Positions 1-64,000 of a stretch of 64,000 nucleotides of DNA are shown here, piece after piece. Where the stretch lies: contig CACILT010000003.1 in NCBI GenBank assembly GCA_902587565.1, positions 95,534 through 159,533 on the forward strand, written 5' to 3'. The notes below the pieces were generated by a model. That model ran no database searches. It had not been told where the DNA came from and saw only the letters and a program-made list of their open reading frames with translations. Source of the stretch: an uncultured Alphaproteobacteria bacterium. GTDB taxonomy: Bacteria > Pseudomonadota > Alphaproteobacteria > HIMB59 > GCA-002718135. How positions within the stretch are numbered: the first letter of the stretch is position 1; every line of letters begins with the position of its first letter. The translations under genes were made by a program, and so were the position numbers.

Positions 1-120
1 ATTATCACCTACGAGGCCAACAGATTCGCCTTTCTTAATATCAATAGACACATCTTTAAGTGCTTGTATGCTACCATACCATTTATTTAAGCCTTCACAT
101 TTAATAATTGATTCACTCAT
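1..120 (-). CDS. Sugar ABC transporter ATP-binding protein, N-terminal fragment (truncated by window edge)
   Basis: Reverse strand from ATG at 120 translates MSESIIKCEGLNKWYGSIQALKDVSIDIKKGESVGLVGDN..., the start of an ABC ATPase running into the Walker A region. Confidence 0.85.
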   Translation of the reverse strand, partial: MSESIIKCEGLNKWYGSIQALKDVSIDIKKGESVGLVGDN

Positions 121-130
121 ACGTATTTGA

Positions 131-1111
131 TCATTCCCTCATTTTATTTGCAATTCTTCTAAGATTTGTATTCGATACAACAGCAAAAATCAAAAGTGTA
201 CCTACAGCAAATCTAAACCAGTTTACGTCAAGTCTTGCCATTACAAGACCATTATCCAAAAATTTTAATAAGAATGCACCTACTAGTGCTCCAAATACAG
301 TTCCAATTCCACCAAATAATGATGCACCACCTATTACTGAAGCGGCGATGGCTTGAAGTTCATAACCCACACCAACAGAAGGAAACGCTGCTCTTGTTCT
401 TAAAACCATAAAGATACCAGCTAGACCAGCAAGAAAAGAACAAAGTATAAAATTACGTATTTTAACATTATCAGTATTCACACCCATCGCTTTGGCAGCA
501 GCTTGATTTGCTCCAGTTGAATAACACCAGTTCCCATAATTGGATCTGTGAAGATAAAATATGAGAAGAAGAGTAATTAAAACAAACCAAATAAAAGACA
601 TTCTAAATATTGTTCCTGGAATTGGATTAGCGAAAATTGCTCTTAAGTAATACATCTCTTCCATTGGAAAAGTTGGGAAGTCAGCTTTTACAATAACAAT
701 TGCTACACTTCTTACCATAAACATTGTTCCAAGAGTGGCAATAAATGATGGTATTCCAAATTTAATTGTAATTATTGCATTTATATATCCAATAGCGAGG
801 CACATAAGAAGTGCAATCGTAAATGCAAGATGAGCATTTACACCTTCATTGGTCAGAACAACCATCACTACTCCGCTTAGTGCGAAGACCGAACCTACGG
901 AAAGATCAAACTCTCCAGACACCATTAGAATTGTTGCGCCCATTGCAATCAGAGCAATTTCTGGAGATATGGTAAGTAAGACCCTTAGATTTCTAAAATT
1001 TAAAAAATTTTCATTAATAATGTAAAATGTTATCGCAATTACAATAAAAATAGTAAGTGCTGCAAACTCGGGTCTTGATGCTACGTACTTAAAGTATTTT
1101 CTAATGTTCAT
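131..1111 (-). CDS. Sugar ABC transporter permease (RbsC/XylH-type)
   Basis: Multi-TM protein with the conserved 'LMVSGEFDLSVGSVFALSG' and 'IGGASLFGGIGTVFGALVGAFLL' segments of the BPD_transp_2 family. Confidence 0.92.
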   Translation of the reverse strand: MNIRKYFKYVASRPEFAALTIFIVIAITFYIINENFLNFRNLRVLLTISPEIALIAMGATILMVSGEFDLSVGSVFALSGVVMVVLTNEGVNAHLAFTIALLMCLAIGYINAIITIKFGIPSFIATLGTMFMVRSVAIVIVKADFPTFPMEEMYYLRAIFANPIPGTIFRMSFIWFVLITLLLIFYLHRSNYGNWCYSTGANQAAAKAMGVNTDNVKIRNFILCSFLAGLAGIFMVLRTRAAFPSVGVGYELQAIAASVIGGASLFGGIGTVFGALVGAFLLKFLDNGLVMARLDVNWFRFAVGTLLIFAVVSNTNLRRIANKMRE

Positions 1112-1140
1112 AAACTTTTTTGAAATATAAATATTTTTAG

Positions 1141-1169
1141 TTCAGGGGCAAGAAATTCTTGCCCCTGAA
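1141..1169 (-). terminator. Strong intercistronic stem-loop after the SBP gene (attenuator or 3'-end stabiliser)
   Basis: TTCAGGGGCAAGAA-A-TTCTTGCCCCTGAA, 14-nt perfect inverted repeat between the SBP (ends 1191) and permease (starts 1111). Confidence 0.75.
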
Positions 1170-1190
1170 AAATTAAATTTAAGGAGTTAA

Positions 1191-2165
1191 TTATCTTACT
1201 CCCATTTTTGAATATTCTTCAAGAGCTGCCATGTCTTCAGCATGAAGCATTAGTGCACCAGTGTCTACACTCCAGTTTCCTAATCCATATTTATCTCTTA
1301 AAAAGAATTGAACAACAGGTAAATATCCTTGAAGATATGGTTGCTGATCAACAGTAGCATGACACCATCCTTCTTTTAGACACTCAACAACACTTGGAAC
1401 AACGTCAAAACCACCGATGATTACATCGCCTTTATTATATCCGTTTTCTTCCAAAGCTATTGCAAGGTCTGGTCCCCATAATCCAGAAGAAACATAAACA
1501 TTAGTTTGAGGATTAGCTAAAATATATGCAGAAGCTCTGTTCATAACATCTTCAGCGTATCCAACATCAAGTTTTTCATATGTTATATCTCTGTCAGGAT
1601 TTGCAGCAGCAAATTCCTTGATCCAATCTTCTTCACCACTAGTTCTCATTTCAGACCATACTTGACCAGGTGCATTAACACCTATTAAAATATGCATAGG
1701 TCCTTCTTGAGGTAAAAATCTTTTGTTAAGATCTACCATTAAATTGTAACCAGCTGTTCTTAAGCTTTGTCCAATATATGCTTGTCTTTCGTTAGGACTA
1801 TTTGCATCATCAATATTAAATGAAATTACATTAATACCTTGAGCTAAAGCATCTTTTACTGGATCATCCCAAGTAGTTTCATCGTATATTGTTGTTGCAA
1901 TACCGTCAGCACCTGCAGCTATAGCAGCGTTGAAGTTAGCAATTTCCTCACCGATGTTTCCATCTTCTGATTGTAGATATACCATCTGACAATCAGCGTC
2001 ATAAAGTTCACAAGCGTCTTCCATACCGTTTTTAACAGCTTGCCAGAATACACTACTTGCAGCACCAACAGATGCGTGAGTAATAAACATGTATAAAGGC
2101 TTTGCTACTACAGCCGTAGAAACAGTAAGGAAAGCAGCGATTAATAAACTAGATACTATTCTCAT
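1191..2165 (-). CDS. Sugar ABC transporter periplasmic substrate-binding protein (Peripla_BP_4 type)
   Basis: Signal peptide MRIVSSLLIAAFLTVSTAVVAKP, then an RbsB-like fold (ITHASVGAASSVFWQAVKNGMEDA...GADGIATTIYD...). Confidence 0.9.
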   Translation of the reverse strand: MRIVSSLLIAAFLTVSTAVVAKPLYMFITHASVGAASSVFWQAVKNGMEDACELYDADCQMVYLQSEDGNIGEEIANFNAAIAAGADGIATTIYDETTWDDPVKDALAQGINVISFNIDDANSPNERQAYIGQSLRTAGYNLMVDLNKRFLPQEGPMHILIGVNAPGQVWSEMRTSGEEDWIKEFAAANPDRDITYEKLDVGYAEDVMNRASAYILANPQTNVYVSSGLWGPDLAIALEENGYNKGDVIIGGFDVVPSVVECLKEGWCHATVDQQPYLQGYLPVVQFFLRDKYGLGNWSVDTGALMLHAEDMAALEEYSKMGVR

Positions 2166-2286
2166 AATTCCTCCCTTTTGAATTAAATATAAGTAATGTT
2201 AACATGAAAAAATCTAATTAAAAAAGGGTTTTTTTAATATCGAAACTGTATTTTCTCTAGGTTAAAAAAAGTGTGTTTTAGCAAAT

Positions 2287-3285
2287 TTAAATTGTTTGCG
2301 GTATTTTTACAGGAATTTTATAGGATGGATCTTTAGATTGTTTTATTATTGCAGGTATAATTTCTTTATATGCGTCAATTAAGCCATTTTTAGGCTCAGG
2401 AAGTTGGTCTTTAATTAAGTTATGAAGTTTTTTCAAATTGTATGATGGAACCATAGGAAACATGTGGTGCTCCAAATGATATTCCATATGCCAATATAAA
2501 AAACTAAAAACAGGGTTTAACTTAACTGTTCTAACACATAAACGATGATCAGTAACATCATTGGCTAAACCCGCGTGTTGTACAAAATCAAACATATTTC
2601 TGAGCGTGGTTCCATAAACGAAAGGAAGTAATACTAGCATTACTGGTAACCAACTAGAAATATAAACTGAAAAAGCGATTATAAGAAGCCAGATTGATAT
2701 GTGTAATCTTGAGTAAAATCTACATTTTGATCTTTCACTTTCTGGAATACAATCTTTCATAACAGGTGTGGTAATGCCAACTGCATGCTTAATGGTTTCC
2801 CAGTGAAATGAGAGTATTCCCTTAAATATTAACAATAAGTTACCACCAGGTAGATGCATTAATAAAACATAAAAAAGATCAGTTGGTTTTGTAACCTGAA
2901 CTTCATAGTCGTATGGATCTGTATGGAGAGTATAACTATGATGATGAAAATGACTCCATCTCCATCTTATTGGTTCAAAATTATACATAAATGAACCTAC
3001 ATGGTAAAATAATTCATTTAACCACCTAGTCTTAAATGCAGTTCTATGTCCGCATTCATGCCAAACAGGGTTGCATGCCATGAATATATTTCCGTAAATA
3101 AGAAATGCTGGAACAGCCCACCAAGTTCCCCAACTTATGCAGGCTAAATATCCTGATAAAAATAGAAAAAACAACCATGTAAAAACATGTTTTAATCCCT
3201 GGTAATCTGATCTTTTTGTTAATTGCTTGTAGACTTTTTTATCGATCTTACATTTATACCAGTTATCAATATCAAGTTGCTTCAT
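2287..3285 (-). CDS. Membrane fatty acid desaturase family protein
   Basis: Histidine boxes HECGHR, HFHHHS and HLEHHMFP with TM segments. Confidence 0.9.
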   Translation of the reverse strand: MKQLDIDNWYKCKIDKKVYKQLTKRSDYQGLKHVFTWLFFLFLSGYLACISWGTWWAVPAFLIYGNIFMACNPVWHECGHRTAFKTRWLNELFYHVGSFMYNFEPIRWRWSHFHHHSYTLHTDPYDYEVQVTKPTDLFYVLLMHLPGGNLLLIFKGILSFHWETIKHAVGITTPVMKDCIPESERSKCRFYSRLHISIWLLIIAFSVYISSWLPVMLVLLPFVYGTTLRNMFDFVQHAGLANDVTDHRLCVRTVKLNPVFSFLYWHMEYHLEHHMFPMVPSYNLKKLHNLIKDQLPEPKNGLIDAYKEIIPAIIKQSKDPSYKIPVKIPQTI

Positions 3286-3350
3286 CTTTTATATAAGTAG
3301 TTTTAAAACACTCTAATTCTATTACCTACATTAACAAAAATAGAAAACAA

Positions 3351-4499
3351 TTATTTTTTGAGAATGTATTTTACAAAATCATCATGCATTGGTTCAGGTT
3401 TCTGACATGATGTCCTTAGTTCCACTTCAACCTTATAAATAGAAGAAATCATCGCGCATTCAATTATGTCCAATACATGAAGTGCTAGATCGCCATTACA
3501 TCGATGCTTTCTATTATTTTCAATTGCATCTATCATTTCAGCCAATCCAATACCTCTATAGTTTGCTTGTTCAGAAGCCTCGTTGCTTCTCCCACTATGG
3601 TTAATAATATTAGTTTTTCCTAATGGCTTATCTTCAACACTAATATCTTCCCATTCAGAGCCAAATTCACCTGATACAGAAACTGGGCCACCAAACATAT
3701 TTGGATCTGGGACCACTATTGATCCTTTGGAGCCATATAATTCCATATGGTTTCGTCTATGATTTAAAACATCAAAAGATATAAAGCCTTGAACAATTGC
3801 CCTATTTTGAAACTCAATATTAAACATATATGATGTTGGTATATCAACATTAAATGTTTGTCCTTTTTTTGGGCCAGCTTTGTATTTCCTTTTTTCGAAA
3901 AATTTTGCTCCTCTTCCTCTTATATTTTTTGCTGGGCCAAGCAAATTAACAAGTGTTGTAAAAAAATAAGGACCCATATCAATAACTGGTCCACCTCCTT
4001 CTTGAAACCAAGATTCCGGATTAGGATGAAAATCTTGAACGCCAGGAAATGCAAAAATAAAGTTTCCAGTAAGTATTTGACCTACTTCATTATTATCTAT
4101 TATTTTTCTTGCTTGCTGTCCTCCACCACCTAAAAAGGTATCTGGTGCATTACCAATGTACAAACTTTTTTTACTTGCTATGTTTAATAAATCTTTAGCA
4201 TCATCAAATTTTACACTCATAGGTTTTTCACAATAAACATGTTTATTTGCCTCTAAAGCTCTTTTTGAAATTTCATAATGCGCTTGAGGAATTGTAAGAT
4301 TAAGAATTATATCTACATTTTTATCATTTAAAATTTCATCAACAGATAGAGGGATAATATTATACTGCTCAGCTGTTTTTTTAGCTGCATCCAAATTTAT
4401 ATCTGCACAAGCTACAAAATTTATATTATTAAAATATTCCTGAGCTCGAAAATAAGTCTCTGCAATATTTCCACAGCCAATAAGTCCTATATTTTTCAT
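3351..4499 (-). CDS. Gfo/Idh/MocA family NAD(P)-dependent oxidoreductase
   Basis: N-terminal Rossmann IGLIGCGNIAETYF, 'HVYCEKPMS' motif, C-terminal GFO_IDH_MocA domain. Confidence 0.9.
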   Translation of the reverse strand: MKNIGLIGCGNIAETYFRAQEYFNNINFVACADINLDAAKKTAEQYNIIPLSVDEILNDKNVDIILNLTIPQAHYEISKRALEANKHVYCEKPMSVKFDDAKDLLNIASKKSLYIGNAPDTFLGGGGQQARKIIDNNEVGQILTGNFIFAFPGVQDFHPNPESWFQEGGGPVIDMGPYFFTTLVNLLGPAKNIRGRGAKFFEKRKYKAGPKKGQTFNVDIPTSYMFNIEFQNRAIVQGFISFDVLNHRRNHMELYGSKGSIVVPDPNMFGGPVSVSGEFGSEWEDISVEDKPLGKTNIINHSGRSNEASEQANYRGIGLAEMIDAIENNRKHRCNGDLALHVLDIIECAMISSIYKVEVELRTSCQKPEPMHDDFVKYILKK

Positions 4500-4543
4500 A
4501 ACATGTTTCTATAAATCAATTGTAAAAAATGGAATAGTAAAAA

Positions 4544-4570
4544 AAAAGGCCGTAAAAATTACGGCCTTTT
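4544..4570 (-). terminator. Rho-independent terminator/attenuator after the RbsB-like gene
   Basis: AAAAGGCCGTAA-AAA-TTACGGCCTTTT, perfect 12-bp stem followed on the minus strand by a T-tract (plus-strand A-run at about 4539-4547). Confidence 0.88.
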
Positions 4571-4591
4571 AAATTAATTTTTGGCTTTGAC

Positions 4592-5509
4592 CTACATAAA
4601 GTCTGAAGCGTTTTCTTTTGTAACTAATACAGTTCCAGTATCGATATTATCAGGAATACTTTCACCATTAGCTAATTTAAGTGCATTTTCTACACCCATG
4701 TATCCCATGTTATATGAGAATTGAGCAATAGTAGCTGACATTTCACCAGCCATTACACTTGCAGCAGCATCAGGGTTAGCATCAAATCCAACAACTACAA
4801 CATCATCTAACATATCAGCATTTTTTAATGCTTGAATAGCACCAAGACCCATGTTGTCGTTAGAAGCAAAAATTGCTTTAAGATTTGGGTTACCAGTGAT
4901 GATATCTTCAGTTACTGACATACCTTTTGCAGTATCCCAGTCTGCTGGAAGTTCAGCAACGATATTCATGCCACAAGCTTCAAGACCTTTATGAGATCCT
5001 TCAGCTCTATGCTGACCAGTAGTTTGAGTAATCATTCCTTGAAGAATTGCAACATCAGAACCACTTGGAACATTATCACAAATATATTGAGCAGCTAAAG
5101 CAGCGCCATTTATATTGTTTGTTCCAATGAAAGTTACACCTTCATTAATTCCATCAGTATCAATGTATACAACTGGAACACCTGAAGCTATTGCGTCATC
5201 AAGAATTGGCGCAACTGCGTTAGGGTCAGTTGGTGCGATTGCGATACCGTCTACACCTTTTGCAATTTGGTCTTCGATTTGTGCTACTTGAGCCATAACA
5301 TCACTTTCTTGTGGTGGTGAAAGGATGATTAGGTTTACGCCAAACTCTTCAGCAGCATCTTTTGCACCAGCTTCTACTGAAGCCCAAAAAGGGTTTCCAG
5401 CACCTGGTCCTTTAGTACTTAACATTATTGTTTTCGCATGCGATCCTGCAAGAAGACTGCCTGAAAAAAACAATAAAGAAGTAGTAATTAAAGAAATAAA
5501 AAGTTTCAT
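4592..5509 (-). CDS. Ribose-type ABC transporter substrate-binding protein
   Basis: Signal peptide plus RbsB-like 'GAGNPFWASVEAGAKDAAEEFG...DGIAIAPTDPNAV...'. Confidence 0.92.
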   Translation of the reverse strand: MKLFISLITTSLLFFSGSLLAGSHAKTIMLSTKGPGAGNPFWASVEAGAKDAAEEFGVNLIILSPPQESDVMAQVAQIEDQIAKGVDGIAIAPTDPNAVAPILDDAIASGVPVVYIDTDGINEGVTFIGTNNINGAALAAQYICDNVPSGSDVAILQGMITQTTGQHRAEGSHKGLEACGMNIVAELPADWDTAKGMSVTEDIITGNPNLKAIFASNDNMGLGAIQALKNADMLDDVVVVGFDANPDAAASVMAGEMSATIAQFSYNMGYMGVENALKLANGESIPDNIDTGTVLVTKENASDFM

Positions 5510-5596
5510 TTTTCCTCCTAAAATTTTCTTTAATCATTAACAAAAATGAAATTCAAATCAAGAGACTGTTTGTCTTAAAATGATTATTTTTTAATA

Positions 5597-6604
5597 TTAA
5601 GTTCTAGTTGCAAGTTGTCTTCTGAGAACATCTATATACACAGCCAAAATAATAATAGACCCAATAAGAACTTGTTGCCAAAAAACACTAACGTTCATTA
5701 GATTTAAACCATTTCTGAGTATGCCCATGATCATAACTCCAGCAAATACACCTAAGACAGTTCCCCTACCTCCAAAGAAACTTGCTCCACCTATAATAAC
5801 TGCTGCAATTGCATCTAGTTCAGATTGCAAACCAGCATTTGGATAAGCAGAATTTGTTCTACCGGCTAAAATTAAACCGCCAATGCCTGCCAAGAAACCG
5901 CAAAGTGTGTAGACGACAATTAAAATTCGGTCTACATTTATACCTGCTGCTCTTGCCGCTCCCGGGTTGCCTCCAATCGCATAAATCCATTTACCAATTC
6001 TTGTATGATTTAAAAAAATCCAAAAGATAAAAAATATTACAATCATTAAAATTAAACTTGTGGGTATGTACTCTCTTGCCCCTTCTCCAAAGAATGCATC
6101 GAGTTTTATTTTACCATTTCCAATAACTCTTATCTCTTCAGCAAAACCTGTTATAGGAACACCTCCAGAAATAAGGTTCCCAATTCCTCTAAATATATAA
6201 AGCGTGCCAAGCGTCATAATAAATGGATGAGGCATCCGAAGTAAAGTAATACCAATACCATTAAACATACCGCACAAAAATCCAATTGCTGGCGCAACTA
6301 ACATCACAACATACCATGGCATTCCAGCTTTTGATGCTATTGCAAGGCCCATTAAAGATAACATAATAATTGACCCTACAGATAAATCTATCCCTGCAGT
6401 CACAATGACCATAAAAACACCAAGTGCTAACATTGATTGCCAAGAAACTTGTTTAAAAACATTTGTTACATTCCTCCATGATAAAAAAACATCAGGTTGC
6501 AATAAATGTAAGACGGCAATCATTATTAAAATTAGCAATAAGATTCCATATCTTTCAAAAAAAGGAATAAGTCTGACAAATAAAGTTTCTTGATTTTTAT
6601 CCAT
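5597..6604 (-). CDS. Ribose-type ABC transporter permease
   Basis: RbsC-like 'MVIVTAGIDLSVGSIIMLSLM', 'IIGGASFFGGRGTVLGVFAGVMIMG'. ORF runs to 6628, but ATG at 6604 (MDKNQETLF) overlaps the ATPase stop as TAATG and is the likelier start. Confidence 0.92.
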   Translation of the reverse strand: MDKNQETLFVRLIPFFERYGILLLILIMIAVLHLLQPDVFLSWRNVTNVFKQVSWQSMLALGVFMVIVTAGIDLSVGSIIMLSLMGLAIASKAGMPWYVVMLVAPAIGFLCGMFNGIGITLLRMPHPFIMTLGTLYIFRGIGNLISGGVPITGFAEEIRVIGNGKIKLDAFFGEGAREYIPTSLILMIVIFFIFWIFLNHTRIGKWIYAIGGNPGAARAAGINVDRILIVVYTLCGFLAGIGGLILAGRTNSAYPNAGLQSELDAIAAVIIGGASFFGGRGTVLGVFAGVMIMGILRNGLNLMNVSVFWQQVLIGSIIILAVYIDVLRRQLATRT

Positions 6605-7350
6605 TAATCTTTCTTCCCCATGATCCATCCAATTACTTCGTCTCTAGAAGTATTTTTTAATTCTGATTGAGCAAAATTTGTTCCTTGAAATAATGCCATT
6701 ACTCGATCACAAACTGTAAATATATCGTCCATTCTATGACTAATTACTATGACGCTAACACCTAATTTTTTGAGGTTTAAAATTAAATCTAAAACTTTTC
6801 CAACCTCCTTAACGGCGAGTGCAGCTGTTGGTTCATCCATTAATACTATTTTGGCATTAAAAGCTGTAGCTCTAGCAATTGCTACTGCTTGTCTTTGCCC
6901 ACCTGATAATTCTTCTACTTTTTGATCAGCACTCTTTACATTTATTTTTAGTTTAGCAAGATGTTCTTCAGTTAGTTGCTTTCTTTTTTTATGATCCAAA
7001 AAATTGAAAGGCCCAACTTTTCTTGTTGGTTCTCTTCCTAAAAATATATTATCACCAATAGGGAGATTACCAGCAAGTGCTAAATCTTGATAGACCATTT
7101 CTAAGCCTAAATTTTGAGAGTCCCTTGGACTATTTAAAGTTACTTTTTCTTTATCAAAAAAAAGTGATCCTTCACTTGGCTTATATAAACCAGATAAAAC
7201 TTTCATTAATGTAGATTTGCCTGCACCATTATCACCAACAACACCAAGAACCTCACCTTTATTTAGGTGAAGATCTACATTTTGAAGAGCTGTGATTGTT
7301 CCGAAAAATTTTGAAACTGATTTAGCTTCTAGTACTAAGTTATCTGACAT
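6604..7350 (-). CDS. Sugar ABC transporter ATP-binding protein (single ABC domain)
   Basis: Walker A GDNGAGKST, signature LSGGQRQAV, Walker B IVLMDEPTAAL. Confidence 0.93.
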   Translation of the reverse strand: MSDNLVLEAKSVSKFFGTITALQNVDLHLNKGEVLGVVGDNGAGKSTLMKVLSGLYKPSEGSLFFDKEKVTLNSPRDSQNLGLEMVYQDLALAGNLPIGDNIFLGREPTRKVGPFNFLDHKKRKQLTEEHLAKLKINVKSADQKVEELSGGQRQAVAIARATAFNAKIVLMDEPTAALAVKEVGKVLDLILNLKKLGVSVIVISHRMDDIFTVCDRVMALFQGTNFAQSELKNTSRDEVIGWIMGKKD

Positions 7351-7371
7351 AAGTGTGTTTTTAAATAAATT

Positions 7372-8400
7372 TTAATTAATATCAACTGGTTTTGAGCGTA
7401 AATATTTAACAGTTTCTCTCTCAGCTTTTTTACATAATTTAGGTGGTAGGCCTTTTGAAATAAGTTTTAAATCTTGAATTACTAATTCACCCATCTCTTT
7501 AAATGCGCTATCTAGTGCGCCAGCTCTATGTGGAGAAAAAATTACATTTTTAAATTTTCTTAGTTTATGATTTTTAGGAAATGGTTCTTGTGGAAAAACA
7601 TCAATGGCTGCAAAGACATTTCTATTTTTTAAAAAATTAAAAAAATCATCAAAATTTATTATGGCTGCTCTACTCATTAATACAAAGACTGATCCGTCTT
7701 TTATTAATTTAAATTTAGAATTATTAATCATGGATTCATTAGATGAAGTTATAGAAGCTAGAACATAAATAATATCTGCATTTTTCAATAGTGAATTTAA
7801 ATTTGTTGGTTTAACATCAAATTTTTCAATTTCTTTATCAGGAATCCAAGGATCATAGGCAATAATATTATTAGAAAATGCTTTAAGTATAGGTGTAAGT
7901 GATTTTGCTAGATCTCCAAAACCAATTAGACCAAATTTTTTATTTTTTAGTAAAAAATTATTTTGACTTATTGCACCTCCATATTTTTCTTTTTTTAAAA
8001 TAAAATCTGAATGAGCAATATGAATGCTTCTTGCAATTGATAAAGTAAGGCCTACTGCCATTTCAGCAACAGGCTGAGCAAACACTGGAGATGTTGCTAA
8101 AACGTGTATTCCTTTTTTAAAACAATAATCATAATCCATATTGTCCATAAAATTACTCTCTACGTTGAATATTGCTTTAAGCTTAGTTGATTTAGAAATT
8201 ATAGATGATGGTAAGTTTGGTTGTCCGAAAATATAATCTGCATTAGGTAAATTTTTTTTATAAAAATTATTTTTATTTTTGTTTGGTGCAGTAATAAGTT
8301 TAAAATTTTTTTTTAAATATTTTAAATTTGTTTTAGAAAAAAGTAAATCCATTGTTCTTGGATATGGATCTATTAAAATTATTGGCTTGTTTTGAATCAT
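7372..8400 (-). CDS. D-isomer specific 2-hydroxyacid dehydrogenase family protein
   Basis: 'FGLIGFGDLAKSLTPILKAF' NAD-binding motif; 'AAIDVFPQEPFPKNHKLRKFKNVIFSPHRAG' catalytic His region. Confidence 0.85.
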   Translation of the reverse strand: MIQNKPIILIDPYPRTMDLLFSKTNLKYLKKNFKLITAPNKNKNNFYKKNLPNADYIFGQPNLPSSIISKSTKLKAIFNVESNFMDNMDYDYCFKKGIHVLATSPVFAQPVAEMAVGLTLSIARSIHIAHSDFILKKEKYGGAISQNNFLLKNKKFGLIGFGDLAKSLTPILKAFSNNIIAYDPWIPDKEIEKFDVKPTNLNSLLKNADIIYVLASITSSNESMINNSKFKLIKDGSVFVLMSRAAIINFDDFFNFLKNRNVFAAIDVFPQEPFPKNHKLRKFKNVIFSPHRAGALDSAFKEMGELVIQDLKLISKGLPPKLCKKAERETVKYLRSKPVDIN

Positions 8401-8432
8401 GATAATATTAACTTTTAGAAAAAAATTAATTT

Positions 8433-10277
8433 TTATACACCTTTACGTTGTTTATTTTTACCTTCTAAAAATTCTTTAATTGCTGCTTTATTACCTTCCG
8501 TTTTCTCAACTTCAAGTGTTGGACTTTCCCAAAAAGCCGTACCTTCCAACCATTCATAACCATGTGTTTTTATCGAAATAACATAGGTTTTCTCTGATTC
8601 TTTTGCTCTTTTAAACGCTGCTTCAAGCTCAGAAATAGATTTGACAGTTTCACCATTTGCCCCCATACTTTTTGCATGAGCTTCAAAATCAACAAACTGT
8701 ACATTTGTAGCTCTTGCTGCATTTAAATTACAAAGATATTCTTTTCCACCTTTTGCTAGTTGCAATCTATTAATGACCATGTGACCACCATTATCACAAA
8801 TAACAATAATTAATTTTTTATCATATAAAACGGAACTATAGATATCGCTATTTTGTAATAGATATGAACCATCTCCTACAAATACAATTACATCTTGATT
8901 GGGTTTTGCCATTTTGATTCCTAGCGCACCAGATATTTCGTAACTCATGCAACTAAATCCCCATTCAGTTTCAAAAGTGTTTAATTCTTTAGGTTTCCAT
9001 ATTTGCACTACTTCCCCAACTAGTCCTCCTGCTGCAGTTACTACAATATCTGATGGGTCTGAATTTCTATAAACGGCACCTACGGCATGAGCATAAGATG
9101 GTAATTCCTGATTAGTTGGTCCACTCTCTTTAGCAACATATTCATCCCACTTATTTCTTTCCTCTATTGAACGCTGATACCAAACATCAGGTGCCTTCCA
9201 ATCTCCAAGAACTTTAGATAATTCTTGAAGTCCAATTTTTGCATCACTCACAACAGGAGTTGCACGATGTTTAGTAGTATCAAATCTCGAAGTGTTTATT
9301 GATACGAGTTGAAAATTTTCATTTTCAAAATTAGTCCATGAGCCCGTTGTAAAATCACCCAATTTAGTACCTACTGCTAATGCTAGATCTGTATCAGTGG
9401 CAAGATTATTTGATGAGCCTTCTCCAAGACAACCTATAGCACTTATATAGTAAGGATCATCTTTATTCATGCATCCAATACCCATTACGGTTGCGGTTAC
9501 AGGAATATTATGTTTTTTTGCAAAAGCAGAAATTTCCTCTTCAGCTTCTGAATATAAAACACCACCTCCAGATATAATTATGGGTTGTTTAGAATTTTTT
9601 AATTTATCCGCAGCTTTTTGTATTTGATTTGGATCGGGATGAATTCTTCTTATTTCATGAATTCTTTCTTCAAAAAAGATTTCAGGATAATCATACGCTT
9701 CTCCTTGAACATCTTGTGACATTGAAATAACTGCAGGTCCACAATCAGCTGGATCAAGCATCATACTTATAGCTTGTGGTAGAGATGTTAAAATTTGCTC
9801 TGGTCTTGTAATTCTATCAAAGTATTTTGACACTGATTTAAATGAATCATTTTGCGTTTCAGTTGGAGAATTGAAATTTTCAACTTGTTGTAAAACTGGA
9901 TCGGGGAAACGGCTAGAAAATGTATCGCCGGGTAAAAGTAAGATAGGCAATCTGTTACTTAATGCGACGGCTGCTGCAGTAACCATATTAGTTGAACCAG
10001 GCCCCACTGAGGATGTGGCTATAAATATTTGTTTTCTTCGTTTCGCACGTGAGTATGCAATTCCAGTTAGTGCCATATTTTGCTCATGATGCCCTCTGTA
10101 TCCTGGAAGTTCATCTTGAAGTTCTTCCATAGCTTGACCAATGCAAGCAACATTACCATGACCATAAATTCCAAATGCACCAGGAAATAAAGGTTCTTTT
10201 TTTCCATCGATTACAATTTTTTGTACTGTTAAAAATTTAATTAAAGCATGTGAACATGACATTCTAACTGTTTTCAT
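8433..10277 (-). CDS. Thiamine-diphosphate-dependent enzyme, IolD-like (3D-(3,5/4)-trihydroxycyclohexane-1,2-dione hydrolase family)
   Basis: N-term 'FGIYGHGNVACIGQAMEELQDELPGYRGHHEQNMALTGIAYS...'; ThDP motif 'GDGSYLLQNSDIYSSVLYDKKLIIVICDNGG..INRLQ', IolD-like. Confidence 0.82.
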   Translation of the reverse strand: MKTVRMSCSHALIKFLTVQKIVIDGKKEPLFPGAFGIYGHGNVACIGQAMEELQDELPGYRGHHEQNMALTGIAYSRAKRRKQIFIATSSVGPGSTNMVTAAAVALSNRLPILLLPGDTFSSRFPDPVLQQVENFNSPTETQNDSFKSVSKYFDRITRPEQILTSLPQAISMMLDPADCGPAVISMSQDVQGEAYDYPEIFFEERIHEIRRIHPDPNQIQKAADKLKNSKQPIIISGGGVLYSEAEEEISAFAKKHNIPVTATVMGIGCMNKDDPYYISAIGCLGEGSSNNLATDTDLALAVGTKLGDFTTGSWTNFENENFQLVSINTSRFDTTKHRATPVVSDAKIGLQELSKVLGDWKAPDVWYQRSIEERNKWDEYVAKESGPTNQELPSYAHAVGAVYRNSDPSDIVVTAAGGLVGEVVQIWKPKELNTFETEWGFSCMSYEISGALGIKMAKPNQDVIVFVGDGSYLLQNSDIYSSVLYDKKLIIVICDNGGHMVINRLQLAKGGKEYLCNLNAARATNVQFVDFEAHAKSMGANGETVKSISELEAAFKRAKESEKTYVISIKTHGYEWLEGTAFWESPTLEVEKTEGNKAAIKEFLEGKNKQRKGV

Positions 10278-10377
10278 AGGTTCCTCTCACAAATTAGATA
10301 GATATTATTATATTAAAAAAATAATTTAAAGGGTTAAACAATTTATTTTTGTTATATTTTAGAATATAAAATTATTC

Positions 10378-11343
10378 ATGAAAATAGGAATTGTTCAAGA
10401 AATTCACCCAAAAGGTTACGACGTACTTAAAAGAAATAATTTAGATTACTTTGTTATCAATAACACTGAAGAAAGTCATTTAACAGAAAAATTAGCAGAT
10501 GTTGATGGCATAATTGTCAGAACAGCAGATATTAATAAAAAAATTTTATCAAAAGCTAAAAATTTAAAGATTTTATCTAGGCATGGTGTTGGATATGACA
10601 ATGTTGATACAGAGTTTTTAAATACAAATAAAATAGCTTTAGCTATAACGGGAAGCGCCAATGCCACTAGTGTTGCAGAACATGTAATGACAATGATGCT
10701 TTGCCTTACTAAAAATATTTTTGAGTCAGATAAACTAGTTAAATCAAATAAATTTCAGGATAAAGGTAATCTCCCAAATTTTTTTGAACTGTATAAAAAA
10801 AATATATTAATATTAGGTTTTGGCAGAATAGGCAAAGCATTAGCAAAAAGATGTATGGGTTTTGAAATGAATATTTATGTTCACGATCCTTTTGTTTCAA
10901 AAGAGGATATTGCTAAACAGAACTGTATACCTATTGATAAGGAAGAGGGATTCAAAATTGCAGATTATATAAGTATCCACTTACCTTTGAATTCCCATAC
11001 TAAAGATTTAATTTCTTTTGAACAATTTAATATTTTCAAATCAAATTTAATTTTAATTAATACAGCAAGAGGGGGTATTATTAATGAGGAAGCATTATAC
11101 AAAGCTCTAAAAAATAAAAAAATTTTTGGTGCTGGAATAGACGTATTTGAAAAAGAACCTCCTATTGAAAATCATAAATTATTTACTTTAAAGAATACAT
11201 TGTTAACACCTCATAATGCAGCTTTGACTTTAGAATGTAGAAAAAGAATGTCCGTAGAGTCATGCGAAAATGTTGTTAATTTTCTTACAGAAAGTAAAAA
11301 TTTAAATGAAGGTAATATTATTAATTTAAATATTATAAATTAA
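10378..11343 (+). CDS. 2-hydroxyacid dehydrogenase (phosphoglycerate dehydrogenase-like)
   Basis: 'ILILGFGRIGKALAKRCMGFEM', 'NTARGGIINEEALYKALKNKKIFGAGIDVFEKEPP', 'TPHNAALT'. Confidence 0.9.
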   Translation: MKIGIVQEIHPKGYDVLKRNNLDYFVINNTEESHLTEKLADVDGIIVRTADINKKILSKAKNLKILSRHGVGYDNVDTEFLNTNKIALAITGSANATSVAEHVMTMMLCLTKNIFESDKLVKSNKFQDKGNLPNFFELYKKNILILGFGRIGKALAKRCMGFEMNIYVHDPFVSKEDIAKQNCIPIDKEEGFKIADYISIHLPLNSHTKDLISFEQFNIFKSNLILINTARGGIINEEALYKALKNKKIFGAGIDVFEKEPPIENHKLFTLKNTLLTPHNAALTLECRKRMSVESCENVVNFLTESKNLNEGNIINLNIIN

Positions 11344-11660
11344 ATATTTAGATAAAGATTTCCATCTTCTTCTGTTACTTCAAAAACTTTTAATGGGACT
11401 TGATCTAAATCAGAGATGGAATCTCCAGAAACTATACTAAATTTATTACCACAAGTGGGACACTCTAGTTCTTCGCCTTCAATATTAGATTCACTTAATA
11501 AAGTTTTTTCAGCACATGGACAATTTCCTTCAGTTGCAAAGAAACCAGATTCAAGTCTATAAATTGCGTAGTTTATATCTTCGTATTCAAAGTTTTCTAC
11601 AGAACCAATATCGATATCATCGACTTCACCTATTAAGATTGGTTCTACTTCATCATTCAT
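11340..11660 (-). CDS. Small Rieske-like ferredoxin-fold protein with Cys in place of the canonical His ligands
   Basis: 106 aa; 'FATEGNCPCAEKTLLSESNIEGEELECPTCGNKFSIVSGD' aligns by eye with MocE/NirD-like Rieske 'C-x-H...C-P-x-H-G..F' spacing, but reads CPC and CPTC. Confidence 0.72.
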   Translation of the reverse strand: MNDEVEPILIGEVDDIDIGSVENFEYEDINYAIYRLESGFFATEGNCPCAEKTLLSESNIEGEELECPTCGNKFSIVSGDSISDLDQVPLKVFEVTEEDGNLYLNI

Positions 11661-11720
11661 AAAAAAATTGTAGAATAAAATTGAATTAGAATAAATATTT
11701 TTTTTTAAATATTTGCTGAA

Positions 11721-12875
11721 TTATCTGAATTTTAGATTTTTTCTTGTTAGTTCTTTTACGTTAGAAACTCCCATTAATTTCATATCTCGTTCAATTTCAT
11801 TGCGTAAATTTGATAAGCTTTTTTCAACTCCTTTTTGACCTCCAGCAGCAAGAGCGTATAAGTACATTCTCCCACCTGAACATGCTTTTGCACCAAGAGA
11901 TAGAGCTTTTAATACATGTGTTCCCCTTCTAATACCTCCCTCACAAATTACATCAATTTTATCTCCAACTGCATCGACTATTTCAGCTAATTGATCAAAG
12001 GGAGATCGGGAACCATCAAGCTGTCTACCACCGTGATTAGAAACCATTATTGCTGAAGCACCAACATCAACAGCTTTCTTTGCGTCATCTACTGACATTA
12101 CACCTTTGATTGCAAATTGACGACCCCACTCTTTATTAATATTTTCAACATCTTTCCAACTCATAGAATTATCAAGCATTTTAGTAAAATAGTCTCCTAT
12201 AGTGGTCATAACGGTAGTACCCTCACTAATGTGATCCTTCAAATTACTCAATTCCCATTTAGGTTTTGTAAAATAATCTACAGCCCATTTTGGGTGTAAC
12301 ATAAAACTTAGAACACTATTAAGTTTGAGTTTCATTGGAATAGTGAAGCCGGTATACAAATCTCTTTCACGGTTTCCTCCTACCGCTGTATCAACAGTAA
12401 CAGCCATTGCTTCAAAATTAGATTCTTTACATCTTTCAATTAAAGCTTTGTTTAGCCCCTTGTCCTTGTGAACATAAAGCTGAAAAAGTTTTGGGGTTTT
12501 TACCAAATTAGATATCTCTTCAATACTTGCTGTCCCCAAAGAAGAAATTCCAAACATAGTTCCAAATTTTTCAGCAGCTTTTGCAACACCTATTTCTCCT
12601 TCGTGATGAAACAATCTTTGAAGAGCAGTTGGTGCGCAGTACAAAGGCATATCTAATTTTTGTCCCATTACCGTAGTTGACATATCTACTTTATCAACTC
12701 CACTTAGAACGTTTGGAATTAAATCACATTGTTCATATGCATCAGTATTTCTTTTGTATGTAATTTCATCATCAGCAGCACCATCAATATAATGAAAGAT
12801 AGGATTGGGAAGTCGTTTCTTTGCTAAATTCCTAAAATCTTTGACATTATGACAGTTATTGACGCTTCCAAACAT
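11721..12875 (-). CDS. lldD: FMN-dependent alpha-hydroxy-acid dehydrogenase (L-lactate dehydrogenase family)
   Basis: 'LQLYVHKDKGL', 'AVTVDTAVGGNRERDLYTGF', 'AIMVSNHGGRQLDGSRSPFDQL', 'EGGIRRGTHVLKALSLGAKACSGGR'. Confidence 0.9.
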   Translation of the reverse strand: MFGSVNNCHNVKDFRNLAKKRLPNPIFHYIDGAADDEITYKRNTDAYEQCDLIPNVLSGVDKVDMSTTVMGQKLDMPLYCAPTALQRLFHHEGEIGVAKAAEKFGTMFGISSLGTASIEEISNLVKTPKLFQLYVHKDKGLNKALIERCKESNFEAMAVTVDTAVGGNRERDLYTGFTIPMKLKLNSVLSFMLHPKWAVDYFTKPKWELSNLKDHISEGTTVMTTIGDYFTKMLDNSMSWKDVENINKEWGRQFAIKGVMSVDDAKKAVDVGASAIMVSNHGGRQLDGSRSPFDQLAEIVDAVGDKIDVICEGGIRRGTHVLKALSLGAKACSGGRMYLYALAAGGQKGVEKSLSNLRNEIERDMKLMGVSNVKELTRKNLKFR

Positions 12876-13723
12876 TATGCCTGAATTGTTTTTTGTGTTT
12901 GTTCTCCTAAGCCCTCAATTCCTAATTTCATTACATCACCAGCCTTTAAAAATACTTGGGGCTTCATTCCCATGCCAACACCAGGGGGTGTTCCTGTAGA
13001 AATAATATCCCCTGGCTGTAATGACATAAATTGGCTTAGATAACTTATTAAGAAGTTTACACCGTAAACCATTGTGCTAGTTGAACCATCTTGCATTGTT
13101 TTACCATTAACCTCTAGCCACATCTTTAAATTTTGGGGATCAGGCACCTCATCTGTTGTTACTAAGTAAGGTCCAATGGGCCCAAACGTATCACATGATT
13201 TACCTTTGACCCATTGACCCGAATGTTCAATTTGAAATTCTCTTTCACTAAGATCGTTTATGACACAATATCCAGCTATATGTGCTTGTGACTCACTCTC
13301 GGAAATATATTTTGCTTCTTTTCCTATAACAACTCCAAGTTCAACTTCCCAATCAGACTTTACAGATTTCTTTGGGATTTCTACATCATCATTTGGACCA
13401 ATTACAGCGCTTGTTGCTTTTGCAAATATAATTGGTTCAGGTGGCACTTTTTGTCCTGTTTCTTCAGCATGATCAGAATAGTTTAGACCAATACAAATAA
13501 ATTTACCTATACTTTCTTTACAAACACAAGGTGCAATACCGTCATGACTTGCAACTATGGGTAAAGATTCAAGGTCAGCTTTTTTTACTTCATTAAGCTT
13601 ATCGATAGTTATATTTTTGTTATCCCAATCTTTTACTAAAGAAGAAGCATCACGAACTTGCCCCTGTGTATCTAATATCCCTGGTTTTACTTCTTTACCA
13701 ATTCTGTATCTTAAAGTTTTCAT
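12875..13723 (-). CDS. Fumarylacetoacetate hydrolase family protein (candidate 2,4-diketo-3-deoxy-L-fuconate hydrolase)
   Basis: 'FICIGLNYSDHAEETGQKVPPEPIIFAKATSAVIGPNDDVEIP', 'DWEVELGVVIGKEAKYI', 'GDIISTGTPPGVGMG'. ORF opens at 13735; MKTLRYRIG start at 13723. Confidence 0.92.
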   Translation of the reverse strand: MKTLRYRIGKEVKPGILDTQGQVRDASSLVKDWDNKNITIDKLNEVKKADLESLPIVASHDGIAPCVCKESIGKFICIGLNYSDHAEETGQKVPPEPIIFAKATSAVIGPNDDVEIPKKSVKSDWEVELGVVIGKEAKYISESESQAHIAGYCVINDLSEREFQIEHSGQWVKGKSCDTFGPIGPYLVTTDEVPDPQNLKMWLEVNGKTMQDGSTSTMVYGVNFLISYLSQFMSLQPGDIISTGTPPGVGMGMKPQVFLKAGDVMKLGIEGLGEQTQKTIQA

Positions 13724-14460
13724 TATAAAGTCCATCCTCCATCTATTAAATTTAGTGTTCCTGTTACAAAGTCTGATTCATCACTTGCTAAATAAGTTGC
13801 AAGTGAAGCAATTTCTTCAGGTTGCGCCAATCTACCCATAGCTTGTCTGGCAATAAAATCCTCTCGAGCTTTTTTTGGATCATCGGCCATGTTTACTCTA
13901 CCTTCCCATGAAGGTGTTTCCACAGTTCCAGGGAGTATTGCATTACAGCGTATTCCATTTTTAACATAATCTGCGGCAAGAGCTTTAACAAATCCATTTA
14001 GCGCAGCTTTTGTTGTACCATAAATAAATCTGTTAGGTGCTCCTTTTACATTTGAGGCAGCAGAAGATACAATTATTATATTTCCTTTTCCTTGATCCAA
14101 CATTTTAGGTAATAAATTGTAACTCATTAAATAAGCTGAAAATACATTTACATTAATCGATCGATAAAATTCTGTTTCATCACATTGCAATAATGTTCCG
14201 TGATGAACAAAACCTACAGCATGAAAAAGAACGTCAACAACGTCAATAGTGGAACAAAATTCTTCAACTGCATTTTTATCTGTTGCATCTAGTTTTTGAG
14301 TTTTTATTGAATTATTTTCTTTATTTAATTCAACTAGTTTTTCTTCATTAATATCGGTTGCAATGATAGAAGCACCTTCGTTAGCAAATTTAAGTGCTGT
14401 TGCTCTACCTATACCTTGTGCTGCTGCAGTCACTATTATTTTTTTATCTTTTAATCTCAT
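13723..14460 (-). CDS. Short-chain dehydrogenase (candidate 2-keto-3-deoxy-L-fuconate dehydrogenase)
   Basis: SDR motifs 'VTAAAQGIGRATA', 'YGTTKAAL'; gene context between fuconate dehydratase and FAH hydrolase. Confidence 0.9.
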   Translation of the reverse strand: MRLKDKKIIVTAAAQGIGRATALKFANEGASIIATDINEEKLVELNKENNSIKTQKLDATDKNAVEEFCSTIDVVDVLFHAVGFVHHGTLLQCDETEFYRSINVNVFSAYLMSYNLLPKMLDQGKGNIIIVSSAASNVKGAPNRFIYGTTKAALNGFVKALAADYVKNGIRCNAILPGTVETPSWEGRVNMADDPKKAREDFIARQAMGRLAQPEEIASLATYLASDESDFVTGTLNLIDGGWTL

Positions 14461-15758
14461 ATGTTATTCTTCCAATAATCGCCGTTAGGAAATGAAAACT
14501 CATTAACAGACTTTTCTTTCATTTCAATAGAATATCCATGATCAAGTGGTGGCATATAATTTCCATTTTCAATCCTGCATGGATATATAAAGTGTTCATG
14601 CAAACTGTCTTGATATTCTACTACCTTGTCATTTTTAGAACCGTTAATCAAAACATAGTCAATCATACATAAGTGCTGAACATACTCGCAGAGACCAACG
14701 CCACCTGCATGTGGAAAAACAGGCACGTTAAATTTATGTGCCATTAATAGAACTGTTATTATTTCATTAATACTACCCAGTCGACAACTATCAATTTGAC
14801 AAATGTTCATTGCACCGGATTCAAGAAACTGTTTAAACATAATACGACCTCCACATGCCTCTCCTGTTGCAAGTCTTACATCTCCTACTGCTTTCTTGAT
14901 TTTGGCAAAACCCATTACATCATCTGGGCTTGTAGGTTCTTCTACAAAAAATAAATCAAATTTTTTGTATGCATTAATATGTTTAATCGATTGTTCCACG
15001 TTCCATTGTTGGTTTGCATCCACCATAATAAAACAATCATCACCAATTGTTTTTCTAATTAACTCAAGTCTTTTTACATCTGCTTCTAGATCTAAGCCCA
15101 CTTTGATTTTAAAATGTTTCCAACCTTGTGCCATATAATCTTTGCATAGTTGGATTATTTTTTCATCTGAATACCCAAGCCAACCTGCAGCAGTTGTGTA
15201 AGATGGATATCCTTCTTGCAAAACTGTATCGATACGTTTTTGTTTATCATTTTGATTGTTTGTCAAGATCGATAACGCTTCCTCTGGGGTTAAAACATCT
15301 TCAATATATTTAAATGTTAACCAACTAACTATTTTTTCAGGCTCACTTTCTACAACAAACTGCCACAAAGGTTTTTTATGCTTCTTAGCAATTAAATCCC
15401 ATAAACAATTAAAGATTGCTGATACAGCCATATGGACAACTCCTTTTTCAGGACCTAACCAACGTAGTTGACTATGATCAACACACCTGAACCAGAGCTT
15501 ACCAATATTATTTTCTAAATCATTTAAGTCCATATTTTCAAAAATTGGAAAAAAATGTTTTATACATTCAGCAACAATGTCATTTCCTTTACCAATCGTG
15601 AATGCAATACCATATCCTTTTAACTCTGATTGATCAGTAAAAGCTGTCACATACGTTGCTGAATAATCAGGATCTGTATGAATGGCATCTGACCCTGTTA
15701 AATCTTTTGAAGTAGGAAATCTGACATCTTGAACACTAAATTTAGTAATCTTTGTCAT
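14457..15758 (-). CDS. L-fuconate dehydratase-like enolase superfamily protein
   Basis: 'FSVQDVRFPTSKDLTGSDAIHTDPDYSATYVTAFTDQSELKGYGIAFTIGKGNDIV', 'FKIKVGLD', 'MVDANQQW', 'FVEEPTSPDDV', 'HAGGVGLCEYVQHL'. Confidence 0.93.
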   Translation of the reverse strand: MTKITKFSVQDVRFPTSKDLTGSDAIHTDPDYSATYVTAFTDQSELKGYGIAFTIGKGNDIVAECIKHFFPIFENMDLNDLENNIGKLWFRCVDHSQLRWLGPEKGVVHMAVSAIFNCLWDLIAKKHKKPLWQFVVESEPEKIVSWLTFKYIEDVLTPEEALSILTNNQNDKQKRIDTVLQEGYPSYTTAAGWLGYSDEKIIQLCKDYMAQGWKHFKIKVGLDLEADVKRLELIRKTIGDDCFIMVDANQQWNVEQSIKHINAYKKFDLFFVEEPTSPDDVMGFAKIKKAVGDVRLATGEACGGRIMFKQFLESGAMNICQIDSCRLGSINEIITVLLMAHKFNVPVFPHAGGVGLCEYVQHLCMIDYVLINGSKNDKVVEYQDSLHEHFIYPCRIENGNYMPPLDHGYSIEMKEKSVNEFSFPNGDYWKNNI

Positions 15759-15760
15759 TT

Positions 15761-16867
15761 TTAAATTTTTTTGAAAGTTGTATTATCTATAAAATCCCAA
15801 TTTAAATCAATACCAAGACCTGGCTTAGAAGGTAAATGGGCATAACCGTTTTCAACTTTGATAGAATCTTTTAAACCAAAATTAAAATATTCGTAAGGCA
15901 CAAGTACTTCAAAAAATTCAGAATTTTTTATAGCTGCGCAACAATGTAAATTAACTAATTCTAAAGGATGATAAATAGCTGTATGAATTTCACATTGAAC
16001 ACCAAAACTTTCTGCTAAGTGAGCCGTTTTCATTGTAGCGGTAATACCTCCACTCCAAGATGGATCTGCTCTCACCATGTCAACAACTCTTGTAGAGATA
16101 CATTCTGCAACACTGTAAGGATGTTTTGCAATAACTTCAGTTCCAATAATTGGAATATCTAATATTCTAGTTAACTCTCTTAAATTATGAAAATTTTCAT
16201 CAAATAAAGGTTCCTCGTACCAATAATAATTTAATTTTTCTAACTCTCTTCCAAAACGTAATGCTTGCTCAAATGTGTAAGGAGCAACTGGGTCACTCAT
16301 AAGTTTAAAATCATCACCTACAGCCTCGCGTACTTTTTTGTGAGCTTCTAAATCAAAATCATATTCTCCAGGAGGATGGAGTTTGTATGCTTTAAAGCCT
16401 CTCTTTTTATATTCTACAGCTTCTTTTGCATAAGCTTCAGGTGAATCTAAAACAAGTGAGCTTCCATAAATTGGAACCTTATCTCTATAAGCACCTAAAT
16501 ATTTATAAAGAGGTTGACCTGCTTGCAGAGATGAGAGAAGCCAACAATTAATATCAAATGGTCCATAGCTATAAATAGGTGCGTGATTCCACCATCTGTC
16601 TGCAGTTCTGTATTCATGCCAGTGTTGCTCACGATATAGCGGGTCTCTACCAATGAAAAAAGGTTTAAAGATTGAATTAGCAATTTCTCCTGCCATTTCT
16701 GCACCTCTGCCTGCAAACCCAAAAGTTGAGCTGGATAGATCTTCATCAGTGTGAAATGTGATAACTAAGAATTCTAAATCTGATTTTTTCCCATCTCTCA
16801 TTTCTGAATCTTTCATGACAGGCTCTTTGTGTCGACACATGCGAATTTCTATATCTTTAATTTTCAT
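15761..16867 (-). CDS. Mandelate racemase/muconate lactonizing (enolase superfamily) protein, probable sugar-acid dehydratase
   Basis: 'FKAYKLHPPG' (K-x-H), 'LMSDPVAPYTFEQAL', 'YWYEEPL', 'IIGTEV', 'EIHTAIYHPLELVNLHCCAAI'. Confidence 0.87.
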   Translation of the reverse strand: MKIKDIEIRMCRHKEPVMKDSEMRDGKKSDLEFLVITFHTDEDLSSSTFGFAGRGAEMAGEIANSIFKPFFIGRDPLYREQHWHEYRTADRWWNHAPIYSYGPFDINCWLLSSLQAGQPLYKYLGAYRDKVPIYGSSLVLDSPEAYAKEAVEYKKRGFKAYKLHPPGEYDFDLEAHKKVREAVGDDFKLMSDPVAPYTFEQALRFGRELEKLNYYWYEEPLFDENFHNLRELTRILDIPIIGTEVIAKHPYSVAECISTRVVDMVRADPSWSGGITATMKTAHLAESFGVQCEIHTAIYHPLELVNLHCCAAIKNSEFFEVLVPYEYFNFGLKDSIKVENGYAHLPSKPGLGIDLNWDFIDNTTFKKI

Positions 16868-18012
16868 GAGATACCAAATTCTTTCATAATACTATTATTG
16901 TCATTCCCAATTTTTGGAGCTGCCTTACTTGATTTAAAAATCTCTCCATCAATTTTTATTGGGCAGCGAAGCGTTTCAATATCAAGTCCATCATCTCTTT
17001 TAATTCTCTGAACCATATCGAGAATTTTGAATCCTTCGTGTTTAACCATTGTTTCCCAATCGAGTACTTTAGCACACCATATATCTGCTGGCTCAAGAAT
17101 ACTCAACCAGTGTTCTGTTGTTTGTTTTTCGATCCAGTCGCCAATATCTTTTTTAATTTCATCTCTTTTTATGAACCATTCTTTTTGATCATGTAAATCT
17201 TTAATTGAATTTAAATCAAGTAACTCACCAAGTTGAGGCAGTGGTGTCATTGCAATTGCTATATATCCATTGGATGTTTTATAAATACCATACGGAGCTG
17301 ACAGATATGCGTGGGCATTATTATACGAACTTCTTTGCGGCTTTCTGTTTCCATCATTAAAATATGTCGTAAGAACTTCAAATTGAAAATCTAATAAGGC
17401 CTCAACTAAACTTGTTTCTACATGAGATCCATTATCCGTTCGAAATCTTTTGATAACCGCTGCTAGAATACCTTCAACAAGTGTATGTCCTGCCAACATG
17501 TCAGCAACTGCCAAACCCATTGGGGTTGGTGCTTCACCTCCATTACCATTTAACCAAACTAAACCTGTTCTAGATTGCGCTAATAAATCTTGTCCGGGTA
17601 ATGAACTCCAAGGTCCATCAGATCCGTAACCAGAAATAGTTCCATAAACTATTTTTGGATTTATTTTTTTTACATTTTTATAATCTAAACCAATACGTTC
17701 AATTACTCCTGGTCTAAAATTTTGTGTAATTATATCTGACTTCTCAATTAATTTTTTTACTAACTCTATGTCTTTGGCATCTTTTAAATTTGCTGCAAAG
17801 CTTTCCTTATTTCTATTAATTGCATGAAATAAAGTGCTATCACCTTCGAGATCAGTATCGCTGATATATAAGTTTCTACAAAGATCCCCAACTTCTGGTC
17901 TTTCAATTTTAATTACTCTTGCTCCTAAATCAGCAAGTCTTAAGCCTGCATATGGCCCTGATAAAAACTGGCTAAATTCTAATACAGTTAATCCTTCTAA
18001 TGGTTTAGTCAT
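16864..18012 (-). CDS. CaiB/BaiF (class III) CoA-transferase family protein
   Basis: 'GLTVLEFSQFLSGPYAGLRLADLGARVIKIERPEVGD', 'NRNKESFAANLK', 'GYGSDGPWSSLPGQDLLAQSRTGL'. Confidence 0.92.
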   Translation of the reverse strand: MTKPLEGLTVLEFSQFLSGPYAGLRLADLGARVIKIERPEVGDLCRNLYISDTDLEGDSTLFHAINRNKESFAANLKDAKDIELVKKLIEKSDIITQNFRPGVIERIGLDYKNVKKINPKIVYGTISGYGSDGPWSSLPGQDLLAQSRTGLVWLNGNGGEAPTPMGLAVADMLAGHTLVEGILAAVIKRFRTDNGSHVETSLVEALLDFQFEVLTTYFNDGNRKPQRSSYNNAHAYLSAPYGIYKTSNGYIAIAMTPLPQLGELLDLNSIKDLHDQKEWFIKRDEIKKDIGDWIEKQTTEHWLSILEPADIWCAKVLDWETMVKHEGFKILDMVQRIKRDDGLDIETLRCPIKIDGEIFKSSKAAPKIGNDNNSIMKEFGIS

Positions 18013-18020
18013 ACAATAGT

Positions 18021-19154
18021 TTATTCTTTGAAACTCTTATTGTACATATCAGATAATTTTTCACAAACACTTTCAGCTGAAATTTCTCTTTGTAAATATT
18101 CATTAATTAGATCACCACTTTTGTCCTGAAATTCCATATAGCCATTATGTCTTGGTCTTACCCATGCTAAATCAAGCGTTTTGCGAGTTCCTTTGAAAAA
18201 ATCATTTGTTTCTAAATTTATTTGTTTATCATCCCAAGCTTCAGAATTTCCTGGCTGTCCACCACTTTGGTAAAAAAGTGACTTTTGACATTCAGCACCT
18301 GCTATCCAAAATGCATATTCAATTGCTAAATCCTTGTTCTTGCTTACATTTGAAACTGCAATACCTGTGCCACCTAAGTGTGTTCCTGCTGGACCTTTTC
18401 CAGATAAATCTAAAACGTCAGTGTATTTCAAAATATTTTGTCGATAATTTTTTCTTGAGTAATTTGAAAAACCATAAATATATGGGCAATAATAGAAATC
18501 ATTTGTTTCTGTCATTAGTTCTGCAGTTTGAATTGGATCCATATTTAAACAATCACTAATTATTTCACTAGAGATAGCTTTCATCATTGTAAGAGTTTTA
18601 ACAGCAAAATCTTTTTTGATAAAATTATTTTGTTTAGGAATTAATTCTTCAGTAATGTTGTTATAAATACTATAAAAACTACTAATTGCATGAATTGGTT
18701 TTAAAGGCCAAAGAACTTTTCTCTCTTTTGCTAATGAAAGAAGATCATCCCATTTAGTTGGAATTGCTCTAACTAAATCCTCTCTGTAACAAGCAGTCTG
18801 TGAAGCAGCATCTATGGCAAGAGCCCATTGTTTGTTTTCTATAAAGTAACTATCATGAGATTTTCCAACTGATTGCTTTCTTAAATCGTTTAATTGAGAT
18901 TGATATTGATTGAGATTTAAGTTTTGTAAAAGTCCTTTGTGAGCAACTTCACCAACATGAGGATAATCTATTACTATTAAATCATAATCATCGGTCATGT
19001 CTTCTATAGGCCTATCTGCAAATGCTTGTAACGGTCTTTTATCCCATTCAATTGAAACTTTATTATTGTGAATTTCCTGAAATCTTTTAGACGTAGCAAC
19101 CATTGGGTCAAAACCTCTAGAATGATCCCAGGTCATCCCTTTTAAGTTAATCAT
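18021..19154 (-). CDS. ABC-type solute-binding-protein-like protein lacking a signal peptide (predicted cytoplasmic)
   Basis: SBP_bac_1-like ('[43 protein letters not shown]'). N-terminus [22 protein letters not shown] has no hydrophobic segment; start ATGA-overlaps the upstream MaoC stop. Confidence 0.8.
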
Positions 19155-19714
19155 TTTTTTTCGTATTTATCTTTAAAATCTTCTGGTGTTTTATATAAAA
19201 CTGAATGTAAGTGCTCACAATATAGAACTATTTCACCTTCACCTTTAAAAACTTCGTAACTAGTTCTAACTAAACCCATTTTTTCATATTTCGGTTTTTT
19301 TTCCATATTAGTTCTAATTGTGTATATTGTATCTCCAATAAAAACTGGTTTAATGAATCTTAAACGATCATATCCATAACTAAAAGAGTTTACGCAATTG
19401 GTTGCAACCAAACCTAACCCATAAGAAAAAACCATAGCCCCTGCTACTAATCTTTTTTGAAACATCCCTTCATTTTTGGCAAAATGTTCATCACCTACAT
19501 ATGGATGCATATCCAAAACCATACAATTAAATTGCATGGCCTCTCCTTCTGATATTGTTCGACGAAGAGATCTAATTTTATGACCAACAATTACATCTTC
19601 ATAAAACCAGTTTTCAGAATTCCAAACCGGAATTTCTCCATGATCGTTAGGCATATCTTTTGGAAAAGTTGATTCAATCCCAACTGTGTTTTCAAATTTA
19701 TTATCTTTATTCAT
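19151..19714 (-). CDS. MaoC/hotdog-fold dehydratase family protein
   Basis: '[30 protein letters not shown]...[21 protein letters not shown]' MaoC-like core. Confidence 0.85.
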
Positions 19715-19762
19715 TTTTACAATTATGGTACCTTATTACAGAGAAATATTTATTCAATAGAA

Positions 19763-20212
19763 ATGGTAGAAATAGAACAATTCTTCGAAGACTATGAACT
19801 TGGTGCAGAAAGAGTCACTGTTGGTAGAACCATTACTGAAACTGACATTGTAATGCACGCAATGCATTCTGGAGACTTTTATCCTCATCACACCGATGCG
19901 GAGTTTGCTAAGAAGGGTCCATTTGGTCAACGAATAGCACAATTTAGTTGTACTTTTTCAATTGGTATCGCACTTACAGCTTCAATAGTTAACAAGCGAG
20001 CATTCACCTATGGATTTGAAAGATTACGTTTTCCTAATCCTGTTTTTATAGGTGATACAATTCACACTAAGGTTACTATAAAAGAAAAAAAAGATGATCC
20101 GAAAAGACCTCAATTCGGACAAGTCAATGAAGCTTGTGAAATTTTAAATCAAAATGACAAATGTGTTTGTTATTCTGAACATATACTTTTGGTTGAAAGA
20201 AAAAACACTTAA
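19763..20212 (+). CDS. MaoC/hotdog-fold dehydratase family protein
   Basis: 'EDYELGAERVTVGRTITETDIVMHAMHSGDFYPHHTDAEFAKKGPFGQRIAQFSCTFSIGIALTASI...[18 protein letters not shown]'. Confidence 0.9.
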   Translation: MVEIEQFFEDYELGAERVTVGRTITETDIVMHAMHSGDFYPHHTDAEFAKKGPFGQRIAQFSCTFSIGIALTASIVNKRAFTYGFERLRFPNPVFIGDTIHTKVTIKEKKDDPKRPQFGQVNEACEILNQNDKCVCYSEHILLVERKNT

Positions 20213-20865
20213 AAAACGCTATACTTAATATATGCTTCTTGTGGATCCATTCCTTCTCTTATAGCTTTTCTAACTTGGCTTTCAGTATTAATTAATTTTT
20301 CCGATTTTTCCAAAATATCTATTACTTTTTCTTGGGGAATAATAACAATACCATCAATATCTGCCATTACATAATCACCGTTATCTATTTCTACATCTCC
20401 AATTTTAATAGTTTCTTCAAATTTAGTAGGCTTCCAATAAGCAACAACATCTTTAGGTGTATAAAATTTTGACCAAACAGGAAAATCAATTTTGTTTATA
20501 AATTCTAGATCTCTACATCCGCCATCGGCGATGTAGCCTCTAATATTTTTCTTTTGTAAAGTTTCAGCACTCAGTTCACCCATTAAAGCTATATTATTAT
20601 CATTTGGTTGACAGATAAGAACTTTATCTGATGGAGCCTTAGATAGAAGACCAGTCCAAGCAAGGAGTGTTTCATGATGAGAAAAACTAGTATTTGATTC
20701 CCCTTCAATAGTAAAAATTTGCCCTGCAATTTTGTGTTTTTCCTTATTAGGTTTAATATTTGGATTCAAAACAAAATTTTTAAATCCATCATCTCTCATG
20801 ACATCATGAATAACACTACTAAAACATTTTGATAATCTATCTGATATTTCAGTAGAGCTTGTCAT
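20209..20865 (-). CDS. RraA/HMG-aldolase family protein (dimethylmenaquinone methyltransferase-like)
   Basis: 'NIRGYIADGGCRDLEFINKIDFPVWSKFYTPKDV...VEIDNGDYVMADIDGIVIIPQEKV' characteristic of RraA-like aldolases. Confidence 0.88.
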   Translation of the reverse strand: MTSSTEISDRLSKCFSSVIHDVMRDDGFKNFVLNPNIKPNKEKHKIAGQIFTIEGESNTSFSHHETLLAWTGLLSKAPSDKVLICQPNDNNIALMGELSAETLQKKNIRGYIADGGCRDLEFINKIDFPVWSKFYTPKDVVAYWKPTKFEETIKIGDVEIDNGDYVMADIDGIVIIPQEKVIDILEKSEKLINTESQVRKAIREGMDPQEAYIKYSVF

Positions 20866-21956
20866 ATTGCTAAGCCGCTATTCTCATCGAATAAATATGT
20901 TCTATCTAAATTTAAAGCAAAATCTAAAACATCATTTGATTTAACTTGTTCAGGTGTAAACATTCTACTAACTATTTCTATTTCACCAAAGTTTGTAAAA
21001 ATCAAAGTTTCAGTTCCAAGTGGTTCAGCTAAATTAACTGATGATTTCATTTCCCAAGCACTAGATGGTTTTTGTCCAAATTTTAGTGGCACTATATCTT
21101 CAGCTCTAAACCCAAAAGAAATACTTTGACCTTCACTTACAGAATTTTGTTTATCTTTGGGTACTGGTACTATAATTCCATCGTTTGTCTTCATAGATAA
21201 TTCATTATTCTGTTTCACTATTGAAGCCTTAATCATATTCATGGAAGGAGATCCAATAAAAGTGGCTACAAATTTTGTAGCCGGTCTCTCAAATAGATCT
21301 AATGGTGTTCCTATTTGTTCTATTATACCATCTTTCATGATTACAATTCGATCAGCTAAAGTCATTGCTTCAACTTGATCGTGCGTAACGTAGACAATTG
21401 TTGTTGATACTTTTTGATGTAATCTTTTAATTTCTGTCCTCATTTGATTTCTTAATTTTGCATCTAAATTAGATAAAGGTTCATCAAATAAAAAAACATC
21501 TGGTCTTCTTACAATTGCTCTTCCCATTGCAACTCTTTGTCTTTGACCACCTGATAATTGCGATGGTTTTCTTTGTAAAAATTCAGTTATATCTAAAATT
21601 CCTGCAGCCTCATGTACTCTTTCTTCAATTTCTTTTTTAGCAAGTCCTGCAATCTTTAGTGAAAATCCTAAGTTTTCTTCTACTGTCATATGAGGATAAA
21701 GAGCATAGTTTTGAAATACCATCGAAACATTTCTTTCTCTAGGTTCTAGATTATTCATTTCTTTGTCACCAATTTTGATAATACCCTCATCTATTTCCTC
21801 TAATCCTGCAATCATTCTTAGAGAAGATGATTTTCCACAACCCGATGGTCCAACTAGAACTAAAAATTCTTTATCAATAATTTCTAGATCAATTTTTCTT
21901 ACTGCTTGAACCTTTCCGTAAAATTTTGAAACTCCTTGTAAGCTTACTTTTGCCAT
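20862..21956 (-). CDS. Sugar ABC transporter ATP-binding protein (UgpC/MalK type)
   Basis: Walker A GPSGCGKSS, signature LSGGQRQRVAMGRAIVR, TOBE-like C-term. ORF extends to 22070, but MAKVSLQGVSKFYG at 21956 is the natural start (TAATG coupling with permease). Confidence 0.94.
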   Translation of the reverse strand: MAKVSLQGVSKFYGKVQAVRKIDLEIIDKEFLVLVGPSGCGKSSSLRMIAGLEEIDEGIIKIGDKEMNNLEPRERNVSMVFQNYALYPHMTVEENLGFSLKIAGLAKKEIEERVHEAAGILDITEFLQRKPSQLSGGQRQRVAMGRAIVRRPDVFLFDEPLSNLDAKLRNQMRTEIKRLHQKVSTTIVYVTHDQVEAMTLADRIVIMKDGIIEQIGTPLDLFERPATKFVATFIGSPSMNMIKASIVKQNNELSMKTNDGIIVPVPKDKQNSVSEGQSISFGFRAEDIVPLKFGQKPSSAWEMKSSVNLAEPLGTETLIFTNFGEIEIVSRMFTPEQVKSNDVLDFALNLDRTYLFDENSGLAI

Positions 21957-22816
21957 TATCCTTTTACTCCTCCAAATGTTAATCCTGTTACTAAATGCTT
22001 TTGAACCATGAAGGTTAAGATTAGTGCTGGAATAATTATAAAAACTGCGAGAGCGCACATGCCAGGCCAATTTATTGTGAATTGCGCAGTGAAATCCATA
22101 AGTCCAACAGTTAATGTTTTTGAGTCTGTACTTCTTGCTAGATTTGAAACTAATGCATATTCATTCCATGAAATTAAAAATGCAAATATTCCAGCAGATG
22201 CTATTCCTGATCGAGATAGTGGTAACTCTATATGCCAAAAAGCTTGAAGTTTAGTACAACCATCTGTCATTGCTACTTCTGACATGGCTCTTGGAATTTG
22301 TCTAAAAAAACCATCAGTTAGCCAAACTGTAAACGGAATATTTAAAGCAACAAAAACTAATATAATCCCAATATGCGTATCGATTAAACCAATTTTTGAA
22401 AAAATAATAAAGATTGGTAGACTTAAAGATATTCCAGGAATTGTTCTAGTTAACATGATTAATAAAAAATATTTATTTTTGTGCTTAAAATTATGTCTCG
22501 CAAATCCATATCCTCCAATTGTGCCCACTAACACTGCTATAAATGTACTTGTAAAAGAAATTATAAGAGAGTTTCGTAAATAACTTAAAACAGGGATAGG
22601 ACTTCTACCCATTGATCCCTCAGAGCCGCCAAAAAGCATAGTTTCAAATTGAATTAAGTTTAAATTACGCGGAATCCAAACAGCAGGTTTTGCCATAACA
22701 TCTACTTGAGGTCTAAATGCTGTAAGCACTACCCACAAACCAGGAGTCATAATTAGAATTATTAAAACAATGGCTGAAAACCAAATTAAAATATTATTGA
22801 TTTGTTTTTTATTCAT
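21956..22816 (-). CDS. Carbohydrate ABC transporter permease (MalG/UgpE type)
   Basis: EAA-loop 'EVAMTDGCTKLQAFWHIELPLSRSGIASAGIFAFLISWNEY'. Confidence 0.92.
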   Translation of the reverse strand: MNKKQINNILIWFSAIVLIILIMTPGLWVVLTAFRPQVDVMAKPAVWIPRNLNLIQFETMLFGGSEGSMGRSPIPVLSYLRNSLIISFTSTFIAVLVGTIGGYGFARHNFKHKNKYFLLIMLTRTIPGISLSLPIFIIFSKIGLIDTHIGIILVFVALNIPFTVWLTDGFFRQIPRAMSEVAMTDGCTKLQAFWHIELPLSRSGIASAGIFAFLISWNEYALVSNLARSTDSKTLTVGLMDFTAQFTINWPGMCALAVFIIIPALILTFMVQKHLVTGLTFGGVKG

Positions 22817-23696
22817 AACTTAACCTCTGTCTTGCTTCTACTAGTTTGTAAAAAAAGAAAAAAGTAAAAGCAATCGAAAGAAAAATTGAAATATACGACA
22901 TTGCATTGGCCATTCCCATCTTAGCATCAACATATCCAGTTCTCGAAATTAATGTCCATAGTAATTCTGTTCTTTTAGCAGGACCACCACCAGTCATCAT
23001 CTGAACAATATCATAAGCTCTTGCTACATCTAATGATCTGATAGTCATTGCAATAAATACAAAAGGCATCAAAAAAGGTAATGTAATATTTTTAAACACT
23101 TGCCATGAATTGCATCCATCAACTTTGGCAGCCTCAATGGGGTCTTTAGGTATGCCTAATAAACCTGCTAATAATAAAATAGCAAATACTGAAGTACTTG
23201 ACCATATTTCAGCTGCCATTATTGAAACGTTTGCTAAAATTCCATCAACAAGCCATGGTATCGGTTGTATGACCCCAAACTCTCTCAAGAAATTGTTCAT
23301 CAAACCAATATTGTCATTAAAAATATACTTCCATTGAAATCCAACTAAAATTGGAGAAAACATCATTGGAAACATCATTAGTGTTCTCAATGTTCTTTGT
23401 CCGTATGTAATTTTATTTATTAAAAGTGCTATTCCTAGACCGAAAACTAATTCTAAATTAAGAGCAATAGCTAAAAATAAAACTGTTCTTCCAAAAGCAA
23501 TCCAAAAATCAATATCCCCAATTAATCTTTCATAATTTCTAAATCCAACAAAACGATAAAGAGTATCGGGTTTTGTTAACTTAAAAGGTGTAAAGCTTGT
23601 CCACAAGGATAAAAGCAAGGGCAATAAAACTACACAAGTAAGTATTATTAAAGTGGGCATAAGTAAAACCCATGGTCCGTTTAGAAATTTTCTCAT
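22809..23696 (-). CDS. Carbohydrate ABC transporter permease (UgpA/MalF type)
   Basis: EAA-loop 'EAAKVDGCNSWQVFKNITLPFLMPFVFIAMTIR', multiple TM. Confidence 0.92.
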   Translation of the reverse strand: MRKFLNGPWVLLMPTLIILTCVVLLPLLLSLWTSFTPFKLTKPDTLYRFVGFRNYERLIGDIDFWIAFGRTVLFLAIALNLELVFGLGIALLINKITYGQRTLRTLMMFPMMFSPILVGFQWKYIFNDNIGLMNNFLREFGVIQPIPWLVDGILANVSIMAAEIWSSTSVFAILLLAGLLGIPKDPIEAAKVDGCNSWQVFKNITLPFLMPFVFIAMTIRSLDVARAYDIVQMMTGGGPAKRTELLWTLISRTGYVDAKMGMANAMSYISIFLSIAFTFFFFYKLVEARQRLSYE

Positions 23697-23709
23697 GATG
23701 GATTTGGAA

Positions 23710-23736
23710 ACCTAGCTCTAGTGAATAGAGCTAGGT
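23710..23736 (-). terminator. Intercistronic stem-loop after the third SBP gene
   Basis: ACCTAGCTCTA-GTGAA-TAGAGCTAGGT, 11-bp perfect stem with 5-nt loop between the SBP (ends 23750) and permease (starts 23696). Confidence 0.75.
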
Positions 23737-23749
23737 ATTTTATTAATTG

Positions 23750-25078
23750 TTAGAAGTAACCAGCGTCTTCCATAATTTCAGTTGCTTTCTTTGAAGCAGT
23801 AGCTAGCGCATCTTCAGGAGATTTGTCCCCAAGAATAGCAGCTTGAAGTTCTGGATATAGAACGTTAGTAAATTCAATCCACTCAGGAATTAGTGGTGGA
23901 GTGAATGCATCTTCAGCTAATGACATTTTGAAAGTTTCAAATACCATTAACATAAACTCATCACCCTCAGCTTTCTTTTCAGCAATAATTGCATCCCAAA
24001 TAGCTGGACGAGTTGGTGATAGTCCACCTCTTGCTTCAATCATTTGTGCTTTATTACTAGTTAAAGCCCATAAGAATGATGCAGCTGCTTCTTTATCTGG
24101 ACATGACTCTGTCATTGAGAAAGAGTGTGATCCTGACCAACCTGTTCTTAAACCACCAGAACCCATTGGTGCACGTACAAGTCCAATATCTCCAGCAACT
24201 TTTGAGTTTTCTGGATCATTAAAGAAACCTGCCCATCCTGCCCAGTCAAGGTTCATGGCAATTGTTCCACTTGCAAAACCTAATCCAGTGTCATCCCAAA
24301 GATAGTTTAAAACACCGTCAGGAACTGCTTTTGCATTATACAAATCAATGAACCATTGAAGAGCTTCAACACCTGCAGCGGAATTAAATATTGGACGATA
24401 ATCTTCGTCAAATAATGCTCCACCATTTGCAATTACAAGTTCATAAAAACGACCTGCTATAGCTTCTTCTTTACCAACATATTGAGTTCCGTAGAAATCA
24501 GGTGGGTTTGAGAAAAAGATAGCTTGATCTTTAACTTGATCCCAAGTTTCAGGTGGTGTTAAATCATAGCCATACTTTGCTTTAAAGTTAGCTTTGTTAT
24601 CAGCATCTTCATATAAACTTTTTTGATAATATAAATTACTCACATCACTGTGTCTTGGCATTTGTACCAATCTTCCATCAACAGTAGAGTGCTCTAATAT
24701 TAATGGCGTGTAATCTGCTAAAACAGATGCAGGCATAATATTATTTAAGTCTGTGTAAATATTACCATACTGAGATGCAAAACTTGTGTGGTTAGAAGCT
24801 ACACAAAAATCTAAATTGCCAGAAGCAATATCTTTCTTAATCTCTTTATCTAATTCAAAGTGATTTTTTTGTGTGACGATTTCAATTTTTCCACCTGTGT
24901 TTTCTTCCCACCATGGAATTACTTCATTGTATAAGCCTTCGTATTGACCTCCGCCGATAAGTTTAACTCTTAGAGTTACACCAGAAAAATCTCCCCATAA
25001 CTCAGTTTCTGCTTTTGCAGAAAATGAACCAAAGAAAGATACGGCAAGAATCAATGATAAAAATAATCTTAACATCAT
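23750..25078 (-). CDS. Extracellular solute-binding protein, SBP_bac_1 type
   Basis: Signal peptide MMLRLFLSLILAVSFFGSFSAKAE, then 'FSGVTLRVKLIGGGQYEGLYNEVIPWWEENTGGKIEIV...'. Confidence 0.92.
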   Translation of the reverse strand: MMLRLFLSLILAVSFFGSFSAKAETELWGDFSGVTLRVKLIGGGQYEGLYNEVIPWWEENTGGKIEIVTQKNHFELDKEIKKDIASGNLDFCVASNHTSFASQYGNIYTDLNNIMPASVLADYTPLILEHSTVDGRLVQMPRHSDVSNLYYQKSLYEDADNKANFKAKYGYDLTPPETWDQVKDQAIFFSNPPDFYGTQYVGKEEAIAGRFYELVIANGGALFDEDYRPIFNSAAGVEALQWFIDLYNAKAVPDGVLNYLWDDTGLGFASGTIAMNLDWAGWAGFFNDPENSKVAGDIGLVRAPMGSGGLRTGWSGSHSFSMTESCPDKEAAASFLWALTSNKAQMIEARGGLSPTRPAIWDAIIAEKKAEGDEFMLMVFETFKMSLAEDAFTPPLIPEWIEFTNVLYPELQAAILGDKSPEDALATASKKATEIMEDAGYF

Positions 25079-25155
25079 TCCTCCATATTTATTAATTTAT
25101 AAGAGTATGATGCAATTATTTGAAAAAAATACAATAACTTTAGAATAAAATTACA

Positions 25156-26241
25156 CTAATAGTGAACAATCGTCCCAGGTTGAGAATTAGACTCAAGACA
25201 GGCATAAACTAAAGCCATTGTATTATAAGCATTATCTACTGAATGAGTTAATTTAGTCTCTTCCCCTGATGCATATCTTTGTAAACTAGACATAGTGCCT
25301 ATAAATGCATCCGGAAACCAAGTGCCTACATTCTTTACTTTTGTCCAATCAACGTCTTTTGTTGATATTTCAATTTCTTCTGGTTCTCCATTTGGATAAT
25401 TAAGAAGTAATCCAAATTTTATAAATGCTGCACCGTCTAAACCCTCGACCCTAGCATACGCATGTGAGTGTTTCATACCATGCGAAGAATTATCATGAGT
25501 ATGATTTATAGATAAACAACATCTGACATCATCTTCATATTGAAGAATTATACTTGATCTAGCATCGGCTAAGTTTGGTAAGTTAGGATGTTTTACTGAT
25601 TTACAATGTACACTAGTTGGATTTCCAAGAACTGATCGTATCCAATCTAAATAATGAATAGAGTGGAGTGGAACTTCAACATTATCTAATGTTTCTAAAA
25701 AAGGCCAAAGATGCCAAGGGGTACCTACGCTTAAACTTATTTCTAATTCAGTTAGAGTACCTAACATATTTTTATCTATTGCTTCTCTTAAAGCAATCAT
25801 CATCGGACTAAATTTTAATTGAAGATTAACACATGCAATAATATTTTTTTCATTAATGATTTCTTTAATTCTTTTTGCTTGAGTCATACTATTACCCATT
25901 GGTTTTTGTAATTGGCAAATAGAATTATTTGGAATCTTTTGTACAATACCTAATAGAACTTGAGGAGGGACTGCTATATCAAAAACTACATCTTTTTCTG
26001 CTAATGCTTCTTCCTCAGTAGAATAAATTTTTTCTATTGAAAAAGTTTCAGCACATTTTTTTGCTTTTTCTACATCAGGATCATAAATCCCTTTTACAGG
26101 AAAGTTAGCTTTTTTATATGCTGGCAAATGAGCGTCACTTACTATTCCACCAGCTCCAATGATGACAATTGGTTTTTTATTTTTTGGAAGTTCCCAAACA
26201 GTATTTAAATTTGCTATATCTTCAGTAGTAATTTTTTCCAT
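25156..26241 (-). CDS. Gfo/Idh/MocA family oxidoreductase
   Basis: 'PIVIIGAGGIVSDAHLPAYKKANFPVKGIYDPD', 'CQLQKPMGNSMTQAKRIKEI'. Confidence 0.88.
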   Translation of the reverse strand: MEKITTEDIANLNTVWELPKNKKPIVIIGAGGIVSDAHLPAYKKANFPVKGIYDPDVEKAKKCAETFSIEKIYSTEEEALAEKDVVFDIAVPPQVLLGIVQKIPNNSICQLQKPMGNSMTQAKRIKEIINEKNIIACVNLQLKFSPMMIALREAIDKNMLGTLTELEISLSVGTPWHLWPFLETLDNVEVPLHSIHYLDWIRSVLGNPTSVHCKSVKHPNLPNLADARSSIILQYEDDVRCCLSINHTHDNSSHGMKHSHAYARVEGLDGAAFIKFGLLLNYPNGEPEEIEISTKDVDWTKVKNVGTWFPDAFIGTMSSLQRYASGEETKLTHSVDNAYNTMALVYACLESNSQPGTIVHY

Positions 26242-26391
26242 AGGAAATATTTGTAACTAAATTTTTTAAAAAAGCAATGAATCATACAGTTATAAAAATT
26301 TAGATCAGAAAAAATTATGAATAACTAATGATTTTATTTCATTTCATTATCAGTTCTGTGTTAAGTTAGTTTAAATAATTAAGGAGGGTAT

Positions 26392-26721
26392 ATGGCTATA
26401 CAAAGATATGGAATGGCTGTCAGGTTGAAAGATGAGAAAAGACAATATTATATCGACAATCATGCAAATGTTTGGCCTGAAGTTTTAGAAGAATTAAAAA
26501 AAATTAATGTTCAAAATTATAGTATCTTCTTAAAAGAAGATTTTATGTTTGGATATCTTGAGTATACAGGGAATGATTTTGATGGTGATATGGGAAAAAT
26601 GCAACAAATACCAATTGTAGATAAATGGACTAAACTAATGATAGATTGCTTTAATCCTTTCCCAAATAATGATGATAATGAATCCTGGGTTATGATGGAT
26701 CAAATTTTTTTTATGGAATAA
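26392..26721 (+). CDS. L-rhamnose mutarotase family protein (RhaM-like)
   Basis: 'RYGMAVRLKDEKRQYYIDNHANVWPEVLEELKKINVQNYSIFLKEDFMFGYLEY'; strong SD AAGGAGGG upstream. Confidence 0.9.
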   Translation: MAIQRYGMAVRLKDEKRQYYIDNHANVWPEVLEELKKINVQNYSIFLKEDFMFGYLEYTGNDFDGDMGKMQQIPIVDKWTKLMIDCFNPFPNNDDNESWVMMDQIFFME

Positions 26722-26724
26722 TTG

Positions 26725-27687
26725 ATGACTGTTTTAGTTACAGGTGGTTTAGGATTTATTGGATCTAAGGTTGTTTTGCAATTACTGAAAAAAGATATTG
26801 ATGTTTTAGTGACAGATCTAGATATTGTAAAAAATAAAGACAAGCTTGAAAATAACATATTAAAAATTGGGAAAAATAAAGACAAAGTAAAATATCAAAA
26901 ATTAGATATTACCAATTATAAAGAAATTGAAAATATTTTTCAAAATAACAAAATAGATTCAGTTATTAATTTAGCATATGGAATTGGAACTATATGTGAA
27001 GAAAATCCTTTACTAGCAAGTAAAATAAATATTGTTGGAACTACTTCGATATTTGAAATGATTGTTAAATATAAAATTAGACGATTAGTGTTTGCAAGTA
27101 GCGAAACCGTTTATGGTGCCCATCAAGAATTTTTTGGAAACAGAGCTGTAACAGAAGAAGATTATTCAGGTATTAATAATCACTTTTATACATACGGTGT
27201 GATGAAACTTCTTAATGAGTTTATGGCTGAAAAATATATCAAAAAACATGGATGTAGTATTGCCTATACTAGACCATCAGTTGTATTTGGTTATGGTAGG
27301 CAGAATACTGCAATAAACTGGGCTGAAGATTTTGCAGCTAAACCCGCTATGGGACAAGCAGCTCATTTACCATTTTCAAAAAAAAATAGAGACAATTGGA
27401 TCTATGTAGAAGATTGTGCAGAACAACTTGTTCGTTTAGCATTAAAAGAAACTTTAAATTTTTCTTGCTTTAATACAGGAGCAGAAACTTTAAATGGCAC
27501 TCAATTAGAGGCAACTGTAAAAAAAATAATTCCAGATGCAGAAATCTATTTTGATGAAAATGTTAAATCAACACCTTTAATTGATGATCAAAATGATGAA
27601 AGAATACGAAAAGAAATAGATTTTAATCCAAGATCCTTTGAAGAAGGTGTTAAATGTCTTATACAAGATGTGAGAGAAAGTAATTGA
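26725..27687 (+). CDS. NAD-dependent epimerase/dehydratase family protein
   Basis: 'VLVTGGLGFIGSKVV', 'ASSETVYG', 'YGVMKLLNE' (YxxxK); ORF listed from TTG at 26722, ATG at 26725 preferred. Confidence 0.9.
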   Translation: MTVLVTGGLGFIGSKVVLQLLKKDIDVLVTDLDIVKNKDKLENNILKIGKNKDKVKYQKLDITNYKEIENIFQNNKIDSVINLAYGIGTICEENPLLASKINIVGTTSIFEMIVKYKIRRLVFASSETVYGAHQEFFGNRAVTEEDYSGINNHFYTYGVMKLLNEFMAEKYIKKHGCSIAYTRPSVVFGYGRQNTAINWAEDFAAKPAMGQAAHLPFSKKNRDNWIYVEDCAEQLVRLALKETLNFSCFNTGAETLNGTQLEATVKKIIPDAEIYFDENVKSTPLIDDQNDERIRKEIDFNPRSFEEGVKCLIQDVRESN

Positions 27688-27690
27688 TAT

Positions 27691-28719
27691 ATGAGTTACA
27701 CAACAACAGTCACAGGTAGTTATCCTAGAAAAGAAGTACAAAAAGATACACTGCGTAAACCGAGTGTTTCAGAAGAAGAGTCTTTTGAAATGATTAAATG
27801 GGCAGTTAAAGAACAGTCTGATCTTGGACTTGATATTATTACTGATGGTGAAGGATACAGAGAAAATATGTATTGGTTTTATCAATTACGATTGGATGGA
27901 GTAGATGCAATAAATAAAATTCGAAAAGACTTTACACTTGGTGGTTCAATGAAAGGTGTAGATTTAAGTAAAACTCATGGAACAAAAGGATTTGGAATTG
28001 AGTGTGCAGTTATAAAAGATGAAGTTAAAAATCTGAAAACTGGTTTGGCAAAAAAATGGAGGGTTGCGAGAGATAATACTCCTTCAAACGTGAGAGTGAA
28101 ACAAACAATTACTGGTCCTCATATGCTGGCAAGATTTAGTGTTAATGAAAGACCTGATCTCTATCCTGATGACATTGCTTTAGCAAAAGCTTATGCGAAT
28201 GCTTTAACCGTAGAACTAGAAGAAATCGTAAGTGAAGGATGCGATTATGTTCAATTTGATGAACCGGTTTGGACAGAAAATGTAAATGAAACAAAATGGG
28301 CCGCTGAAATACTAAATGGAATTATTGAAAAATTTCCTAATGTAGATTTTAACCTTCATGTATGTGGCGGTAATGCTCACAGGAAAAGAGGTTTTTTTGG
28401 AAAATACACTGATATGATTGAGGCGTTTAAGATTTTAAAAGTTGATGAAATACATCTAGAGCACTGCAGCTTACATTATAAAATGTTGGATGTTTTTGAT
28501 GATTGGAAATTTGATGGAAAAGTATCTCTTGGAGTAATTGATCAAAGAATTGATAATACGGAAACAGAGGAAGACATTATAAAAGCTATTAAACCTGCTC
28601 TAGAATATTTTCCTAAAGAAAAAATATTATTAACCAGTGAGTGCGGATTTGGTCATGTACCAATAGATATTGTTAAAAATAAAATAAAAATGTTGGTTGC
28701 TACCGCAAAAAAATTATAA
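27691..28719 (+). CDS. MetE C-terminal-domain-like (core MetE / vitamin-B12-independent methionine synthase family) protein
   Basis: 'TTVTGSYPRKEVQ', 'GLDIITDGEGYRENMYWF', 'TITGPHMLAR', 'EGCDYVQFDEPVW', Zn-ligand-like 'HVCGGN' and 'TSECGFGH'; no N-terminal MetE domain. Confidence 0.85.
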   Translation: MSYTTTVTGSYPRKEVQKDTLRKPSVSEEESFEMIKWAVKEQSDLGLDIITDGEGYRENMYWFYQLRLDGVDAINKIRKDFTLGGSMKGVDLSKTHGTKGFGIECAVIKDEVKNLKTGLAKKWRVARDNTPSNVRVKQTITGPHMLARFSVNERPDLYPDDIALAKAYANALTVELEEIVSEGCDYVQFDEPVWTENVNETKWAAEILNGIIEKFPNVDFNLHVCGGNAHRKRGFFGKYTDMIEAFKILKVDEIHLEHCSLHYKMLDVFDDWKFDGKVSLGVIDQRIDNTETEEDIIKAIKPALEYFPKEKILLTSECGFGHVPIDIVKNKIKMLVATAKKL

Positions 28720-29562
28720 TTAAATTTTATAGATTCTTTCGGCATTAGAACTTGCAATTTTCTTTGCCTCATCATCTGAAAGATTACCTAAAATGGTATG
28801 TGTAACTTTAATCCACTCTTGAATACCTTTACCAGCATTGACTACTGGATAATCACTGCCCCAAACCATTCTATCAGGACCAAAACATTCTAAAGCATGG
28901 TCTACATATGGTTTTATTGTTTCATATGATGAAGTGCCAGGTGCACAATAGGCCATTAAACCTGATAGTTTGCAAGTAACATGAGGTAATTCAGATAAAG
29001 ACTTTATATCTTTACCCCATTCGTCAATCTCACCTGATGCAATTGGTGGAACTCCACAATGATTTAATATCAGATCCATTTGATCACATTCTTTAGCAAA
29101 TTCTTTTGCAATTTTTAGCTGTGTTGGTAAAAAACAAATATCAAATGGTTTACCAGCTAAACCAATTTTTTTTACATTGTTTCTTAATACCGGATTTTGA
29201 GAAAATTCATCAGGCATGACATGGAAAATTCTTCTGTATCCAACTACATTCATATTGATGGTTTCTTCCAACCACTGATCGAAAGAATTTTCTTCTTCAG
29301 GTCTTATTGAAACAATTAAACCCTTCATATTGCTATCTGGTTGATCCATAATAGATTTTATAAACTTTGCTTCTTTTTTATAATCAGCATCGTCTACTCC
29401 AGTTTCCATGAATAGTGTGCCTTTTATAGTAAATTCTTTTGTGAGTTCTTTATAGTCTTCTAAGGTAAAATTTCCTTTATCGATCGGTGGAAATTCATTT
29501 GCCCAGCTATATCCTACTTGGTCACGGTACATTAGATGTTGATGTGTATCAATAAGATCCAT
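28720..29562 (-). CDS. Amidohydrolase-family sugar lactonase (L-fuconolactonase/L-rhamnonolactonase-like)
   Basis: 'DLIDTHQHLMYRD', 'LILNHCGVPP', 'HVTCKLSGLM', 'FGPDRMVWGSDYPVV'. Confidence 0.88.
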   Translation of the reverse strand: MDLIDTHQHLMYRDQVGYSWANEFPPIDKGNFTLEDYKELTKEFTIKGTLFMETGVDDADYKKEAKFIKSIMDQPDSNMKGLIVSIRPEEENSFDQWLEETINMNVVGYRRIFHVMPDEFSQNPVLRNNVKKIGLAGKPFDICFLPTQLKIAKEFAKECDQMDLILNHCGVPPIASGEIDEWGKDIKSLSELPHVTCKLSGLMAYCAPGTSSYETIKPYVDHALECFGPDRMVWGSDYPVVNAGKGIQEWIKVTHTILGNLSDDEAKKIASSNAERIYKI

Positions 29563-29651
29563 AAATAATACCTACCATAATATATTTGATGATAAAACTA
29601 TTTTTTATTAATACATATTTAATTAGTTTAATAATAATTTAAAATAAAGAA

Positions 29652-30635
29652 ATGAATGTATTACTAACTGGTGGAGCTGGGTATATTGGAAGCCATGCTG
29701 CACTTTCCCTATTAGATAAAGGTCATAAAGTTCATATTATTGATGACTTATCTACTGGTCATGAAGACCTCATCCCACAAAAAGCAAAATTCACAAATTG
29801 TAATATAAGTGATGAAAATACAGTTTCCGATATAATTAAATCAAATAAATTTGATTTGCTTATGCATTTTGCTGGATATATTCAAGTTGAAGAATCAGTA
29901 AGGCAGCCAGAAAAATATTTCGAAAATAATACCAATAATGCAATAAAACTATTCAATATTTGCAAAAAAAATAATTTAGATAAAATTGTATTTTCTTCTA
30001 CTGCTGCAGCATATGGGGAAGTTAGTCAAAATAAATTAATAGATGAAGACACTAATCTAAATCCACAAAGTCCATATGCAGAATCTAAGATTAAAACAGA
30101 GAAATTTTTATATGAAAATCAAGATGATTTTAAATTTATTATTTTAAGATACTTTAATGTTGCTGGTGCAGATAAAAAAATGAGATCAGGACAAGTATCC
30201 AAAAAATCTACTCATCTAATTAAAATACTATCAGAAGTGATTATTGGCAAAAAAGATCATATTGAAATTTTTGGCAAAGATTATGATACTCCAGATGGAA
30301 CAGCAATTAGAGATTATATTCATGTTTCTGATCTTGCTGATATTCATGTAGAGGTATCAAAGTATCTGTTAGAAAATTTAGAATCCAATTTATTTAATTG
30401 TGGATATGGAAAAGGTTTTAGTGTTTTAGATGTTGTAAATGCTGCAAACAAAATTTATCAAAATAAAATTATTTATAAGTTTTCTAATAGGAGAGATGGA
30501 GACGTAGAAAAATTAATTGCAGAAACTTCTAAAATATTGCAACATATCGATTGGCAACCTAAACATAATGATTTAGGGGAAATTATTGATTCATCAGTTC
30601 GTTGGGAAAAAAAAATTAATGAATCAAATATATAA
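29652..30635 (+). CDS. galE: UDP-glucose 4-epimerase
   Basis: 'VLLTGGAGYIGSHAALSLLDKGH', 'FSSTAAAYGE', 'SPYAESKIKTE', 'GTAIRDYIHVSDLADIH'. Confidence 0.93.
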   Translation: MNVLLTGGAGYIGSHAALSLLDKGHKVHIIDDLSTGHEDLIPQKAKFTNCNISDENTVSDIIKSNKFDLLMHFAGYIQVEESVRQPEKYFENNTNNAIKLFNICKKNNLDKIVFSSTAAAYGEVSQNKLIDEDTNLNPQSPYAESKIKTEKFLYENQDDFKFIILRYFNVAGADKKMRSGQVSKKSTHLIKILSEVIIGKKDHIEIFGKDYDTPDGTAIRDYIHVSDLADIHVEVSKYLLENLESNLFNCGYGKGFSVLDVVNAANKIYQNKIIYKFSNRRDGDVEKLIAETSKILQHIDWQPKHNDLGEIIDSSVRWEKKINESNI

Positions 30636-31668
30636 AAGAACCTTTATTAGAAATGATAGTAAAGAACTTTTACTTTATGGGTATAAGGAACATAAAGAGC
30701 ACCCTAATCAGCAGTTAGAAGTAAGTGATATTCCAAAACCTCATATGAGATGGAATCCTTCAAGAGAAGAGTGGGTAACATATTCAGCTGGCAGAAAAGA
30801 TAGAACATCTTTTCCGCCTAAAGAATACTGTCCTTTATGTCCTGGGGCAAATTTAAATTACCCAACTGAAATACCATTTTCTAGCTTTGAAGTTGCAGTC
30901 TTTCCAAATCGCTGGGCTAGTTTTAATTCTAAAGGAGAAAATATACATATTGAGAAAATCTTAACTAAGCCATCAAAAGGGGAGTGTGAAGTAGTTGTAT
31001 ATTCACCGGAACATATAGATACAATTTCAGAAATGCCAATTGAGAGAATAGAATTATTAACTCAAGTTTGGATAGATCGATATAAGGAATTATATAAAAA
31101 ACCCGATATTAAATATATTTTACCTTTTGAAAATAGAGGACAAGAATGCGGTGTTACTCTTCACCATCCACATGGTCAAATATATGCCTATCCATTTATT
31201 CCTCCAGCAATAAAAACAGAGATACAAGCATTTAAAAAAGAAAATTTTTTAATAAAAATTATGAATGAATTAGAAGAAAAATATTATGTTTACCAAAATG
31301 AAAATTTTATTGCGGCAGTCCCACCTTTTGCAAGATATGCTTATGAAATATGGATAGTACCAAAAAATCAAATAGAAGGTCCTTGGAAATTTAATGATAA
31401 TCAAATAGAGGATTTTTCAAAATGTATTCAGAAGGTTGTAAAAGGGTATGATAATTTTCTCGATAAGAAATGTCCATACATAATGGGACTTCATGCATCA
31501 CCTGAACTAAGTGACAATAATTTTCATTTTCATGTAGAATTCTATCCTCCTTTACGTCACGGTGATAAACCAAAAGTTTTAGCAGGTTCAGAGTCAATGG
31601 CAGGAGTTTTTATTATGGATGTATTGCCAGAGGATTCTGCTAAAGTGTTGAGAAAATTTATGGCATGA
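30619..31668 (+). CDS. galT: Galactose-1-phosphate uridylyltransferase
   Basis: 'GVTLHHPHGQIYAYPFIPP', 'CPLCPG', 'NFHFHVEFYPPLRH'. ORF opens at 30586 inside galE; ATG at 30619 (MNQIYKRTF) is a more plausible start. Confidence 0.92.
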   Translation: MNQIYKRTFIRNDSKELLLYGYKEHKEHPNQQLEVSDIPKPHMRWNPSREEWVTYSAGRKDRTSFPPKEYCPLCPGANLNYPTEIPFSSFEVAVFPNRWASFNSKGENIHIEKILTKPSKGECEVVVYSPEHIDTISEMPIERIELLTQVWIDRYKELYKKPDIKYILPFENRGQECGVTLHHPHGQIYAYPFIPPAIKTEIQAFKKENFLIKIMNELEEKYYVYQNENFIAAVPPFARYAYEIWIVPKNQIEGPWKFNDNQIEDFSKCIQKVVKGYDNFLDKKCPYIMGLHASPELSDNNFHFHVEFYPPLRHGDKPKVLAGSESMAGVFIMDVLPEDSAKVLRKFMA

Positions 31669-32078
31669 AAACTATAAAAGAAAAAATAAATTACTATAAA
31701 GAAAGCTTAGATATTTTTGATGATGGGATGGACAAGTATAAATTTTTAATTGATCAAGCAAAAAATGCAAAAAATTTTCCTGAAGAATATAGAAATGATT
31801 CCTTTAAAGTATCTGGTTGTCAGGCACAGGTTTGGTTAGTTCCAAAATTGAATGATAATAAACTTTCATTTTACTACGACTCTGACGCTTTTATATCAAA
31901 AGGGATGGTCACTATTTTATGTGATATTTATGGTGATAGAAAGCCATCTGAAATTAAAAATTCTGATTTCGATATGTTAAATATTTTACAACTTGATACA
32001 TTATTGACTCCTGGAAGAAGAAATGGTGTTTATTCAATGCTAGAAAAAATAAAGGAGTACGCAAATTCTTATTCATAA
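31665..32078 (+). CDS. sufE: SufE family protein (Fe-S assembly sulfur acceptor)
   Basis: 'FKVSGCQAQVWLVPKL', 'FISKGMVTILCDIYGDRKPSEI', 'LLTPGRRNGVYSMLEKIKEYA'. Confidence 0.92.
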   Translation: MKTIKEKINYYKESLDIFDDGMDKYKFLIDQAKNAKNFPEEYRNDSFKVSGCQAQVWLVPKLNDNKLSFYYDSDAFISKGMVTILCDIYGDRKPSEIKNSDFDMLNILQLDTLLTPGRRNGVYSMLEKIKEYANSYS

Positions 32079-32086
32079 AATATATT

Positions 32087-32692
32087 ATGTTTTACGAACC
32101 TAAAAAAGGAATACCTTTTAAAATAGATCCATTTAAATCATTGGTTTTTCCAAGACCAATAGGTTGGATATCTTCAATTAATAAAAGTGGTGTAGCAAAC
32201 CTTGCACCTTACTCTTACTTTAATGCAATAGCCGATGATCCTCCGCAAATTATGTTTTGCGCGAATGGTAGTTCAATTCATAGTAAATATAAGGATTCTT
32301 TATCAAATATTTTGTCTACAAAAGAGTTTGTAGTAAATTTTGCTACATCCACTACCAGAAATAAAATGAATAATACTTCAAGAGATTTTAAACCTCATGA
32401 AGATGAATTCGTTTTATCAAAATTAAAAAAGAAAGTTTCAAAACTTGTTAAAGCACCATCAGTCAAAGACAGTCCTGTAAATTTAGAATGCAAATTAATT
32501 AAAACTATTAAACTAAAATCAAATTCGAAAAAAATCTCAACAATGATTATTGGAGAAGTAATTGGAATTTATATAAATAGAAGATTTATTAATAATAATA
32601 GAATAGATAGTGTATCAATGCGTTATATTGCAAGAATGGGATATAGTGAGTATACAACTGTTACCTCTAAATTTAATTTAAAAAGAAAATAA
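32087..32692 (+). CDS. Flavin reductase family protein (DIM6/NTAB)
   Basis: 'LVFPRPIGWISSINKSGVANLAPYSYFNAIADDPPQIMFC'. Confidence 0.9.
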   Translation: MFYEPKKGIPFKIDPFKSLVFPRPIGWISSINKSGVANLAPYSYFNAIADDPPQIMFCANGSSIHSKYKDSLSNILSTKEFVVNFATSTTRNKMNNTSRDFKPHEDEFVLSKLKKKVSKLVKAPSVKDSPVNLECKLIKTIKLKSNSKKISTMIIGEVIGIYINRRFINNNRIDSVSMRYIARMGYSEYTTVTSKFNLKRK

Positions 32693-32701
32693 AACTTATT
32701 T

Positions 32702-32732
32702 AGTTTAACCAAATAACTTCGTGGATTAAACT
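32702..32732. repeat. Imperfect inverted repeat / possible terminator hairpin after the flavin reductase gene
   Basis: AGTTTAA-CCA...TGG-A-TTAAACT; no strong T-tract. Confidence 0.4.
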
Positions 32733-32758
32733 TTAAAAACCAAGTAAGATTAATAAAT

Positions 32759-32824
32759 TAATATGGGAGTGTGACGGAACTGTGAGCATTATTAATGCTA
32801 TCTGTACAGCCAAAAAATATTCCT
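32759..32824 (+). pseudogene. Degenerate tRNA-Leu-like fragment (5' portion)
   Basis: TAATATGGGAGTGTGACGGAACTG at 32759-32782 matches tRNA-Leu region 33884-33907 (TAATATGGGAGTATGGCGGAACTG) with 2 mismatches in 24 nt; a weak 3' partner TATTCCT at 32818-32824 could pair with GGGAGTG. Confidence 0.6.
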
Positions 32825-32922
32825 AAAATAATTTTCACATAAAATTTGTTGCCCTGTTGTTGCTTTATACTTCTAGAATAAGAGTAATTTAAATCTTTCA
32901 AATATAATATAAGTAATAGTTA

Positions 32923-33753
32923 TTAACCAGGTGGAAGTGGTGCATTACCTGTATTTGGATCAATTGCTGGAGACATATTTGAATCTTGAGTAGAGGTAAC
33001 ATCATTTGAGATACTCTCTGAAACTGCAGAAAGTGTTTCTGCCATTGCTTTGCTTGTAACCAAAGACGAATCAAGACCTAAGCTTTCAGCTATTTCAGCT
33101 AAACTTGCTCCTGGATCTATACCTTCAATTTGGATATCTTCATCATTAACTAATCCTCCTGTAACTATACCATCATCGGGGACTAGAATAGCATTGCCTG
33201 TTTCTGGATCAATACCAACATTAGAAATTAAACTAGATAAATCATCAAAATCCGATAAATTTTCACCCAAAATACCTGCTGCAACTAACTTCTGATAAGA
33301 ATTATTTAATGCTTCAAATGTTTCATTAGAAATATTATTTTCAATTTTAAATTCTTCACTTGAATTAGCAACTAATGATAATTTTAAAATATCTTCGTTT
33401 ATATAACCATTTTGCTTAGCAATATTGTTTAATATTTCATCCTTTGATCCGCTTACTTTATCTATAGCTAAAAGTGGCGCTCCCTCTTCAAGAATTTTTT
33501 CACCAAAGAAACCTTTTGTTCCAAACGTCTTTCCTTTTTTATTTTTTTTAACAGTAGGCCAATCTTCAATTTCCTCACCATTATTAAACTTATCCAAAGC
33601 CTCTTGGTATCTATCAGCGTAACTTTTTCTTATAACTTTACCATTATTGTCAGTGATTGAACCATCAGAGTGAAATGTTCCTGCAATCAATCCTTGAGCA
33701 TTTAACTCAAAAGTTAAAAAAGTAATTATTATAAAAAAATAAATTAGTTTCAT
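32923..33753 (-). CDS. Secreted protein of unknown function with internal 'IDPxTGNAxLxP' repeat
   Basis: Signal peptide MKLIYFFIIITFLTFELNAQG; contains 'GIDPETGNAILVPDDG' and 'AIDPNTGNAPLPPG'. Confidence 0.75.
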   Translation of the reverse strand: MKLIYFFIIITFLTFELNAQGLIAGTFHSDGSITDNNGKVIRKSYADRYQEALDKFNNGEEIEDWPTVKKNKKGKTFGTKGFFGEKILEEGAPLLAIDKVSGSKDEILNNIAKQNGYINEDILKLSLVANSSEEFKIENNISNETFEALNNSYQKLVAAGILGENLSDFDDLSSLISNVGIDPETGNAILVPDDGIVTGGLVNDEDIQIEGIDPGASLAEIAESLGLDSSLVTSKAMAETLSAVSESISNDVTSTQDSNMSPAIDPNTGNAPLPPG

Positions 33754-33889
33754 AATTTATTAATAAAGATATTTTAATTAAAATAATATCTAATTTTAGA
33801 TTTCCTAGTGATTCCATGTAGATCAGAAAATGTTTTATAAATTAATAGATTTAGATCTAAAAACCTATAAATACTTGGGAAAATAATAT

Positions 33890-33974
33890 GGGAGTATGGC
33901 GGAACTGGTAGACGCGCCGGATTCAAAATCCGGTCACTTCGGTGGTGTGGGTTCGATTCCCTCTACTCCTACCA
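33890..33974 (+). tRNA. tRNA-Leu (anticodon CAA), CCA encoded
   Basis: GGGAGTATGGCGGAACTGGTAGACGCGCCGGATTCAAAATCCGG...GGTTCGATTCCC...TACTCCTACCA; anticodon loop TTCAAAA, long variable arm. Confidence 0.96.
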
Positions 33975-35130
33975 TCTTTTCATTATTCATAACTAAAAGC
34001 ATTATTAACGATATTAGAAACATAATTAATCCAAGCATATACATATTAAAAGTTAATCCATAAGTTTCTGCAGAGAAACCAACAATTGCAGGTCCAAAGA
34101 TGACACCTGTAAATGCAATACTAGAGACGTGAGAGATTGTTACAGGAATAGGCTGTAGTGAATGTCGAACTGATTGTCTATAAATAATTGGCATGACATT
34201 AGAAATTAGAAATCCAAAAAGAATAATCGATATGTAAATTATATAAATATTTTGAGATAGAAGGCTGAGAAATAAAATTATTGAACCAACCATTGCAAAA
34301 TAAGGTCCGACAATTTTTTCATTAAACAAATTAATTAATTTAGAACCAAAAAAATTACTAATAATTTCACCAATATTAAAAAGTATAACTATAGATCCTA
34401 CCATATACAAAGGTGCGTAAAGATCTTTTACTAACCACAATGGAGACCATTGTATAATGATTCCCATAGTTGCGAAGATAAGCATATTTATAGAGGCAAA
34501 TATTATTATTTTAAAACTAGGAAATATAAATGCAGGTTCATTATTTTTAATGTCATATTTTTTTTTCAATCCAAAAAAAAACATTGTAATTGTTGAGCTA
34601 AAAACAAAACACCCAATAAGAAAAGTTGTTAATATTGGTGATATATTTATTCCAACACATATACTGCTTATGCCGCCACCAATTATAAAACCAATACTAA
34701 AAGATGATTTAAAAATTGGGTTTAAAATTCTATTTGTATTTTGTTCAATAATGGCAACTTGGGTGAATATATTTGGAGCTTGAATACCGATCGCTATACC
34801 CCAAATAATTGATAGTAAAATATATGTTTGATATGTTGAAAAATAAAATATTAAGAATGGTATAAAGGAATACATCAATCTTGCTATAATTAAACAATTG
34901 GTACTTCCAATTTTTGGTAACAAATATCTTGTTGTTAATTGGTTTGTTACAACTGTAAAAATTCCAAACAAAACAAACCCATATGAGTAGTCTGATTCGG
35001 TCATTTCTATAAGATTAAATAAAATTGGAGCATGAACTAAGAAAGTACTAAATGTAAGTGTGGCAAATATGCCTTGAGAGAACGTTGCAATAAATGAAGT
35101 GTTTAATTCAGTAGATATTAAATTATTCAT
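33934..35130 (-). CDS. MFS-type transporter; 3' end overlaps tRNA-Leu antisense
   Basis: Twelve-ish TM protein; last residues VGVEGIEPTPPK* are the antisense translation of tRNA-Leu. ORF extends to TTG at 35181; ATG at 35130 (MNNLISTELNTSF) preferred. Confidence 0.82.
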   Translation of the reverse strand: MNNLISTELNTSFIATFSQGIFATLTFSTFLVHAPILFNLIEMTESDYSYGFVLFGIFTVVTNQLTTRYLLPKIGSTNCLIIARLMYSFIPFLIFYFSTYQTYILLSIIWGIAIGIQAPNIFTQVAIIEQNTNRILNPIFKSSFSIGFIIGGGISSICVGINISPILTTFLIGCFVFSSTITMFFFGLKKKYDIKNNEPAFIFPSFKIIIFASINMLIFATMGIIIQWSPLWLVKDLYAPLYMVGSIVILFNIGEIISNFFGSKLINLFNEKIVGPYFAMVGSIILFLSLLSQNIYIIYISIILFGFLISNVMPIIYRQSVRHSLQPIPVTISHVSSIAFTGVIFGPAIVGFSAETYGLTFNMYMLGLIMFLISLIMLLVMNNEKMVGVEGIEPTPPK

Positions 35131-35207
35131 AATAGGTGAAAATAAATTTTTAGATTTAAGTTTACATTTAGTATAAATCAAAGAGATACTAAGGTAAAAA
35201 AATATAA

Positions 35208-35792
35208 ATGAATTTTCTTAACAAACTTTATAACTGGACTCTTACAAAAGCTAAACATAAAAATGCTAAATGGTACTTATGTTTGATATCATTTGCTGAA
35301 AGTTCATTTTTTCCCATTCCACCAGATCTACTTCTTATACCCATGGCTTTAGCTAATAAGCTTAAGGCCTTGTTTTATGCGTTTATATGCACCGTCTCAT
35401 CTGTAATTGGAGGAGTAGCTGGTTATGCCATTGGGTATTTTTTTTATAATTCAGTGGGTGTTTACATTGTTGAGTTTTATCATTTGGAAAATTCTTTTAG
35501 TATTTTTGAAAATTACTACAAAGAATATGGTATTTTGATTGTTTTAGGTGCTGGTATAACCCCCTTTCCATATAAGTTTATTACAATTGCAAGTGGTGTA
35601 TTTGGACTAAATATTTTTTTATTTATTATTGTTTCAATTATTGGTCGAGGGTCAAGATTTTATCTTATAGCATTACTCCTATATTTTTTTGGTGAAAAAA
35701 TCAGGCTAATTATTGATAAATATTTCAATATTTTAACCATTGTATTTTTTATTTTACTTGTTGGAAGTGTTTTTATAATTAGATTTTTATGA
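35208..35792 (+). CDS. YqaA/DedA (SNARE-associated) family membrane protein
   Basis: 'SFAESSFFPIPPDLLLIPMALANK', 'GAGITPFPYKFITIASGVFGLN', 'GRGSRFYLIALLLYFFGEKI'. Confidence 0.9.
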   Translation: MNFLNKLYNWTLTKAKHKNAKWYLCLISFAESSFFPIPPDLLLIPMALANKLKALFYAFICTVSSVIGGVAGYAIGYFFYNSVGVYIVEFYHLENSFSIFENYYKEYGILIVLGAGITPFPYKFITIASGVFGLNIFLFIIVSIIGRGSRFYLIALLLYFFGEKIRLIIDKYFNILTIVFFILLVGSVFIIRFL

Positions 35793-36283
35793 TAATTCGT
35801 AATTGGACCACGCTTTTATTAGTAATCTCACTAATCTCAATATCATCAGCATTAATTGCAGAATATTTTTTTAATCTTCAACCATGTGAATTGTGTTTAA
35901 AGCAAAGACATCCATATTATGTAATTTTAATATGTTTAATTTTGATATTTTTATTCAAAAATTTAAATAAAATTTGGCTTTATTTAGTAATTCAGTTTGC
36001 ATCTGTTTACGGGCTTTTTTATTCTATATGGCACGTAGGAGTTGAGAATAAAATTTTTAAAGGACCAGCAGGTTGTTCAGCAATGCTAACAAACAGTGAA
36101 AATACTACAGACCTTAAAGCACAGATATTATCAAAACAGGTAATAAGTTGTGATGAAGTTATTTGGAGTTTTTTTGGAATTTCTGCTGCTTCAATTAATA
36201 CGTTTGTTTTACTAGTTATTTTTATTTTAAATGCTATTTATTTAATTAGATACTATGGCATTAAAAAAGAAAAAAGCGTCTAA
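35789..36283 (+). CDS. dsbB: Disulfide bond formation protein B
   Basis: 'LQPCELCLKQRHPYY', 'GCSAMLT', four-TM topology. Confidence 0.9.
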   Translation: MIIRNWTTLLLVISLISISSALIAEYFFNLQPCELCLKQRHPYYVILICLILIFLFKNLNKIWLYLVIQFASVYGLFYSIWHVGVENKIFKGPAGCSAMLTNSENTTDLKAQILSKQVISCDEVIWSFFGISAASINTFVLLVIFILNAIYLIRYYGIKKEKSV

Positions 36284-36824
36284 AAAAAAATCTTCGTCAA
36301 ATAGAACTACTCATAGGGAGGTTTTAGAAGAAATCATAAGAGTTGATCATGCTGGTGAATATGGTGCAACTAAAATATATGATGGGCAAATAGCAGTTTT
36401 TGGGAAAAGCTCAAAACTTGGCAAAACTATTCAACATATGGCTGATCAAGAACAAGAGCATATTGATAAATTTAATGAATTAATATTGGAACATAGAGTT
36501 AGACCAACTGCTCTCCTTCCTTTATGGAATATTGCAGGTTATGCGCTTGGCGCATCTACTGCCTTAATGGGTGAAAAAGCTGCCATGGCGTGCACTGTTG
36601 CTGTTGAAAAAGTAATCGGTGAACATTACCAAGAACAATTGGAGCTCTTAGGAGATGACCATATAGATTTAAAAAAAACAATTTCAAAATTTAGAGATGA
36701 CGAACTTGAACATCACGATATTGGAATAGAACATGATGCAGAAAACGCGCCAGGATATAAAATTATGTCAAAAATAATTGAGCTTGGATGTAAAACCGCA
36801 ATCGCTATATCAAAAAAAATTTAA
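36255..36824 (+). CDS. coq7: Demethoxyubiquinone hydroxylase family protein (COQ7)
   Basis: 'IIRVDHAGEYGATKIYDGQIAVF', 'EQEHIDKFNELI', 'FRDDELEHHDIGIEHDAENAPGYK' di-iron ligands. Confidence 0.93.
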   Translation: MALKKKKASKKKSSSNRTTHREVLEEIIRVDHAGEYGATKIYDGQIAVFGKSSKLGKTIQHMADQEQEHIDKFNELILEHRVRPTALLPLWNIAGYALGASTALMGEKAAMACTVAVEKVIGEHYQEQLELLGDDHIDLKKTISKFRDDELEHHDIGIEHDAENAPGYKIMSKIIELGCKTAIAISKKI

Positions 36825-37375
36825 TTTTCTAATTCAGTATCCCAGTATAAATAATCTCTCCAAGTTTCATGCAAAAAATTAGGGGGGAAATTCCTACCAT
36901 TATTTTGTAATTGAATTGAGGATGGTCGAAGAGGTTTTTTAAAGAGTTTCATATCTGTATTCTGTATAAGTTTTCTTCCTTTTTTTAGATTACAGGACGT
37001 ACATGCAGACACAACGTTTTCCCAAGTAGTTTTTCCATTCAGACATTTAGGAACTAAATGATCAAATGTTAGTTCGTTTGCAGGAAAACGATTAGTACAA
37101 TACTGACAAGTAAAATTATCTCTCAAAAAAACGTTAAAACGAGTAAAAGCCGGTCTTCGTTGAGGCGTTACATAATCTTTAAGTGCAATTACACTTGGTA
37201 ACTTAAAAGTAAGATTTGGAGAATGAACTTCATGCTCATAATTTTCAATCACTGAAACTCTTTCAAGAAAAACGGCTTTAATGGCATCTTGCCATGAGCA
37301 TAAGGAAAGTGGGTAATATGATAGTGGCCGAAAATCAGCATTAAGAACCAAAGCTGGATTTTCTGCAGTACTCAT
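36821..37375 (-). CDS. HNH endonuclease family protein
   Basis: 'CQYCTNRFPANELTFDHLVPKCLNGKTTWENVVSACTSCNLKKGRKL'. Confidence 0.92.
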   Translation of the reverse strand: MSTAENPALVLNADFRPLSYYPLSLCSWQDAIKAVFLERVSVIENYEHEVHSPNLTFKLPSVIALKDYVTPQRRPAFTRFNVFLRDNFTCQYCTNRFPANELTFDHLVPKCLNGKTTWENVVSACTSCNLKKGRKLIQNTDMKLFKKPLRPSSIQLQNNGRNFPPNFLHETWRDYLYWDTELEN

Positions 37376-37439
37376 TTTAGTTTCTACTCACCCAAGTCAT
37401 ATTATTCAGATAGTAATATAATATGAAGATTCGATTACT

Positions 37440-38114
37440 TTAAATATTTTTTTTAATAAAATTTTGGAATAAAGTTATTGTTTCTTGCGACATAGTATGC
37501 TCATCTTTTTCAATAAGATAATTTTCAAAATTGTAATTGTAATTTTTTAATACTTGAACTGACTCATTATAATTGGAAATCGGCAAAACAGCGTCTTGGC
37601 CACCATGAGAAATAAAAATTGGTGTTTTTAAAAGTTCATTATTAGGCTTGTGTTCTTTTGATATAATTTTTGAAGAAATAATTGCCAAGCCAGCTAAATG
37701 GTCTCTCAATATTTGGCCAAGTTCAAAAGCCATCATACCTCCTTGAGAAAAACCCATAACAAAACAATCAGACATATTTAAATTTAAATTCTCTAACAAA
37801 AGAGAAATAGAGTTATGAATTTTTTCTACATTCTCAGATATTTTCTTTTTGACTACATCATATTCTTTTGCACCAGCATTAGAAATATGAGTGCCATTGA
37901 GATATAATTGAAACCATTCATAACCCATAGGATAATCTTGAATTGTATCTGGTGCATTTAATGCAACATATTTCATCCCCCAGCCATCTTGATCAATTAA
38001 ATTTGCAATTTGAATGAAATTAGTAGCGTTATCTCCATATCCATGAAGCATAATCATCAATTTTTTTGGATTTTGGTGTTTAGTAAGTGACGGACCTTTT
38101 AAAATATCAACCAT
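37440..38114 (-). CDS. Phospholipase/carboxylesterase family alpha/beta hydrolase
   Basis: 'MIMLHGYGDNATNFIQIA', 'VMGFSQGGMMAFELG', 'PIFISHGGQDAVLP'; ATG at 38114 preferred over TTG at 38120. Confidence 0.9.
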   Translation of the reverse strand: MVDILKGPSLTKHQNPKKLMIMLHGYGDNATNFIQIANLIDQDGWGMKYVALNAPDTIQDYPMGYEWFQLYLNGTHISNAGAKEYDVVKKKISENVEKIHNSISLLLENLNLNMSDCFVMGFSQGGMMAFELGQILRDHLAGLAIISSKIISKEHKPNNELLKTPIFISHGGQDAVLPISNYNESVQVLKNYNYNFENYLIEKDEHTMSQETITLFQNFIKKNI

Positions 38115-38176
38115 AAACAAACACTTTGTTTAAGTTATCTTGTTTCATAGAATAAAAGTTTTATATAGATATTATT

Positions 38177-38371
38177 ATGAGCACAATGCAAATAATATTA
38201 GTGTTGTTTATGGCTGCAACACTTGCTGTAGTAGTAATTGGTGTCATTGCAATGGCAGTCAATGGAAAACTAAATAAAAATCATAGTAATAAATTAATGC
38301 GTTTAAGAGTGCTTTTCCAAGCAATAGCTATATTTGTTTTCGTTGTTATTGTATGGCTAGCAAGAAATTAG
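38177..38371 (+). CDS. Small twin-transmembrane protein, HIG1-domain-like
   Basis: 64 aa, two TM helices separated by 'NGKLNKNHSNKLMRLRVLFQ', typical of alphaproteobacterial HIG1/twin-TM proteins. Confidence 0.75.
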   Translation: MSTMQIILVLFMAATLAVVVIGVIAMAVNGKLNKNHSNKLMRLRVLFQAIAIFVFVVIVWLARN

Positions 38372-38425
38372 TATTTAGACTCTAGAAATATTTTATAATA
38401 TTTAGTATATAGACGCAGGGTTCAT

Positions 38426-38611
38426 ATGGGCATACACTTTAATCATAAATCTAAAGCGGGCGACCGCAAAATGCAAAAAGAGCTTAAGCTAAAAATGAAA
38501 GCTGAGGAGCGCAAAAAGAAACGTGAAGAGCAAGAAAGACTTAAAATGGAAGAGGAAATGCGTAAACTCGAAGAACTTACAAGACCTGATAAAGAAGAAA
38601 ATAAGCAGTAG
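38426..38611 (+). CDS. Small highly charged (K/E/R-rich) protein of unknown function
   Basis: 61 aa: MGIHFNHKSKAGDRKMQKELKLKMKAEERKKKREEQERLKMEEEMRKLEELTRPDKEENKQ; ORF not antisense to another gene. Confidence 0.6.
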   Translation: MGIHFNHKSKAGDRKMQKELKLKMKAEERKKKREEQERLKMEEEMRKLEELTRPDKEENKQ

Positions 38612-38642
38612 CAAAAATATTTATTACTAAAAATTTTTAATT

Positions 38643-39461
38643 TTAACTTATTGGTAATGGATAGTTTTCAGCTATGAATTTCTTTAGAATTTCTAATGTT
38701 TGATCTGCTTCTTCTAGGAGCATCATATGACCACAATCTTCAATAATCTTTACTTCCGAGCCTTTAATATAATCAGCAAGAATTTTTCCATCTTTTAAAC
38801 GGCACATTCTATCTTGTGCACCTAATATAGAGAGAGTTGGTAAATCTAATTTTTTAGCAATCTCAGGTCCATTTTTATAATTATCACATGCTCTAAAATC
38901 CACACCTAGAGTATCTTTAATTTCTTTATTTTGAACAATCATGGAGCCAACATTTAGGTGATATAAGCCAGGAACAGGATGACCTCCAAAATGTCCTGCT
39001 GGACCGTGCGCAAAATCCATCATGAGATCAACAGCTTTAGGATTACTCTCTTCAGCAAGTTTTAATAGTTCAGGGTTCATTGGAATTGCAGATGCGCCAC
39101 CCATAAGAGTTAAGGTTTTAATTTTTTCTGGGTGCTGAGCAACACATTCCATTGTTACAAGACATCCTTGAGAATGTCCAACTAGTGAAGCTTCTTTACA
39201 TCCAACTGCGCCAATTACATCACCAACCCAATTTCCCATTTCTTCAATTGTTTTTAAACTTTCACCAGAAGATAATCCGTGACCTGGTAAATCAACTGCT
39301 AAAACACTGTATCCACGGAATGCAAAGTAACGTGTTTGTAAAACCCAAACCATGTGACTTAGTCCACTGCCATGAACAAAAATAATAAGAGGTTTATTTT
39401 TATCAAAAGGTCTGCCTCCAGTGGAGGCAAACGTATCGATACCACGAACTTTAAACTTCAT
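38643..39461 (-). CDS. Alpha/beta hydrolase
   Basis: 'PLIIFVHGSGLSHMVWVLQTRYFAFRGYSVLAVDLPGHGLS', 'LVGHSQGCLV', 'IIEDCGHMMLLEEAD'. Confidence 0.92.
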   Translation of the reverse strand: MKFKVRGIDTFASTGGRPFDKNKPLIIFVHGSGLSHMVWVLQTRYFAFRGYSVLAVDLPGHGLSSGESLKTIEEMGNWVGDVIGAVGCKEASLVGHSQGCLVTMECVAQHPEKIKTLTLMGGASAIPMNPELLKLAEESNPKAVDLMMDFAHGPAGHFGGHPVPGLYHLNVGSMIVQNKEIKDTLGVDFRACDNYKNGPEIAKKLDLPTLSILGAQDRMCRLKDGKILADYIKGSEVKIIEDCGHMMLLEEADQTLEILKKFIAENYPLPIS

Positions 39462-40772
39462 TTATTTGTTTGCAACTAAACGAGGTTTTTTTGCAGCTCT
39501 AAATCCATCTTCGAAATCGTTTACAATATCTTCAAAGTCTTCTAAGCCAACAGATAATCTAATCATATCATGAGATAATCCAGCAAATTTTAAAGTTGCC
39601 TCATCCATTTGTGAGTGAGTTGCTGATGCCGGATGGATAACTAATGTTCTTGCATCGCCTACATTTGCTAAATGCGATGCAAGTTTAACATTATTTATAA
39701 ATGCAGCGCCTGCTTCTTTTCCACCTTTGATTCCAAAGGCAATCATTGATCCAGTTCCCTTAGGAAGAATTTTTTCTGCTAGTTCCTTATCAGGATGTCC
39801 TGGTGCACTTGCATGAGACACCCAAGCGACACTTTCATGATTAGATAAATATTCAACCATCTTTAAAGCATTGGAGCAATGTTTTTCCATACGAAGAGAA
39901 AGAGTTTCAAGTCCGTGTAAAATGTTCCATGCATTTTGAGGAGCTAAACAAGGTCCCATGTCTCTCATTCCTTCAGCTCTTGCCATCATTGTAAATGCTG
40001 TTGGGCCAAATTCTTCTGCAAATGATAATCCATGATAGCCTTCATACGGTTCTGTCATTGATGGAAACTTATCATTTTGCATCCAATCAAATGTTCCACC
40101 TTCAACTAAAATACCAGCCATAGAAGATCCATTACCACTCATCCATTTAGTTAATGAGTGAACTACAAGGTCAGCACCGTGTTCAAAAGGTCGGCATAAA
40201 TATGGAGTTTGATACGTGCTATCAATAATAAGTGGAATGCCAGCTTCTTTTGCTATGTTTGAAACTTCAGGCATATTCATCAATTCATTACCAGGATTAC
40301 CAACAAGCTCACCAAAAATTCCTTTAGTATTTGGTTGAATAGCTTTTTTAAATCCTTCTGTATCTCTTGGTTTTACAAAAGTTGTTTTAATACCAAACTT
40401 AGGAAGCGTTAATCTAAATAAATTTACTGTTCCACCGTAAAGCTGAGAAGAAACAACCATGTGATCACCAGCGTTACAAAGAGTCATAATAGTTAAAAAT
40501 ATTGCACTCATTCCTGATGCAGTTGCAAGAGCAGCTGTTCCTCCTTCAAGTGCACAAACTCTTTCTTCTAGAACTTGTACTGTTGGGTTGGACATACGAC
40601 TATAAATATGACCACCTCTTTCTAAATTAAAAAGTGCTGCCGCATGATCAACATCATCAAACATGTATGAAGTTGTTTGATAAATTGGTACTTGTCTTGA
40701 GCCAGCATTTTTGCTCGGTTGATAACCTGCATGTAGACTAAGTGTGTCAAATTTATAAGTTTTTGGATCCAT
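39462..40772 (-). CDS. Cys/Met metabolism PLP-dependent enzyme (O-acetylhomoserine sulfhydrylase/methionine gamma-lyase family)
   Basis: 'YSRMSNPTVQVLEERVCALEGGTAALATASGMSAIF', 'HSLTKWMSGNGSSMAGILVEGG', 'IRLSVGLED'. Confidence 0.92.
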   Translation of the reverse strand: MDPKTYKFDTLSLHAGYQPSKNAGSRQVPIYQTTSYMFDDVDHAAALFNLERGGHIYSRMSNPTVQVLEERVCALEGGTAALATASGMSAIFLTIMTLCNAGDHMVVSSQLYGGTVNLFRLTLPKFGIKTTFVKPRDTEGFKKAIQPNTKGIFGELVGNPGNELMNMPEVSNIAKEAGIPLIIDSTYQTPYLCRPFEHGADLVVHSLTKWMSGNGSSMAGILVEGGTFDWMQNDKFPSMTEPYEGYHGLSFAEEFGPTAFTMMARAEGMRDMGPCLAPQNAWNILHGLETLSLRMEKHCSNALKMVEYLSNHESVAWVSHASAPGHPDKELAEKILPKGTGSMIAFGIKGGKEAGAAFINNVKLASHLANVGDARTLVIHPASATHSQMDEATLKFAGLSHDMIRLSVGLEDFEDIVNDFEDGFRAAKKPRLVANK

Positions 40773-42404
40773 TTATAACTCCTTTGCTTTTGTTCTTAAT
40801 TCAAACTTTTGTATCTTCCCTGTTGAAGTTTTTGGTAATTCACCAAAGATTACATGCTTTGGTCTTTTAAATCCAGCCATATTTTCTTTGCAAAACTGAA
40901 TTATATCCTCTTCTGTGGCATTTTTTCCAGGTGCTAATTCTACAAAAGCACAAGGTGTTTCACCCCATTTCTCATCAGGTTTGGCGACTACTGCAACCAA
41001 GGAAACAGCTGGGTGTTTTGCAACAACATTTTCCACTTCCACAGATGAAATATTTTCTCCACCAGAAATTATAATATCTTTCGATCTATCTTTTATTTGA
41101 ATATATCCATCAGGATAGACAACAGCTAAATCACCAGAGTGAAACCATCCTTTTTTCATGGATGTTTCAGTCGCCTCTTTATTTTTGTAATATCCTTTCA
41201 TCACAACATTTCCTCGAATTAAAATCTCTCCCATGGTTTCTCCATCCATTGGAACTTTTTCATAGGTTTCTGGATCTGCGACACAAACTTCTTCAGTATT
41301 TGGATAACGAACACCTTGTCTTGCTTTAATATCAGCTTTTTCAGATTTTGATTGTGACTCCCATTCTTCATTCCACGCGCATTGAAGAATATGGCCGTAT
41401 GTTTCAGTTAACCCATATACATGCATAACTTCAAAACCTAAGTTATCCATCTTTTCAAGAATTGCACTCGTTGGTGGAGCTCCAGCAGTTAATACATATA
41501 CTTTATGATTTATTTCCTTTTTATCTCTCTCATCTGCGTTAGCAATTAAACTTAAAACTATAGGAGCGCCTCCGAAATGAGTTACTTTATATTTATCTAT
41601 TAAATTATAGATATCTTTTGCAACAATATATCTACAGCAAATAATCTTTGCATGTATTAAAGCGGCTGTCCAAGGGTAGCCCCATCCGTTACAGTGGAAC
41701 ATTGGAACGGTATATAGAAATGTTAATTTATTGGGCATGTTCCATGCCGTGACACTTCCTGTTGACATTAAATATGATCCACGGTGGTGATACACAACAC
41801 CTTTTGGTTTACCAGTTGTGCCTGATGTATAGCTTAGTGAGATTGCTTGCCATTCATCTTCAGGTAAAGACCAATTAAAATTATCATCACCCGTTTGTAA
41901 GAATTCTTCATATGTCATTTCTCCAATTTGTTCACCCTCACCATCTTTAAAAACTGCCTGATCATCATGAATATCAATAATAGGAATATTCTTCCCACAT
42001 ATTTGCAAAGCTTTTTTCATTGTAGGTGAAAATTGAGTATCAGTTATAAGAAGTTTTGCATCACTATGATCTAGAATATACGCAATTGTATCTGCATCAA
42101 GTCTAGTATTGATCGTATTAATAACGCCACCAGTCATTGGGATAGAATAATGTGCTTCGAATAATTCAGGAGTATTTGCCGCTATGATTGAAACGGTACT
42201 TCCTTTTGTAATTCCTTTTTTTGCTAATGCACTAGCAAACTTGGTACATCGATTATAGGTTTCAAGCCAAGTGTAACTTCTTTTTCCATAAACTAACGAG
42301 TCATAGTTTGGATAAATATCTTTCACGCGAGTTATAAAACTTAATGGTGATAGTGGAACAAAATTGGCTGAATTTTTATCTAGGTTTGTATCAAAATTAC
42401 TCAT
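40773..42404 (-). CDS. Acyl-CoA synthetase (AMP-forming; FadD/DmdB-like)
   Basis: 'ISLSYTSGTTGKPKGVVYHHRG', 'VYGLTETYG', 'GWFHSGDLAVVYPDGYIQIKDRSKDIIISGGENISSVEVE'. Confidence 0.92.
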   Translation of the reverse strand: MSNFDTNLDKNSANFVPLSPLSFITRVKDIYPNYDSLVYGKRSYTWLETYNRCTKFASALAKKGITKGSTVSIIAANTPELFEAHYSIPMTGGVINTINTRLDADTIAYILDHSDAKLLITDTQFSPTMKKALQICGKNIPIIDIHDDQAVFKDGEGEQIGEMTYEEFLQTGDDNFNWSLPEDEWQAISLSYTSGTTGKPKGVVYHHRGSYLMSTGSVTAWNMPNKLTFLYTVPMFHCNGWGYPWTAALIHAKIICCRYIVAKDIYNLIDKYKVTHFGGAPIVLSLIANADERDKKEINHKVYVLTAGAPPTSAILEKMDNLGFEVMHVYGLTETYGHILQCAWNEEWESQSKSEKADIKARQGVRYPNTEEVCVADPETYEKVPMDGETMGEILIRGNVVMKGYYKNKEATETSMKKGWFHSGDLAVVYPDGYIQIKDRSKDIIISGGENISSVEVENVVAKHPAVSLVAVVAKPDEKWGETPCAFVELAPGKNATEEDIIQFCKENMAGFKRPKHVIFGELPKTSTGKIQKFELRTKAKEL

Positions 42405-42442
42405 CTGTTTCCTAAAAGGATCAAATACTACAAGAAATTAAT

Positions 42443-44677
42443 TTAATTTACTAATGGTTTTCCAGTTTCAAGTGTATGTTTTATTCGCTCTTGAGTTTTA
42501 GGCATCTGGATAAGTCTCATGAAAGCTTCTAATTCAAGATTATAAAGATCATCTTCACTTAATTCATTATCAATATTTGTATTTCCACCACTAAGCACAA
42601 AAGCAATTTGCTTACCTACTTCTAATCCATGGTCTAAAATTTTATTTTCATTATATAGTGCTTCAAGTTTTTCAATCATTTTATCTCTGACAGCACTACC
42701 GCCCAAATTGAATTTAGGTTGAGATGGTTTTTCATAGCCTCCCTCAATATTATTTAATAAATCGATAGCCGTTGATAATTGTCTGTCTCTATTTATTACC
42801 ACCTTATCCTTTTCTAAAAAGAATTGATTTGGCAGCGCTTCATTTGGTGAGGTAGCAGTAATAGCATAACCAATAAGATCAAAAACTTTCATAGACGCAT
42901 GTTCAGAATTTTCTTTACCTTCTGGAGTTTGTAACCAACGCCACAGCATTTCCTTACAACCCCCACCAGCAGGAATGAGTCCAACTAAAGATTCAACTAG
43001 TCCAAGAACAACATTTGTATGAGCAACGTTATAATCACAATGCAATACCACTTCAAAACCACCGCCAATAGCAAGTCCTGATGGCGCAGCAATAAAAGGC
43101 TTATCTGCATATTTTATTGTTTTACACGTTTGTTGGAAATCAATTATAAATTTTTCAATTTTAGACCATTCATTATTTTTAGCAAATTCCATGACATAAT
43201 TTAAATTTACACCAGCAGAAAATTGCATTGCATCATTAATCACAATTGTGCTTTTATTATTTTGAGCAGCTTCTTTTAAAGCTAACATAGAGTCAGTATC
43301 TAAAGCGTTTGCCTTAGTAGTAAATTCAACAACCTGATATGATGAAGCATTTTTAATATTAGCAGAAGGGTTTTCAAAAGTTTTTTGTAAATTTAACGAT
43401 CTTAAATTATCAATACTTGAATCTAAATATCCAGGTCTTTTATTAAATTCAAAAACTCCCTTTAGATCTTTAAAGAAGTTAATATCAGTATTTTGATCAA
43501 TAAAATTTTTTGTATCAATATTTGAAAGCATTTCAAAAGGGCCAACGGTCCAATTAAAACCTAATCTTAGTGCATCATCTATGTCTATATATTTTGATGA
43601 TACATCAGGGATTAAATATGCAGCATACCTAATTACTTTTGTCAGAATTGATTTTGCATATTCACCGTATTTGTCTTTTCTTTGAATGAGTTTATTTATG
43701 TCAATTTTATCTCCCATACCTAAATTAATTTTCTGACTTGGGTTATACTCACCAGTTTCTAAATTAATTGCTTCAAGAATTTTTTTACTATCAGATTTAT
43801 TCATTCTATAAAAACCACCCTTACCTTTTCTTCCTGTATACCCAGTTTCAATAAGTTTTGTGACCAATGGAATTTCTTGTGCAACCTCGTGGAAAGGATC
43901 TTCTTTTGGGAGTTCTTTGATAAAACTTTTTAAAACATCAGCCATCAAATCGATACCAATTAAATCGTATAGCCCAAAAATTCCAGTCTTCGGGATACCC
44001 ATTGGTCTTCCAAATACTGCATCAGCTTCTTCAATTGATATCTTCATTTTAAAAGCTTCAGTCATAGCAACTTGCATTGCATAAACTCCAATTCTGTTTC
44101 CAATAAATCCTGGAGTGTCGTTACAAATAATTACACCTTTACCAAGTTTTTCATCACAAAATTGTTTTAATAAATTTATTTTTTCAATGTCATTAACTTC
44201 TTCAGTTACTATCTCGAGCAATGCCATATATCGAACTGGGTTAAAAAAATGGGTAATGCAAAAATTTTTTTTCATTTCATCTGACATATTTGCAGATAAG
44301 ATTTTCAATGGAATTGTAGATGTATTAGATGAAATTATAGAATTGTTCTTTCTTGTAGTCTGAATTTTATCATAAATGTTATGTTTAATATCTATTCTCT
44401 CAACAACAGCCTCCACAACCCAATCAGCTTCCGCAACTTCATTAAAGTCATCCTCAATATTTCCAACCTTAATTAATTCTGCTTTGTTTTTTTCTACTAA
44501 AAGTGGAGGTCGTGATTTTTTAATTCTTTCTTTAGCGTTTTCTGTAATTTGGTTTCTAGATCCTTCTTTTGAAGGTAAGTCTAGAAGTGTAACATCAATA
44601 TTAGCATTTGCTATTTGGGCTGCGATTCCACTGCCCATAGTGCCAGATCCTATTACTACTACTTTTTTAATATTCAT
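42443..44677 (-). CDS. Bifunctional 3-hydroxyacyl-CoA dehydrogenase / enoyl-CoA hydratase (FadN-like domain order)
   Basis: N-term 'VVVIGSGTMGSGIAAQIANANIDVTLLD' HCDH; C-term crotonase-like 'PFIAAPSGLAIGGGFEVVLHCDYNVAH'. Confidence 0.92.
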   Translation of the reverse strand: MNIKKVVVIGSGTMGSGIAAQIANANIDVTLLDLPSKEGSRNQITENAKERIKKSRPPLLVEKNKAELIKVGNIEDDFNEVAEADWVVEAVVERIDIKHNIYDKIQTTRKNNSIISSNTSTIPLKILSANMSDEMKKNFCITHFFNPVRYMALLEIVTEEVNDIEKINLLKQFCDEKLGKGVIICNDTPGFIGNRIGVYAMQVAMTEAFKMKISIEEADAVFGRPMGIPKTGIFGLYDLIGIDLMADVLKSFIKELPKEDPFHEVAQEIPLVTKLIETGYTGRKGKGGFYRMNKSDSKKILEAINLETGEYNPSQKINLGMGDKIDINKLIQRKDKYGEYAKSILTKVIRYAAYLIPDVSSKYIDIDDALRLGFNWTVGPFEMLSNIDTKNFIDQNTDINFFKDLKGVFEFNKRPGYLDSSIDNLRSLNLQKTFENPSANIKNASSYQVVEFTTKANALDTDSMLALKEAAQNNKSTIVINDAMQFSAGVNLNYVMEFAKNNEWSKIEKFIIDFQQTCKTIKYADKPFIAAPSGLAIGGGFEVVLHCDYNVAHTNVVLGLVESLVGLIPAGGGCKEMLWRWLQTPEGKENSEHASMKVFDLIGYAITATSPNEALPNQFFLEKDKVVINRDRQLSTAIDLLNNIEGGYEKPSQPKFNLGGSAVRDKMIEKLEALYNENKILDHGLEVGKQIAFVLSGGNTNIDNELSEDDLYNLELEAFMRLIQMPKTQERIKHTLETGKPLVN

Positions 44678-44781
44678 GTGAGTTCTATAAAGGTGAGCTT
44701 ATATAAGAAAAATTTGCCGTATGAAAATAATTTAAGCATAAGGGTGGAAATTAATATAAATATCTCTTATAGGCGCGCAAA

Positions 44782-46164
44782 ATGAAAAAAAATCCTTCAA
44801 GAAATGTCCATTTTTCAAAAGGACCTAGTGAGATTTTAGATGCAATTAATACGTCTATAGATATCGATCAACGTCTGTATAAAGAAGATATAACTGGGTC
44901 AATAGCGCATGCTAGAATGCTCGGTAAACAAAAAATAATAAATAAAAAAGAACAAAGTGCAATAGTTTCTGGACTTAAAGCAATTGAAAGAGATATTGAA
45001 AAAAACAAGGTCGTATTTTCAAAAAAACTTGAAGATATTCATATGAACATTGAAAGTTTATTATTTAAGAAAATTGGAAAAATTGCAGGAAAGCTTCATA
45101 CTGCAAGATCTAGAAATGATCAGGTAGTAACTGATTTAAAATTATGGGTTAAAAAAGAATCTAAAATTTTAGATAGTGAACTAAAAAAATTTCAGAGAAC
45201 TTTAATTAACATTGCAACAAAAAATACTGAAACAATTATGCCAGGTTACACTCATTTACAGATTGCTCAACCAATAACATTGGCTCATCATGTTTTAGCT
45301 TACGTTGAAATGATTGGTAGAGACAGAACAAGACTTGAAGATTGTTTATATCGTCTTAATGAAAACCCATTAGGTGCAGCTGCACTTGCAGGGACTTCTT
45401 TTCCTATTGATAGAAAATATACAACTAAAGAGTTGGGATTTAGAGAGCCAACAAAAAATGCTATGGACACTGTCTCAGATAGAGACTTTGTAATAGAATT
45501 TTTATTTGTTTTATCACTAATTGCTGTTCATTTATCAAAAATAGCAGAGGAAATAGTACTTTGGTCAAATCAACAATTTAATTTTATCAATTTACCAGAT
45601 GATCTTTCAACTGGTAGTTCAATTATGCCTCAGAAAAAAAATCCAGATGGTGCAGAGCTTGTTAGAGGAAAAACAAGTATTATCATTAGTAATTTAAGTT
45701 CAATGCTTAATATTATTAAAGGATTACCACTTTCTTACAGCAAAGACTTACAAGACGATAAACAAATAACATTTAATTCATACGACAATGTTTCTTTGTG
45801 TATAAAAGTTATGAATGAAATTTTATCAAAATCTACATTCAACAAAACTAGAATGAAAGAGTTGATTGATAATTCAAATGCAACCGCTACCGATTTAGCA
45901 AATTGGTTGGTTCAAAATCTTAGATATTCATTTAGAGATGCTTATGTTGTTACAGGAAAGATTGTTTCTTATTGTTCAAAACAAGATAGAAACATAGATT
46001 CATTATCTCTTGGAGAATTAAAAAAATTTGACAAAAATATAACGGCTGACGCAAAAAAAGTGCTATCAACTACTAACAGTGTTAAATCAAAATCAAGTTT
46101 TGGGGGTACGGCTCCTGAAATTACTAAAAAAATGATAAAAATTGTTATAAAAAAATACTTATAA
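44782..46164 (+). CDS. argH: Argininosuccinate lyase
   Basis: 'LHTARSRNDQVVTDLKLW', 'GYTHLQIAQPITLAHHVLAY', 'GSSIMPQKKNPDGAELVRGK'. Confidence 0.96.
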   Translation: MKKNPSRNVHFSKGPSEILDAINTSIDIDQRLYKEDITGSIAHARMLGKQKIINKKEQSAIVSGLKAIERDIEKNKVVFSKKLEDIHMNIESLLFKKIGKIAGKLHTARSRNDQVVTDLKLWVKKESKILDSELKKFQRTLINIATKNTETIMPGYTHLQIAQPITLAHHVLAYVEMIGRDRTRLEDCLYRLNENPLGAAALAGTSFPIDRKYTTKELGFREPTKNAMDTVSDRDFVIEFLFVLSLIAVHLSKIAEEIVLWSNQQFNFINLPDDLSTGSSIMPQKKNPDGAELVRGKTSIIISNLSSMLNIIKGLPLSYSKDLQDDKQITFNSYDNVSLCIKVMNEILSKSTFNKTRMKELIDNSNATATDLANWLVQNLRYSFRDAYVVTGKIVSYCSKQDRNIDSLSLGELKKFDKNITADAKKVLSTTNSVKSKSSFGGTAPEITKKMIKIVIKKYL

Positions 46165-46349
46165 TGATCAGATTAATATTATTATCATTTTTGTTGTTTA
46201 CTTTTAGCTGTGGTAAAGTTGGTCCTTTAAGTTTACCAGAAGATCAAGTAGACAAATCGGTAATTACATATCCATGTGATGAAGCCTGTTTAGAGAAATT
46301 AGAAGAAGAGAAAAAACGTCAACAATCCGTTATTATAAACACTGAATAA
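46164..46349 (+). CDS. LptM-like small lipoprotein
   Basis: Lipobox LFTFSC followed by 'CGKVGPLSLPED', sandwiched between argH and lysA. Confidence 0.75.
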   Translation: MIRLILLSFLLFTFSCGKVGPLSLPEDQVDKSVITYPCDEACLEKLEEEKKRQQSVIINTE

Positions 46350-47591
46350 ATGCTCACTTATAAAAATAATGACCCGTATATTGAGGGTACTTCTTTATAT
46401 GACTTAGTTAAAGTTTGTCAGACACCTTTTTATGTGTATTCACAACAAAAAATTATTAATCAAGTTAATAAAACTAAAGAAATTTTAGGTAATAATATTT
46501 TTTATTCAATTAAGTCTAATTCAAATCAAGCTATTTTGAAATTAATGAACTCGTTAGATATTGGAGCAGATGTAGTGTCAGTTGGTGAATTAAAAAGAGC
46601 TTTGGAAGCTGGTTTCGATCCAAATAAAATAATTTTTGAAGGTGTTGGAAAATCTGATCAAGACTTACTCTATGCTATACATAAAAATATACGTTTAATT
46701 AATACTGAATCTTTAGAAGAAATAAAACTTCTCGATAATTTAGCAAATGAAAAAAATAAAATCGTTGATATTGGTGTTAGACTTAATCCAGATGTTGATG
46801 GTGAAACTTTAGGTAAAATTTCAACAGGAAAAAAAACTGATAAGTTTGGTATAGAATTCGATAACATAGATAAAATTATCAAATTAGTTAAAAGTTGCAA
46901 AAGTTTAAATTTAATTGGTATTAGTTGTCATATTGGAAGTCAAATTAGTAAAAATGAGGCCTATAAAAATACATTTTCTCAAATGAAAATGGCTGCAGAT
47001 AAATTTATTGAATCAGGCATTAATATTAAACATGTAGATTTGGGAGGAGGTTTTCATGTTAAATATGAAGATTCTGATCCTGACTTTAATATCAAGAAGG
47101 TAAAAGAAGAGCTTGATAATTGTTTTACGCAAACAAACTATGAATTATCGTTTGAGCCTGGTCGATATTTAATTGCTGAGGCTGGAGTTACAGTTACCTC
47201 TATTCTTACAATTAAGAATAATGGAGGTATAAATTATTTAATTGTTGATGCTGGTATGAATACATTGATACGTCCAGCGATGTACGGTGCACATCATGAA
47301 ATATCAGCGATAAATGTAAACTCAGAGGAATTTATGGATTATGCTATTGCTGGTCCTATTTGTGAAAGTTCAGATGTTTTTTTAAAAAATATTAAATTGG
47401 CTAAACAAAAAATTGGTAATCTACTAGTTATAAAAAATACAGGAGCCTATGGAAAAGTAATGTCTTCAAATTATAACTCTAGACCACTACCCTCTGAAAT
47501 TTTAGTACACAATGATAATTATGCAATTGTTTATTCTCCAGAGAAAATTGAGAAAACAATTGAAGCTGATATTATTCCTAGTTGGTTGTAA
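46350..47591 (+). CDS. lysA: Diaminopimelate decarboxylase
   Basis: 'FYSIKSNSNQAILKLM', 'GISCHIGSQI', 'HVDLGGGF', 'FEPGRYLIAEAG', 'GPICESSDVF'. Confidence 0.95.
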   Translation: MLTYKNNDPYIEGTSLYDLVKVCQTPFYVYSQQKIINQVNKTKEILGNNIFYSIKSNSNQAILKLMNSLDIGADVVSVGELKRALEAGFDPNKIIFEGVGKSDQDLLYAIHKNIRLINTESLEEIKLLDNLANEKNKIVDIGVRLNPDVDGETLGKISTGKKTDKFGIEFDNIDKIIKLVKSCKSLNLIGISCHIGSQISKNEAYKNTFSQMKMAADKFIESGINIKHVDLGGGFHVKYEDSDPDFNIKKVKEELDNCFTQTNYELSFEPGRYLIAEAGVTVTSILTIKNNGGINYLIVDAGMNTLIRPAMYGAHHEISAINVNSEEFMDYAIAGPICESSDVFLKNIKLAKQKIGNLLVIKNTGAYGKVMSSNYNSRPLPSEILVHNDNYAIVYSPEKIEKTIEADIIPSWL

Positions 47592-48035
47592 CTAATTTAA
47601 AGTATTGTGTATAATTTTAGCTAAGTCTGAAATTATCAAATTTAAATTAAAGAAGAATTCCCTAATATAGAAATCAATAATAATAAAAGTATTTACACCG
47701 TAGGATCGATAAATCCATATTGCTAAAATTACAACTATAGCTAGAATAATTACTATAGTTGAATTAATAACACTTGGTTTTTCTTGTCTTACAACTGTAC
47801 TTGGTAAATTTCTGACTGGACCTTTTTCTAATTTTTCTTTTTGGTTATTTTTATTTAAATTTTGATCTAATTCTTCTTTTTTTGTAGACGGGACTGATGA
47901 TGTAATGTCAGTATCATCTAATTCTTGAAACCATTGATGATTACAATTTGCGCATTCAACCATTCTACCATTTGGTTTAAGATCTGCAGAATTTACTAAA
48001 TACTTGAATTCACAATTAGAGCAAACAATGAACAT
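47592..48035 (-). CDS. MJ0042-type zinc-ribbon domain protein with C-terminal TM helix
   Basis: 'MFIVCSNCEFKYLVNSADLKPNGRMVECANCNHQWFQ'. Confidence 0.88.
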   Translation of the reverse strand: MFIVCSNCEFKYLVNSADLKPNGRMVECANCNHQWFQELDDTDITSSVPSTKKEELDQNLNKNNQKEKLEKGPVRNLPSTVVRQEKPSVINSTIVIILAIVVILAIWIYRSYGVNTFIIIDFYIREFFFNLNLIISDLAKIIHNTLN

Positions 48036-48085
48036 AAATTATATATAGATCAGTCAGGCTAGTATATAAAACAAAATCATTAAGT

Positions 48086-48793
48086 ATGTTAATTTTAAAA
48101 AGTATAATATTTTATATTTCCTTGGTTATATGGACTGTGTTGATGGGTATTTTATGTTTACCTTTTCTCTTATTACCAAGTTATTTACTTAAATATCCAA
48201 CGAAACTTTGGATACATGTTATTTTTGTTTTTCTTAATCTTATATGTAATATTAAACATAAAATTGAGGGTTTAGAAAATATTCCAAATGAAAGTGTCTT
48301 AATTGCGTCTAAACATCAGTCCGCTTTTGAGACACTTGCACTCTATTACTATTTAAAAGATTGTTTCTTTGTCCATAAAAGAGAGCTTTTCTTTATACCA
48401 ATTTTTGGACAATATTTATTCAAGTCTAATATGGTTGCGATTAATAGAGATGGTGGAACAAAAGCTATGAGAGATATGTTACAAAAAGTTAAATCAAAAT
48501 TATCTTTTGGATCTTCTATTATTATTTTCCCCGAAGGAACAAGAAAGCTGCCTGGAAGTAAACCTGATTATAAGACAGGTTTTATTGGAATTTATAATCA
48601 CACAAAAAGAAAAATCCTTCCTGTAGCTTTAAATTCAGGTTTATGTTGGCCAAAACAATCATGGGTATTAGAAAAAGGATTAATTACTATAAAATTTTTA
48701 CCGACAATTGATGAAGGTTTAGATAAAAAAGTTTTATTAAACGAAGTTCAAAATAGAATAGAAACTGCTTCAAATTTATTATTGGAAAACTAA
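48086..48793 (+). CDS. plsC: 1-acyl-sn-glycerol-3-phosphate acyltransferase
   Basis: 'IASKHQSAFET' (HxxxxD-like region, here HQSAFE), 'IIIFPEGTRKLPG'. Confidence 0.88.
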   Translation: MLILKSIIFYISLVIWTVLMGILCLPFLLLPSYLLKYPTKLWIHVIFVFLNLICNIKHKIEGLENIPNESVLIASKHQSAFETLALYYYLKDCFFVHKRELFFIPIFGQYLFKSNMVAINRDGGTKAMRDMLQKVKSKLSFGSSIIIFPEGTRKLPGSKPDYKTGFIGIYNHTKRKILPVALNSGLCWPKQSWVLEKGLITIKFLPTIDEGLDKKVLLNEVQNRIETASNLLLEN

Positions 48794-49701
48794 TTCTTTT
48801 CTGTGGGATCAAAAGTTCCTGCTTGACCAATCTCTTCAATAATTTTTCTAATTTCTTTTGATTTTATAAATTTTTCTTCCAAATATTTTAAATCATTATT
48901 TCTTATTGCTTTTTGATAAGTAAGTAGATCTTCACTGAAACGACCAAGCATTTCTAAAACGGCTTCTTTATTTTTTTCATAAACATCACGCCACATTACT
49001 GGATCACTACCTGCCAATCTTGTGAAATCTCTAAAACCTGCAGCTGAATATTTAATTACTTCATCTTTCATTTGAGATTCAAGCTCTGTTGCAGTTCCTA
49101 CGACAGAATATGCAATGAGTTGTGGAATATGAGATGTCATAGCTAGTACTCTGTCATGACGTTTAGGTTCCATGATTTCTATATTCATTCCGAATGACTC
49201 CCAAATATCTGAAACTGATCTTGTTATCTCACTCTGAGTTTCTGTTGGGGTCAAAATACAATACCTATTTTCAAACAGCTTTGCGAAACCAAATTCTGGT
49301 CCACTTTTCTCTAATCCAGCAATAGGGTGGGCAGGAACAAATAAAATTTTTTTATTATTAATTGATTCTTTAAAATCTTTTATAACACTTACTTTTGTTG
49401 AACCAACATCTGTTACTAGTGTTGTTTCATTAACATAGCTATTCAATTGCTTAAATATATCCCTATATGAACTCAAAGGCGTACAAATAAAAATAATATC
49501 AAATTGTTGATTATATTTATTTAAATCACTCTCTATTACATCCACAAGATTTAAATTTTTTGAAATATTTATTACCTCACTGTCCTTATCAATAGCAAAA
49601 ATTTTTTTTGATAATTGTTTTTCCTTCAGAGCCCTTGCTATGGATGATCCAATTAATCCCATACCAATAACCAGAGCTGAATCATAAGTTATTTTAGACA
49701 T
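48790..49701 (-). CDS. tyrA: Prephenate/arogenate (cyclohexadienyl) dehydrogenase
   Basis: 'ALVIGMGLIGSSIARALKEK', 'FVPAHPIAGLEKSGPEFG', 'TSHIPQLIAYSVVG', 'SAAGFRDFTRLAGSDPVMWRDV'. Confidence 0.92.
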   Translation of the reverse strand: MSKITYDSALVIGMGLIGSSIARALKEKQLSKKIFAIDKDSEVINISKNLNLVDVIESDLNKYNQQFDIIFICTPLSSYRDIFKQLNSYVNETTLVTDVGSTKVSVIKDFKESINNKKILFVPAHPIAGLEKSGPEFGFAKLFENRYCILTPTETQSEITRSVSDIWESFGMNIEIMEPKRHDRVLAMTSHIPQLIAYSVVGTATELESQMKDEVIKYSAAGFRDFTRLAGSDPVMWRDVYEKNKEAVLEMLGRFSEDLLTYQKAIRNNDLKYLEEKFIKSKEIRKIIEEIGQAGTFDPTEKN

Positions 49702-51043
49702 TAAATTTCTTCAAACTTTCAACTGTCAAATTCATTTCTTCTTTTGTACCAATACTAATTCTCAAAAAATTGGGTAAATTATAACTATTTAAACGCCTTA
49801 TAATAATGCCATCATTCATAAGATGATTACTAATTTTCTCAGCTTCTTCTTCTGAAGTTTCAATTAAAGTAAAATTACCTTCAGTTTGTCTGGTTTTAAT
49901 ATTTAGAAGTTTGAGCTCTTTTTCAAACCAATCTTTAATTTCAGAATTTAATTTAACAGAGTTTTCAATATGTTCTTTATCCTCCAAAGCTTTAATTGCA
50001 AGAGACTGTGAAATAGTTGTCGTATTAAAAGGAGGTTTTATTTTATTAATTATATCAGCTATTTTTTGACTGGTATAACACCAGCCTACTCTTAAAGCTG
50101 CAAGTCCATATGTTTTTGAAAATGTTCTTGTTAAAATAATATTCTCATATTCATCCGTTAAACTAAATCCTTTATCGTAATCGTCTTTTTGCACATATTC
50201 GACATATGCCCCGTCTATAACAACTATAATATTTTTAGAAATATTATTCATTAATTTAACAAGTTGGTCTCTAGACAAATAAGTTCCGGTTGGATTATTA
50301 GGTGATGCAATATAAATTACTTTAGTAGCATCATTTGTTTGATCTATGAGATTTTCAATATTTAAATTGAAATTTACATCTTCCATAATTTTTTTTGGAA
50401 CTGCACCAACTACTTTACTCACAATTGAATACATCTCAAAGCCGTGGTTTGCGTGGAGAATTTCATCGCCATCTTGACAAAATGCCAAAGCTGCAAATAA
50501 TAAAACTTCATCTGATCCAGAGCCAAGAATAATTCTATTACTATCAATAGAAAAATTTTTAGCTATTGCTTCTCTTAATGATGATCCATCAATTTCTGGG
50601 TATCTATGTAAATCATGATTAATATTTTTTGTTTCTAACAATTCAATTGCTTTCGGTGAAGCGCCATAGGGATTTTCATTTGAAGAAAGTTTTATAACTT
50701 TTTTATTGTTATTTAATTTTGCCTTACCACCTTTATAAACATTAATGTTTTCTATAGATCTTTTTGATTGAATATTTTCTTTAGTTAACTTCTGAAGTTT
50801 TTCAGAAGATTGAAAAATTTCTCTCCAAAGTCTAACAATGGTATCTTTTGGATAAGATCCTGTAAATTTAGAGCTTAATCTGTCGAGAATTTTTTGTTCT
50901 CTATCTAGATCAACAACAGAATTATCTTTTTTGTGTTTTCCTATTTCTAAAACAATTTTAGATCGATTAGATAATAAAGATAAAATTTCATCATCAATGT
51001 TATTAATTTTGCTTCTTAAATTGTCTAATTCTTTATTTTTCAT
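49694..51043 (-). CDS. Fusion protein: N-terminal AroQ chorismate mutase + C-terminal histidinol-phosphate-type aminotransferase
   Basis: CM: 'LRSKINNIDDEILSLLSNRSKIVLEIGKHKKDNSVVDLDREQKIL'; HisC: 'LSSNENPYGASPKAIELL', 'IASPNNPTGTYLSRDQL', 'TRTFSKTYGLAALRVGW'. ATG at 51043 preferred over ORF start 51085. Confidence 0.92.
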   Translation of the reverse strand: MKNKELDNLRSKINNIDDEILSLLSNRSKIVLEIGKHKKDNSVVDLDREQKILDRLSSKFTGSYPKDTIVRLWREIFQSSEKLQKLTKENIQSKRSIENINVYKGGKAKLNNNKKVIKLSSNENPYGASPKAIELLETKNINHDLHRYPEIDGSSLREAIAKNFSIDSNRIILGSGSDEVLLFAALAFCQDGDEILHANHGFEMYSIVSKVVGAVPKKIMEDVNFNLNIENLIDQTNDATKVIYIASPNNPTGTYLSRDQLVKLMNNISKNIIVVIDGAYVEYVQKDDYDKGFSLTDEYENIILTRTFSKTYGLAALRVGWCYTSQKIADIINKIKPPFNTTTISQSLAIKALEDKEHIENSVKLNSEIKDWFEKELKLLNIKTRQTEGNFTLIETSEEEAEKISNHLMNDGIIIRRLNSYNLPNFLRISIGTKEEMNLTVESLKKFNV

Positions 51044-51154
51044 AATTTTGGACGTTTCTTTACAAACTATCTTACGATAAATCAAAATAAAGTAGTATTT
51101 AATTTAAAAAATGACGATTTATTGACTTAGAAAGATATATAAATATAAGACCGA

Positions 51155-51205
51155 TTATCACCGATTTGAGACAGCTTGCGGGTGGAGCAATAATCAGCTA
51201 AAGCG
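51155..51205 (+). promoter_or_regulatory. SAM-II (SAM-alpha) riboswitch upstream of metX
   Basis: TCACC-GATTTGA-GACA-GCTTGC-GGGTGG-AGCAATAATCA-GCTAAAG carries GATTTGA, GCTTGC and GCTAAAG blocks in SAM-II order; P1 TCACC(51158-51162)/GGTGG(51181-51185). Confidence 0.85.
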
Positions 51206-51252
51206 TTTACACTCCTCCTTCATTCTTTCAAATAGTGTTAAACTAAAAAGAT

Positions 51253-52401
51253 ATGAAAACAAGATTTACTACTGACACAAAACTTGAAAGCGAAATAGCC
51301 TATTTCGAGAATATTAATTTAAAAATAGAATCAGGAGATATAATAGATAGTTTTAAACTAGCATTCAAAACATATGGCAAATTAAATGCTGATAAAACTA
51401 ATGCTATTCTTGTTTGCCATGCTTTAACTGGAGATCAATATGTTGCTGGGAATAATCCCATTACTGGGAGAGAAGGTTGGTGGTCTAGAATGGTTGGGCC
51501 TAATAAACCAATTGATACAAACAAATTTTTTGTAATTTGCTCAAATGTACTCGGCGGTTGTGCTGGCTCAACGGGTCCTAAAGAGTTACAAAATGGAAGT
51601 AATGTTGCATATGGCGGTAATTTTCCTTCCATAACAATAAAAGATATGGTGAAGGCTCAATCTTTATTGATTGAAAGTTTAAATATAGAGAAGTTATTTT
51701 CTGTCATTGGTGGTTCGATGGGAGCAATGCAAGCACTTCAATGGGCAATCGATTTTCCAGATAAAATTTTGAATATAATACATATTGCAGGCGCATTAAA
51801 ACATTCAGCTCAAAATATTGCATTTCATGAAGTTGGGCGACAGGCAATAATGAGTGATCCTATTTGGAAAAATGGAAAGTATTTTGAAAATAATGAAGTG
51901 CCTGAAAGAGGTCTATCAGTAGCAAGAATGATTGCGCATATTACATATTTATCCGAAAATGCGATGCATAGAAAATTTGGAAGAAAACTTCAATCAAGAG
52001 ATATTATTTCTTTTGGATTTGATGCTGATTTTCAAGTTGAAAGTTATCTGAGATATCAAGGTAAATCATTTGTTGAAAGATTTGATGCAAATTCATATCT
52101 TTATTTAACAAGGGCTATGGATTATTTTGATCATGATGAAACATTTAGAAAAAATATTGAGTTTAGTCATAATCCCAATAACCATTTAAAATATTTAATT
52201 GTCTCATTTACCTCGGATTGGTTATTCCCTACAATAGAAAGTAAAATGATTGTAAATCAATTAAATTCTCTATCAAGAGAAGTAAGCTTTCTAGAAATTG
52301 ATACTGATAAAGGGCATGATAGTTTTTTATTAGAGGAACCGCAGTTAGATGATGTAATAAAAGGTTTCCTAACAAACAACTTTGCGAAGATAGATGAATA
52401 A
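51253..52401 (+). CDS. metX: Homoserine O-acetyltransferase
   Basis: 'LVCHALTGDQYVAG', 'VIGGSMGAMQALQWA', 'SFTSDWLFP', 'DKGHDSFLLE'; followed by metW. Confidence 0.95.
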   Translation: MKTRFTTDTKLESEIAYFENINLKIESGDIIDSFKLAFKTYGKLNADKTNAILVCHALTGDQYVAGNNPITGREGWWSRMVGPNKPIDTNKFFVICSNVLGGCAGSTGPKELQNGSNVAYGGNFPSITIKDMVKAQSLLIESLNIEKLFSVIGGSMGAMQALQWAIDFPDKILNIIHIAGALKHSAQNIAFHEVGRQAIMSDPIWKNGKYFENNEVPERGLSVARMIAHITYLSENAMHRKFGRKLQSRDIISFGFDADFQVESYLRYQGKSFVERFDANSYLYLTRAMDYFDHDETFRKNIEFSHNPNNHLKYLIVSFTSDWLFPTIESKMIVNQLNSLSREVSFLEIDTDKGHDSFLLEEPQLDDVIKGFLTNNFAKIDE

Positions 52402-53077
52402 AATTAATAGCATAAGAAAAGATTGGTCTCTTATTGAAACACTTATCGCAGAAGATAGAAAAATCCTAGATATTGGATGTGGTGATGGCGGTCTTATGGA
52501 ACAATTAGAAAATAATCGTAATGCGATAACTCATGGCATTGAATTAAATAGAGATCTAGCTGCAAATGCTATTGCAAGAGGTTTCAATGTTGTACATGGA
52601 AATGCCGAATTAGATTTGTCTCAATATTCAAATAATAGTTTTGATTATGTAATTTTAAGTCAAACTTTACAAGCAATGATGAAGCCCAAAGATATTCTGT
52701 CTGAATTATTAAGAATAGGATCAAAAGCAATAGTTTCTTTTCCTAACTTTGGACATTGGAAAATAAGATTACAGCTTTTAATATCTGGAAAAATGCCAGT
52801 GACAGAAAGTTTACCTTATACATGGTATGACACACCTAATATTCATTTTTTTACAATTAAGGATTTTTTGAATTTGTGTAATGAAATGAATATTGTGATT
52901 GAAAAAAGTATTGGATTAACATCAAAAGGTAAGCAATTTGATATAAGTGAATCAGTTACTGGAATTAATTTTTTCACTCACGAAGCTATCTTTTTATTAA
53001 GTTATAAAAATTATGAACCAATAAAAATTAAATCATCAAAAAAAGTTTTTGCAAAAAATTCTGTTATTGCAAATTAG
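52394..53077 (+). CDS. metW: Methionine biosynthesis protein MetW
   Basis: 'ILDIGCGDGGLMEQL', 'YVILSQTLQAMMKPKDIL', 'VSFPNFGHWKIRLQLL'. Confidence 0.94.
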   Translation: MNKINSIRKDWSLIETLIAEDRKILDIGCGDGGLMEQLENNRNAITHGIELNRDLAANAIARGFNVVHGNAELDLSQYSNNSFDYVILSQTLQAMMKPKDILSELLRIGSKAIVSFPNFGHWKIRLQLLISGKMPVTESLPYTWYDTPNIHFFTIKDFLNLCNEMNIVIEKSIGLTSKGKQFDISESVTGINFFTHEAIFLLSYKNYEPIKIKSSKKVFAKNSVIAN

Positions 53078-53084
53078 TTATTAG

Positions 53085-53837
53085 ATGAAAGTTGAAATTA
53101 TAAATCAATTAAAAGATAACTACTCTTTTGTTTTATATAATGACACACATAATAGCTGTGTTATAGATCCTGCTGATAGTAATTCTATATTAAATTTTGC
53201 TCTTGAAAACAATTTAACTATAGAAGATATATTTATTACACATCATCATAGAGATCACACATCAGGTGTAAAAGGAATACTTAATGCTTTTCCAGAAGTT
53301 AATATACACTCTCCAAGTGCTCAGATTGAAAATACAAGATTCGTTTTACGTGATGGAGATGAAGTCAACTCCTGCTTAAATACATTTAGAATAATAAAAA
53401 CACCTGGGCATACATTAGATCATATAATTTACTATGATGAAAACAATGGTGTTTTATTTTGTGGTGATACACTATTCAGACTTGGTTGTGGTCGTGTGTT
53501 CGAAGGAACATTAAATGAAATGTTTAACAGTTTAAAAAAAATCAATGAGTTAAGTAAAAATACAATTATTTATTGTGGTCATGAATATACAATGGGCAAT
53601 TTAAATTTTCTTGAGAAAACACTTAAAAAAGAAAGTGCTTATTTGACAGTTAGAAACAAAATTAATGATGATTTAAATAATAAAGGAAAATCCGTACCTT
53701 TTTTATTAGAAGATGAAAAACAATATAACTTATTCCTAAATCAAAATTCAAAATTAGGTACTATAATTAAGAGAGAGCTAGGTTTTACAGACTTTGAATT
53801 ATTTGTTTATTTGCGAAAAGCAAAGGATAGCTTTTAA
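53085..53837 (+). CDS. gloB: Hydroxyacylglutathione hydrolase (glyoxalase II)
   Basis: 'THHHRDHTSG', 'TPGHTLDHI', 'FCGDTLFRLGCGRVFEG', 'YCGHEYT'. Confidence 0.94.
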   Translation: MKVEIINQLKDNYSFVLYNDTHNSCVIDPADSNSILNFALENNLTIEDIFITHHHRDHTSGVKGILNAFPEVNIHSPSAQIENTRFVLRDGDEVNSCLNTFRIIKTPGHTLDHIIYYDENNGVLFCGDTLFRLGCGRVFEGTLNEMFNSLKKINELSKNTIIYCGHEYTMGNLNFLEKTLKKESAYLTVRNKINDDLNNKGKSVPFLLEDEKQYNLFLNQNSKLGTIIKRELGFTDFELFVYLRKAKDSF

Positions 53838-53917
53838 GGTCTTTATTTCCAGTATTTACGCCATATTTTTAATTTGACTATTAGCATAGTTCACTATAAA
53901 CCCCGCCATCAAAAGAT

Positions 53918-54439
53918 ATGTTAGCAATTTTCAAAACTGGTGGAAAGCAATACTCAGTAAGAGCTGGTCAGATACTTAAAGTAGAAAAACTTGAAGGATC
54001 CAAAGGTGATAAAGTGTCTATTACTGATGTATTAGCGATCAGTGATCAAAGCACAAATAGCTTAGGCGAGCCGTTACTAAAAGATGCTTTAATTGAAGCA
54101 AAAATTGTTGATCAAATCAGAGATAAAAAAATAATAGTTTTTAAAAAAAGGAAAAGACAAAATTACAGATTAACACAAGGTCATAGACAATATCTAACTG
54201 TATTAAGAATAGAATCAATTTCTTATGGTGGAAAAAAGTCCACTGCTGAACCTGAAACAAAAAAAGTTAAAAAAACTGAAACTATAGTTACTAAAGAAAA
54301 AATTGAGTCTAAAGAGGTAGAAGTTACAAAAAAGAAGTCAGTTGCAAAAAAATCAGTAAATAAAGCTTCACCTACTAAGAAAAAATCAGTAAAGAAAACT
54401 GTTAAAAAAACTGTTAAAACTAAAAAAGAAGATAAATAA
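53918..54439 (+). CDS. rplU: 50S ribosomal protein L21 with Lys-rich C-terminal extension
   Basis: '[27 protein letters not shown]...[26 protein letters not shown]', then about 65 residues of K/T/V/S-rich tail. Confidence 0.95.
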
Positions 54440-54696
54440 TGGCAACGAAAAAAGCAGGTGGTAGTTCTAGGAATGGAAGAGACTCGGCCGGTCGAAGACT
54501 TGGAGTTAAGAAATTTGGTGGTGAAAACGTAATAGCAGGAAACATTATTATTAGGCAAAGAGGCACAAAGTTTCATCCAGGTGATAATGTTGGCATAGGT
54601 AAAGATCACACAATATTTGCTACAATAAATGGAAAAGTAGCTTTTAAAAAAACAAGAGTAAGAACTTTTGTGTCAGTTGTTCCCACAGAACAATAA
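54439..54696 (+). CDS. rpmA: 50S ribosomal protein L27
   Basis: '[48 protein letters not shown]'. Confidence 0.97.
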
Positions 54697-54710
54697 TCCC
54701 AATTAATTAA

Positions 54711-56804
<2,094 letters not shown>

Positions 56805-56808
<4 letters not shown>

Positions 56809-58058
56809 GTATTGAAAATAATATTATTGAATTAGGCAAAAGAGCAAAATCTGCCTCTCTAAATATGAAAGTCTGTAGCAGTGATCAAAAAAATCTTGCT
56901 TTAACAAAACTCACTAAAAATTTAGATAAAAATAGAAATAAAATTCTTGAAGCAAATAAAATAGATTTAGAAAATGGTGAAAAAAAATCTTTAGCTAAGC
57001 CTTTAATAAATAGACTTACATTAACTGAAAAATCTATTGATGGATTGATTACATCAATTGAAGATATAATCGAAATACCAGATCCAATTGGCATTACATT
57101 AGAAGAATGGGAAAGACCTAATGGTTTACAGTTTCGTAAAATTTCAACACCACTTGGTGTATTAGGTGTGATTTATGAATCCAGACCGAACGTCACTGTT
57201 GATGCGTCTTGTCTTTCCATAAAATCTGGTAATTGTATAATTTTAAGAGGTGGTAGCGATAGTTTTTATTCCTCTAAGGAATTAGTAAATAATATTACAA
57301 ATTCTTTCACGGAAGCTGGCCTACCAGAACATTGTGTCCAAATGATTAATACACCTGAAAGAGAAGCGGTTGATCATTTACTAAGCATGAGAGATTATGT
57401 TGACGTCATTATTCCTAGAGGTGGAAAAGGTTTGATTGAAAAAATTAATTCAGCAAGCAAAATACCCGTTATCAAACATTTAGACGGTATATGTCATGTG
57501 TATGTAGATAAAGATGCTGATTTAAGCATTGCAGAAAAAGTAGTTTTTAATAGTAAAATGAGGCGTCCTGAAATTTGTGGTGCTGCAGAAACACTTTTAA
57601 TTGATGAACAAATTAAAGACGAAGCAATGAAAATATTAAAACCTCTAAAAGAAGTAAACTGTGAAATTCGAGGTGATGAATATATTCAGTCTTTAGATAG
57701 TGATTTTAAAACTGCAAGTGAAGAAGATTGGTCTTTAGAATATTTAGATAAAATTTTATCAGTAAAAATTGTTTCAGGAGTTGATGAAGCAGTTAAACAT
57801 ATAAATGATTATTCTTCTGGTCATACAGAAAGTATAATTACAGAAAGTGAAAAAACCTTTGAAAAATTTTATAATAAAATTGACAGCGCAATAATACTTA
57901 AAAATGCATCTACGCAATTTGCGGATGGCGGTGAATTTGGTTTTGGTGCTGAGATAGGAATCTCAACAGACAAAATACATGTAAGAGGACCAGTGGGAAC
58001 AAAACATTTAACTACATTTAAATATGTAGTTAATGGTAATGGTCAGGAAAGACCTTAA
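56805..58058 (+). CDS. proA: Glutamate-5-semialdehyde dehydrogenase (gamma-glutamyl phosphate reductase)
   Basis: 'PLGVLGVIYESRPNVTVDASCLSIKSGNCIILRGG', 'SSGHTESIITE', 'GGEFGFGAEIGISTDKIHVRGPVG'. Confidence 0.96.
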
Positions 58059-58637
58059 TTGAAAAAGATTGGACTTCTGGGAGGATCTTTTGATCCGCCA
58101 CATCGAGGGCATCTATTTATTTCAAATGAAGCTAAAAAAGTATTACATCTAGATGAAATTTGGTGGCTAGTTACACCTCAGAACCCTTTGAAGATTTCAA
58201 AACCTGCAACATACGAAGAAAGATTACAAAATTGTAAACAAATTACAAAAAATTTTCCTATAAAAATATTAGAAGTAGAAAAAAAAATTAAATCTCAATA
58301 TTCTTATCAAACAATTAAATTTCTTATTCAATATTATAAAAATATTAAATTTTTTTGGTTAATGGGTGCAGACAATTTAGTTAATTTTCACGAATGGGAA
58401 AAATGGCAATCAATTTTTCATATTATCTCTATTGTTATTTTCAGAAGACATGGATATAATACAAATGCTTTGAAAAGTGTTGCAGCAAAAAAATTTATTC
58501 ATCATAAATATATAGCGCAAGACATAGAACATGTTTCAAAAAAAACTCCTGCATGGACTTTGATACAAAATAAAGAAATTAAAATTTCATCATCTGAAAT
58601 TAGAAATCAAAGAAATAAATTAAGAGGCAAATATTAA
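58059..58637 (+). CDS. nadD: Nicotinate-nucleotide adenylyltransferase
   Basis: 'IGLLGGSFDPPHRGHLFIS', 'WWLVTPQNPLK', 'ISSSEIRNQ'; TTG start immediately after the proA stop. Confidence 0.93.
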   Translation: MKKIGLLGGSFDPPHRGHLFISNEAKKVLHLDEIWWLVTPQNPLKISKPATYEERLQNCKQITKNFPIKILEVEKKIKSQYSYQTIKFLIQYYKNIKFFWLMGADNLVNFHEWEKWQSIFHIISIVIFRRHGYNTNALKSVAAKKFIHHKYIAQDIEHVSKKTPAWTLIQNKEIKISSSEIRNQRNKLRGKY

Positions 58638-58650
58638 TAAAATTACTTCA

Positions 58651-58986
58651 TTGACAGAAAATATTGTATCAATACTAAGTGATGCAAAAGCTGAAGATAT
58701 AAAAGTTATTGATTTATCAAACAAATCATCCGTTGCTGATGCCTTTGTGATTGCTACCTGTAGATCAACTAGACATTCAGATGCTACAGCAGACGAAATG
58801 GTAAAAAAATTAAAAAAAGCAGGGATAAAATGTCCGAATCCTGAAGGAAGACCTCAATGTGACTGGATAATTGTTGATGCAGGTGAGATCATTGTTCATT
58901 TGTTTCGACAAGAAATTAGAGAATTATACGCTTTAGAAAAATTATGGGAAGTAAGCTTTGATTCTGCACAAACTAAACTAGCTTAA
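58651..58986 (+). CDS. rsfS: Ribosome silencing factor RsfS
   Basis: 'LSDAKAEDIKVIDLSNKSSVADAFVIATCRSTRH', 'WIIVDAGEIIVHLFRQEIRELYALEKLW'; TTG start. Confidence 0.93.
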   Translation: MTENIVSILSDAKAEDIKVIDLSNKSSVADAFVIATCRSTRHSDATADEMVKKLKKAGIKCPNPEGRPQCDWIIVDAGEIIVHLFRQEIRELYALEKLWEVSFDSAQTKLA

Positions 58987-58991
58987 AATAT

Positions 58992-60287
58992 ATGATAATT
59001 TCAAAAAATGCATTTTTAAAAGTAATACTACTGCTCACCCTGATTATACTTCTTGCACCTAAAACATATGGATCTTCTTCAGATGAAGAAAAATATAAAT
59101 ATTTAGATCTATTTGGGCAGGTATTCGAAAGGGTAAGATCATCCTATGTAGAAGAGGTTACGGATCAAGAGTTAATTGAAAAAGCGATTGATGGAATGTT
59201 GTCAGGTTTAGATCCTCATTCTGGTTTTATGAATGAAGAAGTATTTCAAGAAATGCAAATGGATACAGAGGGTAAATTTGGGGGATTAGGTATTGAAATT
59301 ACCATGGAAGAAGGTTTTGTAAAAGTCATTGCTCCAATTGAAGATACACCAGCATATGAAGCTGGAGTTCTTGCAGGTGATTACATTATTCAAATAGATG
59401 AAACACCTGTTTTTGGTCTAACTCTAAATGAAGCCGTTGAATTAATGAGAGGTAAAAAAGGTGAACCAATAGTAATTACTATTTCGAGAGCAAATACTGA
59501 ACCCTTTGAGATTGAGATTATTAGAGATTATATAAAAATTAGATCAGTAAAAAGTGAAGTACTTAATAATATTGGATATTTGAGAATAACATCTTTTAAC
59601 GAACAAACAGAAAGTGGCCTTCTTGATGCAATAAAAAAAATTGAAAAAGAAAACCAAATAAAAGGTTATGTTTTAGACGTACGGTCTAACCCAGGCGGTC
59701 TTCTTACTCAAGCAGTTAAGGTAACAGATATATTCTTGGAAAGAGGAGAAATAGTTTCAACAAGAGGTAGAGATAAAAAAGATATTAGAAGATATCGTGC
59801 AAAGAAGTCTGATAGAACTAATGGTAAACCACTTGTTGTAATTATTGACGGAGGCTCTGCATCTGCATCTGAAATTGTTGCAGGCGCCCTACAGGATCAT
59901 AAAAGAGCAATCATTATAGGCACACAATCTTTTGGTAAAGGATCAGTACAAACAATAATTCCCTTTCAAGTTTCAAATAGCGATAGTCTCACTGGTATAA
60001 GATTAACTACAGCTAGATATTATACCCCTTCTGGTGAATCAATCCAGGGTAAGGGTATTGTTCCAGATATAATTATTGAGCAAGGAGAATTTGAATCTTT
60101 TAATTATAAAAGATTTTCTGAGTCAGATTTAAAAGATTCCCTTGATAAAAATAACGAAGAAGAATTAGAAGATAATGAAGATAATGAATTAAGTGAATTT
60201 GAAAAACGTTTAGAGCTTGATTATCAACTTCGTAGAGCCTTTGATCTTGTACAAGGTGTTAGTCTCTTTAATGAAATTCAAGAATAA
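58992..60287 (+). CDS. S41 family C-terminal processing peptidase
   Basis: N-term signal/anchor, PDZ domain, 'LDVRSNPGGLL', 'VIIDGGSASASEIVAGALQDHKRAIIIGTQSFGKGSVQ'. Confidence 0.95.
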   Translation: MIISKNAFLKVILLLTLIILLAPKTYGSSSDEEKYKYLDLFGQVFERVRSSYVEEVTDQELIEKAIDGMLSGLDPHSGFMNEEVFQEMQMDTEGKFGGLGIEITMEEGFVKVIAPIEDTPAYEAGVLAGDYIIQIDETPVFGLTLNEAVELMRGKKGEPIVITISRANTEPFEIEIIRDYIKIRSVKSEVLNNIGYLRITSFNEQTESGLLDAIKKIEKENQIKGYVLDVRSNPGGLLTQAVKVTDIFLERGEIVSTRGRDKKDIRRYRAKKSDRTNGKPLVVIIDGGSASASEIVAGALQDHKRAIIIGTQSFGKGSVQTIIPFQVSNSDSLTGIRLTTARYYTPSGESIQGKGIVPDIIIEQGEFESFNYKRFSESDLKDSLDKNNEEELEDNEDNELSEFEKRLELDYQLRRAFDLVQGVSLFNEIQE

Positions 60288-60289
60288 TA

Positions 60290-60760
60290 ATGCAAAAAAA
60301 ATATAGAAAATGTGTGGGAATGATGATTCTCAACACAAAAAATCAGGTTTTAGTTGGCAAAAGATTAGATAATCCCAGCGGGTATTGGCAAATGCCCCAA
60401 GGTGGTATTGATGAAAATGAAAATCCTGAAGAAGCAGTTTGGAGAGAAATGATGGAAGAAATTGGAACTAATAAAGCATCCTTAATTGCTTCATCTAAAG
60501 AATGGATATCCTATGACATACCAAGTGAAATTTTAATCACTTTACCCTGGGGAAATGAGTATATGGGTCAAATTCAAAAATGGTTTTTATTTAACTTTAA
60601 TGGAGATGATAGAGATATAAATGTAGGAACAGAAAATCCTGAATTTAGTGATTGGAAATGGATGAATTACGACGAAATTACTAATAATGCAGTACCATTT
60701 AAAAAAAATGTTTATCAGAAAATTCAAAGTGAATTTAAAAAAGTTCTAACAGATGTTTAA
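60290..60760 (+). CDS. rppH: RNA pyrophosphohydrolase (Nudix)
   Basis: 'YWQMPQGGIDENENPEEAVWREMMEEIG' Nudix box. Confidence 0.94.
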   Translation: MQKKYRKCVGMMILNTKNQVLVGKRLDNPSGYWQMPQGGIDENENPEEAVWREMMEEIGTNKASLIASSKEWISYDIPSEILITLPWGNEYMGQIQKWFLFNFNGDDRDINVGTENPEFSDWKWMNYDEITNNAVPFKKNVYQKIQSEFKKVLTDV

Positions 60761-61787
60761 TGAAAATCCTGAATTAATAATCACAAGCTTAGATAAACAA
60801 ATATGGGATGAAGAGTTAGAAAACTTTGTTCCTAAAAATATTTTTGATGTTCATACCCATATTTATAAATGGAGTTTTAATCAAGACCCTAAAAAAGATA
60901 TTGGTGAAAGAAATTTTCAAGGAAAATATTTTAGTGAAGTATCTATGAGATTTGCAGATCAAGTAGATCAATTACTTATGCCTAATAGAGTTGTAAACAG
61001 GTTAAGTTTTCCTTTTCCATTCAAATATCCATGTAACTTTGAAGGTTCAAATGAATATATTTTAGAACAAACTAAAACACTTACTGAAAATAAGTGCTTA
61101 ATTTTAATTAACCCAAATATGGATAAAAATTATATTGAAGGCCTTTTATTAAAAAATAACATTAAAGGCTTTAAACCATATAGATTTTATTCAAAAACAA
61201 AGGATACAATTAATTGCAAAATTTTAGATTTTATAACTGAAGAGCAAATAGAAATTGCAGATAAATTTGGACTTATCATTATGATGCATTTAGCAAAAAA
61301 GGATGCAATTGCCGATGATGATAATATTAATGACCTAATTTATTTGAGTGATAAATATCCTAACGTTAAATGGATACTTGCACACTGTGCTAGAAGTTAT
61401 TCTGCTTGGGCGTTAGAAAAAGGAATTAAGAAAATTAGAGATTTAAAAAATATTTGGTATGATTGTTCTACAGTATGTGAATCTGATTCAATTGACGCTC
61501 TGTATCAAGGTGTTGGTCTTGAAAAAATAATGTATGGATCTGATGATATGATAGGGAAAATGAGAGGGAAATATATTACTTTTGGGAAAGCTTGGTCTGC
61601 AATAAATTCTGATAATCATAATTTAGCTCTAAGTCATTGTGATGATCGAATGACATTTATTAGATACGAACAATTAAGAGCAATGAAAAGAGGAATTCGA
61701 AATAGCAAAATAACGGAAAGTGAAAAGCAGGATCTTTTTTATAATAATGCAAAAAATTTAATAGACTCTGTTAATTCTAGAAATTAA
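60753..61787 (+). CDS. Amidohydrolase family metal-dependent hydrolase
   Basis: 'IFDVHTHIYKW', 'LIIMMHLAKKD', 'WILAHCARSYS', 'KIMYGSDD'. Confidence 0.82.
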   Translation: MFNENPELIITSLDKQIWDEELENFVPKNIFDVHTHIYKWSFNQDPKKDIGERNFQGKYFSEVSMRFADQVDQLLMPNRVVNRLSFPFPFKYPCNFEGSNEYILEQTKTLTENKCLILINPNMDKNYIEGLLLKNNIKGFKPYRFYSKTKDTINCKILDFITEEQIEIADKFGLIIMMHLAKKDAIADDDNINDLIYLSDKYPNVKWILAHCARSYSAWALEKGIKKIRDLKNIWYDCSTVCESDSIDALYQGVGLEKIMYGSDDMIGKMRGKYITFGKAWSAINSDNHNLALSHCDDRMTFIRYEQLRAMKRGIRNSKITESEKQDLFYNNAKNLIDSVNSRN

Positions 61788-62181
61788 ATCTTATCATAAA
61801 AACTTACTGTTATAGCTTCTAATTTAGCTTTTGCTATCGACAGTTGCTCTTCTGACTCTTTACTTTCCTTACTACCTAATTCTTCAATTTCTTTTTCAAT
61901 TGATGACTTGTCTAAAGAATTTAGTTCAACTACACTTTCTGCAAGAACAATACATTTCTCTGGATTAATTTCAGCAAAACCACCTGATACAAAAAATGAT
62001 TTAACTAAATTTTTATCCTCACTATAAACCATCACTCTACCAGGTCTTAATGAGGACATTACTTGACTATGTCCAGGTAAGACACCCAGATCACCATCTT
62101 TGCCTGGAACAATAATAGTTCCAACATCATCATTAAAAATGAGGTTTTCTGGAGAAACTAAATCAAAAGAAATTGTTGCCA

Positions 62182-62182
<1 letters not shown>
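61784..62182 (-). CDS. atpC: ATP synthase F1 epsilon subunit
   Basis: 'FDLVSPENLIFNDDVGTIIVPGKDGDLGVLPGHSQVMSSLRPG'; directly downstream of atpD. Confidence 0.95.

Positions 62183-64000
<1,818 letters not shown>

Follow-up and report, generated by a model that had tools for sequence, protein, structure and literature searches.

A conserved subfamily of Rieske-type ferredoxins from marine Alphaproteobacteria with cysteine at all four predicted ligand positions

Histidine ligation is the defining trait of a Rieske centre, and a small gene in DNA from an uncultured alphaproteobacterium raises the question of what a Rieske-like ferredoxin may bind, and for which partner, when cysteines stand where both histidines belong. 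The gene, which we call RSK4C, occupies 11340..11660 (minus strand, stop codon included) of the window, by which we mean the whole 64,000-nucleotide stretch that was analysed. A sequence-only reading had described it as a frame for 106 amino acids containing GNCPCAEKTLLSESNIEGEELECPTCGNKFSIVSGD, 60 bp downstream of an FMN hydroxyacid dehydrogenase gene on the same strand. This description is accurate: the frame lies on the minus strand and opens with ATG 60 bp past the stop codon of the dehydrogenase gene (11721..12875). The ligand motif of the protein is C-x-C-x17-C-x2-C, as against C-x-H...C-x2-H in Rieske proteins. By coordinates derived from the translation, the first ligand loop, C47-P-C49 (normally C-x-H), lies at 11514..11522 and the second, C67-P-T-C70-G (normally C-P-x-H-G), at 11448..11462, both on the minus strand. 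The protein contains exactly four cysteines and no histidine, so that a Rieske Cys2His2 cluster cannot form. Among the 86 open reading frames of at least 60 codons in the window, the four-cysteine pattern is unique to RSK4C. The protein is very acidic (pI about 4.05), as are many ferredoxins, and the GC content of its gene (31%) resembles that of the window. A D-2-hydroxyacid dehydrogenase gene (10378-11343, plus strand) converges on RSK4C with a 4 nt overlap of the stop codons, and diverges faster than its neighbours (50–80% identity in relatives).

By scoring the protein against family models and solved structures we find that its Rieske assignment stands. The Pfam Rieske model (PF00355), the search that had been proposed as a check, matches RSK4C at E=4.6e-6 with 26.9 bits, over the cut-off of 20.3. 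The proposed comparison with MocE and NirD holds in part: these two models give the best family-model matches, over the full length, whereas the scores lie far below the curated cut-offs (NirD, TIGR02378, 3.9e-11 and 43 bits against 74.65; MocE, TIGR02377, 2.2e-9 and 37.2 bits against 136.15). RSK4C also differs from both in its ligands and in having neither a nitrite reductase nor an oxygenase as partner. The solved dioxygenase ferredoxin CarAc (PDB 1vck) matches at 3.3e-10, and a profile of 21 orthologues run against the PDB finds CarAc at 2.6e-9, BphA3 at 1.8e-8 and BphF at 3.1e-8 (2e4p/1fqt). RSK4C is like these dioxygenase ferredoxins in length, in sequence profile and in the positions of the ligand loops. 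Ungapped alignments to BphF and BphA3 place its four cysteines on the four Rieske ligand positions, and the motif spans 24 residues as in BphF, bearing out the claim that cysteine replaces both histidines at Rieske spacing. It differs in that both histidine ligands are cysteine and in its FMN dehydrogenase neighbour, and also in that no Rieske oxygenase was found in a 92%-complete relative (G422). Most Rieske ferredoxins deliver electrons to such oxygenases. Three Rieske-domain proteins were found in that relative: RSK4C itself, a normal ferredoxin, and a third whose score and position agree with those of the bc1 Rieske protein in its relatives.

The genome of the window likewise has its own normal ferredoxin, with CTH...CPMH ligands (G000 contig C3:41577-41870, L034), which adjoins a BphA4-like ferredoxin reductase. 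It is about 30% identical to RSK4C, and hhalign of the RSK4C profile with the profile of normal ferredoxins from these same genomes returns a probability of 99.4%. Unlike RSK4C, it has canonical ligands and another neighbourhood, and it falls in a separate clade: in a tree with the normal ferredoxins the four-cysteine proteins form a single clade on a long branch, with support of 100/100. The motif span of this normal ferredoxin is 23 residues, one shorter than in RSK4C, and a gap may therefore fall beside the second ligand, leaving loop 1 slightly ambiguous in this one alignment. Structure prediction was less telling. Two AlphaFold2 runs on shallow alignments (13 and 20 orthologues) gave a mean pLDDT of 59–60 and a pTM of 0.52; in both models pLDDT fell below 50 across the ligand loops, residues 46–90 were poor, and the models are too weak to place the cysteine side chains. 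With the first of these low-confidence models the top PDB matches in Foldseek were all Rieske ferredoxins (E about 1e-4), which we count as weak support because TM-scores were near 0.5 (0.5–0.55) and the rmsd was about 9. Taken at the level of sequence comparison, membership of RSK4C in the Rieske ferredoxin superfamily is confirmed and the kinship goes beyond chance; by its ligand set RSK4C is not a Rieske protein, but by descent it is one.

We then asked how far the ligand pattern is conserved, which the sequence-only reading had named as a check. Orthologues were drawn from 32 close loci found by a scan (one genome per species) and from the 86 genomes that matched above 150 bits when 162 genomes of the order were searched with a profile. 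All 118 loci were read, yielding 65 distinct proteins, and some genomes may be present in both sets. The motif C-x-C-x17-C-x2-C is kept with constant spacing in every one of the 118, down to 58% identity, and all four cysteines are invariant in the 65 distinct proteins. The residue between the first two cysteines varies (P, N, H, Y, T, V, L, S or F); the middle position of loop 1 is thus free, and the cysteines are conserved while their neighbours are not. Invariant positions number 25, including C47, C49, C67, C70 and a SIVSGD stretch after loop 2. Exactly four cysteines occur in 42 of the distinct proteins, and 20 of them, that of the window included, lack histidine altogether.

The distribution of the family is narrow. 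All 86 genomes from the profile search belong to one family of the order (f1), where they are spread over several genera, and the 32 close loci come from single-cell genomes of marine origin, recorded as Alphaproteobacteria or Pelagibacteraceae. Samples of 385 Alphaproteobacteria and 399 Pseudomonadota genomes yielded no four-cysteine member beyond a single alphaproteobacterial family; in these class and phylum samples the matches outside the order were all ordinary CTH or CPH ... CPxH proteins. Phage records and IMG/VR contigs held no four-cysteine relatives, and further viral scans for relatives were likewise empty. Matches on plasmids stayed under 40% identity, and most of them carry an annotation as MocE or dioxygenase ferredoxin. 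In the sister family (f2) a canonical intermediate was sought next to the FMN dehydrogenase gene and none was found, the gene being simply absent there. To judge by a GC content of 31% and expanded sugar use, the order is probably SAR11 subclade V / HIMB59 (AEGEAN-169) (PMC10308909).

RSK4C ends a run of minus-strand genes that is suggestive of sugar-acid breakdown. Directly upstream of it, the product of 11721..12875 is an LldD-like, FMN-dependent L-lactate (2-hydroxyacid) dehydrogenase (PF01070, 4e-130; LldD-type models; L-lactate oxidase, glycolate oxidase and mandelate dehydrogenase in the PDB). This is preceded by genes for a FAH-fold hydrolase whose nearest solved relative is L-2,4-diketo-3-deoxyrhamnonate hydrolase (12875..13735; 8gsr, E=6.9e-85), a short-chain dehydrogenase (SDR; 13723..14460; PF13561) that from its place in the cassette is probably a 2-keto-3-deoxyfuconate dehydrogenase, an L-fuconate dehydratase of the enolase superfamily (14457..15758; L-fuconate dehydratases 2hne and 1yey, E~2e-140) and a second enolase-superfamily enzyme (15761..16867; PF13378). 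In many relatives, for example at L003 and L005, the two enolase genes (14457-16867 in the window, minus strand) are missing from the locus, and the SDR, FAH hydrolase, FMN dehydrogenase and RSK4C genes stand behind a different gene block. The cassette is predicted to convert L-fuconate to pyruvate and L-lactate; its enzymes together make up the non-phosphorylating route for L-fucose and L-rhamnose, which ends in these two products. For L-fucose breakdown in bacteria, the dehydrogenase step has been described (PMC11199699). Compared with soluble L-lactate oxidase the FMN dehydrogenase has a long insert (between residues 184 and 236). Such an insert is typical of membrane-type FMN dehydrogenases. 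Enzymes of the LldD-like class can deliver electrons directly to quinones in the membrane pool, which speaks against a need for a carrier such as RSK4C.

An electron-transfer partnership between RSK4C and this enzyme had been proposed from their adjacency. The adjacency itself extends to 116 of the 118 loci, with a gap of 42–63 nt (60 in 85 of them). Of the two exceptions, one locus (L144) is cut off by the end of its contig. In the other (L079; G486 contig C46, 2173-2493) RSK4C directly follows the FAH hydrolase gene, and a search at E 1e-90 found the FMN dehydrogenase neither at the locus nor elsewhere in this 91%-complete genome, making it the only true break in the pairing. The reverse holds in sister family f2, where the FMN dehydrogenase occurs at 64–84% identity and RSK4C is missing, and one of its genomes (G500; L106, 118-4155) carries the enolase, SDR, FAH hydrolase and FMN dehydrogenase cassette with no RSK4C. 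Since the dehydrogenase is lacking in the first case and RSK4C in the second, RSK4C is linked to the cassette and very probably to the FMN dehydrogenase, which does not in general depend on it. The adjacency on which the proposal rested stands, and the partnership itself is partly supported, being credible though not strictly kept. At a further locus (L068 in G428; 5362-6517, minus strand) an in-frame TGA splits the FMN dehydrogenase gene beside an intact RSK4C, which may reflect a recent loss of the gene or an error in sequencing. We also considered charge complementarity as a sign of partnership, the dehydrogenase being basic (pI 8.7) beside the acidic RSK4C; we rejected it since the mean pI of the dehydrogenase hardly differs between genomes with RSK4C (8.6) and without it (8.1) and so fails to separate them.

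For the detailed fold of RSK4C, its metal, its role as an electron carrier and its partner we infer the following model. RSK4C would be a stand-alone protein of the Rieske-ferredoxin fold that has permanently exchanged both histidine ligands for cysteine, and the four cysteines, placed at the tips of both Rieske loops, would bind one metal centre. This would most likely be a [2Fe-2S] centre with four cysteine ligands, whose potential should then be much lower than that of a Rieske ferredoxin. The protein may shuttle single electrons for a redox step of the L-fuconate/L-rhamnonate-type cassette, most probably beside the FMN L-lactate dehydrogenase of LldD-like type. As a whole, that RSK4C is an acidic electron carrier with an all-cysteine [2Fe-2S] centre on a Rieske scaffold, serving this redox step, has in our judgement an even chance of being right.

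A close rival is that the four cysteines bind a single zinc or iron in the manner of a zinc ribbon or rubredoxin; the sequence-only reading had put forward an all-cysteine [2Fe-2S] centre and a zinc or rubredoxin-like site as its two options. With zinc, RSK4C would serve as a structural or adaptor subunit that takes no part in redox chemistry, and with iron it would be a rubredoxin-like carrier. Work on the archaeal Rieske ferredoxin ARF of Sulfolobus solfataricus bears on both readings (PMC2946596). There, the spacing and kind of the ligands largely decide between a [2Fe-2S] and a mononuclear iron centre, and Rieske ligand loops are geometrically like those of rubredoxins and zinc ribbons. 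The H44C mutant failed, and in the H44C/H64C double mutant, which has the ligand pattern of RSK4C on the same scaffold, the cluster was largely not assembled, a result that counts against the [2Fe-2S] reading. This double mutant is a laboratory construct, whereas the pattern in RSK4C is natural and conserved. The triple mutant H44I/K45C/H64C, with C-x-x-C in loop 1, holds a rubredoxin-like mononuclear Fe(Cys)4 site, which speaks for the single-metal rival (PMC2946596). The CPxCG of loop 2 likewise resembles the knuckle of rubredoxins and of zinc ribbons such as LysW and Trm112, with which RSK4C shares four cysteines and which it weakly matches. However, these matches lie below cut-off (for LysW 15.5 against 27 bits in Pfam and 27.8 against 75 bits in NCBIfam) and are confined to loop 2 and what follows it, the full-length match being to Rieske ferredoxins. 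Moreover, rubredoxins have two C-x-x-C knuckles, whereas the first pair in RSK4C is C-x-C throughout the 118 loci and never the C-x-x-C that ARF needed for its mononuclear site. Retention of the C-x-C of the failed construct favours a polynuclear centre over a rubredoxin site, although only modestly, and a polynuclear centre would imply that the rest of RSK4C has adapted to it. We therefore regard a single-metal site as a serious possibility that falls somewhat short of an even chance.

It is improbable that the four cysteines serve as redox-active disulphides or in thiol chemistry with no metal at all: CxC and CxxC, the two close pairs of RSK4C, do also occur as redox disulphide motifs, but here they fall exactly on the four Rieske metal-ligand positions with constant spacing, in a cytoplasmic sugar-acid cassette where no thioredoxin-type neighbour was seen. 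Finally, ligands are known to have been lost in some NirD-type proteins, but a decayed Rieske ferredoxin, a sequencing error or a pseudogene is ruled out by conservation and by dN/dS, given that the same four cysteines recur in intact frames in 65 distinct proteins from several genera, that no orthologue with CxH/CxxH, which might have marked the copy in the window as degenerate, was found among the 118 loci, and that RSK4C is under purifying selection (pairwise dN/dS 0.05–0.07 at dS 0.7–1.7).

As judged from these sequences, RSK4C represents a real and conserved ligand-swapped subfamily of Rieske-fold proteins. Each of the three outcomes that the sequence-only reading had named as refuting was looked at, and none went against it, although the weak structure models say little on the placement of the cysteines. 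A bolder version of the all-cysteine [2Fe-2S] reading, which we think unlikely though worth stating, is that a Rieske ferredoxin was naturally converted, lineage-wide, into an all-cysteine [2Fe-2S] protein that is the dedicated low-potential electron acceptor or donor of a membrane-type FMN L-lactate dehydrogenase. If true, nature would sustain a set of ligands that proved beyond a designed Rieske mutant, and a new electron route would lead from lactate oxidation. In the literature searched, whose coverage leaves out most subscription journals, we found no report of a natural Cys4 family on a Rieske scaffold. A conserved family of this kind would put directly to the test which features select for a Rieske centre, a plant-type [2Fe-2S] centre or mononuclear iron or zinc; since laboratory mutants of like design largely failed to assemble a cluster, the natural protein may reveal what further the scaffold needs. 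Annotation pipelines will label RSK4C as a Rieske or MocE ferredoxin, and would thereby assign the wrong redox chemistry to this group of ocean bacteria.
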